A stretch of 41,898 nt of DNA from Thermodesulfovibrio sp. (GTDB lineage: Bacteria > Nitrospirota > Thermodesulfovibrionia > Thermodesulfovibrionales > Thermodesulfovibrionaceae). The stretch is taken from NCBI GenBank assembly GCA_025060075.1, contig JANXCZ010000018.1, forward strand, positions 1 through 41,898, in the 5' to 3' direction. The position numbers were made by a program, and so were the translations under genes. Shown one piece after another: positions 1 through 41,898 of this stretch (positions are counted from its first letter, which is position 1; each line of letters begins with the position of its first letter). The notes beneath the pieces are model-generated. The model had not been told where the DNA came from and made no database searches. It worked only from the letters and a program-made list of their open reading frames with translations.

Positions 1-1262
1 TAGTTGGTAGACTTGCTCAAAGTATAGATAAGGTTTTACAAACTTTTATTAATCTAAGCGATAAATCTTTTGAGTACTCACAAAGCCTCGCTCATGTTGT
101 AGATAAATGCAATAAAGTTATAGGTGAAACTAGTGAAGGAACTAAAAAACAGTCTCAACAGGCAAATCAAGTGGCTACCGCAGCAGAAGAGATGACTCAA
201 ACAATAACAGATATAGCCAACAACGCATCAAAAGCTTCAGGTGTAGCAACAGAAGCTATGGAGATAGCAAAAAGAGGACACACCATAACCCAAGAGGCAG
301 TCAAAAAGGTTAATGTTGTATACCAGACAACGAATGAGCTTGGAGGGATGATAGAAAAACTTAATAAATCTGTTTCAGAGATAGGAGAGATTGTAACTGT
401 AATTAAAGATATAGCAGATCAAACGAACTTGTTAGCATTAAATGCAGCGATAGAGGCAGCCCGAGCTGGAGAACAGGGTCGTGGATTTGCAGTTGTGGCT
501 GACGAAGTTAGGAAATTAGCGGAAAGAACAATCAAAGCAACAGAGGAGATTGCATCAAAGATTAATATAATTCAAAAAGAAACTCATGAAACTTATCAAT
601 CAATGCAGAGAGAACTAAAGGAAGTTAAAGAGGTAACAGAAGCTGTAAAGACTGTGGGAGAGGCGCTACAGGAGATTGTGTCAGCGGTTGAGAAGGTAAA
701 GGATCAGATAACACAGATTGCAGCAGCAGTTGAGGAGCAATCAGCAGCCTCTGAAGAGATAACAAGAAATATTGAGGATATTGCAAAAATATCATCTCAG
801 ATAGAAAAGTTTGCAGAAACTATAGCAAAAGACTCTTATGAAATTTTGAAAGTCTCCTCAGATCTAAGACATACAGCCTCAGCTGTGAAAACTAAGAAAA
901 CGCAACAGATGCTCTTTGATATATTTAAAAGCGATCATGATCGTTTGCTCGTAAGAGTCTATACTCATTTAAGAGGTCTTGAAAGACTTGATCCAGAACG
1001 TCTTGCAGATTATCGTTCTTGTGGGTTTGGCAAATGGTATTATAGTGAAGAAGCACAGAAATTTAGAGATTTACCAGGTTTTGCAGAGTTAGAGGATATT
1101 CATAGATCTTATCATCTCTTAAATAGAGATATAGTTATTTCTCATAACTCTGGGGATAATGAAAAGGTAAAAAGACTGCTTCAAGATGTAGAGAGATTAA
1201 AAGAAAGAATATACAGAGCTTTAGATCAAATTAAAAGTAGTTATCTTGCAAGAATCAGTTAA
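1..1262 (+). CDS. methyl-accepting chemotaxis protein, C-terminal part, with CZB domain (5' partial)
   Basis: Chemoreceptor signalling region. The reading frame is open from base 3, so the true start lies upstream of the window; the GTG at 171 is only an internal codon. Counting from that GTG, the conserved hairpin tip that contacts CheA/CheW is at about residues 75-120 ([19 protein letters not shown]). A long coiled coil surrounds it. The last ~100 residues form a chemoreceptor zinc-binding (CZB) domain: an early His (SDHDRLL), the CGFGKWYY motif and later histidines supply the usual 3His/1Cys zinc site. CZB domains are known to tune receptors to zinc or oxidants such as hypochlorite. No sensor domain or HAMP is visible here. 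The gene ends 23 bp before tRNA-Ser. Confidence 0.93.
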
Positions 1263-1285
1263 AGAATGCTATTATTAAAAAGTCT

Positions 1286-1377
1286 GGAGAGGTGGCCGAG
1301 TCTGGTCTAAGGCAGCCGCCTGCTAAGCGGTTGTGGAGCCAAAAGCTCCACCCAGGGTTCGAATCCCTGCCTCTCCG
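1286..1377 (+). tRNA. tRNA-Ser(GCT)
   Basis: Class II tRNA of 92 nt. The acceptor stem GGAGAGG (1286-1292) pairs with CCTCTCC (1370-1376), with discriminator G at 1377. The anticodon stem CCGC/GCGG encloses loop CTGCTAA, giving anticodon GCT (1322-1324). A long variable arm (TGGAGCC-AAAA-GCTCCA) is typical of tRNA-Ser. CCA is not encoded. Confidence 0.96.
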
Positions 1378-1394
1378 TATTTTTTTGAAATTTA

Positions 1395-2000
1395 ATGGAT
1401 TCTTACTCTATAATAGCTAAGTTTTCTTACCCAGGAGTCTTTGTTTTATTGATTCTTGGGGGTCTTGGTATTCCTCTTTTTCCTGAAGATCTAGTATTAA
1501 TTGCCTGCGGAGTTTTAATTTCTGTAGGAATAATAAAGCCTGTGCCAACTGTAATTGTTGCCTATACAGGACTAGTAATTTCAGACTCTATGCTTTATTG
1601 GATAGGAAGAAAATTTGGTCGAAGGGTTGTTACCAATCCAAGGTTTTTTAAAATAATTTCTCCATCAAAATTTTTGCTCCTTGAAAAGAGCTTTAAAAAA
1701 CATAGCACATTGATAATGCTTCTTGCAAGACTTCTTGTTGGCTTTCGTGCTCAAGCCTTTATACTTGCGGGAATAACAAAAGTATCGTGGATAAAATTTA
1801 TAATAATTGATTCATTGGCTTCAGCAGTAGTTTTAGCCGTAATGATGACAGCAGGTTATATGGGAGGCAAATTCTTAGAAAATGTTAAGAAAGGAATAGT
1901 TTATATGGAGTATGTAGTTGGGTTTTTAATTATTGTTGCTGTAATTTTGTTAACTATTTACTTTTCCTACAGATACTTAAAAAAAATGAGCAGTCAATAG
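1395..2000 (+). CDS. DedA family integral membrane protein
   Basis: A 201-residue inner-membrane protein of the DedA/VTT (SNARE-associated Golgi) family; members are implicated in lipid-carrier flipping and membrane homeostasis. The family's N-terminal re-entrant region is visible (GGLGIPLFPEDLVLIACGVL), followed by the GRKFGRRV segment and the conserved ARLLVGFRAQAFILAG segment, then two C-terminal hydrophobic helices and a short basic tail. Length is normal. The ATG is only 17 nt after tRNA-Ser and has no clear Shine-Dalgarno sequence, so it may be read from a tRNA-derived transcript. The substrate cannot be told from sequence. Confidence 0.88.
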   Translation: MDSYSIIAKFSYPGVFVLLILGGLGIPLFPEDLVLIACGVLISVGIIKPVPTVIVAYTGLVISDSMLYWIGRKFGRRVVTNPRFFKIISPSKFLLLEKSFKKHSTLIMLLARLLVGFRAQAFILAGITKVSWIKFIIIDSLASAVVLAVMMTAGYMGGKFLENVKKGIVYMEYVVGFLIIVAVILLTIYFSYRYLKKMSSQ

Positions 2001-2063
2001 ACAGGCTTATAATTTTCTCTTGTTTTCTGTTAAAATACAAAAAATTTTTTGAGAGGTGTCTTT

Positions 2064-2636
2064 ATGGAGCGCATTGAAATTAGATGGCATGGCAGAGGAG
2101 GCCAGGGAACAATTACTGCTGCAAAAGTATTTGCAGATGCTTGTCTTAGTGGTGGCAGATTTGTTCAAGCTTTCCCTGAGTATGGGCCAGAAAGAGCAGG
2201 AGCCCCCTTAAGAGCATATAATCGTATTAGTTCAAAAGAATTAAGAATGCATTGTCCTGTTACCCATCCTGATGTAGTAGTTGTTGTTGATCCTACTTTA
2301 ATAGAAAGTATTGATGTTACAGAAGGAGCAAAAGAAAATACTGTATTTATCATTAATTCTTCTAAAGATCCAAAAGAACTAAGAAAAAAACTTGGTTTAA
2401 AGCCTACTCAGAAGCTATACGTTGTTGATGCTACAAAGATTGCTATTGAATGTTTTGGAAGACCGATGCCTAACTCACCTATGGTTGGAGCACTCAATAA
2501 AGTAACAGGATTAGTTAGTCTTGAAATTCTTTTAGAGGATGTAAGAAAAAGTTTTGGTAAAAAGTTTTCTCAAAAAATAATTGATGGAAACCTTCTTGCA
2601 GTAAAAAGAGGCTATGAGGAGGTGAAAGAAGAATGA
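2064..2636 (+). CDS. porG: 2-oxoacid (probably pyruvate):ferredoxin oxidoreductase, gamma subunit
   Basis: Gamma subunit of the four-subunit enzyme that converts a 2-oxoacid, CoA and oxidised ferredoxin to acyl-CoA, CO2 and reduced ferredoxin. The N-terminal signature HGRGGQGTITAAKVFADAC is present, followed by the FPEYGPERAGAPLRA motif. The frame extends to a TTG at 2049, but the ATG at 2064 has GAGAGGTG just upstream (2051-2058) and gives the usual N-terminus MERIEIRWHG, so I chose it. It overlaps the delta gene by 4 bp (ATGA). Gene order is gamma-delta-alpha-beta, as in thermophilic bacterial and archaeal POR operons. Pyruvate is the likeliest substrate, but 2-ketoisovalerate or 2-oxoglutarate relatives cannot be excluded. 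Confidence 0.92.
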   Translation: MERIEIRWHGRGGQGTITAAKVFADACLSGGRFVQAFPEYGPERAGAPLRAYNRISSKELRMHCPVTHPDVVVVVDPTLIESIDVTEGAKENTVFIINSSKDPKELRKKLGLKPTQKLYVVDATKIAIECFGRPMPNSPMVGALNKVTGLVSLEILLEDVRKSFGKKFSQKIIDGNLLAVKRGYEEVKEE

Positions 2637-2923
2637 TAGGATGGAAACAAATACCACCAGGAATGGTAATTTTAGAGGCAGGAAGCGCATTGAAAATCAA
2701 AACAGGCTCCTGGAGAGCAGCCTATAAACCACGGTGGATAGAAGAAAACTGTATTCAATGTTTGCTTTGTTGGCTTTACTGTCCAGACAATGCAGTGAAG
2801 GTAGAAGATGGAAAAAGACAAGATTTTGATTACGAATACTGTAAAGGATGTGGTCTTTGTGCTTTAGAGTGTCCAGGTAAAAAAGGAAACAAAGCAATAG
2901 TAATGGAAGAGGAGGTAAGATAA
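2633..2923 (+). CDS. porD: 2-oxoacid:ferredoxin oxidoreductase, delta (2x[4Fe-4S] ferredoxin) subunit
   Basis: A 96-residue ferredoxin-like subunit that relays electrons from the TPP site in the beta subunit to external ferredoxin. Two cluster-binding motifs are seen: CIQCLLCWLYCP and CKGCGLCALECP, each CxxCxxCxxxCP. An N-terminal extension of about 40 residues precedes them, as is normal for PorD. The start overlaps the gamma stop and its stop overlaps the alpha start (2923), so the operon is translationally coupled. Confidence 0.93.
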   Translation: MIGWKQIPPGMVILEAGSALKIKTGSWRAAYKPRWIEENCIQCLLCWLYCPDNAVKVEDGKRQDFDYEYCKGCGLCALECPGKKGNKAIVMEEEVR

Positions 2924-4104
2924 TGACACAGATAGTAGCAGCTACAGGAAATGAGGCAGTAGCAAATGCACTTCGTCAGGTAGAGCCTGATGTTTGTGCA
3001 GCTTATCCAATTACTCCTCAAACAGAGTTAATGCAAAGATTTTCCTCCTTTGTATCTGATGGGAAGGTAAAGACTGAGCTTATTCTTGTAGAAAGTGAGC
3101 ACTCTGCACTAAGTGCTTGCATTGGTGCAGCAGCTGCTGGTGGAAGAGTTGCTACAGCAACTTCATCTCAAGGACTTGCATTAATGTGGGAGATGCTATA
3201 TATTGCTTCAGGGTTTAGACTTCCAATTGTTATGGCAGTTGTAAATAGAGCTCTTTCTTCACCAATAAATATTCACTGTGATCATTCTGATGCAATGGGT
3301 GCAAGAGACAGTGGTTGGATTCAACTTTGGAGTGAGAATGCTCAAGAAGCTTACGATAATACAATTCAAGCATTCAGAGTGGCAGAGCATATGGATATAA
3401 GGCTTCCTGTAATGATTTGCTATGATGGTTTTATAATTAGTCACTCTATAGAAAGAATAGAGTATCTTGATGATGATGTAGTTAAAAACTTTGTAGGAGA
3501 GTATAAGCCTTTGTATCCTCTTCTTGATGTTGATAATCCAAAAAGTTACGGACCTCTTATACTTCCAGATCTTTATATGGAAGTTCGGAGAGCTCATGCA
3601 GAAGTTTACAAAAATGTTGCCAAAGTAGTTTTAGAAGTTGCAGAAGAGTTTAAAAAGACATCTGGAAGAAGTTATGGACTGTTTGAATCTTATAGACTTG
3701 ATGATGCAGAGATAGGTATAGTTATTTTAAACTCCGCAGCTGGTACAACAAAAGATGTTATTGATGAGTATAGAGACAAAGGTGTAAAAATAGGACTTTT
3801 AAAACCGAGACTTTTCAGACCTTTTCCATATGAAGAGATAGGCAAAGCTCTCAAGCATTTGAAAGCAGTCTGTGTTTTTGACAGAGCAGATGCATTTGGA
3901 GGCTCTTTTGGGCCTCTTTATCTTGATATTGCAACAAGTTTATATCACTACAGGAAAAAACCAGTATTAATAAATAAAATATATGGTCTTGGTGGAAGAG
4001 ATTATATGCCAGAGCATGCTGAGGCTGTTATTGAAGAGCTTATCAAAATAGCTAAAACAGGTAGAGTAAGAAGTTATAAAGAATATATCGGAGTGAGGGA
4101 GTAA
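2923..4104 (+). CDS. porA: 2-oxoacid:ferredoxin oxidoreductase, alpha subunit
   Basis: A 393-residue alpha subunit of normal length. Visible features are the N-terminal TPP pyrimidine-binding domain (NEAVANALRQVEPDVCAAYP, then ITPQTELM), the VESEHSALSACIGAAAAGGR segment with the conserved Glu, and the ATSSQGLALMWEML motif. The C-terminal half contains the transketolase C-terminal-like domain (LKPRLFRPFPYEEI; AVCVFDRADAFGG). It works as a complex with the flanking gamma, delta and beta subunits in the cytoplasm. The gene starts on the last base of the delta stop codon and ends 1 nt before the beta start. Confidence 0.94.
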   Translation: MTQIVAATGNEAVANALRQVEPDVCAAYPITPQTELMQRFSSFVSDGKVKTELILVESEHSALSACIGAAAAGGRVATATSSQGLALMWEMLYIASGFRLPIVMAVVNRALSSPINIHCDHSDAMGARDSGWIQLWSENAQEAYDNTIQAFRVAEHMDIRLPVMICYDGFIISHSIERIEYLDDDVVKNFVGEYKPLYPLLDVDNPKSYGPLILPDLYMEVRRAHAEVYKNVAKVVLEVAEEFKKTSGRSYGLFESYRLDDAEIGIVILNSAAGTTKDVIDEYRDKGVKIGLLKPRLFRPFPYEEIGKALKHLKAVCVFDRADAFGGSFGPLYLDIATSLYHYRKKPVLINKIYGLGGRDYMPEHAEAVIEELIKIAKTGRVRSYKEYIGVRE

Positions 4105-4105
4105 T

Positions 4106-5077
4106 ATGGTAACACCACTTAATTTAAAAGAATTGTCAAAGAAAGAGTTAAGATTTACTGCTGGGCATAGACTTTGTGCAGGATGTGCAGCACCAACAGT
4201 CGTTAAGATGATTCTTCTTGCAGCTTGTGATTATCCTGTTGTAGTTGCCTCATCTACAGGATGTTTAGAAGTATCTTCATGTATATCAACATACACAGCA
4301 TGGAAAGTACCTTGGATTCATAGCGCTTTTGAAAATGCAGCTGCAACTTTATCTGGTGTTGAATCAATGTATAAAGCATTAAAGAAACAAGGAAAGATTG
4401 ACAAAGAGATTAAATTCATAGCTATATGTGGAGATGGTGGCACTTATGATATAGGACTTCAGAGTCTATCAGGTGCTATGGAGCGTTGGCATGACATGCT
4501 TTATGTATGTTATAACAACGAAGCATATATGAATACCGGAATTCAACGTTCTGGTGCCACACCTACTTATGCTGATACCACAACATGTCCTGCAGGCTCT
4601 GTGATTCCTGGAAAGCCTCAACCTAGAAAAGATTTAACGAAAATTATGGCAGCTCATGGGATTCCCTATGTTGCTCAAGCTGCGCCAAGCCATTGGCCAG
4701 ATTTAATGAAAAAAGTAAGAAAAGCATTAGAAATACCGGGTCCAAAATTTATGAATATCTTTACTCCCTGTAATCGCGGATGGAGAACAAGAACCGATGA
4801 CGCAATTCTTTTGAGTAGATTAGCAGTAGATACATGTTTTTGGCCTCTTTACGAAGTTGAAAAAGGAGTTGTAAGAGTAACTTACAAGCCAAAAGAGAAA
4901 AAGCCAATAGAAGAGTTTTTGAAACTTCAAGGAAGATTCAGACATCTTTTTGAGCCTGGAAGAGAACAACTTATTTCTGAACTTCAGAGAATGATTGATG
5001 AGAATTGGGAAAGATTATTAAAAGAAGAAGAGATTTTTGCATCAAAGGAAGAAGAAAAAGAAGAGGTAGTCAAGTAA
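4106..5077 (+). CDS. porB: 2-oxoacid:ferredoxin oxidoreductase, beta (TPP/4Fe-4S) subunit
   Basis: A 323-residue catalytic TPP-binding subunit. The proximal [4Fe-4S] ligands are visible as CAGCAAP near the N-terminus, a Cys in STGCLEV and a later Cys in FTPCNRGW. The TPP/Mg motif is GDGGTYDIG with the NNEAYMNTG segment about 30 residues later. The T-TT-C-PAG segment is typical of POR rather than 2-oxoglutarate enzymes, supporting pyruvate or a related oxoacid. The C-terminus is a Lys/Glu-rich tail. It is the last gene of the operon; a tRNA promoter follows within a few bases. Confidence 0.94.
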   Translation: MVTPLNLKELSKKELRFTAGHRLCAGCAAPTVVKMILLAACDYPVVVASSTGCLEVSSCISTYTAWKVPWIHSAFENAAATLSGVESMYKALKKQGKIDKEIKFIAICGDGGTYDIGLQSLSGAMERWHDMLYVCYNNEAYMNTGIQRSGATPTYADTTTCPAGSVIPGKPQPRKDLTKIMAAHGIPYVAQAAPSHWPDLMKKVRKALEIPGPKFMNIFTPCNRGWRTRTDDAILLSRLAVDTCFWPLYEVEKGVVRVTYKPKEKKPIEEFLKLQGRFRHLFEPGREQLISELQRMIDENWERLLKEEEIFASKEEEKEEVVK

Positions 5078-5080
5078 GAA

Positions 5081-5110
5081 TTGACAAAAACTCTGATTTT
5101 AAGTTAATTT
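5081..5110 (+). promoter_or_regulatory. putative promoter of the tRNA-Ile/tRNA-Ala pair
   Basis: A perfect -35 TTGACA (5081-5086) lies directly behind the porB stop codon. At 17-18 bp spacing there is a weak AT-rich -10 (TTAATT/TAATTT, 5104-5110), a few bases before tRNA-Ile at 5123. The -35 is convincing; the -10 is poor. Confidence 0.45.
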
Positions 5111-5122
5111 ATTAAAAATTAT

Positions 5123-5196
<74 letters not shown>

Positions 5197-5206
5197 TAAA
5201 AAGTGT

Positions 5207-5279
5207 GGGGGTGTAGCTCAGCTGGGAGAGCGCCTGCTTTGCACGCAGGAGGTCATGGGTTCGAATCCCTTCACCTCCA
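5207..5279 (+). tRNA. tRNA-Ala(TGC)
   Basis: Acceptor stem GGGGGTG (5207-5213) pairs with CACCTCC (5272-5278, one G-U pair), discriminator A. Anticodon stem CCTGC/GCAGG with loop TTTGCAC gives TGC. T-arm GGGTTCGAATCCC is canonical. The 217 bp that follow up to the next gene hold no feature I can name. Confidence 0.96.
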
Positions 5280-5497
5280 CTTTATTTTTTAAGGACTTAC
5301 GAATATGAGTTATTTCCAAGAAACCCCCATAGTGATAAAAATTTTATCGAGTGTTTAACTGCTTTGGTCCAAAGTGATGAAGAGTTTGTATTGTAAGTTG
5401 ACTTATTAAGATATAGGTTGTTAAAGTAAAATTTTTATTGAAATTTTTTTAATATTAATTATAAAATAATAAAAATTAAGGAAAATAAAAATTTATC

Positions 5498-6712
5498 ATG
5501 AAGAGAGTAAAAGAAAATACAAAAGTGGATGTTATATTAAAATTTCGCTGGAAATCGTCAATTGGAGAACATGAAGAAGTTCATTTCTGCTCAATTAACA
5601 TTTGGAGAGATTTTGATCTTTTTCATGAAAAAATTCAGAAGATAATCTGGGGAAAAAAACCGGGAGATATTGATAAAGTAAGTTTTAAAGCTGGAGAATT
5701 ATTTAGTTACTCTGAAGATAATATTTTAGAGATTAGTAAATCACAGTTTTCACCTCCAACAACTATAAGAAATTCTATAGAACCCCGTTTAGGCAGATTT
5801 TACCCACTTGGTTTTTTCACCGGTCTAAAAGGTGTATTTCCACAGAATTTTAAACCCACAAGAATCATTTATTTTAGTGATAAAACTCTTAAAATTGATA
5901 CAAATATTCCTATTTCAAAATATGACATTGAAATTGAAAGTTTTATCCTTGATGTTAGGGAAAAATTAACTGAAGTTGGTGGTGAGTGTCGAGACTGGTG
6001 TGCAATTGCGTTAGAGAATGGTCCAGGAATGCAAGTAAGATATAATGGAATTGAGACAGATTTTGAGCTTAACAATCCATTGGCTTTCAGCAGAGCTGAT
6101 GAAAGTGATGATACTCTCTTTTACAGTGAACCAAGAATAACTACTCATATTGACTCAAAATGTCATGAAAATCTCGTCAACCTCTACGAGAATCTCTTGC
6201 CAAATGAAGGGAAAATACTTGATTTAATGAGTAGTTATCAATCTCATATTCCTAAAGGGAAAAATCTCAGAATCATCGGTTTAGGACTAAATGAAGAAGA
6301 GATGAAAAAAAACGAACTTCTTGATGATTTTATAATCCATGATATAAATAAGAGTCCTGAGATTCCCTTCTACAATGAGGAGTTTGATGCAGTCGTATGT
6401 GACCTCTCAATTGAGTATGTAATAAAACCAATTGAGCTACTTAAAGAAGTTAGAAGAATTCTTAAAAAGGGTGGTATTTTAGCTATTAGTTTTTCAAATA
6501 GATATTTTCCTCAAAAGGTAATTAGACTCTGGATAGATTTACATGAATTTGAAAGAATGGGATATGTTTTAGAGCTGTTACTAAGAATCGGTGGATTTAC
6601 TAATTATAAAACCTTCTCATTTAGAGGTTTTAGACGTCCATTTGATGATAAATACTTTGGTTACACATTTCTTTCAGATCCTCTTTATGTGGTATATGCC
6701 CAAAAGATTTAG
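5498..6712 (+). CDS. FKBP/SlyD-like domain fused to class I methyltransferase-like domain
   Basis: A 404-residue two-part protein. The N-terminal ~185 residues resemble an FKBP/SlyD-like segment seen fused to methyltransferases in some proteobacteria, including the GRFYPLGFFTGLKGVF signature (residues 99-114) and the ENGPGMQVRYNG stretch. The C-terminal half has a Rossmann methyltransferase layout: strand 1 LDLMSSYQSH (241-250), acidic strand 2 (IIHDINKSP), strand 4 (FDAVVCDLSIEYV) and the post-strand motif RILKKGGILAISFSN. The usual glycine-rich SAM motif I (GxGxG) is absent and reads LDLMSS, so SAM binding is uncertain. The ATG has a weak AAGGA 16 nt upstream. The name rests on recalled family resemblance; the true substrate is unknown. 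Confidence 0.6.
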   Translation: MKRVKENTKVDVILKFRWKSSIGEHEEVHFCSINIWRDFDLFHEKIQKIIWGKKPGDIDKVSFKAGELFSYSEDNILEISKSQFSPPTTIRNSIEPRLGRFYPLGFFTGLKGVFPQNFKPTRIIYFSDKTLKIDTNIPISKYDIEIESFILDVREKLTEVGGECRDWCAIALENGPGMQVRYNGIETDFELNNPLAFSRADESDDTLFYSEPRITTHIDSKCHENLVNLYENLLPNEGKILDLMSSYQSHIPKGKNLRIIGLGLNEEEMKKNELLDDFIIHDINKSPEIPFYNEEFDAVVCDLSIEYVIKPIELLKEVRRILKKGGILAISFSNRYFPQKVIRLWIDLHEFERMGYVLELLLRIGGFTNYKTFSFRGFRRPFDDKYFGYTFLSDPLYVVYAQKI

Positions 6713-6859
6713 CAGAAGATTGTAATCAACAGTGCATCAGAGCCGTATTTAAACCTCTTGATTATTTTCAATTTTTAGTAAATACTTCATTTTAGTATAT
6801 GAGAAGTTTTAAATATCAATGTTTATTTAGAAGCTTTAATATAAAATAAATTAATAATC

Positions 6860-7642
6860 ATGATTCGTAGATTAAATTCTATTCAGGAAAAAAACTTTGA
6901 AAGACATGCAGCAATCTGGTTAGAAAGAAGATTCTCATGCAATGATATAGAAAGAGAGACGGTTAGATTAGTCATCGAAACCTTTTATAAAAAAATAAAT
7001 ACACCTTTGCCTAATATAGTTTTTCTTGAAAGCCCCTTTGGCTGGAACTGGGAAAAAGACTCAGAAGGATATCTTACAGTTTTCGTTGACTCCCTAATAT
7101 TTGATAAAAGTTTATGGAAAAATTTTTGGGAAGAATTAGTATTTAGGTTAGATAGAAAATTGTCAGAGAATTTAGAAGAAAAGATTAAACTTAGCCTATT
7201 AAAAGATTTAAATGAAAAATTAATGATAGATTTTTGGCTAATAATAATTAAAAAAATATCACTAAAGTTTTCATGGGCACTTATAGACACTTTACTTCGA
7301 AAACAGATAGGAGAAAAAAGTTTATATTCAAAAATAAGACAAAAGATAATCTCAAAAGGGCTTGGTTTTTATTTAATAGATTCCTTAAAAATGCGAGTAA
7401 AAGAACTTTTTGAAGAGTCTTTATTAAACTTTTATTGGATTGCATTTTATGAGTTTTCAGAAAAATATCTTGAATGTAAATACGATAAAGAAGACTCTAT
7501 TTTACTAAATATATTTTCTGAAATTGCTTATCACTGTTTTTTATGTTGGCCATTTAAAAATATATGTGTGGTTTCTAATTGGCCTATTAAAATCAGCTAT
7601 GTTGACCAAAAAATTATTTTTAAAGATGGCTATTTTTTATAG
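6860..7642 (+). CDS. DUF6745-like protein of unknown function
   Basis: A 260-residue protein of unknown function. The N-terminal segment (VIETFYKKINTPLPNIVFLESP) and the C-terminal pattern CFLCWPFKNICVVSNWP followed by a short DGYF end resemble DUF6745 proteins, in which a WPF...CVVS.RP motif precedes the end. The middle is unusually rich in Lys, Leu and Phe and predicted mostly helical. No catalytic motif, signal peptide or membrane helix is evident. It lies between the methyltransferase-like gene and the radical SAM gene with no Shine-Dalgarno sequence I can see. The DUF assignment comes from memory of the pattern and is moderate at best. Confidence 0.5.
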   Translation: MIRRLNSIQEKNFERHAAIWLERRFSCNDIERETVRLVIETFYKKINTPLPNIVFLESPFGWNWEKDSEGYLTVFVDSLIFDKSLWKNFWEELVFRLDRKLSENLEEKIKLSLLKDLNEKLMIDFWLIIIKKISLKFSWALIDTLLRKQIGEKSLYSKIRQKIISKGLGFYLIDSLKMRVKELFEESLLNFYWIAFYEFSEKYLECKYDKEDSILLNIFSEIAYHCFLCWPFKNICVVSNWPIKISYVDQKIIFKDGYFL

Positions 7643-7662
7643 TTTCCCTTTACAATTAATTT

Positions 7663-8880
7663 ATGAGCTGGATAGTAAAGAAAGAAGAGAATATTTGTCA
7701 GAGATGTTTTTGGTGTGAAAATCTAATTAACTGTCCAATTAATTTTGCTGAAAGTGAATGTTTTGGTTGCGGAGCTTGTGTTTTAGCTTGTCCTTATGAG
7801 GCAAGAAAAATAGTTGAAGTTAAAAGGGAAAAAAAGATTGAAATTACAGTAGATGGAGAAAAATTTGAGGTTTTTGAAAAAATTACAGTCAGAAAAGCTT
7901 TAGAAACCTTAGGATATAAGTTTAGAAAAATTCCAAATGGAATATCTATTCCTTGTGAAGTAGGAGGTTGTGGCTGTTGTGGTGTAGAAATAAATGGACA
8001 AATTAGACCGAGTTGTGTAACTCCAATTAAAGCCGGAATGAAAATTAAAACTGAACCAATAGAAGATTTTATACCAAGAAGACTTGTAGGTGGTTTTATG
8101 CCTCATCCAGTCGGAGGTGTAGGTACTCCATGGTATTTGAAAGGAGAAGGATATATTGAGGTGGCTTTATTTACGGCTGGATGTAATTTTAGATGTCCTC
8201 AATGTCAAAATTGGACAACTACGTATCGTAGTAGAGAAGATATAGAACACAAAGTCTTAACTCCAAAAGAGGCTGCAGAAAGAATAACGCAGATAAGAAG
8301 GAAATATAAGGTAGACAGAATGGCAATTTCAGGAGGGGAGTGCACTTTAAACAGAAGATGGTTAATTGAATATCTAAGGGAACTTAAAAGATTAAATCCA
8401 GACAGAGAAGCAAGGTTACATGTAGACACTAATGGCTCTTTACTAACAGAAGACTATATTGATGAGCTGATCGATGCCGGAATGACTGATATTGGAATAG
8501 ATCTGAAAAGTTTAAAAACCGAAACTTTTATGATAATTACAGGATTGCAAGACAGAAAGTTAGCGGAAATTTATAAGGAAACTGCTTGGCATGCAGTAAA
8601 ATATATAGTTGACAAATATAGAGATAGAGTTTTTGTAGGAATAGGTATACCCTATAACAGAAAACTAATCTATGCAGAAGAGATAGAAATGATGGGTAAA
8701 GAGATTTACAAAATTGCTCCTGAAATACAAGTTTGTGTTTTAGACTATCGCCCAGAATTTAGAAGAAGAGATATTCCTTATCCAGAATATTGGGAAATGA
8801 AGGAAATTTATAGAATCTTAAAAAACGTTGGTTTAAAAATCGTTATTTGTCAGACTAGATATGGCTATATAGGTCCATAA
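7663..8880 (+). CDS. radical SAM protein with N-terminal ferredoxin and 2Fe-2S-like regions
   Basis: A 405-residue predicted redox enzyme with three Fe-S regions. Residues 12-43 hold eight cysteines (12, 15, 18, 24 and 33, 36, 39, 43), the second set being CxxCxxCxxxCP of a [4Fe-4S] ferredoxin. Residues 55-125 look like a 2Fe-2S ferredoxin-type domain (ITVDGEKFEVFEKITVRKAL, then C98-x4-C103-x2-C106 and C118). The radical SAM core follows with CNFRCPQCQNW (C174, C178, C181) and later ISGGECTL and HVDTNGSLL. The core is most like the pyruvate-formate-lyase-activating / AmmeMemoRadiSam branch. The substrate is unknown. The start is 20 bp after the previous gene, and two PAC2 genes follow. Confidence 0.85.
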   Translation: MSWIVKKEENICQRCFWCENLINCPINFAESECFGCGACVLACPYEARKIVEVKREKKIEITVDGEKFEVFEKITVRKALETLGYKFRKIPNGISIPCEVGGCGCCGVEINGQIRPSCVTPIKAGMKIKTEPIEDFIPRRLVGGFMPHPVGGVGTPWYLKGEGYIEVALFTAGCNFRCPQCQNWTTTYRSREDIEHKVLTPKEAAERITQIRRKYKVDRMAISGGECTLNRRWLIEYLRELKRLNPDREARLHVDTNGSLLTEDYIDELIDAGMTDIGIDLKSLKTETFMIITGLQDRKLAEIYKETAWHAVKYIVDKYRDRVFVGIGIPYNRKLIYAEEIEMMGKEIYKIAPEIQVCVLDYRPEFRRRDIPYPEYWEMKEIYRILKNVGLKIVICQTRYGYIGP

Positions 8881-8908
8881 CTTTGCAGTTTATATTAGAA
8901 TATAATAA

Positions 8909-9829
8909 ATGTCTCTTATATACTATTTTGAACCAAAACTGAAAAATCCTGTTTTAGTAGCTGCATGGCCAGGAATGGGCAATGTGGGACTTATTGCTGT
9001 TGAAAATCTTAGAGTTCAACTTCAAGCTGAGGAGTTTGCAGAAATTAAAAGTTGGGAGTTTTTTTATCCAAACAGAGTCTTAATTCAAGATGGAGAACTT
9101 AAGGAGCTTATATTTCCCTCCAATAAATTTTACTACAGTCATCTTCCTCAACAAGATATTATTATTTTCATAGGATATGAGCAATCAATGCAAGAGGGTC
9201 GTCGTTATGCAGAAGGTGAGCCTGCACAAAGGCTTGCAGAGACAATTTTAGAGGTAGCCCAAAAATTTGAATGTAACAGAATTTATACTTCAGGTGCTGC
9301 TGCAGAACCTATACATCACAAAGATAATCCTCGAGTAGTAGTGACTGCTACTGAAAGTTATCTTATTGAAGAGATGATCAAATATCCCAATGTAATTTCA
9401 ATTAGTCAAAAAAGAGAGACTTCCACAGTAGTTGGTTTAAGTGGTATTCTTCTTGGTATAGCAAAAAATTATGGTATTGAAGGAGTCTGTTTAATGGGAG
9501 AGATTCCTCTTTATCTGACAGAGTTCGTATGGTCTTATCCAAAAGCCTCAAAATCTGTATTAGCAGTGTTTTCTCAAATTCTTTCAGTTAATCTCGACTT
9601 AACTGTATTTGATAGAAAAATAATTGAGATTGAAAACAAAATTGAGGAGTTTTTGAGAGAAATTAAAGAAAAATTAATTTCCGAAACAGATATTCCTGAA
9701 AGTCTTATAAACTGGCTTGATTGGGCACTGAGTTATCAACCAGAAAAAGTTGAACCGATGAGTGAACAAGACAAAATTAATTTATTTAGAGAGATAGATG
9801 ATTTTTTAAAAAAACAAAAAGATAAATGA
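8909..9829 (+). CDS. PAC2 (proteasome assembly chaperone) family protein
   Basis: A 306-residue PAC2-family protein. The family signature is near the N-terminus (PVLVAAWPGMGNVGLIAVENL), followed by the IYTSGAAAEP strand, the VVGLSGILLGIAKNYGIEGVCLMGE segment and the ASKSVLAVFSQIL helix. PAC2 proteins fold like purine nucleoside phosphorylases; eukaryotic and archaeal members help assemble proteasomes. No proteasome genes are visible in this window, so the bacterial role is open. The C-terminal ~80 residues form a charged helical tail. It overlaps the next, divergent PAC2 gene by 4 bp (ATGA). A TATAAT lies only 2 nt before the ATG, too close to be this gene's -10. Confidence 0.85.
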   Translation: MSLIYYFEPKLKNPVLVAAWPGMGNVGLIAVENLRVQLQAEEFAEIKSWEFFYPNRVLIQDGELKELIFPSNKFYYSHLPQQDIIIFIGYEQSMQEGRRYAEGEPAQRLAETILEVAQKFECNRIYTSGAAAEPIHHKDNPRVVVTATESYLIEEMIKYPNVISISQKRETSTVVGLSGILLGIAKNYGIEGVCLMGEIPLYLTEFVWSYPKASKSVLAVFSQILSVNLDLTVFDRKIIEIENKIEEFLREIKEKLISETDIPESLINWLDWALSYQPEKVEPMSEQDKINLFREIDDFLKKQKDK

Positions 9830-10641
9830 AAAATGTAAGATTTTTAAAGGAGATTAAATTTTCTGAGCCACCATCTCTATTAGTAGGTTGGGAGAAAGAT
9901 GTAGGAAGCTTAGCAACAGGCGTAATAAATTTCCTTAATGAAAAGTTGAAAACTTTCTATTTTTGTGAAATTAAGCCTGTTGAGTTTTTTTCAATTGATG
10001 AAGTATCTGTTAAAAACGGTGTAATTGTTTTCCCTCAAAGTAAATTTTATGCTGCCCCTGAGAAAGGACTCATAATCTTTAAATCTTCTACTCCTATTCG
10101 TAAGTGGTGGGATTTTTTGAATCTAATTTTAGATATAGTTGAAAAATTACAAGTAAAGGAGTTATTCACAATTAATGGAAATCCATGGCCTGTACTTCAT
10201 AACCAGTTAAGAAGAGTACTTACTGTTAGAAACGATCCTAAATTTAAAAATGAGCTTAAAAGATACGGACTTTTAGGTATGGAATACGAAGGTCCTCCAG
10301 CAATAAGTAGTTATTTATTATGGGTAGCAAAGGAAAGAAAAATTCCTGGATTGTCTCTTTGGATAGATATTTGTTTTTATCTTTCTTCATTTGAAGATGT
10401 AAGAGCTCAAAAGAGAATTCTTCAATTTTTAGATCAAAGATTTAACCTAGAGATTAACTTTGAAGAGATAGATGAAAAAATAAAAAAACAAGATTTAGAG
10501 CTAAGACATTTAAGAAGTCAAAATCCAGAAATTGACTCAATTTTTGAATTAATGGAAAAGGGCCATCCAATTAATCCGATTGATCAAGAAAAATTAATCA
10601 GAGCTGTATTTGAGCATTTTTCTTTATTGCAGAAAATTTAA
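9826..10641 (+). CDS. divergent second PAC2 family protein
   Basis: A 271-residue protein that parallels its upstream neighbour: SLLVGWEKDVGSLATGVINFLNEKL replaces the WPGMGNVGLIA signature, and the sequence keeps IDEVSVKNGVIVFPQSKFY (matching ELKELIFPSNKFYYS of the neighbour), ELFTINGNPWP and YGLLGMEYEGPPAISSYLL. It is translationally coupled by an ATGA overlap, and the pair probably forms a heteromer, as eukaryotic PAC1-PAC2 does; that is an inference. It is the last gene of the left-hand plus-strand block, facing the minus-strand DUF1284 gene across 13 bp. Confidence 0.75.
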   Translation: MKNVRFLKEIKFSEPPSLLVGWEKDVGSLATGVINFLNEKLKTFYFCEIKPVEFFSIDEVSVKNGVIVFPQSKFYAAPEKGLIIFKSSTPIRKWWDFLNLILDIVEKLQVKELFTINGNPWPVLHNQLRRVLTVRNDPKFKNELKRYGLLGMEYEGPPAISSYLLWVAKERKIPGLSLWIDICFYLSSFEDVRAQKRILQFLDQRFNLEINFEEIDEKIKKQDLELRHLRSQNPEIDSIFELMEKGHPINPIDQEKLIRAVFEHFSLLQKI

Positions 10642-10654
10642 TTAATTTAAGTTT

Positions 10655-11566
10655 TTAAAGCAATTTTTTTAGGTGTTCCATTCTTCTTTGGATATCTTCT
10701 CTGTCAACAAAAAGTTTTGTAACCATTCCTGGAAAAAGGTCATGTTGAAAAGCATAAAGAAGCTGCTTTCCATATCCTTTTTGCGCACATATTAAATCAA
10801 TATCTTCATGAGTAGCAATGATGCCTTTACTTAAGGCTAACGCTTCTGAAAATTCATGAGCAATTATTCCTTCTGTTACAAAATCATTTATTTTATAAAG
10901 CACAGACATTATATAGGTATTCACTGCACTTTTGTAAAAGAGGTCTGGTTTAAAGCCTACTGTCTCTTCAAACTCATCTGTTTTTATAATCCAACCAGGT
11001 GAATGTAAATGAAGTTGATAGTATTTACTAAGCATAAAGACTTTATCTTCAATTTCATTATAATGAATATGAGCGTATGGCTTAAGGAGTGATACACTGT
11101 CTTTGACTTCAGGAAAACTCTCTCTAACTTTTAGAAAAATAAAAAGTATTTTTTTATCTACTGTAAGATAAGTTTCTGCTAATTTTTGAAAATAGTAATT
11201 ATTTTGACATATCTTTAACCAATCGCAGTAATAACAATATTTTTCATACCATTGAGAAAATATATCAGGAAGACTCTTTTTTATACTTTCCCAACTAACT
11301 TTGTCACCAACTTGAATGTTTAATAGTTTTAATGCTATCTCATCTTGTTTTTTAATCTCTTCATCCGCCTCTTCTTCATATTTGCATTTATTGTCTTTGA
11401 AATAAGGACAACTTTTACATATATCGTCACCACCTTCTATAACATTTATATCTTCTCCTTCAATTTTTCTTAAAATTTCCTCTAAATTTTTTGTAAAAGC
11501 TTCGTTATATCCTTCACCTTGAAAAAAATTAATACATATAAGATGATGTCCTCTAAGATTAGGCAT
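10655..11566 (-). CDS. DUF1284 protein with C-terminal HEFSE segment
   Basis: A 303-residue protein. The first ~125 residues match DUF1284: LRGHHLICINFFQGEGYNEAF at the N-terminus and cysteine pairs at 50/53, 61, 111/114 and 120, suggesting a bound metal or Fe-S cluster. The remaining ~180 residues are not part of a usual DUF1284 protein. They include GIIAHEFSEALAL (H237-E238-x-x-E241) followed by a second HED, reminiscent of a metallopeptidase helix but lacking the classic second His. No signal peptide is present. The 5' end overlaps the upstream repeat-protein gene by 8 bp, so both are in one transcript with the deacetylase and archaemetzincin genes. Function unknown. Confidence 0.65.
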   Translation of the reverse strand: MPNLRGHHLICINFFQGEGYNEAFTKNLEEILRKIEGEDINVIEGGDDICKSCPYFKDNKCKYEEEADEEIKKQDEIALKLLNIQVGDKVSWESIKKSLPDIFSQWYEKYCYYCDWLKICQNNYYFQKLAETYLTVDKKILFIFLKVRESFPEVKDSVSLLKPYAHIHYNEIEDKVFMLSKYYQLHLHSPGWIIKTDEFEETVGFKPDLFYKSAVNTYIMSVLYKINDFVTEGIIAHEFSEALALSKGIIATHEDIDLICAQKGYGKQLLYAFQHDLFPGMVTKLFVDREDIQRRMEHLKKLL

Positions 11567-11960
11567 TTCTTACCTCCAAATTACTTTTAAAACTCTCTAC
11601 TTCTGATTTTAATGACTCTATATTTTGAATACAACGAAGTTCCATATCAGAGGGGTTTTGTTTAAGTAGTTTTCTACCAGCCTCTGTCTTAAGCTCCTCA
11701 ACTAAATTCATAATAAATCTTAAATCATAATTTGTTGGAGTTTCTTCAAGCAATCTTTTTGCAGATTTCTCTCTTAGTGACTCTATCCAAAGAATAATGT
11801 GATAGAGATCACATTTTGTTGGACTTTGTTTTAGAAGTTTTTCCCCAGCTTCTATTTGAAAAAGCTCAAGTGTGGTTATAAAGTAACGTATCTGTTGATT
11901 TGTTAATTCTTGATTTAAAAACTCTCTAAGAGTAGTTTCTATGTTTTCTAAATTTTCCAC
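11559..11960 (-). CDS. 28-residue helical repeat protein, function unknown
   Basis: A 133-residue protein built from about four tandem helical repeats. Two full units are exactly 28 residues: KQSPTKCDLYHIILWIESL plus nine residues ending RLL, and EETPTNYDLRFIMNLVEEL plus nine ending KLL. A degenerate unit precedes and follows. The consensus is a Pro/Thr turn, DL, a hydrophobic helix, then E-L-K/R...AG..LL. Such repeats usually serve as protein-binding scaffolds. It starts 3 bp after the deacetylase gene ends (minus strand) and overlaps the DUF1284 gene by 8 bp. No enzymatic motif is seen. Confidence 0.7.
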   Translation of the reverse strand: MENLENIETTLREFLNQELTNQQIRYFITTLELFQIEAGEKLLKQSPTKCDLYHIILWIESLREKSAKRLLEETPTNYDLRFIMNLVEELKTEAGRKLLKQNPSDMELRCIQNIESLKSEVESFKSNLEVRNA

Positions 11961-11963
11961 AGA

Positions 11964-12710
11964 TTAACTTAACCCATCAATAAAGGCTTTAACATTTTTC
12001 CCAAGAACTTTATGGTTATATCCTCCTTCCAGAACAGCAAATCTTCTTCCTTGACAAATCTTTTCTGCCGACTGTTTAATTAATCTACCTATAGTAAAAT
12101 AATCTTCAGAGGAAAGTTGTCCTCCCCAATCTTCAACTCCTCGGTCAAATCCTGCAGAGACAGCTAAAACATCATAAATTTCTTTTTGTAGCACTGACTC
12201 TATTAATTCAATAAATTCCTCAGATTTGTCAGCTTCTGGATGAAAATATCTAATTTCTGTGCCGGCAAATATATTCGCTGTGCCATCTCCAAAATGAAGA
12301 TCAATATCTAAAATTAATGCCTTTTTAATTTTATTTTCTGCTTTAAGTTTAGCTAAAGCAACTGCAATATTATTAAAAAAACAGAATCCCCATGAAGAGT
12401 CATAACTGGCATGATGTCCTGGTGGTCTAATTAGTGCGAAAGAGGGTTGTCCTTTCATTGCTAACTCTGAAGCTAAAATTGCTCCTCCAGCCGAAAGACA
12501 TGCAATTTCATATAAATGAGGATTTTTCCTAATTGAATCAATATGTCTCTGAGAGTGAACTCTTTTTAAATCTTGTTGAGTTGCTGGTTCGGGCTCAACG
12601 AAATCGTATTTTCCTTCTAATTCTTTTAAGATAGCCTCCATTCTTCCAGCTTTTGCTGCTGGATCAGAAGCGTAAACGTCTTTAAACTTTGAATGAAAAA
12701 TAATCTTCAT
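11964..12710 (-). CDS. histone deacetylase superfamily (AcuC/HDAC-like) hydrolase
   Basis: A 248-residue arginase/deacetylase-fold enzyme, shorter than AcuC (~380). The catalytic His pair sits in RPPGHHA (H99, H100), the zinc ligands are D137 and H139 in LDIDLHFGDGT, and the third acidic ligand is probably in SAGFDRGVEDW. The YNHKVLG-type end with LEGGYN is present. Likely substrates are acetylated proteins or acetylated small amines; the sequence does not decide. The ATG directly abuts the archaemetzincin stop codon (TAAATG) with AGGACC upstream as Shine-Dalgarno, so the two are coupled. A longer paralogue is encoded at 39618. Confidence 0.88.
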   Translation of the reverse strand: MKIIFHSKFKDVYASDPAAKAGRMEAILKELEGKYDFVEPEPATQQDLKRVHSQRHIDSIRKNPHLYEIACLSAGGAILASELAMKGQPSFALIRPPGHHASYDSSWGFCFFNNIAVALAKLKAENKIKKALILDIDLHFGDGTANIFAGTEIRYFHPEADKSEEFIELIESVLQKEIYDVLAVSAGFDRGVEDWGGQLSSEDYFTIGRLIKQSAEKICQGRRFAVLEGGYNHKVLGKNVKAFIDGLS

Positions 12711-13262
12711 TTAGGTCCTTATCTGATTTATATTATATATTAAAATTTTTTTACATCTGTCGCAAAAAAAACTATTTTTTTCATCAGTTTCATAAAGAGA
12801 GTTTGAGAAACGCATAACACATTTTTTATTTTGACAATGGTTTAAGTAAAAAAGATGGCCTAATTCATGAGTTGCTTCTTTTTTAATCCTTTCAATATAC
12901 AGTACTTCATTTTCTGACTTTCCATAAAATTGTTGTTTTAATCTCGTAAGAGAGATTATTGAAACTCCTGAATAGGGATTAGCAACACCAAAGACAAAAT
13001 TCAATCCACTGCAGTAAAGATCAGCATCTACAATAAAAAGCCATTTTTCATAGTTTTTGTCTTTATTTTTTTCAAAATTTTTAAGAATCTCTTCTGCTGA
13101 ATACTGCTTTCTTTTTTCATTGTATGCAAAGTTAATATCTTGTTTTTTTGAGATTATTTCTATCTCTAAATTAAATAGATTTTGAAGATGATTTCTAAGT
13201 TCTACTAAAACTTTATCTTTAACTTCAGATAGTAAGAATATCTTTATCTTTCCCATAGCCAT
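12711..13262 (-). CDS. amzA: archaemetzincin-family zinc metalloprotease
   Basis: A 183-residue predicted zinc protease of the archaemetzincin (AMZ) family, found mostly in archaea and some bacteria. The site is HELGH (132-136) with third His H142, then C143, C148-V-M150 and a CxxC at 167/170, which fits the family pattern HExxHxxGxxHC-x4-CxM...CxxC and its second, structural zinc. The conserved glycine of the motif is replaced by Tyr139. The middle has the family's DLYCSGLNFVFGVA segment. Start: ATG at 13262, or the in-frame ATG at 13256, for which AGGA is well spaced. It is first in a four-gene minus-strand cluster. Confidence 0.87.
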   Translation of the reverse strand: MAMGKIKIFLLSEVKDKVLVELRNHLQNLFNLEIEIISKKQDINFAYNEKRKQYSAEEILKNFEKNKDKNYEKWLFIVDADLYCSGLNFVFGVANPYSGVSIISLTRLKQQFYGKSENEVLYIERIKKEATHELGHLFYLNHCQNKKCVMRFSNSLYETDEKNSFFCDRCKKILIYNINQIRT

Positions 13263-13329
13263 CCTAATAAAAATTGTAAAAAAGCTGTGGAGTTTTTTTC
13301 AAAGTATCAAATAAAGTTAAAATAAAATT

Positions 13330-14652
13330 ATGCAGAAAAAGATTCTAAAACTTTATGATGCTATTGCATCGCATTTATATCTTGGAGAGGAAACTCTATT
13401 TTTAAATGAAAACTCCTATGATCCTGTAACATTGTTTGGAATCATTACTTTGCTAATTGATGGAAAAGAGCTTGTTTTTGGAGGATATGGAAGTGGTAAG
13501 ACAACATCTTCAGAGAGAATGGCTTCTTTAGTAAAGGGACTTCCTCTTGAGTTTGTTCAAGCTACAACAATTCATGGTCATCCTGAGCAGACAGAAGAAA
13601 AAATAAAAGCTGTGCTTGATCTTGGAGTTTTGGAAAGAGAGGGAAAAGAGGTTATCCGATGGAAGATAATCCCTTACTCTCCTGTAGTTATTATTGATGA
13701 GATAAATCGTTTACCTGTTGGAAAACAAAATATGCTTCTTAATGAAGTTGACAGAAACATATGGAGTTATAGAGGTGAAACGCTTATAGTAAAAACTCCA
13801 AAGGCTTTTTTTGCAACTATTAACTATCACGATACAGGAACAACAAAGCTTATACCTCCGCTATCAGATAGATTTGATATAGCTGTTGAAACTGGAAGTC
13901 TTCATCCCATAAGAAAAAGAGCAATAAGAAGAGGAATTGATGATACGCTTCTTAGAGAGCCTCACCTAACTGAAGAGATGATTAAATTTATTCTTTCCCA
14001 TAATCATACTGATGAGGCAGAGTTAGTTACAGATTTTATTGATAAAACTGCGGAGGATTTTAAAAAAGAAATTGAAAGAAGATTTAAAGGTGAGGGTATT
14101 GAGATAGAGATACCAACTCAGGAGGAAATTGCTGAAATAAAAGCAGAAATAAGAAAAATTGAGCTTTCAGAAGATGCAGAGCTTTTTCTTGATTATATAA
14201 CACAGGAGGTTTACTGCCATTACTCAACGGTAAAGGATTTTTCAAGATGTCATGGCTGTCATTACTACAACTATATTTGCTCTGATCTTTATAGTATTTC
14301 AAACAGAGCTGAGCAGAGTCTTTTAAAATATGCAAAAGTTCTTGCTTGGCTTAGTGAAGAAGAAGAGGTAAATCTTGAGCATCTTTTAAATGTTATTCCA
14401 TACTCTTTATGGCACAGAGTCAGCATAAGTGACCGTAAGATAAGTGAAGTAAGAGAGATTGAAAAGACCACATCTGATAGTTTTCATGCAGTCATTGAAC
14501 TTATAAATGATGCAAGAAAGAGATGGAATGAGCATAGGGATTATCAAATTGAGCTTTATTTTGCCTTTAAAGAAGGAAACTTCAGGAGAGTTAAAGAAAT
14601 TGCTGAAAAACAGCATCATCCAGTATTTAAAGCCTTTTTAAGAGGACTTTAA
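13330..14652 (+). CDS. MoxR-type AAA+ ATPase with C-terminal cysteine cluster
   Basis: A 440-residue AAA+ ATPase. Walker A is GGYGSGKT (51-58), Walker B PVVIIDEIN (118-126), sensor 1 at FFATINYHD (160-168) and the arginine-finger region at PLSDRFD. MoxR ATPases act as chaperones for VWA-domain partners, which fits the next gene. Unusual for MoxR, the C-terminal half has four cysteines (296, 307, 310, 317; C-x10-C-x2-C-x6-C) that could bind Fe-S or zinc. A TAAAAT hexamer ends 6 nt before the ATG and there is no Shine-Dalgarno sequence, so the mRNA may be leaderless. It is divergent from the archaemetzincin gene and abuts the VWA gene. Confidence 0.85.
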   Translation: MQKKILKLYDAIASHLYLGEETLFLNENSYDPVTLFGIITLLIDGKELVFGGYGSGKTTSSERMASLVKGLPLEFVQATTIHGHPEQTEEKIKAVLDLGVLEREGKEVIRWKIIPYSPVVIIDEINRLPVGKQNMLLNEVDRNIWSYRGETLIVKTPKAFFATINYHDTGTTKLIPPLSDRFDIAVETGSLHPIRKRAIRRGIDDTLLREPHLTEEMIKFILSHNHTDEAELVTDFIDKTAEDFKKEIERRFKGEGIEIEIPTQEEIAEIKAEIRKIELSEDAELFLDYITQEVYCHYSTVKDFSRCHGCHYYNYICSDLYSISNRAEQSLLKYAKVLAWLSEEEEVNLEHLLNVIPYSLWHRVSISDRKISEVREIEKTTSDSFHAVIELINDARKRWNEHRDYQIELYFAFKEGNFRRVKEIAEKQHHPVFKAFLRGL

Positions 14653-16164
14653 ATGGAAGAATATATTAATAAATTATTTAAAAAGGCTAGAAAAGATTTA
14701 TTTTATCCACCAATTCTTAAAGTAGAAATTTCAAATGTTGATACAAGCGAGATTGATTTTTCAGGTAGATATAAAATTCTTATAAATAGGGAAATAGTAA
14801 AAAAGCTTTCTTCTGATGCCCTACTTGGTATTTTTCATCATGAGCTAAATCATTGGGTAAAACATCCCTATGATGTTAAAACTATCATTCTTGAGAATTA
14901 TTATCTGGGTGATATTTCAAATAGAATAGAGATAAGGAATCTTTTTGATGATATAGTTGTAAATCTTGATTTAGTAATAAATAAAGAGTTATTTGAAGTA
15001 GCAGACTCTTACAGAGAAATCCCTCCACAAGGCAAAGCTGACAAGCTATTAAGAGTTTTCTATAAAGAGGTTACAGGATTAAATTTTGGAGAAGTTCCAT
15101 TAGAGCTAAAACTTAAAGAAAAAGTGAAAGCTCTTTTAGAGATTGATTTTCTAAATACAAGTAGTTCAGCCTTAAAAACAAATATTAAAAAATTTGCAAC
15201 AGTTATGAAGGATCTTGTAGATGAAGAAATATTTATTCCTTTCAGCATATTTTCTCTTAAGGATATGAACTTTCAAGAAATAAAGAGGGCAATTAAGAGT
15301 CTTGCTAAGGAGCTTAATCTTCATGAGTACACTGCGCTAATACAAGATATATTTAAAGAGATTTCTTCAGGAATAAGCGCTGGGGACAAATCTATACTAC
15401 AGATTTTTAAAAAACCTGATATAAAATGGTATGAGACAAAGGCTTTAGACTATACAGTTTATATTGAATCAATATTTAAAGATGGTTCTTTTTATCCTCT
15501 TGAAATAAAAGATTTTGATATAGAGGAAAGTATGGATCTTTTTAGTCCAGTTGAAAGCTATGGTAAAGTGATTCCGGGAATTGCAAAGAAACACTCTCTT
15601 GAAGGTTTTGAGGGATATGGTGAAAAAGTGCTTCCCGATGCAGTAATAATTATAGATTCTTCTGGGAGTATGTGCCATCCTGATGTAAAACTTTCTTATG
15701 CGGTACTGGCTGCATTCTGTATTGCAAGAAACTATCTTGAAAATGGTGCAAATGTTGGAGTAGTTAATTTTTCAGACAAAAATATAAATATTTTACCTAC
15801 TAGAGACAGACAAAAAGTTTATGAAACTTTGAAAATATATCAAGGTGGAGGAACAACACTTCATATAGAGGATTTTGATGAGTATTTAAATATGGCTGGC
15901 TTTAAAGAAAGAAAAATAGCTGATTATATACTTATAACAGATGCGGGAATTTATAATTTAGAAGAATTGCTTTCTTATTTTTCAAAAGTTAGAGGCAGAG
16001 TTACAGTACTATGGATAAAAACCGGAAAGGAGTTTGAGGAAAGATTTAAAATTATGAAAAAAAACCTTAAAGAGACTGTTACACTAATTGAAGTTGAAGA
16101 CGAAAAAGACTTGCCCAAAATAGCCGTAGGAAAGGCTTTTAAAGATTATGCAGAGTCTTATTAA
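14653..16164 (+). CDS. DUF2201-type protein: putative metallopeptidase domain plus VWA domain
   Basis: A 503-residue two-domain protein. The N-terminal part carries a zinc-peptidase-like HExxH (H63-E-L-N-H67 in GIFHHELNHWVKHP), as in the DUF2201 N-terminal putative metallopeptidase domain. The C-terminal VWA domain has an intact MIDAS: DSSGSM (335-340), the GGGTTLH threonine and ITDAG aspartate. The gene starts immediately after the MoxR stop codon. MoxR/VWA pairs commonly act in protein-complex maturation or metal-cofactor insertion. Here the target is unknown, though the third gene of the set is an attractive partner. Its 3' end overlaps that gene by 17 bp. Confidence 0.82.
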   Translation: MEEYINKLFKKARKDLFYPPILKVEISNVDTSEIDFSGRYKILINREIVKKLSSDALLGIFHHELNHWVKHPYDVKTIILENYYLGDISNRIEIRNLFDDIVVNLDLVINKELFEVADSYREIPPQGKADKLLRVFYKEVTGLNFGEVPLELKLKEKVKALLEIDFLNTSSSALKTNIKKFATVMKDLVDEEIFIPFSIFSLKDMNFQEIKRAIKSLAKELNLHEYTALIQDIFKEISSGISAGDKSILQIFKKPDIKWYETKALDYTVYIESIFKDGSFYPLEIKDFDIEESMDLFSPVESYGKVIPGIAKKHSLEGFEGYGEKVLPDAVIIIDSSGSMCHPDVKLSYAVLAAFCIARNYLENGANVGVVNFSDKNINILPTRDRQKVYETLKIYQGGGTTLHIEDFDEYLNMAGFKERKIADYILITDAGIYNLEELLSYFSKVRGRVTVLWIKTGKEFEERFKIMKKNLKETVTLIEVEDEKDLPKIAVGKAFKDYAESY

Positions 16165-16870
16165 AATCCTTAATAGAAATCCACAACTTATAAGAATTGA
16201 ATCTCTTAAAGAAAAAAAAGTAAGGAATAAATATGAAAAATCTATAAAATACGATAAATTATCTGAAGTAGCAAAACAGTATTCTGAATTTGTTTTAAAT
16301 ATTCCGAAGTGGAAGGTTGACAGAAATAGCATAGAGAAAAATTTTAACTTTGGAGTAAAAATTGTAAAAGATTATTCTCTTTGTCTTCAGGACATAGAAA
16401 AACTATTCAATGAGATTTTACCTAAATATTTCGGAGGAGGATTTATTGGTTTCTTTATCTCAGGAGCCTATCATGAGATAATAAGTGACAATGATACAAT
16501 CAAATTTAATCTTGGAGTATATCCTGCGAGTATTTCAGGGCTTGGCTTCAGACATCCTATCGGCAGAGTTGAAATTATCGGAGACAGAGCTTACTATGTA
16601 GGAATGTTGATGACAGGAGGTGAAATCTGTGTTTTCGGAAATACTGGTAATTATATAGGCAAAGAAATGAAAGGCGGTAGAATAATCGTTTATGGAAATG
16701 CAAGAAACTTTATTGGTGATAGAATGGAAGGTGGCTCAATTCTTATTAAAGGAAATGCTTTAGATGCGGTAGGAATGAGAATGACTGGTGGACAGATAAT
16801 TATAGAAGGAACAGCAGGTTACTGGATAGGAGAGGGAGCAAAAGGAGGAGTTATAAAAATTCAGATTTAA
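16148..16870 (+). CDS. GXGXG beta-helix protein (GltB C-terminal / FwdC-like)
   Basis: A 240-residue protein whose C-terminal ~110 residues are five ~21-residue glycine-rich turns (YVGMLMTGGEICVFGN, YIGKEMKGGRIIVYGN, FIGDRMEGGSILIKGN, AVGMRMTGGQIIIEG, then GEGAKGGVIKI). This is the right-handed beta-helix of the glutamate synthase alpha C-terminal domain and of formylmethanofuran dehydrogenase subunit C. No other synthase or FMDH domain is present and no partner subunit is encoded nearby, so it is probably a stand-alone scaffold or assembly protein. The N-terminal 130 residues are not recognised. It overlaps the VWA gene by 17 bp, so it belongs to that operon, and meets the MerR-TPR gene tail to tail with a 4 bp overlap. 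Confidence 0.75.
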   Translation: MQSLIKILNRNPQLIRIESLKEKKVRNKYEKSIKYDKLSEVAKQYSEFVLNIPKWKVDRNSIEKNFNFGVKIVKDYSLCLQDIEKLFNEILPKYFGGGFIGFFISGAYHEIISDNDTIKFNLGVYPASISGLGFRHPIGRVEIIGDRAYYVGMLMTGGEICVFGNTGNYIGKEMKGGRIIVYGNARNFIGDRMEGGSILIKGNALDAVGMRMTGGQIIIEGTAGYWIGEGAKGGVIKIQI

Positions 16871-17706
16871 TCACTTCTCATTTCTTCAAGAATTTTTCTT
16901 ACATAATCTGCCCATTTGCCGTAGGGTTCTAAACTAAGATATATGCGCCAGTGTTTTAGAGCATTGTCTTTTTCACCTACTTTGTCAAACAATCTTGCAA
17001 GATTAAAATGAGCATCAGCGAAGGATGGCTCTTCATAAATAGCCTTTATATAGAAAAGAATAGCCTTTTTAATATCTCCTCTTTCTTCAAGAAGATTTGC
17101 AAGATTATAGTTTGCTTCTGGATGATTAGGGTCAATTCTTAAAGCTTTAATATAGTAGTCTTCAGCTTCTTCAAGATCTCCTTCCCAATAATATATATTT
17201 CCGAGATTTACATAAGCATTCACATACTCTGAATCTATTTTAATTATAGAGGAATAAATTTCCTTTGCCTTTTTTAGAAAGCCTTTTTCTTCATACTCTA
17301 AGGCTTCAAAAAAAAGAGTATCTACTGTCTTTGGAAATAAAGTAATTAAATCTCTCTTATTATGCTCAAAATTTATAATAAACTGTCCTTCGGATGTAAA
17401 AACTTTATCATCCTTTGAAAGAATAAGTTCATTTCCTAATTGAGAGATTTTAAGTTCAGAGAATGGCTGATACACAGAAGGCATAAGTTTTTTGAGATTT
17501 TGGAGGCATTGTCTTAATCTGTTTATAGATAAACCTTTGTCGTAAAGCTCCTTTATCGTTCGGAAAGCTACAACTCCCTTGAAATCAAATAAACTTTCTT
17601 TGTCCCTTTTAAATGGTACAACTAACTCTGCTTTTTCAATTTTTATAAGACATTTATAGGGAATATTAAGTAGTCTTGATATATCTTTCAAACTAAAAAG
17701 TCTCAT
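16867..17706 (-). CDS. MerR-type HTH regulator with C-terminal TPR repeats
   Basis: A 279-residue fusion. Residues 1-70 form a MerR-like winged helix (FSLKDISRLLNIPYKCLIKIEKAELV; AFRTIKELYDKGLSINRLRQCL). From about residue 130 there are four tetratricopeptide repeats (AKEIYSSIIKIDSEYVNAYV; AEDYYIKALRIDPNHPEANY; AILFYIKAIYEEPSFADAHF; ALKHWRIYLSLEPYG). The TPRs probably bind a protein partner rather than a small-molecule inducer. It is the last gene of the lpxC-PRT-ku-ligase operon and overlaps the ligase gene by 4 bp. Targets are unknown; regulation of this operon or of DNA repair is only a guess. Confidence 0.8.
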   Translation of the reverse strand: MRLFSLKDISRLLNIPYKCLIKIEKAELVVPFKRDKESLFDFKGVVAFRTIKELYDKGLSINRLRQCLQNLKKLMPSVYQPFSELKISQLGNELILSKDDKVFTSEGQFIINFEHNKRDLITLFPKTVDTLFFEALEYEEKGFLKKAKEIYSSIIKIDSEYVNAYVNLGNIYYWEGDLEEAEDYYIKALRIDPNHPEANYNLANLLEERGDIKKAILFYIKAIYEEPSFADAHFNLARLFDKVGEKDNALKHWRIYLSLEPYGKWADYVRKILEEMRSD

Positions 17707-18611
17707 AGGATGAGTTTACTAAAGATAGGTGCTCTAAGTTGTCCTTTTTCTGTAATTTCTTGATAACTTACCTCACAAACAATTTCAGGTTTAAGCCATA
17801 CAGCGTCTTTAATTCTCCAAGAAGAAATCAAAGGCTTGCCTATTCTTAATTTTGAAAGGACAGGCATGATTTCTTCTATAAATTTCTCACTAAATCCTGT
17901 GCCAACCTTTCCTCTTAATAACCATTCTTCAGCCTCTTTAGTGGCAATAATAAAAGCTCCAAAATTAGCTCTCTTTCCTTTTCCCTTTGTATATCCAACA
18001 ATATAGCATCTTAATGAAGATTTTTTCTTAATTTTTAGCCAATATTTTGATCTCTTTCCAATTAAATAAGGACTTTTCACATTTTTTGCCATTACTCCCT
18101 CATAACCTAAATCAACAACTCTATTGTAAAAATCTATCCCTTTAGTGTAAATAAAATCTGACTCAAGAATATTAGAACCATTTTTAAGAATACTTTTTAA
18201 AACACTCTTTCTTTCTATGAGAGGGACATCGATAACTTTTTTATTATTCAGATATAACACATCAAAAACAATATAGGTTGCGGGAATTCTTTTAGAAAGA
18301 ATCTCTATTTTAAAGGGCTCAGATGCTTGCTCTCTTGTCTGAAGTTTTTCAAAATTTGGTTTTCCATTTTCAAGAACAACAATCTCTCCATCAAGTATTG
18401 CGTTTTTAGCTTGAATATAATTGCCTATATTTAAAAGTTCGGGATATCTATAAGTTATATCAAGAAGTCTTCTATTCTGAAGTTTTATTTTTCCATCTTT
18501 AAGAAACATTATACATCTTGTTCCATCCCATTTTATCTCAAAAATGTGTTTTTCCGAATCAAAAGGTTCAGAAAAAAAGGCAAGCATAGGAAGAATTTTT
18601 TGATCAAGCAT
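17703..18611 (-). CDS. ATP-dependent DNA ligase (LigD ligase-domain type)
   Basis: A 302-residue stand-alone ATP-dependent ligase equivalent to the ligase domain of LigD. The adenylated lysine is K27 in FEIKWDGTR (motif I). Other nucleotidyltransferase motifs are seen: LDGEIVV (III), YIVFDVLYL (IIIa), GYEGVMAKN (IV) and YWLKIKK (V), followed by an OB-fold segment (VGYTKGKGKRANFGAFIIA; GKVGTGFS). LigD's polymerase and 3'-phosphoesterase domains are absent. Together with Ku directly upstream (8 bp overlap) it makes a minimal bacterial non-homologous end-joining pair. Confidence 0.93.
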   Translation of the reverse strand: MLDQKILPMLAFFSEPFDSEKHIFEIKWDGTRCIMFLKDGKIKLQNRRLLDITYRYPELLNIGNYIQAKNAILDGEIVVLENGKPNFEKLQTREQASEPFKIEILSKRIPATYIVFDVLYLNNKKVIDVPLIERKSVLKSILKNGSNILESDFIYTKGIDFYNRVVDLGYEGVMAKNVKSPYLIGKRSKYWLKIKKKSSLRCYIVGYTKGKGKRANFGAFIIATKEAEEWLLRGKVGTGFSEKFIEEIMPVLSKLRIGKPLISSWRIKDAVWLKPEIVCEVSYQEITEKGQLRAPIFSKLIL

Positions 18612-19452
18612 TCTTAACTTTCTTTTTGACAGAGACTCTTCTTCCTGCTACAGCTTGTTCTTTCTTTGGTATCTCCGTTTCCATAAGGCTTTGTTTTAAA
18701 GCTTCCATCAAAGATATAACCTTTGCTTTTTCTTCTTTTACTTCTAACTTAAACTCTTTACCTTCTGCCTTGGCTTTAATAAGCTTCATAAGCTTTTCTC
18801 TATACTCATTTTTATATTCTTCAGGAACAAATTTTCCACTCAAATTTTCTATGATTCTCTTTGCCATCTCTAAAGCATCTTTTTCAATCTTTACAGTTTT
18901 TAGCTCTTTTAACTCCTCTATCTCTTCTTCTGATTGAATCTCATCTGCATAATGAAGATCATAAGCTATAAGACTTTCATTATGGGGACAGATTGCAAAA
19001 AGATGCTCTCTACTTCTTATTACAGCTTTTCCAATGGCAGTTTTATTAGTCTCTGTCATCGCCTTATGAAAAAGTAAGAAGGCTTCTGAGGCAATCTTTC
19101 CATCAGGGACAAGATAGTAAGAGTCAGCAAAAAACTTTGGATGAATCTCATCTGATTCAACGAATTTTAAAATTTCTATCACATCAGTTGACTCCTCTTT
19201 TATTTTTGAAAGCTCTTCATCAGTAATGATTACATACATACCTTTTCCATATTGATATCCCTTTACCAACTCTTCAGTTGATACTTCTCTGTTACAAACA
19301 GGGCAGAAAAGTTTTTGCTTAATTCTACTGCCACAGGTTTTATGAATGAGATTAAAGTTTATATCTCTTTTTTTGATAGCATTGTAACTTTTAACAGGGA
19401 TTGTTACTAAGCTTATTTTTAAATATCCTTTCCAAGATGCTTTCATTTTCAC
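18604..19452 (-). CDS. ku: bacterial Ku protein (double-strand-break end binding)
   Basis: A 282-residue Ku homologue; the homodimeric ring threads onto broken DNA ends and recruits the ligase. The start SWKGYLKISLVTIPVKSYNA is characteristic of Ku. It is followed by a CxxC pair in LFCPVCNREV, then the YYLVPDG motif and the IRSREHLFAICPHNESLIAYDLHYADE segment. The C-terminal ~60 residues are a Lys-rich extension, as in other bacterial Ku proteins that recruit LigD. It overlaps the phosphoribosyltransferase gene by 4 bp and the ligase gene by 8 bp, so all are co-transcribed. Confidence 0.95.
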   Translation of the reverse strand: MKMKASWKGYLKISLVTIPVKSYNAIKKRDINFNLIHKTCGSRIKQKLFCPVCNREVSTEELVKGYQYGKGMYVIITDEELSKIKEESTDVIEILKFVESDEIHPKFFADSYYLVPDGKIASEAFLLFHKAMTETNKTAIGKAVIRSREHLFAICPHNESLIAYDLHYADEIQSEEEIEELKELKTVKIEKDALEMAKRIIENLSGKFVPEEYKNEYREKLMKLIKAKAEGKEFKLEVKEEKAKVISLMEALKQSLMETEIPKKEQAVAGRRVSVKKKVKNA

Positions 19453-20144
19453 TCTCCTTTTTTATTAATTGTATCATATCTTAGAATTTTTAATACTTCC
19501 TCATCACTTATGTCATACCAGTTCTTATAGGCATCCGCAACTGCGTAAGGATAGCTTTCTCTTATATTTAAACAGTAGATAAAATCTACAAATTTTGATA
19601 ATTTTTTAATAGTTCTTAAAGAGCCTGTAGGGGCTGCGATAATGATTTTATCAGGATTACGTTTTTTAACATACTCAATACCCGCAAGCATTGTATATCC
19701 AGAAGCTATCCCATCATCAACAACTATTGCTGTCTTATTTTCTAAAGAGGGGAAAGATTTACCCTCTCTAAACAATTTATCTCTTTTTCTAAGTATTTCC
19801 TTTGTTTTTTCTATCTGATTTTTAATTTCATCCTCTGAAAGCTCAAGATACCTTAGCAATGTTTCGTTCAATATCACATCTCCATCAAGGTTCATTGCTC
19901 CAAATCCTGCCTCAGGATTCCAAGGTATTTGAATTTTGCGCACAATCAATAATTCAAATTCTACTGAGAGAAACTCTTTAAGTTCTCTGCCAATAGGTAC
20001 TCCACCTGATGGAATCGCAAGAATTATTGAATTTGTACTTTTATAATCTGAAAGAAAATATGAAAGTTTTCTGCCTGCATCTATACGATCCTCAAAAATT
20101 TTTGTTTTGTTTCTTAAGTTTATATCTTCTAAAAACCTACTCAT
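19449..20144 (-). CDS. phosphoribosyltransferase family protein
   Basis: Type I phosphoribosyltransferase fold. The PRPP-binding loop is TAIVVDDGIASGYT and the first loop is AIPSGGVPIG; the ...FEDRIDAGRKLSYFL start is typical of the family often annotated as predicted phosphoribosyltransferases. The substrate base is unknown. I chose the ATG at 20144; the frame extends upstream to a GTG at 20159, which adds five residues and would sit 6 nt after lpxC. Neither has a clear Shine-Dalgarno sequence. The 3' end overlaps Ku by 4 bp (ATGA). A role linked to DNA repair is suggested only by the neighbourhood. Confidence 0.85.
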   Translation of the reverse strand: MSRFLEDINLRNKTKIFEDRIDAGRKLSYFLSDYKSTNSIILAIPSGGVPIGRELKEFLSVEFELLIVRKIQIPWNPEAGFGAMNLDGDVILNETLLRYLELSEDEIKNQIEKTKEILRKRDKLFREGKSFPSLENKTAIVVDDGIASGYTMLAGIEYVKKRNPDKIIIAAPTGSLRTIKKLSKFVDFIYCLNIRESYPYAVADAYKNWYDISDEEVLKILRYDTINKKGE

Positions 20145-20165
20145 TACAGGTAAATTCACAGCTTT

Positions 20166-21044
20166 TTAAATAAGTTGGATGGAAAGTTGATGAGAAAGAT
20201 TAAACTCCTCTATAACTTCATAGTTATTTGAATTTATTAAATTTTTTAGGAAATTAATATGAAGAGAATGTCCTCCTCTTTCAATAATAAAATGTCCTTG
20301 AACAGGATAACCAAGTAGTGATATATCTCCTATAGAGTCCAGAATTTTATGCCTTACAAACTCATCCTTAAATCTTAAACCTCCACTTATAATACTTTTT
20401 TCATCAAGAACAACTGCATTTGAGAGTGAACCTCCTTGAGCAAATCCATTCTTAAGAAGATACAGTATGTCTTTAAGAAATCCAAAAGTTCTTGCAGGTG
20501 CTATCTCTCTAATAAAACTGTGTTCGTTGATATCTATAGACAATGATTGCTCCATAATTAATGGATGTTCATAAAAAATTTTATAGGTAATCTTAAATCC
20601 TCTGTAAGGTTTTGCAACTATTTTTGAGTGAACTTCTTCATAAAAAAAAGGGGTTGTTATTTTTAACAGTGGTATTGTTTTGCCCTGTTTTGCAATTCCT
20701 CCTTTTATTATTGCTTTTACAAATTCATAAGCACTACCATCCATAACAGGAATCTCTGAGCCATCAATTTCTACTAAAACATTAGTTATTCCCATTACAT
20801 ATAAAGCTGCAAGTAGATGTTCAACAGTTCTAACTTTTACACCATCAATACCTAAGGTGGTAGCAAACATTGTGTCAACAACAAAAGGAAGCTTTGCTTT
20901 AATATATATACCTCTGTCTTTTCTATAAAAGACTATACCTGTGTCTCTCTCTGCAGGTAATAATCTCAGATTAATCCTTTTACCAGTGTGAATACCTATG
21001 CCAGAGATATTTATTTCTGACTTTATAGTTTTCTGAAATGGCAT
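20166..21044 (-). CDS. lpxC: UDP-3-O-acyl-N-acetylglucosamine deacetylase
   Basis: Zinc deacetylase that commits UDP-acyl-GlcNAc to lipid A synthesis; evidence for an outer membrane with lipopolysaccharide. Motifs seen: SGIGIHTGKRINLRLLPA at the N-terminus, VRTVEHLLAALY (zinc His), EIDGSEIPVMDGSA, then RHKILDSIGDISLLG (second zinc His and Asp) and QGHFIIERGGHSLH near the end. Length of 292 residues is normal. The ATG at 21044 is preferred to the in-frame TTG at 21047. It is the first gene of the five-gene minus-strand operon with PRT, Ku, ligase and MerR-TPR. Confidence 0.95.
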   Translation of the reverse strand: MPFQKTIKSEINISGIGIHTGKRINLRLLPAERDTGIVFYRKDRGIYIKAKLPFVVDTMFATTLGIDGVKVRTVEHLLAALYVMGITNVLVEIDGSEIPVMDGSAYEFVKAIIKGGIAKQGKTIPLLKITTPFFYEEVHSKIVAKPYRGFKITYKIFYEHPLIMEQSLSIDINEHSFIREIAPARTFGFLKDILYLLKNGFAQGGSLSNAVVLDEKSIISGGLRFKDEFVRHKILDSIGDISLLGYPVQGHFIIERGGHSLHINFLKNLINSNNYEVIEEFNLSHQLSIQLI

Positions 21045-21154
21045 CAAATAGAGTTAATCAAAAAATATGCCGAGTAAAAATTGAAATTTATGAATGCTTT
21101 TAAAATTTTTATATGTGGTAAAAAAGATACAGTTTTTAAAAAAATAAAACACAT

Positions 21155-21856
21155 TCAAATCTTATAAATTTTTTCTATCTCTTCTGTATATCTTCCTTTA
21201 TCATCATAGATAATAAGCGGGAATTCAACTTTAAGAGATACTTTTCCTCCCTTTACTGCTTCAATTAAAACTATTTTAGCTTCTGTATTTAATTTTGAAT
21301 GAACAAATCTTAGTCTTTTTATTTCAAGATTATTTTTACTCATTACTCTGACAATTTCTATTAATCTTTCTGGTAGATGAATCATGTAAAGACGGCCCTT
21401 ATGTTTTAAAACTCTCTGTGAAATTTGAGCAATATCATTAACAGTAAGGTTTATTTCATGCCTTGCAATAGCTCTGTTGTCAAATGGACTCATTTTGCCG
21501 CTTCCTGGTCTTCTAAAAGGAGGATTTGTTACCACAGCATCAAAATCTGACTCATTAAATATTCGTGCGTCCATACATAAAACTCTTATGTTTTTCTCTA
21601 AACTATTTATTCTGACAGTCTCCTTTGCACAGGCTGCAAGTTTTGGCTGAATTTCAATCATTGTTATGTTTGCCTCTGGATATCTTTTTGCAAGAATTGT
21701 TCCTATTATTCCTGTTCCTGCTCCTATATCTAAAACTTTCTGCACTCTCTTTAAATTAAAAAAATGAGCAAGAATTAATGCATCAATACTGAATCTGTAT
21801 CCTTCCTTAGGTTGAAATATTTTTATACTTCCAATTGAATCAATGGTGTAATCCAT
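21155..21856 (-). CDS. TrmN6-like tRNA/nucleic-acid N6-adenine methyltransferase
   Basis: A 233-residue SAM-dependent methyltransferase. Motif I is VLDIGAGTGIIG, the acidic loop is MIEIQPKLAACA and the catalytic motif is TNPPF, which marks N6-adenine or N5-glutamine methyltransferases. The N-terminal IKIFQPKEGYRFSIDALILA and the PFDNRAIARHEINLT segment match the YfiC/TrmN6 subfamily, which methylates A37 of tRNA1(Val). The gene stands alone between lpxC and the divergent DUF2934 gene. Confidence 0.88.
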   Translation of the reverse strand: MDYTIDSIGSIKIFQPKEGYRFSIDALILAHFFNLKRVQKVLDIGAGTGIIGTILAKRYPEANITMIEIQPKLAACAKETVRINSLEKNIRVLCMDARIFNESDFDAVVTNPPFRRPGSGKMSPFDNRAIARHEINLTVNDIAQISQRVLKHKGRLYMIHLPERLIEIVRVMSKNNLEIKRLRFVHSKLNTEAKIVLIEAVKGGKVSLKVEFPLIIYDDKGRYTEEIEKIYKI

Positions 21857-21929
21857 TTTTTAAATTTTATATTATGATAAATTTAACATTTTTTGGTATA
21901 CTTTAAAAAAAATCTTAAGGAGGTAAAAA

Positions 21930-22169
21930 ATGATTGACAAAGAAAGACTTGAAGAGGAAATAAGACAAGTTGCCTATGAGATTTATCTAAGAAGTGGGTG
22001 TATTCCAGGAAGAGATCTTGAAAATTGGCTTGAAGCTGAAAGAATAGTGTGTGAAAAATATGGGTTAATTAAAGAAGAGGCTTCGTCACAGAAACAAGAG
22101 GAAAAACCTAAAAGAAAAGTTAGCAGAAAATCTACTACTAAAAAAACTAAAACACAAAAGAAAAAATGA
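21930..22169 (+). CDS. DUF2934 domain small basic protein
   Basis: A 79-residue protein. The first ~45 residues (IRQVAYEIYLRSGCIPGRDLENWLEAERIV) fit DUF2934, a short helical domain of unknown function. The rest is a Lys/Arg/Ser/Thr-rich tail that could bind nucleic acid. A strong Shine-Dalgarno AAGGAGG precedes the ATG, and TGGTATACT (extended -10, hexamer 21897-21902) lies upstream. It overlaps the radical SAM gene by 4 bp. Confidence 0.8.
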   Translation: MIDKERLEEEIRQVAYEIYLRSGCIPGRDLENWLEAERIVCEKYGLIKEEASSQKQEEKPKRKVSRKSTTKKTKTQKKK

Positions 22170-23176
22170 AGGAAGCCCTTTTTTATGAAAAACTTCTTGA
22201 CAAAAAAGTCAAATGTAACCTATGTAATCATCATTGTATAATTTCAGAAAAATCAAGAGGAATCTGTGGAGTAAGAGAAAATAGAGATGGAGTTTTACAT
22301 ACTCTTGTATACGGAAAAGTTATCGCTTATCATATTGATCCTATTGAAAAAAAACCCCTTTTCCATTTTTATCCTGGCTCAGCTTCTTACTCAATTGCTA
22401 CTGTAGGTTGTAATTTTCATTGTCTTCATTGTCAGAATTATACGATCTCTCAATATACAAAATTCTACGAAAATATTCCAGGAGAAGATTTCTCTGCTGA
22501 AGATGTTGTAAAAGAAGCAAAAGCAGCTGGATGTGAAAGTATATCTTACACTTATACTGAACCCACAGTATTTTTAGAGTTTGCCTATGACTGTATGGTA
22601 TTAGCATCTCAGCAAAGAATAAAAAATGTTTTTGTAAGTAATGGATATATGAGTGAAGAGGTTGTTAAATTCATAGCTCCCTATCTGAATGGAATAAATA
22701 TTGATTTAAAGGGTGATGAAGATTTTTATAAAAAAATATGTGGCGCAAAACTTGAACCAGTAATGAATAATATTGAGCTTTTTAAAAAACTTGGAGTTTG
22801 GGTAGAGGTAACAACATTAATAATTCCAGATCATAATGACTCTGAGACCTTTTTAAGGAGAGCAGCTAAATTCATAGCTTCAATTGATTCTTCAATACCT
22901 TGGCATGTAACTCAGTTTTATCCAACCTATAAACTTACTGATAAACCGAGAACTCCAATAGAAATTTTAAAAAAAGCACGAAAGATAGGATTTGAGGAAG
23001 GATTAAAATTTGTCTATACAGGTAATGTTCCAGGTGAGGGTGGAGAGAATACCTATTGTCCAAACTGTAAAAAACTAATAATTGAGAGATTTGGATACTT
23101 TATAACTAAGCTTAATATAAAAAATTCAAAATGTATATACTGTGGAAATTTAATTGAAGGAGTAGGGCTTCCCTAA
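22166..23176 (+). CDS. amrS: AmmeMemoRadiSam system radical SAM enzyme
   Basis: A 336-residue radical SAM protein of the AmmeMemoRadiSam set. N-terminal CNLCNHHCIISEKSRGICGVR and the GKVIAYHIDPIEKKPLFHFYPG segment are diagnostic. The radical SAM cluster motif is CNFHCLHCQN (C82, C86, C89). The C-terminus carries two CxxC pairs (YCPNCKK; CIYCGN). The usual partners AmmA (AMMECR1) and AmmB (Memo) are not in this window. The system's reaction is not established to my knowledge. Confidence 0.9.
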   Translation: MKEALFYEKLLDKKVKCNLCNHHCIISEKSRGICGVRENRDGVLHTLVYGKVIAYHIDPIEKKPLFHFYPGSASYSIATVGCNFHCLHCQNYTISQYTKFYENIPGEDFSAEDVVKEAKAAGCESISYTYTEPTVFLEFAYDCMVLASQQRIKNVFVSNGYMSEEVVKFIAPYLNGINIDLKGDEDFYKKICGAKLEPVMNNIELFKKLGVWVEVTTLIIPDHNDSETFLRRAAKFIASIDSSIPWHVTQFYPTYKLTDKPRTPIEILKKARKIGFEEGLKFVYTGNVPGEGGENTYCPNCKKLIIERFGYFITKLNIKNSKCIYCGNLIEGVGLP

Positions 23177-23177
23177 A

Positions 23178-24023
23178 TTATCTCAAAAGATCTCTTAAAC
23201 TTTGAGTTAAATTCTTATCTAAAGTTGAAAGAGTATTAATTTCTCTGTATGCCTTGTCTTTCTGTCCATTGAGATAATACACTACTCCCCTCAAATAATG
23301 AATATATGCTGAGTTTAAATCAATATTTTCAATTATTCTTTGAGCTAATTCAAAGTCTTTGTTAATAATTAAAATTCCCACAATCTTTTCTAATCTTTCT
23401 TTATTTATTGAAAGTTTTAGGTATGCTTCTTTTGCCTTCTTGTAATCACCAACTTTATAATAAAGCATTGCAACTTTTTCTAAGATCTCTTCTTTTGGTT
23501 TTTGTTTCAAAATTTCTTCGTAAATCTGTAATGCTTTGTTTGTCTGTCCTGCCTTTTCAAACTGATAAGCAGTATTTATAAGCTCTTCTAATTTAAATTC
23601 AGCTATTTTAACTTCCTTAGGAAAAAGCTTTTTTATCTTTGCTATAATAAAGCTTTTATTTTCCATTAAAATCTTTACATCTCTAAAGATCCTATATTCC
23701 TCTGGATTAAAATAAATAGGCTTTCTTTTATGAAGATCAACAATCAATAAAACTATTTCTCTTTTTTTATCTAATATTAATGAGTCTACAACAGGATAAA
23801 AACTACCATCTTTTACTACGATCATTTCCGAAGAAATAATAGATATCCACTTTTTTAAAATTTCTATTTTACCAATAAAAATATCATCTCTATCAGTTTC
23901 TACTACTTTATAACCTAAAAGAGGATTTTTACTTCCATCAACGATAAAAACATAGGAAGACTCCTTTGAAAACCCATAAATAGGAAGAAGAATTAAAAAA
24001 ATTATAAAAATTAAAAACCTCAT
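23178..24023 (-). CDS. exported TPR repeat protein
   Basis: A 281-residue protein with a clear N-terminal signal peptide (MRFLIFIIFLILLPIYGFSK) and C-terminal tetratricopeptide repeats from about residue 145 (AYQFEKAGQTNKALQIYEEI; AMLYYKVGDYKKAKEAYLKL; LRGVVYYLNGQKDKAYREIN). The region between, about residues 25-140, is a beta-rich domain I do not recognise. It is likely periplasmic or outer-membrane associated. A TGATAAAAT (-10 at 24030-24035) ends 6 nt before the ATG with no Shine-Dalgarno sequence, divergent from the next gene. Confidence 0.75.
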   Translation of the reverse strand: MRFLIFIIFLILLPIYGFSKESSYVFIVDGSKNPLLGYKVVETDRDDIFIGKIEILKKWISIISSEMIVVKDGSFYPVVDSLILDKKREIVLLIVDLHKRKPIYFNPEEYRIFRDVKILMENKSFIIAKIKKLFPKEVKIAEFKLEELINTAYQFEKAGQTNKALQIYEEILKQKPKEEILEKVAMLYYKVGDYKKAKEAYLKLSINKERLEKIVGILIINKDFELAQRIIENIDLNSAYIHYLRGVVYYLNGQKDKAYREINTLSTLDKNLTQSLRDLLR

Positions 24024-24071
24024 TTAGAAATTTTATCACATTTTAAAAAAATTCAAAGATAAAATTATTTT

Positions 24072-24560
24072 ATGCATATAATATGGGAGACAGTTGAAGT
24101 TGCTGAAAAGAAATTAAAAAAATTTAAAGAATTAAGTATAATTGAAAAAATTAGAGAAGAACTTATCCAGCTTGAACGATTCACAACTGAGGCTAACAAT
24201 GAAAGAAGAAGATGTGGAATGAGTGAAGTATGTGCTGAATGTGGGAAAGCGGGAAACTCCTGTTGTGCTCAAGGTGTTGAGTTTAAGTATTCTGCAGAAC
24301 TTATAATGCTTAATCTCTATTTTGGTGTAAAAATCCCATTTGAACCAGAGCACAACAGTATGTGTTTCTTTCTAACCAAAAATGGCTGTTGTCTTTTTGT
24401 AAGAGATGTTTTTTGTATTAATTTTATATGTGAAAAGATTAAAGAAAAAATCTCTTCTGAAAAAATAAATAAATTAAGAGAACTTGAGGGCTTTCAACTC
24501 AATTTACAGTTTAAGCTTGAAAATTTTCTTAAGAAAGTTGATAAACTATTTACATTTTAA
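24072..24560 (+). CDS. cysteine-rich protein, possibly YkgJ-like metal/Fe-S binding
   Basis: A 162-residue soluble protein with ten cysteines between residues 48 and 120 (48, 54, 57, 64, 65, 98, 106, 107, 115, 120), in two groups CAECGKAGNSCC and CFFLTKNGCCLFV...C....C. The layout recalls the YkgJ-type cysteine cluster family (putative zinc or Fe-S chelators) but is not a clear match. A helical N-terminus and C-terminus flank it. TAAAAT ends 6 nt before the ATG and no Shine-Dalgarno sequence is seen. The last 15 bp overlap the convergent CDF transporter gene. Confidence 0.6.
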   Translation: MHIIWETVEVAEKKLKKFKELSIIEKIREELIQLERFTTEANNERRRCGMSEVCAECGKAGNSCCAQGVEFKYSAELIMLNLYFGVKIPFEPEHNSMCFFLTKNGCCLFVRDVFCINFICEKIKEKISSEKINKLRELEGFQLNLQFKLENFLKKVDKLFTF

Positions 24561-25391
24561 ATACTCAATTTGAACTACAGTATGTTTTATTCCTAAGGTT
24601 TTCAATTTTTTCTCTACTTCAGCTCTTATTTTATCTGCTTCGCTGAGAAGTCTATTTTCAATTACAATATGTGCTGAAAAAGCAGGCACTCTATAAGAAA
24701 TTGCCCATAAATGAATGTCATGAACATCAATAACTCCTTCAGTTTTAAGTATTTCTTCTTTGATTTTTTTAACATCAAATCCTTTTGGAGCAAACTCTAA
24801 AAAAACCCATAAAGCATCTCTTACAACTCTAAAACCTCCTATCACAATTATTAATCCAATAAAACTACTTACAATAGGATCAACTATAGTAGCTCCTGTA
24901 AATTTTATCACTAATCCAGCCACAATAACTCCTAATGAGGAGATGGTATCTCCTACTACATGAAGCCATGCACTTTTTATATTTAAATCCTCATGTTTAT
25001 AGCTTAAAATCCAAATTATCGCTAAATTTCCTAATAGTCCAATAAAGGCAACTGGAAGCATCACTGCAATATTGATAGTTGGAGGATTTATAAATCTTTT
25101 ATAACCTTCAATAAAAATAAAAACTGCAATTAAGATAAGAATAATGCCATTTATTAGTGCCACTAAAATACCGACTCTTTCATATCCAAAGGTTGCCTTA
25201 TGGGTAGAGGGTTTTTTTGCAAGTACTGAAGCTATCAAACTTAAAAGAATAGCTAAAGAATCTGTAAATACATGTCCTGAATCACTCAGTAAAGCTAAGC
25301 TTTTGCTTATAAGACCACCTAAGAATTCAACAATAAAAATAAGAAATGTTATAAGAAGTGCAAAAAATAACTTTTTTGTTGACTGCTCCAT
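24546..25391 (-). CDS. cation diffusion facilitator (CDF) metal efflux transporter
   Basis: A 281-residue CDF/CzcD-family antiporter exporting divalent metals such as Zn2+. Six hydrophobic helices are visible. TM2 carries the site SDSGHVFTDSLAI (Asp and His), and TM5 the WLHVVGDTISS (HxxxD) site, typical of zinc transporters. The C-terminal ~85 residues form the cytoplasmic metal-sensing domain (GVIDVHDIHLWAISYRVPAFSAH). The ATG overlaps the IMPase stop codon by 1 bp (TAATG). Confidence 0.93.
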   Translation of the reverse strand: MEQSTKKLFFALLITFLIFIVEFLGGLISKSLALLSDSGHVFTDSLAILLSLIASVLAKKPSTHKATFGYERVGILVALINGIILILIAVFIFIEGYKRFINPPTINIAVMLPVAFIGLLGNLAIIWILSYKHEDLNIKSAWLHVVGDTISSLGVIVAGLVIKFTGATIVDPIVSSFIGLIIVIGGFRVVRDALWVFLEFAPKGFDVKKIKEEILKTEGVIDVHDIHLWAISYRVPAFSAHIVIENRLLSEADKIRAEVEKKLKTLGIKHTVVQIEYLKCK

Positions 25392-26167
25392 TAATTTTTA
25401 TTTATAACTTCAAATATTCTTTTATGAGTTTCTTCATCTGAGCAAGCTAAAAGAGTTGCTTTTGTGTCAAATTTAATAGGAAGATTACTCAAAGATTTTC
25501 CTTCTAAATCTGTTACGATACCTCCAGCTTCTTTTAAGATTAAAATTCCAGCTGAAAAGTCAAAAATTCTTGAGGTTGAAGCAGTTATAAAAACTGTTAA
25601 AGCTCCAGATGAAAGATAGGCAAGGTCAAGTGCTGTGCTACCGAAACAACGAACTCTGTAGGCAAACTTAAATATTGGTATAATTTTTTGTAGATCAATA
25701 TAGGGAGAGGAAGACTCAAAAGCAATAACTAAAGGTTGTGCTCCTTTTTGAGTTTTTATTCTTTCTGAATTCCTGTAGGCACCTTTACCTCTTTCAGCCC
25801 AGAACTCATCGCCATTAATTAAATTTAAGATATAACCAAGTTTTAAATTCTCAAGACTGCCTCCATCAGCTATAGCTATTGATGTAGAAAAAAATGGAAT
25901 TCCAGAAATCGCATTTTTACTTCCATCAATAGGATCAACTATAACAGTTTCTGAAGATCCGGTTAATTTAAATCCCTTTTCTTCTGTAATTAGATTGAAA
26001 ACTCCTTCTTTTTCAATTTCTTCAACTATTATATCTTCTGCTATTTTATCTATTGAATATGTAGTATCTCCTGATGCTCCTTTTCCAACAGGAGTTTTTG
26101 AAAACTTATATTTTGAGATCTCTCTGTAAAGTCTGCTTCCTATTTTTCTTAAAAGATCAATATCCAT
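25391..26167 (-). CDS. inositol monophosphatase / fructose-1,6-bisphosphatase family phosphatase
   Basis: A 258-residue Mg-dependent phosphatase. Metal-binding residues are seen in ITEEKG (62-63 EE) and VDPIDGSKNAISGIPFF (DPIDGS 78-83); the third site is in TSRIFDFSAG, where the usual W-D-x-A-A reads F-D-F-S-A. The overall form resembles the archaeal-type bifunctional IMPase/FBPase. It may act on inositol phosphate, fructose bisphosphate or 3'-phosphoadenosine phosphate. A TATAAT (26176-26181, minus) ends 8 nt before the ATG, so the mRNA may be leaderless. It is coupled to the CDF gene. Confidence 0.88.
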   Translation of the reverse strand: MDIDLLRKIGSRLYREISKYKFSKTPVGKGASGDTTYSIDKIAEDIIVEEIEKEGVFNLITEEKGFKLTGSSETVIVDPIDGSKNAISGIPFFSTSIAIADGGSLENLKLGYILNLINGDEFWAERGKGAYRNSERIKTQKGAQPLVIAFESSSPYIDLQKIIPIFKFAYRVRCFGSTALDLAYLSSGALTVFITASTSRIFDFSAGILILKEAGGIVTDLEGKSLSNLPIKFDTKATLLACSDEETHKRIFEVINKN

Positions 26168-26175
26168 AGCAAGTT

Positions 26176-26227
26176 ATTATAGCTTGACAGACAAAAAGTT
26201 GACAATATTTTTATAAGATTTTATGAT
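26176..26227. promoter_or_regulatory. divergent promoters for IMPase (-) and hisC (+)
   Basis: Plus strand: TTGACA (26199-26204), 17 bp, TATGAT (26222-26227), predicting a start at about 26234, two bases before the hisC ATG. A second TTGACA is at 26184-26189. Minus strand: TATAAT (26176-26181), predicting a start at about 26169, next to the IMPase ATG at 26167. Neither gene has a Shine-Dalgarno sequence. Confidence 0.65.
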
Positions 26228-26235
26228 AAAAAACT

Positions 26236-27294
26236 ATGGAATTTTTTAAATTATCTTCTGTTGTTAGGGAAAATATAAAAAGACTTAAACCCTATGAAGC
26301 AAAAGAGATACCTTGCAAAATTAAACTTGATGCAAATGAACTTCCATTTTCTATAAATATTTTTGATATAGTAAAGGATATAAAGATTTCTCTTAATAGA
26401 TATCCAGATCCAGAGGCAAAAACTCTTAGAAAGACGATTGCCAAAAAACTAAAGATTAATTATGAAAAGATAGTTATTGGTAATGGCTCTGATGAATTAA
26501 TCTACTATTTAATTATTACTTTTGGACAGCCTGTTTTATATCCTACTCCCACATTTGCGATGTATGGAGTAATCTCAGATGTTTTAGATATTAAGAAAAT
26601 TGAATGCCCTCTTGATGAAAACTTCGATCTTGATATTGAAAGAATGGAAAAATTAATTATTAACCAAAAGCCTCATCTTATATTTCTAAGCTCCCCTAAC
26701 AATCCTACTGGTAATACATTTTCTAATGAAAAAATTCTCAAAATAATTAATTTAGCCAAAAATAATTCTTGTCTTGTTGTAGTAGACGAAGCCTATCAAC
26801 CCTTTTGCAGTAAAAAAGGCTTTCTTTCTTTTATTAAAGACTATAAAAATCTAGTAATTCTTAGAACATTAAGTAAAATCGGTTTGGCAGGATTAAGAGT
26901 AGGCTATCTCATTGCAGATGAAGAGATTGTAAAAGAGATTAATAAAGTCAGACTACCCTATAATGTAGACTCCTTAAGCCAATATATAGCTGAAAAAACC
27001 TTAAATAGTTTTTATCCTAAAATACAAAACTACATAAAAGAGATCAAAAAAGAAAGAAGCAGGCTTTTAAAGGAGCTTTCAAAAATAGATAAAATCAAGG
27101 TATATCCTTCAGAGGCAAATTTTATCCTTTTTAAAGTGAAAGATGCAGACAAAATCAGCAGTCAACTAATCAAACGAGGAATAGTATTAAGAAATTTATC
27201 TTTAATAATTGAGGATGCTTTAAGAGTGACGGTAGGAACAAGACAAGAAAATGATGAATTTTTAAAGGCATTAAGAGAAATTTTAAAGGTATAA
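26236..27294 (+). CDS. hisC: histidinol-phosphate aminotransferase
   Basis: A 352-residue class I/II PLP aminotransferase converting imidazole acetol-phosphate and glutamate to histidinol-phosphate. HisC features: LDANELPF, NRYPDPEAKTLRK, IGNGSDELI, FLSSPNNPTGN, VVDEAYQPF and the PLP lysine in RTLSKIGLAGLRVGY. Length is normal. The gene is followed 1 nt later by hisB, a common his pairing. The promoter predicts a leaderless mRNA. Confidence 0.95.
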   Translation: MEFFKLSSVVRENIKRLKPYEAKEIPCKIKLDANELPFSINIFDIVKDIKISLNRYPDPEAKTLRKTIAKKLKINYEKIVIGNGSDELIYYLIITFGQPVLYPTPTFAMYGVISDVLDIKKIECPLDENFDLDIERMEKLIINQKPHLIFLSSPNNPTGNTFSNEKILKIINLAKNNSCLVVVDEAYQPFCSKKGFLSFIKDYKNLVILRTLSKIGLAGLRVGYLIADEEIVKEINKVRLPYNVDSLSQYIAEKTLNSFYPKIQNYIKEIKKERSRLLKELSKIDKIKVYPSEANFILFKVKDADKISSQLIKRGIVLRNLSLIIEDALRVTVGTRQENDEFLKALREILKV

Positions 27295-27295
27295 A

Positions 27296-27871
27296 ATGAG
27301 AGTTTATCAATTAGAAAGAAAAACAAAGGAGACAGAGATTAAAGTTGAGTTAAATATTGACGGAAGTGGAAAAAGTGATATTAAAACACCTATAGGTTTT
27401 CTAAATCATATGCTTGAACTATGGTCTTTTCATGGAAAAATTGATCTAACAGTTAACGCAAAGGGCGATACAGATGTTGATTATCATCATTTAATTGAAG
27501 ATATAGGTATAGTTATTGGAATGGCAATAAATGGTGCTTTAGCAGAAAGAAGAGGGATAAGAAGATATGGTTTTGCATCTATACCTATGGATGAAGCATT
27601 GTCTTTTGTCACATTAGACCTCGGAGGAAGATCATACCTTATCTATAATGTTCCTTTTAGAGGTTATATAAAAGATATAAATATTGAAGTTTTTGAAGAG
27701 TTTTTCAAAGCTCTTGTAAGTAATGCGAAAATGATTTTACATATCAATGTACTCTATGGAAAAGATCTACACCATATTGTTGAATCAATTTTTAAAGCCT
27801 TTGCTAAGGCATTTAAAGAAGCTATAACTGTTGAAGACTCCTCTATTCCATCCACTAAAGGAGTTATATGA
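27296..27871 (+). CDS. hisB: imidazoleglycerol-phosphate dehydratase
   Basis: A 191-residue monofunctional HisB dehydratase (no phosphatase domain). Duplicated metal-binding motifs are present: FLNHMLELWSFHG and DVDYHHLIEDIGI in the first half, and YGKDLHHIVESIFKAFAKAF in the second. The MDEALSFVTLDLGGR segment is also characteristic. It lies between hisC and thyX and overlaps thyX by 4 bp (ATGA). No other his genes are in the window. Confidence 0.96.
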   Translation: MRVYQLERKTKETEIKVELNIDGSGKSDIKTPIGFLNHMLELWSFHGKIDLTVNAKGDTDVDYHHLIEDIGIVIGMAINGALAERRGIRRYGFASIPMDEALSFVTLDLGGRSYLIYNVPFRGYIKDINIEVFEEFFKALVSNAKMILHINVLYGKDLHHIVESIFKAFAKAFKEAITVEDSSIPSTKGVI

Positions 27872-28596
27872 AAGAAGCAAAACTAAAGGTTAAACTTCTT
27901 GAGTTTACACCTAATCCTGAAGATGTAGTTGCTTTATCTGCAAGACTTTGTTACAGTCCAGTTGGAGTTGATGAATTAAAGCAGAAGGTTACAGAGGAAG
28001 AAAAAGAGAGATTAATAAATCTTTTAAGAGAAAGTGGACATATAAGCCCCTTTGAGCACGCTTCTTTTACATTCGCAATTGAGGGGATTTCTCGTGCTTG
28101 CTCTCACCAACTTGTCAGGCATAGAATAGCCTCCTACAGTCAACAATCTCAAAGATATGTAAGTGAAGAAAAGGAATTTGAGTTTATAACTCCTCCATCA
28201 ATTAAAGAGGATGAGGAAATAAGAGAAGTTTTTCTTGAGGCGATGAAAAAAGCTCATGAATACTACTGCATTATACTTGAAGCATTAAAGAAAAAAGGAT
28301 TAAAGGGAGAGTTGGCAAAACAAGATGCAAGATTTGTTTTACCAAATGCAACTGAAACTAAGATTATAGTAACAATGAATACAAGAGAGCTTTTACATTT
28401 TTTTACACTAAGATGTTGTAGAAGAGCTCAGTGGGAAATAAGACAACTTGCTGTACAGATGTTAAAACTTGTGAAAGAAGTTGCACCAAGACTATTTAAA
28501 AACGCTGGTCCAGCTTGTGTTAGAGGAAAATGTCCTGAAGGAAAGTTTAGTTGTGGCAAAGCTAAGGAAGTAAGGAAAGAGTTTACTAAACTCTGA
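27868..28596 (+). CDS. thyX: flavin-dependent thymidylate synthase
   Basis: A 242-residue FAD-dependent enzyme making dTMP from dUMP with methylenetetrahydrofolate and NADPH. The ThyX signature RHRxxSxxxxSxR is RHRIASYSQQSQR (84-96). ISPFEHASFTFAIEGISRAC precedes it, and RELLHFFTLRCCRRAQWEIR is the C-terminal conserved part. Common in anaerobes and thermophiles lacking ThyA. The last ~35 residues are Cys-rich (CVRGKCPEGKFSCGKA), common in ThyX. It is coupled to hisB. Confidence 0.96.
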   Translation: MKEAKLKVKLLEFTPNPEDVVALSARLCYSPVGVDELKQKVTEEEKERLINLLRESGHISPFEHASFTFAIEGISRACSHQLVRHRIASYSQQSQRYVSEEKEFEFITPPSIKEDEEIREVFLEAMKKAHEYYCIILEALKKKGLKGELAKQDARFVLPNATETKIIVTMNTRELLHFFTLRCCRRAQWEIRQLAVQMLKLVKEVAPRLFKNAGPACVRGKCPEGKFSCGKAKEVRKEFTKL

Positions 28597-28602
28597 TATA
28601 AT
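28594..28602 (+). promoter_or_regulatory. extended -10 promoter (TGaTATAAT) of cysteine synthase gene
   Basis: TG-A-TATAAT overlaps the end of thyX and lies 5 nt before the ATG at 28608. There is no good -35 and no Shine-Dalgarno sequence, which fits an extended -10 promoter giving a leaderless transcript. Confidence 0.5.
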
Positions 28603-28607
28603 AAAAA

Positions 28608-29516
28608 ATGAGCGTTATTGATTGTATAGGAAATACTCCACTTATAAAACTTGACAGAATTAATCCAAATCCAAGAGTAATACTTTATGGAAAGTTTGAA
28701 GGAGCAAATCCTGGTGGTTCTGTAAAAGACAGAACCGCACTTTATATGATAAAAGAAGCTGAACAAAATGGAGTTCTTACTAAAGATAAGATAATTCTTG
28801 AACCAACTTCAGGAAATACAGGAATTGGACTTGCTATGATTGCAGCAGCAAAAGGCTACAGAATTAAACTTGTTATGCCTGGATGTGTAAGTGTAGAAAG
28901 AAGAAGAATTCTTGAAGCATTAGGTGCTGAACTGATACTTTCTCCTGCTGAAGAAAGCACTGATGGAGCAATAAAACTTGCTTATCAGATATATGAGGAA
29001 GCTCCAGAGCTTTATTTTATGCCAAACCAATTTGACAATGATGCAAATGTTAAAGCTCACTATGAAACAACAGCAGTAGAAATAATAGAGCAGACAAAGG
29101 GACAGATAACACATTTTGTAGCAGGAATGGGAACAACAGGAACTTTGATGGGCGTAAGCAAACGTCTTAAAGAGTACAACAGTAACATTAAAATAATTGG
29201 TGTTGAACCTGTTCCAGGTCATAGAATTCAAGGACTTAAAAATATGTCTGAATCGATAGTACCTAAAATTTTTGATCCATCTCGTCTTGATGAGAGAATT
29301 TATGTTAACGATGAAGAAGCCTTTGATACTACAAGAAAATTAGCAATAAGAGAAGGAGTATTTGTTGGAATGTCTTCAGGTGCTGCAATGCATGTGGCAC
29401 TTAAAATAGCAAGTGAGCTTAGAGGCGGAGTTATTGTTGTAATTTTACCAGATAGAGGGGATAGATATCTTTCAACTTCTCTTTTTGCATCAATATGTAG
29501 TAAATGTCCACCATAG
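28608..29516 (+). CDS. cysM: cysteine synthase (O-acetylserine sulfhydrylase B type)
   Basis: A 302-residue PLP enzyme of fold type II. The PLP lysine is in NPGGSVKDRTA, the phosphate loop SGNTGIG and the substrate loop PTSGNTG are intact, and GMGTTGTLMGVSKRLKE and MSSGAAMHVAL are present. The EGVFVG-MSSG region and the compact length are closer to CysM than to CysK. The C-terminus ends in a CSKCPP tail. It makes L-cysteine from O-acetylserine and sulfide or thiosulfate; the exact sulfur donor cannot be told. Confidence 0.88.
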   Translation: MSVIDCIGNTPLIKLDRINPNPRVILYGKFEGANPGGSVKDRTALYMIKEAEQNGVLTKDKIILEPTSGNTGIGLAMIAAAKGYRIKLVMPGCVSVERRRILEALGAELILSPAEESTDGAIKLAYQIYEEAPELYFMPNQFDNDANVKAHYETTAVEIIEQTKGQITHFVAGMGTTGTLMGVSKRLKEYNSNIKIIGVEPVPGHRIQGLKNMSESIVPKIFDPSRLDERIYVNDEEAFDTTRKLAIREGVFVGMSSGAAMHVALKIASELRGGVIVVILPDRGDRYLSTSLFASICSKCPP

Positions 29517-29583
29517 AAAAAAATAAATTTTTGTAAATATTGAAATAAAAAGCTCAAAGTTTTTAAAATATATTACTTTAATT

Positions 29584-29956
<373 letters not shown>

Positions 29957-30232
29957 GGGATCTTCAAACACTTGGGTTAAGGCATATACGACTTTGGGAA
30001 GACTTGATGAGATTTTTACTCCATAGGTGTTTTTACTTGACTTTATTTTATAGAGTGGGGAAAAGTTGATGGGTTTCATGACTTTTTCGTAAAATATTCC
30101 TTTATTGTGAAGCCAGTCAGCCAAGTGTTTGTCAACAAGTTCAAGGTTTTTATAAATCCATCTATGAACCGCATTTAATGTGTTTATGCCTTCTACTTCT
30201 GTATTTGTGGTTAGATTTACTTTAAAACGCAT
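29957..30232 (-). pseudogene. Cas6-like CRISPR endoribonuclease, N-terminal fragment
   Basis: The first ~90 residues resemble the first ferredoxin-like fold of Cas6: MRFKVNLTTN, an AVHRWIYKNL helix, HLADWLHNKGI, the INFSPLYK strand and GVKISSSLPKVVYALTQVF. This parallels known Cas6 order (RF-basic strand, helix, LHE-G, FTFS, then the PEI..AL helix). After about residue 90 the frame continues directly into the integrase fragment, so the second half of Cas6 with its glycine-rich loop is lost. No CRISPR repeats or other recognisable cas genes are seen nearby. The ATG abuts the stop codon of the upstream frameshifted gene. Assignment is by pattern. Confidence 0.55.
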
Positions 30233-30793
30233 TTAGACTTCCTTAACTTTATTTGATTTTTCCCAAATATTTGGGAAAATGCAGAAATGAAGGAGATATT
30301 CATTAGTCCTTACTAATTTCCAGTAAGTAGCATCTTTATGGGTAATTTTCCATCCTCTTAAAGAAAAGTATATGTAGACTTCCTTAAGGGTGTTACAATT
30401 TAATTCTAACTTTCTTGGTGCAATGAAGGCCTGGTAGCTTTCTATACTTCCATTTAAGTAGTTTATTGGTACATAAAGCATGTAATTTGTAAATCCTTTT
30501 TCTTTGAATTTAGAAAATACCGTAAAGAGCCCCTTTGAGGGTTGAGAGAAGAAAATTTAGCCACCACTCCAATGATTCATCTTCTGGATATTTTTTACTG
30601 TATCAGTGTCTGGGTCATAGTAATTTATAAATCTGGATATTCTTTGAGATTGTTTGTTGATAAGTAATGCGCAGTCATAGAATATGTATCTTGAGTGAGT
30701 AAAGTTATTAAAGTTTGTGAAACTTCTACTTAACACTTTTGAAATAGGGTAGTTTTTATCCTTTAGTCTTCTGCATAAAGCATCTTTTATATT
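30233..30793 (-). pseudogene. frameshifted gene of unknown function upstream of the Cas6-like fragment
   Basis: Three overlapping frames on the minus strand join into about 185 residues: [19 protein letters not shown] to YDPDTDTVK (frame open 30557-30793), then KKYPEDESLEWWLNFLLSTL (around 30530-30590), then FSKFKEKGFTNYMLYVPINY to the stop at 30233-30235. At least two indels are needed. The 5' end is cut near 30790, where a plus-strand DUF1232 fragment begins. The product is not recognised. Its stop codon touches the Cas6-like ATG, so it may have been part of the same lost operon. Confidence 0.5.
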
Positions 30794-30970
30794 CTAAATC
30801 CTATTGACATAATACCTGATTTTATTCCTGTGGTAGGACAGCTTGATGACTTAGCAGTGCTTTATTTTGGATGGAGACTTGTATGTGAAGATGTAAAGGA
30901 TTATGCAAAATGGAAAATCTCACAAGGTGATTTAACTGTAAGAGAGCTTTCTGAGAGAGCCTTTAGCTAA
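30779..30970 (+). pseudogene. DUF1232 (YkvA-like) protein, 5'-truncated
   Basis: An open stretch without start codon reads [20 protein letters not shown] then [20 protein letters not shown] and ends at TAA 30968-30970. The [18 protein letters not shown] motif is the hallmark of DUF1232 membrane-associated proteins. The normal N-terminal ~40 residues are missing; a stop codon lies at 30776-30778, just before the homology begins. The breakpoint coincides with the edge of the minus-strand remnant, so it marks an insertion or deletion end. Confidence 0.75.
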
Positions 30971-30981
30971 AAGGAGAAAAA

Positions 30982-31104
30982 ATGCCTATATACATAAAAA
31001 GAAAAACAAAAACATTAAAATGCAAAGGCTGTGGAAGGCAGTTTACCTACAGCTCAGGTGGATATGGAGATGTTCCTACAAGGCCGAACTCTATCCGAAA
31101 GTAA
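30982..31104 (+). CDS. small zinc-ribbon-like protein (40 aa), possibly truncated
   Basis: ATG at 30982 with AAGGAGA 5 nt upstream. The product is basic at the N-terminus (MPIYIKRKTKTLKCKGCGRQ) and has one CxxC knuckle but no second pair, so it looks like half of a zinc ribbon, perhaps cut at its 3' end. It starts 11 nt after the DUF1232 stop. It may be a remnant rather than a working gene. Confidence 0.4.
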   Translation: MPIYIKRKTKTLKCKGCGRQFTYSSGGYGDVPTRPNSIRK

Positions 31105-31144
31105 AATAAAATCCAATAAATTCAATAACTTATCCCTTGTCCTA

Positions 31145-31169
31145 GCAGGTTCTATCCCCGCCGCCTCCA
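31145..31169 (+). other. decayed tmRNA/tRNA-like 3' end (possible attachment-site relic)
   Basis: The 25 bp reads as a T-arm plus acceptor strand: GCAGG, loop TTCTATC, CCCGC, then CGCCTCC and A. One T-stem mismatch and a non-purine at the R57 position show decay. GCCGCCTCCA is a usual 3' end of tmRNA. No matching 5' half is nearby. It could be an att repeat left by an element that used ssrA. The rest of 31105-31384 shows only short broken frames. Confidence 0.35.
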
Positions 31170-31384
31170 TTAAAAAAGCTTTATAAATCAGTAAGTTTTC
31201 TCCCAAAGACTCTATTAGGCTTATGTTTCTTTAGCAATTATGTTTGAAAGTTTGATATAGTAACCACGAGTATTTAAAAAGATATTGAAAATGTGGATGA
31301 ATTATATAGTAGTATTTTTGGGGAATAATCTGGCGTATTTCCTCAAGACAGGAACTATTTGAGATGAGTCGTCAAAGTCTATAT

Positions 31385-32053
31385 TTACTTTTCTTCTAAT
31401 ATTTCTCTAATCTTCCTCACAAGAATTTTGAAATTCTCCTTCATATAATATCTTCTCCACTCTAAATCAAGTATTGAGCCAAGTTTGACGGAGTAATCAC
31501 TCTTTGAGAAAGCCTCTATACCCTTGAGCAACCCTAATAAATCCTCCTTTTTTGCGTGAATTTCAATACCCTTTTTTAATAAAAACTCTATGTCAAAGAC
31601 ATCTCTAATTTCTCTCCTACTTAGAAATGCCTCTATTTTTGATTTCATAACTTCTTCAAGCGATAGAGTTCTTACAAGAACCTGTATGTTTGAGTATTTG
31701 CTATAGGCAATGGAAAATTCGGTTTTTACTTTTTCTATCTTTTTTCTTATCTCAATTTTTAGTGTCCTTGGATAATCCTTTGACTTTATCTCAAAAAGCA
31801 TTGTGTAAAATTTATTCTCTGCATCACGAACAGAATAATGCCTTAAAAAAAATTCCTTTAATCTGCTGAAATATCTCTCTATATCAACTTCTCTATAAAA
31901 CCAAAAATCAAGGTCAATGGAAAACCTATTGAGTCCATAACAAAGTCTTAGCATTGTTCCTCCAGTAAAAATGAGACTGTCAAGGAATTTTCCACTTTTA
32001 AGTCTATCTAAAACCTCTATCTCAAACTGCTCCTGTTTGACTAAATCTTGCAT
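31385..32053 (-). CDS. AbiEii/AbiGii family nucleotidyltransferase toxin
   Basis: A 222-residue nucleotidyltransferase-fold toxin of type IV toxin-antitoxin (AbiE) systems, which can give phage abortive infection. The motif FTGGTMLRL (GGT 31-33) and the metal-binding pair in FSIDLDF (D47, D49) are intact, followed by RTLKIEIRK and the SLEEVMKSKIEAFLSRREIRD helix region. Members studied add nucleotides to tRNA acceptor ends or GTP-bind; which applies here is unknown. Its 5' end overlaps the AbiEi-like gene by 13 bp, as usual for this pair. Confidence 0.88.
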   Translation of the reverse strand: MQDLVKQEQFEIEVLDRLKSGKFLDSLIFTGGTMLRLCYGLNRFSIDLDFWFYREVDIERYFSRLKEFFLRHYSVRDAENKFYTMLFEIKSKDYPRTLKIEIRKKIEKVKTEFSIAYSKYSNIQVLVRTLSLEEVMKSKIEAFLSRREIRDVFDIEFLLKKGIEIHAKKEDLLGLLKGIEAFSKSDYSVKLGSILDLEWRRYYMKENFKILVRKIREILEEK

Positions 32054-32628
32054 ATTCTCTCAAACAGTCTTTTTGTTTTTTCAGGGAACTTTTTAATAAG
32101 GCTTTTTATCCTTTTAATATCAAGTTTTCCTATGTCAATTGAATCAATATCAAAAGCATATTTACCAAAAGAATATAGATATATTGCATCAATAAAAGCT
32201 TTCTCTTTTGAAGCTATAAAGAAATCTCTCTCCTTTATAAAATCAAAGTAAATTTCTTTCTTTAGCTTGTAAAAATTAAATTTCACCCCTTCAATTTCAA
32301 TTCTTTCGGTCCTTTTAATACAAACCGACTCAAAATAGTCCCTTTGCACTTGAGTTGTCACTTCATAAAAGGAAAGAGCTGTCATTAGTGAAATATAAGA
32401 TGGCACTTGAAGCATATTTGAAATCTTATAAAAGTCCTGTATAGAGTTTCTCTGCCATCTGTCTTTCAATATGTAGAAGTCTTTTTTAAGCCTTATAAAG
32501 ATTCCTTTTTTAACATATCTTGAACAAAAAACCTTCGCAGATTTTTCCTTTATTTCAAGAAGTTGAGCAACATCATTGTAGTTAAAATAGAGTTTGTCCT
32601 CTAAATCTTTGATTTTTAGATATTTCAT
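32041..32628 (-). CDS. AbiEi-like antitoxin / transcriptional regulator
   Basis: A 195-residue partner of the AbiEii toxin. The N-terminal ~75 residues form a winged-helix domain (YFNYNDVAQLLEIKEKSAKV; YVKKGIFIRLKKDFYIL). The rest resembles the AbiEi antitoxin domain (SYISLMTALSFYEV; KEKAFIDAIYLYSFGK). Characterised AbiEi proteins repress their own promoter by binding inverted repeats; a perfect inverted repeat lies in this gene's promoter. No Shine-Dalgarno sequence precedes the ATG. Confidence 0.82.
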   Translation of the reverse strand: MKYLKIKDLEDKLYFNYNDVAQLLEIKEKSAKVFCSRYVKKGIFIRLKKDFYILKDRWQRNSIQDFYKISNMLQVPSYISLMTALSFYEVTTQVQRDYFESVCIKRTERIEIEGVKFNFYKLKKEIYFDFIKERDFFIASKEKAFIDAIYLYSFGKYAFDIDSIDIGKLDIKRIKSLIKKFPEKTKRLFERICKI

Positions 32629-32635
32629 TAAAGAT

Positions 32636-32666
32636 ATATTATTAACATTTTTGTTAATTATGTCAA
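32636..32666 (-). promoter_or_regulatory. AbiE promoter with embedded inverted-repeat operator
   Basis: Read on the minus strand: TTGACA (32661-32666), then a perfect 7-bp inverted repeat ATTAACA-TTTT-TGTTAAT (32641-32658), overlapping the -10 candidates TAATAT (32636-32641, 19 bp spacing) or AATAAT (32638-32643, 17 bp). A repressor on the repeat would block RNA polymerase. The predicted transcript start is at or next to the ATG (32628). Confidence 0.6.
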
Positions 32667-32862
32667 CTTAATAAAATTTCAAAAAAATCAAAAATGTAAG
32701 CTATTTTTTGTTGTATCATAAGGGCTTTTAGCTCTCTAATATTGTTAGTTTGTGATCACGAAAATCTTAACTCCAAAGGAATTTTTTGATATTAATTTTT
32801 GATCTTTTTCAAGGCTATCCAAAATCTATCCGAAGTAAGAACCATATTCCCGGAGGACCGTA

Positions 32863-33075
32863 ATGGTAGCAGAAAGAGTTTTTCCCAAAAATGAACTTAT
32901 AGCTCTATTGGAACATTTAAGTGGAAAAGGTCTTCTCAATACAGAACCAAAAAGTCAATACTTTGGTGAGTGGAATGACGAACAAGGATTTGTAGTCTTT
33001 AATCCAAAAGTTTTCTCTTTGATTCGTAATAAATTTAAAACGATAGATCTATTAATAATGCGAGTTTCCCAATAA
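32863..33075 (+). CDS. hypothetical protein, 70 aa
   Basis: Small protein with no recognised domain (MVAERVFPKNELIALLEHLS...). A GGAGG Shine-Dalgarno sequence (32852-32856) is well placed before the ATG, which supports translation. The middle GEWNDEQGFVVFNPK could be a short beta hairpin. It may be the remnant of a longer gene at the edge of the accessory region. It ends 11 bp before the convergent CpxP-like gene. The 234 bp upstream, between it and the AbiE genes, contains the AbiE promoter and nothing else I recognise. Confidence 0.45.
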   Translation: MVAERVFPKNELIALLEHLSGKGLLNTEPKSQYFGEWNDEQGFVVFNPKVFSLIRNKFKTIDLLIMRVSQ

Positions 33076-33086
33076 AACTTATTTGG

Positions 33087-33353
33087 TTATCCGAGATGAA
33101 GATAAAGCTGTTTAAGCTTTAGGTCATGCTGTCTAATACTTTTTACTGTGTCTTCCTTTTTCGTTTTAAATTCCTGCAGAAGCTTTTCAATTTCCTTAAT
33201 TTGACTGTCACTGAGATTAAGCTCTTTTTTGAAATCAAGAATAGTCTTTTTAACCAGAATCTGCTCCTTTTTTGTTTCCTGAGAAGAAGATGCATAAATA
33301 GATAAAGAAAGAATAAAAATTATCAAAATTAATGAAAGTAATATTTTTGTCAT
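33087..33353 (-). CDS. small exported Spy/CpxP-like protein
   Basis: An 88-residue protein with an N-terminal signal peptide (MTKILLSLILIIFILSLSIY, then ASSSQ) and a helical mature part. The LNLSDSQIKEIEKLLQEF stretch matches the LTxxQ-type repeat of the Spy/CpxP periplasmic chaperone and sensor family; only one such motif is present and the protein is short for the family. A TATAAT (33362-33367, minus) ends 8 nt before the ATG with no Shine-Dalgarno sequence. Confidence 0.6.
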   Translation of the reverse strand: MTKILLSLILIIFILSLSIYASSSQETKKEQILVKKTILDFKKELNLSDSQIKEIEKLLQEFKTKKEDTVKSIRQHDLKLKQLYLHLG

Positions 33354-33498
33354 TGTTTTAGATTATAAGACAAAAAAATTTATTAAAAGTATCATGAATA
33401 AAATTTCTATGTCAATAACTTATATAATTTTCTTCAAGTATGATTACAAAGACAAGCTCTCTAGCCTCCTCAGACTTATTACTTTTAGTTAAAAACTT

Positions 33499-34089
33499 TT
33501 AAATAGTAGTTTTATCACTAAAAAATTTTTGCGCTGCCTTAAGAAAAATTATTCCAAGAGCACCATCTCCTACTACATCTGCAATAAGTCCTATTGGAAT
33601 TAAAATATCTATTGGAATCAAAATAATTGCAGAGTAACATAGTCCAATAACAATAGATGCATAAGAAAAAGGCCTAAGTAAACCAAAGAGATTATCAGAA
33701 AGCTGTAAAATCCTTATTCCAAATACAATAAAAACAATTCCCAATGGAATAAGTATACTTATGAGAAGAATACTAAATATTTTGTCGTTGGTACTTAATA
33801 ATGACAGAATATTTATGATAGAAAGAATTATATTGCCTCCTATCAACATTAAAATACAACTGTCAACATTGTGAAATTGGAATCGGAAGTTCAGAAGTTT
33901 TTTTAAGGATAGGTATATGTATATAAACAGTCCAACACTTATAAAAACCAATACTGCTTGAATAAACTTTGGCTCAAATTTATTTAGAGAATGCAAAAAT
34001 GTTATTGATTTGGCAATAGGAATTGTAAGAATTGCGCTTATGATAGAAAGCCATCCAGCAAATTTAATTTGTCCTTTCGTGATTGCCAT
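33499..34089 (-). CDS. integral membrane protein of unknown function
   Basis: A 196-residue very hydrophobic protein with about five to six membrane segments (GWLSIISAILTIPIA; AVLVFISVGLFIYIYL; LMLIGGNIILSIINIL; FSILLISILIPLGIVFIVFG; ASIVIGLCYSAIILIPI; LIPIGLIADVVGDGALGII). No transporter signature is recognised. It lies 24 bp after the small 34114 gene on the same strand, so they may form an operon. Confidence 0.6.
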   Translation of the reverse strand: MAITKGQIKFAGWLSIISAILTIPIAKSITFLHSLNKFEPKFIQAVLVFISVGLFIYIYLSLKKLLNFRFQFHNVDSCILMLIGGNIILSIINILSLLSTNDKIFSILLISILIPLGIVFIVFGIRILQLSDNLFGLLRPFSYASIVIGLCYSAIILIPIDILIPIGLIADVVGDGALGIIFLKAAQKFFSDKTTI

Positions 34090-34113
34090 TACGTTTTGAT
34101 GTGCTTTCTTTAA

Positions 34114-34326
34114 TTATCTCGACTCCTTAGATATCAAAAATTTTTTAACCGCAGAATTCCAAGCTATTTTCGTTACCATACAACTGTCAATGTAGCTAAT
34201 AGGCATAACTCCTGGATAATCTTTAATGATTTCATTGAATTTTTCTCTGATTTCTTGAAACTCCTCTTTTGAAAACTTAGATAATTTCTCTGAGCCTATG
34301 AAAGGAAAAAAGATTACTTTTTCCAT
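34114..34326 (-). CDS. hypothetical protein, 70 aa
   Basis: Small soluble protein (MEKVIFFPFIGSEKLSKFSK...), not recognised. It has a good Shine-Dalgarno sequence GGAGG ahead of the ATG and a TTGACA-type promoter upstream, both supporting expression. It includes a SYIDSCMVTKIAW segment with a single Cys. It is divergent from the TonB receptor operon and upstream of the membrane protein gene. Confidence 0.55.
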   Translation of the reverse strand: MEKVIFFPFIGSEKLSKFSKEEFQEIREKFNEIIKDYPGVMPISYIDSCMVTKIAWNSAVKKFLISKESR

Positions 34327-34358
34327 TTTTTACCTCCATTATTTTTTAATTCTAATAA

Positions 34359-34388
34359 AAAATAAAAGGTTTAAAAAGATTCTGTCAA
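34359..34388 (-). promoter_or_regulatory. promoter of the minus-strand 34114 gene
   Basis: On the minus strand TTGACA (34383-34388), 18 bp, TATTTT (34359-34364), followed by a GGAGG ribosome binding site before the ATG at 34326. It is divergent from the promoter at 34428; the 39 bp between the two -35 boxes could hold a shared operator. Confidence 0.5.
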
Positions 34389-34427
34389 ATGGTTTCACTT
34401 CAATATTCTTTAAACTAATAATTATAC

Positions 34428-34457
34428 TTGACATAAACTTTTGTTTTATGTTTTAAT
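34428..34457 (+). promoter_or_regulatory. promoter of the TonB receptor / ABC importer leader
   Basis: TTGACA (34428-34433), 18 bp, TTTAAT (34452-34457). The predicted start near 34464 coincides with the first base of the first leader hairpin, leaving a ~190 nt leader before the receptor ATG. Confidence 0.55.
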
Positions 34458-34463
34458 TTTTTA

Positions 34464-34522
34464 ACCCACGAAGGGTAGGTTAGGTCACGAAGGCCGTGGA
34501 ATAGTTATTCCACGGCTTTTTT
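34464..34522 (+). ncRNA. candidate cis-regulatory RNA: two ACGAA-capped hairpins plus terminator
   Basis: Two small hairpins with the same loop: ACCC-ACGAA-GGGT (34464-34476) and GGTC-ACGAA-GGCC (34483-34495), 6 nt apart. The 3' arm of the second shares bases 34493-34495 with the terminator stem, so they are mutually exclusive. CCACG in the first can also pair with CGTGG of the terminator's left arm. That is the layout of a transcription attenuator or riboswitch upstream of an uptake operon. It is not a cobalamin riboswitch that I can recognise. Tandem ACGA loops recall the guanidine-II (mini-ykkC) form, but the downstream genes do not fit. Confidence 0.5.
34493..34522 (+). terminator. rho-independent terminator in the receptor leader
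   Basis: A perfect 10-bp stem GCCGTGGAAT / ATTCCACGGC with loop AGTT (34493-34516), followed by six T. It sits 132 bp before the receptor ATG and downstream of the receptor's own promoter, so it must act conditionally. Confidence 0.85.
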
Positions 34523-34654
34523 ATGAATCAGACTCATGAAGAGTCTCAAACCTTCCTGAAGGAAGTTGAAGATTTATATATAGGGAGGTGAGAGACTATA
34601 TCATTTCTATGTTCTATTAAAAACTTATGAAATTTTTAATCAGAGGAGGAAAAC

Positions 34655-36664
34655 ATGCAGATACTTATATTTTTCATTTTAATAAGTTTGATATTTACTA
34701 ACTATGCCTACTCTGAGAATAAAAAGGAAGATTTTAAGTTTCCAGAAATTACCGTAACAGAGGCTAAGATTGAAGAAAAACCTCAAGAGCAGACTCATAA
34801 AATTGATGTTATTGATAAAAAGGAAATTGAAAATATAAATCTTCCAAATAGAAATCTATCAGAGTTGATAAGATATCTTCCTGGCAATTTTGTTAATCCC
34901 CTTTCTCGTAATGATGCAAATTGGGGTTCTTATGGAGGTTTAAGACCTAAGTATAATAGTTGGTTACTTGATGGACTTCCAATTGACTCCTTTGTTGATC
35001 CAATGAGTCTTGATTCTATATATCTTGATAGAATTGAGGTTCACAGAGGACCTGCGTCAGTCTTATATCCCAATTATATGACTATGGATTTTGCAGGTAA
35101 TTTGACTCCACTGGCAGGAATAACGAATTTAATAACAAAAGAAAAAATAGAAAAACCTTTTACAAATATCTCTCTTGGTTATGGAACATGGAATACAATA
35201 AATGCAAGGATTTATCATGAAGGAAATGCAGGACCATTTAATTTCTTTTTAGGTGCAAATTATGAGCAGTCAGATTATACAAACTACGGTACAAAACCTT
35301 CATGGTTAAATATGATAGATGATCCTGAATATAAAAAATTTAAAGGATACTTCAAAACTACATACTTTTTTACTCCTGAGACTAAAATTTCTCTATTTGC
35401 TCATCACACAAAGCATGATGGAGATACTGGGAGACCTCATAGAGGATATGATCATCAATATGATGTGATAAATTTGATCTTTACTTCGCCTCTTTCTAAG
35501 GATTTCATCTTAAATGCAAAGGCAGGATATAGATACTATCATCGCTCATGGGAAGAAGATAACTATCCTACTAGTCTAAGTCTAAGAGAAAAAGATGGAG
35601 TAAAACAAAATATTTATCCTATTGATATATCAGTCAATTATAAACATTTAGGCAAAAGCGTTCTAACAGCAGGTGTTGATGCTCAGTATTCAACCTATAA
35701 AACTTATGCTAATGTAGGAGGAAATACAACTATTGGAAACGATGTTAAGGCAAAAAGTTTTGGTGTCTATGCTCAAGAAAAATTAATATTTGATAAATGG
35801 GTCTTAAGAGCCGGATTAAGATACAGTTATACAAAGCACAACTACGATAAACTTGGTGGAGTTGAACCAGACATTTCCTCAAAATCATGGGATCAGCTAA
35901 TATGGACAGCTGGAGTAAGATATAACTTTACCGATACTTTCGGTATATTTGCCAATGCAGGTTCAAGTTATCTTGTTCCTTCTGCAAAATCAGTTGGTGG
36001 AACTCTTAAGGAGTCAGACAGAGGAGTCCCTAACAAGAATGGTCAGTTACCTAATCCGAATCTAAAGCCTGAGAAGGGTTATAGTTTTGATCTTGGTGCA
36101 GATCTATGGGCTTTGAGTAATCTATATTTTAGTCTAAGAGGATTTTATCATATAACAAAAGATACGATAGTGGAAAATGTTGTAAGCTTAACTCCGTCTC
36201 AGACTCAATCAGTCAATGCAGGTAAAGCCTATACTAAAGGAGTAGAATTTGAGGTTCAGCATTTTATCTCAAATAAAGCTAAGTGGTTTGCTAACTTTAC
36301 AATAACTGATACTGAAGTAAAAAATCCTATTGATGAAAACCACGATGGAAGCGACATACCTTTTGTTCCGAAATTCATAGCAAATGCTGGATTTACAGCC
36401 AATCTTCCATATGGATTCACAGTTTCTCCCTATTTACAATTTGTTGGCAAATACTACGATAGCACTGATAAGACTAATAGAAGAGATTTTGGAGATTATG
36501 TCACAGTAAATCTAAATATTAGGAAAGAGCTTTTTAGAACAGAAAAATACTATTCCACTCTAATTCTTGAATTAAACAATATTACTAATAAAAAATATGA
36601 AATGCCTTGGCAGTTCCAAGACCCTGGCTTTAATGCGATGTTAAGATGGGAGTTAAGTTTCTAA
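34655..36664 (+). CDS. TonB-dependent outer membrane receptor
   Basis: A 669-residue receptor. It has a signal peptide (MQILIFFILISLIFTNYAYS), a TonB box-like PEITVTEA, a plug domain (NLSELIRYLPGNFV; YNSWLLDGLPIDSF; LDRIEVHRGPASVLY) and a 22-strand-type beta-barrel ending in the outer-membrane signal ...MLRWELSF with terminal Phe. Shine-Dalgarno AGAGGAGG is strong. With the FecBCD-type importer behind it, it takes up a chelated metal, heme, cobalamin or siderophore; the ligand is not evident. TonB/ExbBD are not in the window. Expression is probably controlled by the leader attenuator. Confidence 0.93.
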   Translation: MQILIFFILISLIFTNYAYSENKKEDFKFPEITVTEAKIEEKPQEQTHKIDVIDKKEIENINLPNRNLSELIRYLPGNFVNPLSRNDANWGSYGGLRPKYNSWLLDGLPIDSFVDPMSLDSIYLDRIEVHRGPASVLYPNYMTMDFAGNLTPLAGITNLITKEKIEKPFTNISLGYGTWNTINARIYHEGNAGPFNFFLGANYEQSDYTNYGTKPSWLNMIDDPEYKKFKGYFKTTYFFTPETKISLFAHHTKHDGDTGRPHRGYDHQYDVINLIFTSPLSKDFILNAKAGYRYYHRSWEEDNYPTSLSLREKDGVKQNIYPIDISVNYKHLGKSVLTAGVDAQYSTYKTYANVGGNTTIGNDVKAKSFGVYAQEKLIFDKWVLRAGLRYSYTKHNYDKLGGVEPDISSKSWDQLIWTAGVRYNFTDTFGIFANAGSSYLVPSAKSVGGTLKESDRGVPNKNGQLPNPNLKPEKGYSFDLGADLWALSNLYFSLRGFYHITKDTIVENVVSLTPSQTQSVNAGKAYTKGVEFEVQHFISNKAKWFANFTITDTEVKNPIDENHDGSDIPFVPKFIANAGFTANLPYGFTVSPYLQFVGKYYDSTDKTNRRDFGDYVTVNLNIRKELFRTEKYYSTLILELNNITNKKYEMPWQFQDPGFNAMLRWELSF

Positions 36665-36670
36665 AGAATA

Positions 36671-36699
36671 AAGGGAGCAGAGATCTCTGCTCCCTTTTG
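36671..36699 (+). terminator. palindromic intercistronic terminator between receptor and ABC genes
   Basis: A perfect 26-bp palindrome (36671-36696; arms AAGGGAGCAGAGA / TCTCTGCTCCCTT) followed by T's, starting 7 bp after the receptor stop codon. It likely lowers transcription into the importer genes. Confidence 0.8.
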
Positions 36700-37698
36700 A
36701 TAAAATTAATCCAAACTATTTTAATTTTTATAATATTATTTTCTTTTTATATAGATATTGCTAATGCTCAAATCGTAGTTAAGGATTTTAGAGGGAAAAT
36801 CATACATTTAGACAAACCGGTAGAGAGAGTTGTATGTTTAATTGAAAGTGCTCTAACAGGAATATATATGTTAAAGCAGGGTCATAAAGTTGTTGGAATT
36901 CCTACGAATGTTTACACTGAAGGCTTCTATTACAGTGATACCTTCAAGTACTATGCTCTTTTAGATGAAAGAATAAGAGAGAAAAAAATACCTGCCGTAG
37001 GTAATTGGGAGTTCGTAAATGTTGAAAAGGTCTTATCTCTTAAACCAGACTTGATAATAATCTGGGCAAATCAAAGAGATACAATTGAAATATTAGAGAG
37101 ATTAGGAATTCCTGTTTATGGAGTATTTATAACAAAAATTGATGATATCCTAAAGGAGATTAGAGATTTTGGAATACTTTTTAATGCTAAAAAAAGAGCA
37201 GAAGAATTAATCAGATACATAAAAGAGGAAATTAGAAAAATTGAGGAAATAGCAAAAAAAATTAAGTCAAAAAAGAGGATTTATTTTAGCTGGGCACAAC
37301 ATAGTTTTCTTCAGACCTCGTGTGGAGGAAGTATAGTTGATGAAATCATAAATACTATTGGAGCAATAAATGTTTGCGGTAACATTAAAGCTGAATCACA
37401 AAATTTAACTATGGAGAAATTAATTTTATTAAATCCAGATATTATTATAATGTGGTATAGTAAGACCCTTAAGTCAGAAAATATCAAGAAAAATAAACAA
37501 TATAAGATAATTAATGCTATTAAGAATAAGGCTGTTTATCAATTTGATGATACTTTTTTCTTTGATCTTTGGACGCTGAAGTTTTTGTACTCAATGAAAT
37601 TTATAGCAAAGGTGAGTTATCCAGAGTATTACAAATTTGAATTAGCAAAAGAAAAACAAAGAATTATGCGTCTTCTGTATGATAAAGATTTAATATAA
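36697..37698 (+). CDS. ABC importer periplasmic substrate-binding protein (BtuF/FecB type)
   Basis: Periplasmic binding protein of the cobalamin/Fe3+-siderophore class: ERVVCLIESALTGIYML, VGNWEFVNVEKVLSLKPDLI, and the long central helix (AEELIRYIKEEIRKIEEI) linking two lobes, then ENLTM-like and KLILLNPDIII. A signal peptide (hydrophobic ILIFIILFSFYID, cleavage after ANA) is present without a lipobox. The frame is open from an ATG at 36646 inside the receptor, but that would translate the terminator palindrome. I chose TTG 36697, which begins exactly before the signal peptide; the true start is uncertain. It delivers the receptor's ligand to the permease. Confidence 0.85.
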   Translation: MIKLIQTILIFIILFSFYIDIANAQIVVKDFRGKIIHLDKPVERVVCLIESALTGIYMLKQGHKVVGIPTNVYTEGFYYSDTFKYYALLDERIREKKIPAVGNWEFVNVEKVLSLKPDLIIIWANQRDTIEILERLGIPVYGVFITKIDDILKEIRDFGILFNAKKRAEELIRYIKEEIRKIEEIAKKIKSKKRIYFSWAQHSFLQTSCGGSIVDEIINTIGAINVCGNIKAESQNLTMEKLILLNPDIIIMWYSKTLKSENIKKNKQYKIINAIKNKAVYQFDDTFFFDLWTLKFLYSMKFIAKVSYPEYYKFELAKEKQRIMRLLYDKDLI

Positions 37699-37728
37699 AC
37701 GAATGCCTCTATGAATTCAAATTTTGTT

Positions 37729-37734
37729 TATAAT
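37729..37734 (+). promoter_or_regulatory. -10 element before the FecCD permease gene
   Basis: TATAAT (37729-37734) ends 8 nt before the ATG at 37743, with no Shine-Dalgarno sequence and no clear -35. It could give an internal leaderless transcript for the permease and ATPase. Confidence 0.4.
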
Positions 37735-37742
37735 AAATTTTA

Positions 37743-38750
37743 ATGATTGTAAAAAAGTTTAAACTTTTTTTTATACTAATCTCTCCATTTGTTATTGCAT
37801 GGATTGCTCTTTTTTTAGGTACATACGAAGTTACTCCTCTTATGATAATTAAGATTTTACTAAATGAGATTTTCCATGTTTTTGATATAGGAGATATTTC
37901 TGAAAAATCTATAATTATTGATATAAGACTACCAAGAGTTATTCTTGCTGGAATTGTTGGAGCAGCTCTTTCTTGTGCTGGAGTTACACTTCAGGGAATA
38001 TTCCGTAATCCTCTTGTTGATCCATTTATACTTGGCATATCGGCTGGAGCTGCCTTTGGATGTGCTGTAACATTGGGATTTTTAACTTTTCTTCCTATAC
38101 AGTTAATGGCTTTTGTTTTTGCTATACTTTCAGTGATGATTGCCTATGGAGTTGCTAAAACTCAAGGAGAAGTCTCTCGCCTCTCCTTAATCCTCTCTGG
38201 AGTCATAGTTTCAGCTTTTTTTACTGCAATGGTATCAATAATTAAGTTTTTGGTTGATCCTCATAGACTTCAAAGTATTGTTTACTGGCTTATGGGAAGT
38301 TTTAGTCTTGCTGACTGGAAGGCAGTAAAAATAGCGGTGGCTGGAGTTTTAGTTGGAGTGCTTCCGATCTTTCTTATGCGATGGAGACTAAATGTAATGA
38401 GCATGGGAGAAGAGGAGGCAAAAGTTTTAGGAGTAAATATAAGAAAAGAGAAGTTTCTTTTCATAGGATTTTCAACTTTTGCTGTAGCAGTATCTACATC
38501 TTTGTGCGGAATTATCGGCTGGGTAGGACTTATGGCTCCTCATCTTGTAAGAATGCTTGTAGGACCTGACCATAAAACTCTTGTACCACTTAGCATTTCA
38601 GCAGGTGCAGCATTTATGATTTTAGCAGATACTATTTCAAGAACTCTTACAAGCTTTGACATTCCAGTTGGAATTGTAACTGCAATTATTGGTGCACCCT
38701 TTTTTATATATCTTATGAAACGTAGCGGTAAAGAGGCATGGAGTAAATAA
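37743..38750 (+). CDS. FecCD/BtuC-family ABC importer permease
   Basis: A 335-residue membrane permease with about ten helices. Family motifs: IRLPRVILAGIVGAALSCAG, VTLQGIFRNPLVDPFILGIS, the cytoplasmic coupling segment LGVNIRKEK and GWVGLMAPHLVRMLVGPDH. It exchanges the chelate between binding protein and cytoplasm. The stop codon overlaps the ATPase start by 1 bp (TAATG). Confidence 0.94.
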   Translation: MIVKKFKLFFILISPFVIAWIALFLGTYEVTPLMIIKILLNEIFHVFDIGDISEKSIIIDIRLPRVILAGIVGAALSCAGVTLQGIFRNPLVDPFILGISAGAAFGCAVTLGFLTFLPIQLMAFVFAILSVMIAYGVAKTQGEVSRLSLILSGVIVSAFFTAMVSIIKFLVDPHRLQSIVYWLMGSFSLADWKAVKIAVAGVLVGVLPIFLMRWRLNVMSMGEEEAKVLGVNIRKEKFLFIGFSTFAVAVSTSLCGIIGWVGLMAPHLVRMLVGPDHKTLVPLSISAGAAFMILADTISRTLTSFDIPVGIVTAIIGAPFFIYLMKRSGKEAWSK

Positions 38751-39520
38751 TGCTTACTGTCAGGAATATATATTTTAAGCATAAGGGTAAAGCCGAAGAT
38801 ACACTTAAAGGTATAGGTTTTAATGCCAAAAGAGGAAGTATAACCACAATTCTTGGTCCAAATGGCTCTGGAAAAACAACTCTATTTAAATGTATTTCAG
38901 GAGTATGGAAGTATTACAAAGGTGAGATTTATTTTGATGAAAAGGCTATTGACAAACTTTCATTTAGAAAAAGAGCGAGGATTTTCTCAGTAGTTCCACA
39001 GGAACATGAGCCTCCTTTTCCTTACTCAGTTTTTGATGTAGTATTAATGGGAAGAGCAAGCTATGTTAGAATCTTTTCTACACCAACCGAGAGGGATTAT
39101 GAAATTGCACAGGAGGCAATTAAAACACTGGGAATTGAGCATTTAAAAGAAACACCCTATACCAAAATAAGCGGAGGAGAGCGTCAATTAACACTTATTG
39201 CAAGAGCATTGGCGCAGGATGCACCAGTTATGCTTCTTGATGAACCAACAACTCATCTTGATTTTCGTAATCAGATAAAAGTGCTAAAAAAAATAAAAGA
39301 GATTGCAAAAGAAAAAGCATTGGTGGTTGTTATGACTCTTCATGACCCTAATCTTGCTGGACTTTTCTCAGATAAAATAGTTGTAATAAACTCCGGAAGA
39401 AAGATCGCAGAGGGCTTACCAGATGAGACTATTACCGAAGATTTGATTAGAAGAATTTACGATACTGAAGTAAAAAGAATAAATATCAATGGACAAAACA
39501 TAATTTATCCAGTCCTTTAA
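38750..39520 (+). CDS. ABC importer ATP-binding protein (BtuD/FhuC type)
   Basis: A 256-residue ABC ATPase. Walker A GPNGSGKTT, Q-loop VVPQEHEPPFPYSV, signature ISGGERQLTLIARALAQ, Walker B VMLLDEPTTHLD and switch TLHDPN are all intact. It powers the adjoining FecCD permease. It is the last gene of the uptake operon; no clear terminator follows in the 97 bp before the next gene. Confidence 0.95.
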   Translation: MLTVRNIYFKHKGKAEDTLKGIGFNAKRGSITTILGPNGSGKTTLFKCISGVWKYYKGEIYFDEKAIDKLSFRKRARIFSVVPQEHEPPFPYSVFDVVLMGRASYVRIFSTPTERDYEIAQEAIKTLGIEHLKETPYTKISGGERQLTLIARALAQDAPVMLLDEPTTHLDFRNQIKVLKKIKEIAKEKALVVVMTLHDPNLAGLFSDKIVVINSGRKIAEGLPDETITEDLIRRIYDTEVKRININGQNIIYPVL

Positions 39521-39602
39521 AAATTATCCTTACCTCTCTCCCTATAGCTTCTTTTTTTACACTATGTTGAGACTCAAAGAATTTAGTTAAAATAAAATAA
39601 AA

Positions 39603-39611
39603 TGATATAAT
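39603..39611 (+). promoter_or_regulatory. extended -10 promoter (TGaTATAAT) of the second deacetylase-like gene
   Basis: TG-A-TATAAT ends 6 nt before the ATG at 39618, the same arrangement as before cysM; no Shine-Dalgarno sequence, so a leaderless transcript is likely. Confidence 0.5.
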
Positions 39612-39617
39612 TGAAAA

Positions 39618-40727
39618 ATGATTAAAATACTCTTTTCAGAAAAGATTAAAGAGTATGATTTTGGAGTAGGACATCCCTTTAGAGGAAGTCGTTACAATAT
39701 ATTTTTTGATTTTTTAAAGAATAAGTTAAAACAAAGTATTGATTACGAAATTCTTGAAGCAGAGCCAGCCTCAGAAGAAGATTTACTTTTAATATGTTCG
39801 GAAAAATATATAAATTATGTAAAAAATTTTTATGAATTAGCCTATAGGGGAGAAATAAATTATATTGTAGCTCTTATAGGTAATTTTCTCAGTGTTGACA
39901 ACATTCCGGGAGAAAAGCCAGGAAATATTGAGATGGCTGCAAGATTTATTATTGGACAGATGAAAAAAGCATGCGATTTAGTTCAACAGGACAAACTCAA
40001 AAAGGTTATATCTATTGGTGGAGGGCTTCATCATGCAAAGCCATCTTATGGGGAAGGTTTCTGTGTTTACAATGATATAGCCTTCGGAGCTAAGTATTTG
40101 ATAGAGAAATATTCACTGAGAAAAATCTTAATTCTTGATACAGATGCTCATGGTGGAAATGGTACGATGGAGTATTTTTATGATGACCCAAGAGTTTTAT
40201 TTATAGATATACATCAGGATCCAAAAACAATCTATCCTGGAACAGGCTTTACATGGCAGATAGGAGAAGGGGAGGGAAGAGGTTTTACAGTTAACTGTCC
40301 TCTTAAGCCTGGTGCTTGCTGGGATTCTTATGAGTATATTTTTGAAAATATAGTTTTTCCTCTTGCTGAAGAGTACAAGCCAGAAATAATTATAAGATAT
40401 GGAGGATCAGACCCTTACTGGAACGATGCATTAACTTGTCTTGGACTTACAATTGCTGACTTTAAAAAAATAGGATATTATACAAAAGAATTAGCTAATC
40501 TTTGTGATGGTAAAGTTATAGATGCTATTGCCTCTGGATACAATGAGAAAGCAGTAGGTCCTGGCTGGCTTTCATTAATATGTGGATTGTATGGAATAGA
40601 AGTTGAAATAGAAGAACCAGAACCAGTTTCAAATAGAGTTAAAGATGATCCTGCATACGAATCAACAAAGATGATGGTAAAGGAACTCAAAGAATACCTT
40701 AAAAACTATTGGACTTGTATGAGATAG
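39618..40727 (+). CDS. histone deacetylase / acetoin-utilization (AcuC) family hydrolase
   Basis: A 369-residue enzyme of the deacetylase superfamily. Catalytic and zinc residues: GGGLHHAKPSYGEGFCVYND (His pair), LDTDAHGGNG (zinc Asp and His) and RYGGSDPYWND (third Asp region). Length matches AcuC-like proteins, longer than the 248-residue paralogue at 11964. Compared with classical HDACs the Tyr-containing GGY end is replaced by IASGYN. Substrate unknown; acetyl-CoA synthetase deacetylation (AcuC role) is one possibility. Confidence 0.85.
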   Translation: MIKILFSEKIKEYDFGVGHPFRGSRYNIFFDFLKNKLKQSIDYEILEAEPASEEDLLLICSEKYINYVKNFYELAYRGEINYIVALIGNFLSVDNIPGEKPGNIEMAARFIIGQMKKACDLVQQDKLKKVISIGGGLHHAKPSYGEGFCVYNDIAFGAKYLIEKYSLRKILILDTDAHGGNGTMEYFYDDPRVLFIDIHQDPKTIYPGTGFTWQIGEGEGRGFTVNCPLKPGACWDSYEYIFENIVFPLAEEYKPEIIIRYGGSDPYWNDALTCLGLTIADFKKIGYYTKELANLCDGKVIDAIASGYNEKAVGPGWLSLICGLYGIEVEIEEPEPVSNRVKDDPAYESTKMMVKELKEYLKNYWTCMR

Positions 40728-40791
40728 TTTTATTTATTTCAAATACTTTTTATATTTTCTACTAAAACCTGCCAATTTTAAAGGAAAAGAG

Positions 40792-41688
40792 ATGAATCTA
40801 ATGATAAATTACTCTACATTAGCTACACTTTTTATCTTAAGCTTTATTCCATCCTTATGCATAGCTGATATAATTGTTGGAGGTGAGATAACATATACTG
40901 TTCAAAAAAATGATACACTTCAACTTATCGGAGCAAAATTTGGAGTTGACTGGAAAGTTATAGCGAAGGAAAATGATATTGATGTAAAGAAACACCTTCA
41001 GGTTGGTCAATCACTAAGAGTGAATACAAGAAGGATTGTTCCAAAAGTAATTAATAACGGAATAATTATAAACATTCCAGACAGAACACTTTACTTTTTT
41101 AAGGATGGACAACTTAAGAGTATTTATCCTGTTGGGCTTGGTATGCCTTCTTGGAGAGGGATAACAATATGGAGAACACCTGTTGGTAAGTTTAAAATTA
41201 TTGGGAAACGAAAAAATCCTACTTGGAATGTTCCTGAATCTATGCAATGGAAAATGCAGTTGGAGGGTAAACCTGTTCAAAAGATAGTTCTGCCAGGTCC
41301 TGACAATCCACTTGGAAGATATGCGATTGATACAACAATTGCAAGTGTTGTTATTCATGAAACCATCTGGCCAACTACAGTGTACCAATTTAAAAGCCAC
41401 GGCTGTGTCAGAATGTTACCTGAACATATTGAGAAATTTTTTTATGAAGTTGAAATAAACACTTCTGGAGAGATAATATACGAACCTGTTAAATTAGGAA
41501 TTTCAGACAATAGAATATTTCTTGAAATACATAGAGATATTTATGGGAAAATTAAAGATCTTAGAAAAAAGTTGAAACATCTCATAGAACAACGCGGTGT
41601 TTCAGATAAAGTTGACTGGCATAAAATTGAAAAACTTATTAGGGAAAAATCAGGTATTGCAGAGGATATTACTCTACAGAATTATTAA
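40792..41688 (+). CDS. LysM-containing L,D-transpeptidase (YkuD)
   Basis: A 298-residue exported peptidoglycan cross-linking enzyme. After a signal sequence (ATLFILSFIPSLCIADI) comes a LysM domain (TYTVQKNDTLQLIGAKFGVD to LQVGQSLRV, about residues 33-78) and a YkuD domain (INIPDRTLYFFKDGQLKSIY to the catalytic site). The site is H189 in VVIHE and SHGCVRM (H203, C205, R207), all intact. A ~70-residue helical tail follows. Shine-Dalgarno AAGGA is present. Confidence 0.93.
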   Translation: MNLMINYSTLATLFILSFIPSLCIADIIVGGEITYTVQKNDTLQLIGAKFGVDWKVIAKENDIDVKKHLQVGQSLRVNTRRIVPKVINNGIIINIPDRTLYFFKDGQLKSIYPVGLGMPSWRGITIWRTPVGKFKIIGKRKNPTWNVPESMQWKMQLEGKPVQKIVLPGPDNPLGRYAIDTTIASVVIHETIWPTTVYQFKSHGCVRMLPEHIEKFFYEVEINTSGEIIYEPVKLGISDNRIFLEIHRDIYGKIKDLRKKLKHLIEQRGVSDKVDWHKIEKLIREKSGIAEDITLQNY

Positions 41689-41722
41689 ATGTGAAAATGG
41701 TAGATTATTTAAAAAGTAAGAT

Positions 41723-41898
41723 ATGTATAAAAAAATCTTAGCCGAGATTAATGAGACCATCACATCGGAAGGTTCAGCAAGATATGCTTTGAAGTTTGCA
41801 AAGTTCTATAGTGCTTCATTTTATCTTTGTTTTATTCATAAAAGAAAAACAGAATTTGAAAAAGCTGAAGCTATAGTAAAAAAAGTCTTCCTTGAAGC
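41723..41898 (+). CDS. universal stress protein (UspA)-like, 3' partial
   Basis: A frame opens at ATG 41723 and runs off the window end (58 residues). The start MYKKILAEINET followed by GSARYALKFAKFYSASFYL resembles a UspA domain (K-K-I-L-x-x-x-D...S..AL..A..LA). The expected Asp of the first strand is Asn here (INET). No clear Shine-Dalgarno sequence. Identity is tentative because only the N-terminus is present. Confidence 0.55.
   Translation, partial: MYKKILAEINETITSEGSARYALKFAKFYSASFYLCFIHKRKTEFEKAEAIVKKVFLE

Follow-up and report, generated by a model that had tools for sequence, protein, structure and literature searches.

Guanidine-II (mini-ykkC) riboswitches are two-hairpin RNAs that require ACGR loops pairing with each other. 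The NiCo (czcD) riboswitch is an RNA element linked to nickel and cobalt transport, and CsrA/RsmA reads GGA in its targets. ANTAR proteins such as EutV, NasR and AmiR act on leaders with two small hairpins carrying conserved loop bases, and stabilization of these hairpins leads to transcriptional read-through (PMC3369931, PMC8934654). The target loops comprise six bases with A1 and G4 (PMC3369931, PMC8934654). In delta-proteobacteria, nikMQO and nikKMLQO operons are under the control of NikR (PMC545781). Fewer than half of the organisms that have NikABCDE possess this regulator (PMC2667541).

Here, we describe a leader from Thermodesulfovibrio sp. at positions 34428-34654 of a stretch of 41,898 nucleotides (contig JANXCZ010000018.1), hereafter the window. 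Its tandem hairpin pair, with loops starting ACG in some copies, recalls guanidine-II. However, the present loops take any second base, include NGAA tetraloops and have no Rfam match, mini-ykkC included, in agreement with the earlier note on this DNA, which had called the resemblance superficial. Like CsrA/RsmA targets, the leaders contain several hairpins with ANGNA-like loops, but these carry GAA rather than the required GGA; a CsrA-bound leader was rejected accordingly. The NiCo riboswitch is a four-way-junction RNA that turns on exporters, whereas the present leaders serve importers. The layout corresponds to that of ANTAR leaders, in which the second hairpin likewise overlaps the intrinsic terminator. 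Nevertheless, those leaders have hexaloops while the present loops have five (ANGAA) or four (NGAA) bases, and the present leaders precede genes for metal uptake. Moreover, no ANTAR protein was detected in 16 genomes of the genus and such proteins were nearly absent from the order, although the same model matched 117 of 296 Nitrospirota genomes. An ANTAR dual-hexaloop target was rejected based on the loops and the lack of an ANTAR protein in the genus. Finally, the target genes are of the same kind as those of the NikR-controlled nikMQO and nikKMLQO operons, in the same phylum (PMC545781), but NikR is a DNA-binding repressor and most genomes with the leader lack it. Based on the sequence comparisons below, we consider it fairly probable that the leader belongs to an uncatalogued family of attenuators for the uptake of nickel, or of nickel and cobalt, that is switched by a putative trans-acting factor.

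The leader and its operon

Direct reading of the window located every element that had been reported for the leader, namely the promoter, hairpins H1 to H4 and a terminator overlapping H2, with all coordinates matching. The features are as follows:

34428-34433 and 34452-34457, + strand: promoter with -35 element TTGACA, 18-nt spacer and -10 element TTTAAT (from sequence; predicted start)
34464-34476, + strand: hairpin H1, ACCC-ACGAA-GGGT, loop ANGAA (from sequence; paired in 21/21 copies)
34483-34495, + strand: putative antiterminator hairpin H2, GGTC-ACGAA-GGCC, loop AYGAA (from sequence; stem invariant in 21/21 copies)
34493-34522, + strand: intrinsic terminator, 10-bp stem at 34493-34516 and T6 at 34517-34522 (from sequence and folding)
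34530-34546, + strand: hairpin H3, AGACTC-ATGAA-GAGTCT, 3' of the terminator (paired in 21/21 copies)
34552-34565, + strand: hairpin H4, CTTCC-TGAA-GGAAG (94% of cells paired; double-sided change at one pair)
34523-34591: 22-codon frame (from sequence)
34642-34649, + strand: ribosome-binding site AGAGGAGG of the receptor gene (from sequence)
34655-36664, + strand: TonB-dependent receptor, first controlled gene (Pfam PF00593, PF07715)
36646-37698, + strand: FecB/BtuF-like periplasmic binding protein (Pfam PF01497)
37743-38750, + strand: FecCD-family permease (Pfam PF01032)
38750-39520, + strand: ABC ATPase of the same transporter as the permease (Pfam PF00005)

The 3' arm of H2 is the beginning of the terminator stem, bases 34493-34495 being common to both. 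Because there is no same-strand gene just upstream, the terminator appears to serve the TTGACA/TTTAAT promoter. Two further features of the window were noted by eye. A histone-deacetylase-like protein is encoded on the same strand after the transporter genes (39618-40727) and may belong to the operon, and two adjoining minus-strand genes at 31385-32628 resemble an AbiEii-AbiEi toxin-antitoxin pair.

At the gathering level, Rfam 15 matched only tRNAs in the window. Lowering the stringency to E values up to 10 over the leader revealed nothing convincing. In twenty loci, nearly all with related leaders, the only matches were tRNAs and one separate cobalamin riboswitch, and none lay at a leader. 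These searches bear out the earlier view that the leader falls outside known riboswitch classes; a NiCo or cobalamin riboswitch was rejected as neither model matched at the leader. No description of the motif was found in the open-access literature.

Folding of the leader

The 221-nt leader had a folding z-score of -4.5. For a 60-nt stretch, the z-score was -4.6 and none of the shuffled sequences was equally stable. The predicted energy of the terminator fold was -25.9 kcal/mol versus -9.6 kcal/mol for the fold containing H1 and H2. As the former is much favoured, the RNA should terminate without help. The locus has the order of a terminator-type attenuator, promoter, intrinsic terminator and gene, together with an alternative fold that excludes the terminator and is conserved in relatives. 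The proposal of a conditional terminator in the leader of a TonB-receptor uptake operon is thus upheld, at the level of sequence, by exclusive folds that are conserved and covary.

Copies within the genus

The genome of the window contains a second copy of the leader, and BLAST searches of 61 genomes recovered copies in 14, every one from Thermodesulfovibrio. All 21 well-aligned copies sit before genes for TonB-dependent receptors of several subfamilies, and nearly all retain TTGAC and TTTAAT upstream of H1. The stem of H2 is invariant across the 21 copies, its U-G pair included, and the terminator has changes on both sides at four of its pairs. The covariation score of the 21 copies exceeded those of all 500 shuffles, which is supportive but is not a probability since the sequences are related. 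Collecting homologous leaders to look for covariation, as had been suggested, thus yielded conserved and covarying leaders. Two other suggestions failed. Pairing of CCACG in H1 with CGTGG of the terminator is possible in only 12 of the 21 copies and impossible in nine. Similarly, the 22-codon frame is not conserved, ranging from 2 to 45 codons in relatives with its ATG missing in several; a leader-peptide attenuator was rejected on this basis. Use of the loop sequence ATGAAG as a start codon was also rejected, as AC or AA replaces AT in other loops.

Two copies depart from this pattern. At L036:6906-7026 (genome G001), H2, the terminator, H3 and H4 are kept while H1 and the promoter region differ, as if recombined. 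Locus L069 (G013:C7:45216-45322) is a decayed copy with a broken terminator before an apparent receptor pseudogene.

The wider family

A covariance model was built from the genus leaders and used to seek weaker relatives. Weaker matches within the genus followed the same logic, occurring before TonB genes, before methyltransferases followed by receptors, and before other receptors. The model also detected a full-length relative outside the family of the genus (G298). A second search used the pattern of H2 plus terminator, and its first version detected Desulfobacterota leaders that precede CbiM-CbiQ-CbiO operons, DUF4198 genes and receptors. With a looser pattern, 395 Desulfobacterota genomes yielded 66 matches versus none for the reversed control. 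Of 30 Desulfobacterota matches examined as loci, about half were leaders and half were chance matches in coding sequence, which were dropped. In Nitrospirota, the looser pattern matched in 51 of 396 genomes, from 30 genera, the reversed control giving six matches; those that are real leaders fall nearly all within the Thermodesulfovibrio class. Matches in Pseudomonas, Ensifer, Methylobacterium, Sulfitobacter, Treponema, Bacillota and Pirellulales were coding or unrelated and were dropped.

The module common to these leaders, of which there are about 60 non-redundant examples in Nitrospirota and Desulfobacterota, consists of hairpins whose (A)NGAA loops have a C-G closing pair; one of the hairpins is exclusive with the terminator. 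The kept set comprised 63 non-redundant leaders (one locus counted twice) in two wirings: 19 of type A and 44 of type B. In type A, that of the window, the terminator starts within the 3' arm of H2, and the H2 loop is invariant save for one base although it lies outside the main stem of the terminator. In type B, which occurs in both phyla, the sequence of H2 is GCC-AYGAA-GGC, whose 5' arm and loop form pairs with the 3' strand of the terminator. The loop base Y and its terminator partner change jointly in type B (U-A in 32, U-G in 8 and C-G in 4). In either wiring, H2 and the terminator cannot coexist. Outside the genus, the conservation of H2 is partly a product of the search pattern.

NGAA hairpins adjoining H2 were no part of the search, and yet they recurred. 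In 70 leaders, 19 were present inside the terminator loop and 22 upstream, versus 0.17 and 0.24, respectively, in shuffled sequences. From the second pair on, the stems of these extra hairpins are variable. The catalogue was selected for GAA and the C-G closing pair, whereas neither the stem variation nor the excess over shuffles entered into the selection. Loops vary in some leaders, to NGNA and longer, and no second strict NGAA hairpin was found in some of the 70. In genome G002 (2.00 Mb), nine tandem pairs of NGAA hairpins occur at five loci, all intergenic, in a sequence of which 90.6% was called as gene. Genome-wide, single ANGAA hairpins showed no clear enrichment in G002, the signal being confined to tandem pairs, and a strict scan of this genome for terminators overlapped by NGAA hairpins returned one match.

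It is conceivable that the promoter, H1, H2 and terminator of the window instead specify a free small RNA, with the receptor gene transcribed from its own downstream start, or that the GAA loops serve as pairing sites for an RNA containing UUC repeats. The promoter and terminator do bound a transcript of about 60 nt, and GAA(G) is common to all loops. We nevertheless regard these possibilities as highly improbable. The module always lies before uptake genes, occurs in many variants and, in both of its wirings, makes H2 and the terminator mutually exclusive; together, this argues for action in cis. Further, H3 and H4, beyond the terminator, are also conserved, and no promoter-like match was found on the + strand between the terminator and the receptor gene.

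Genes under the leaders

Downstream genes played no part in the search for leaders. Nevertheless, components of nickel/cobalt or TonB uptake lie downstream of about 57 of 60 leaders, based on translations read by eye and Pfam searches of representatives. These include CbiM/NikM transporter operons, DUF4198 (NikK-like) proteins, TonB, ExbB/D, TonB-dependent receptors and a receptor-linked methyltransferase. The target genes are thus nickel/cobalt uptake genes, as in a nickel regulon. One of the tandem-pair loci of G002 heads an operon encoding an OprB-like porin, DUF4198, CbiM, and CbiQ-like and CbiO-like proteins. At L299, the arrangement of receptor and binding protein found in the window occurs under a type B leader. 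The motif also marks likely metal-uptake genes, among them those for the receptor-paired methyltransferase and OprB-like porins as well as for an FmdE protein and a small histidine-rich protein.

The methyltransferase (MIATEIKKISYWNEY... type) was repeatedly the first gene under a leader (L182, L184, L190, L250, L251, L275, L279, L280 and L310), often with a TonB receptor next. At L263 and on the + strand of L257, leaders precede an FmdE-family gene and a tetrapyrrole-methylase-like gene, which are possible new members of a metal regulon. At L288 and L290, the gene following the leader encodes a histidine-containing protein of 70 aa (MDEFEKLKILLIHWVEHNDEHAEVYRNW...), for which Pfam gave no match. 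About 0.8 kb upstream of a leader preceding ExbB, and on its strand, there is a cobalamin riboswitch (L252:2132-2319), which suggests that cobalamin and nickel control are separate there, side by side.

NikR and the identity of the signal

Operons of the same kind are NikR-controlled (PMC545781), and so the leaders could replace NikR if they do the same job. Within the order, the leader occurred in none of 27 genomes with NikR versus 36 of 107 others (p=1.3e-4; strict pattern, shared ancestry ignored). In Desulfobacterota, NikR was detected in 2 of 29 genomes with a leader versus 24 of 51 without a pattern match (p=1.6e-4; strict pattern, shared ancestry ignored; one of the 24 was a weak NikR match). 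These figures are strong hints that leader and NikR avoid each other in two phyla, with shared ancestry as a confounder of this avoidance. NikR is missing from many organisms that possess nickel transporters. In two phyla, home to many sulphate reducers, the leader would provide a concrete answer, at the level of RNA, to how uptake is regulated.

Gene content alone cannot separate cobalt from nickel. CbiM-type transporters carry either metal, and NCBIfam names the CbiM-type proteins cobalt transporters, albeit below its cut-offs. In addition, a CobN-like gene recurs beside receptor operons of the genus, and the ABC subunits of the window weakly resemble BtuC/BtuF. A signal of cobalt or a corrinoid, or of general TonB-system demand, is therefore possible but seems to us rather doubtful given the avoidance of NikR genomes in two phyla, the DUF4198/NikK-type partners, which belong to nickel operons (PMC545781), and the separate site of the sole cobalamin riboswitch among 20 loci.

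Proposed mechanism

The exclusive folds, their conservation and covariation, and the recurrence of the hairpins were established computationally, as were the links to nickel/cobalt-TonB genes and to the absence of NikR. The protein nature of the factor, nickel as the signal and the direction of regulation are our inferences. The nascent RNA would by default adopt the terminator fold, and transcription would halt ahead of the uptake gene. Under metal scarcity, a putative trans-acting factor, probably an RNA-binding protein, would grip the tandem hairpins, whose (A)NGAA loops have a C-G closing pair. With H2 held as a hairpin, the terminator would be deprived of bases that it needs and RNA polymerase would read through. 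When the metal is replete, the factor would release the RNA and uptake would be shut off.

This direction follows from the location of the conserved bases. Because the conserved loops belong to the ON fold, and because the H2 loop is near-invariant outside the main stem of the terminator, something presumably recognizes the ON fold. As the controlled gene is an uptake gene, the recognizer should act when the metal is scarce, which favours a trans-acting antiterminator that metal releases or inactivates over a simple metal riboswitch. A true riboswitch, with the tandem NGAA hairpins acting without a protein as the direct receptor of a small molecule or ion, appears unlikely. Such a device would suit a compact conserved RNA occurring in two phyla with no known shared regulator protein, and two-hairpin riboswitches exist, guanidine-II being one. 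However, direct binding of metal to the conserved bases of the ON fold would turn uptake on when metal is plentiful; the ligand of that fold would need to build up during nickel shortage, unless the metal acted on the terminator fold instead. Furthermore, in L284-L287, H2 is preceded by only about 20 nt of leader, too little to accommodate a separate sensing domain, the 3-5 bp hairpins are weak compared with the strong terminator, and Rfam riboswitch models found no match. The earlier proposal that the ligand is the imported metal chelate thus fares unevenly: the guess of a metal fits the nickel/cobalt genes, but a riboswitch binding the chelate directly is unsupported, as the conserved hairpins form the ON conformer.

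There is roughly an even chance that an undiscovered nickel-responsive RNA-binding antiterminator stands in for NikR in much of the Thermodesulfovibrio class and in parts of Desulfobacterota, jointly controlling the outer-membrane receptor, the TonB/ExbB energizer and the inner-membrane NikM-type transporter via transcription termination. A new class of RNA-binding metal sensor may be waiting behind the loop code (A)NGAA closed by C-G. In the receptor leaders of the genus, H3 and H4 may, at a guess, hold the same factor on the read-through RNA.

Clustering of the genes around the leaders revealed no recurrent unknown regulator. Two candidate partners were considered and set aside. CsrA is ordinary, with one gene per genome where found, and the loops carry GAA; a NusG paralog is unsupported, as the extra NusG of G002 lies in a sugar-nucleotide cluster.

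Finally, some hairpin arrays occur without a terminator. At L066:1501-1587 (G006) and G002:C1:1393725-1393767, three tandem ATGAA-loop hairpins directly precede a small gene (MIKKLSSKSMPTCKC..., MIKKVSGKPMP...), and these sites are perhaps a translational version of the leader control. At G002:C1:1660012-1660075, three GAA-loop hairpins (AGGAA, CTGAA or TGAA, and CGAA), likewise with no terminator, precede an MvhD-like gene whose product reads like a heterodisulfide-reductase/hydrogenase delta subunit.
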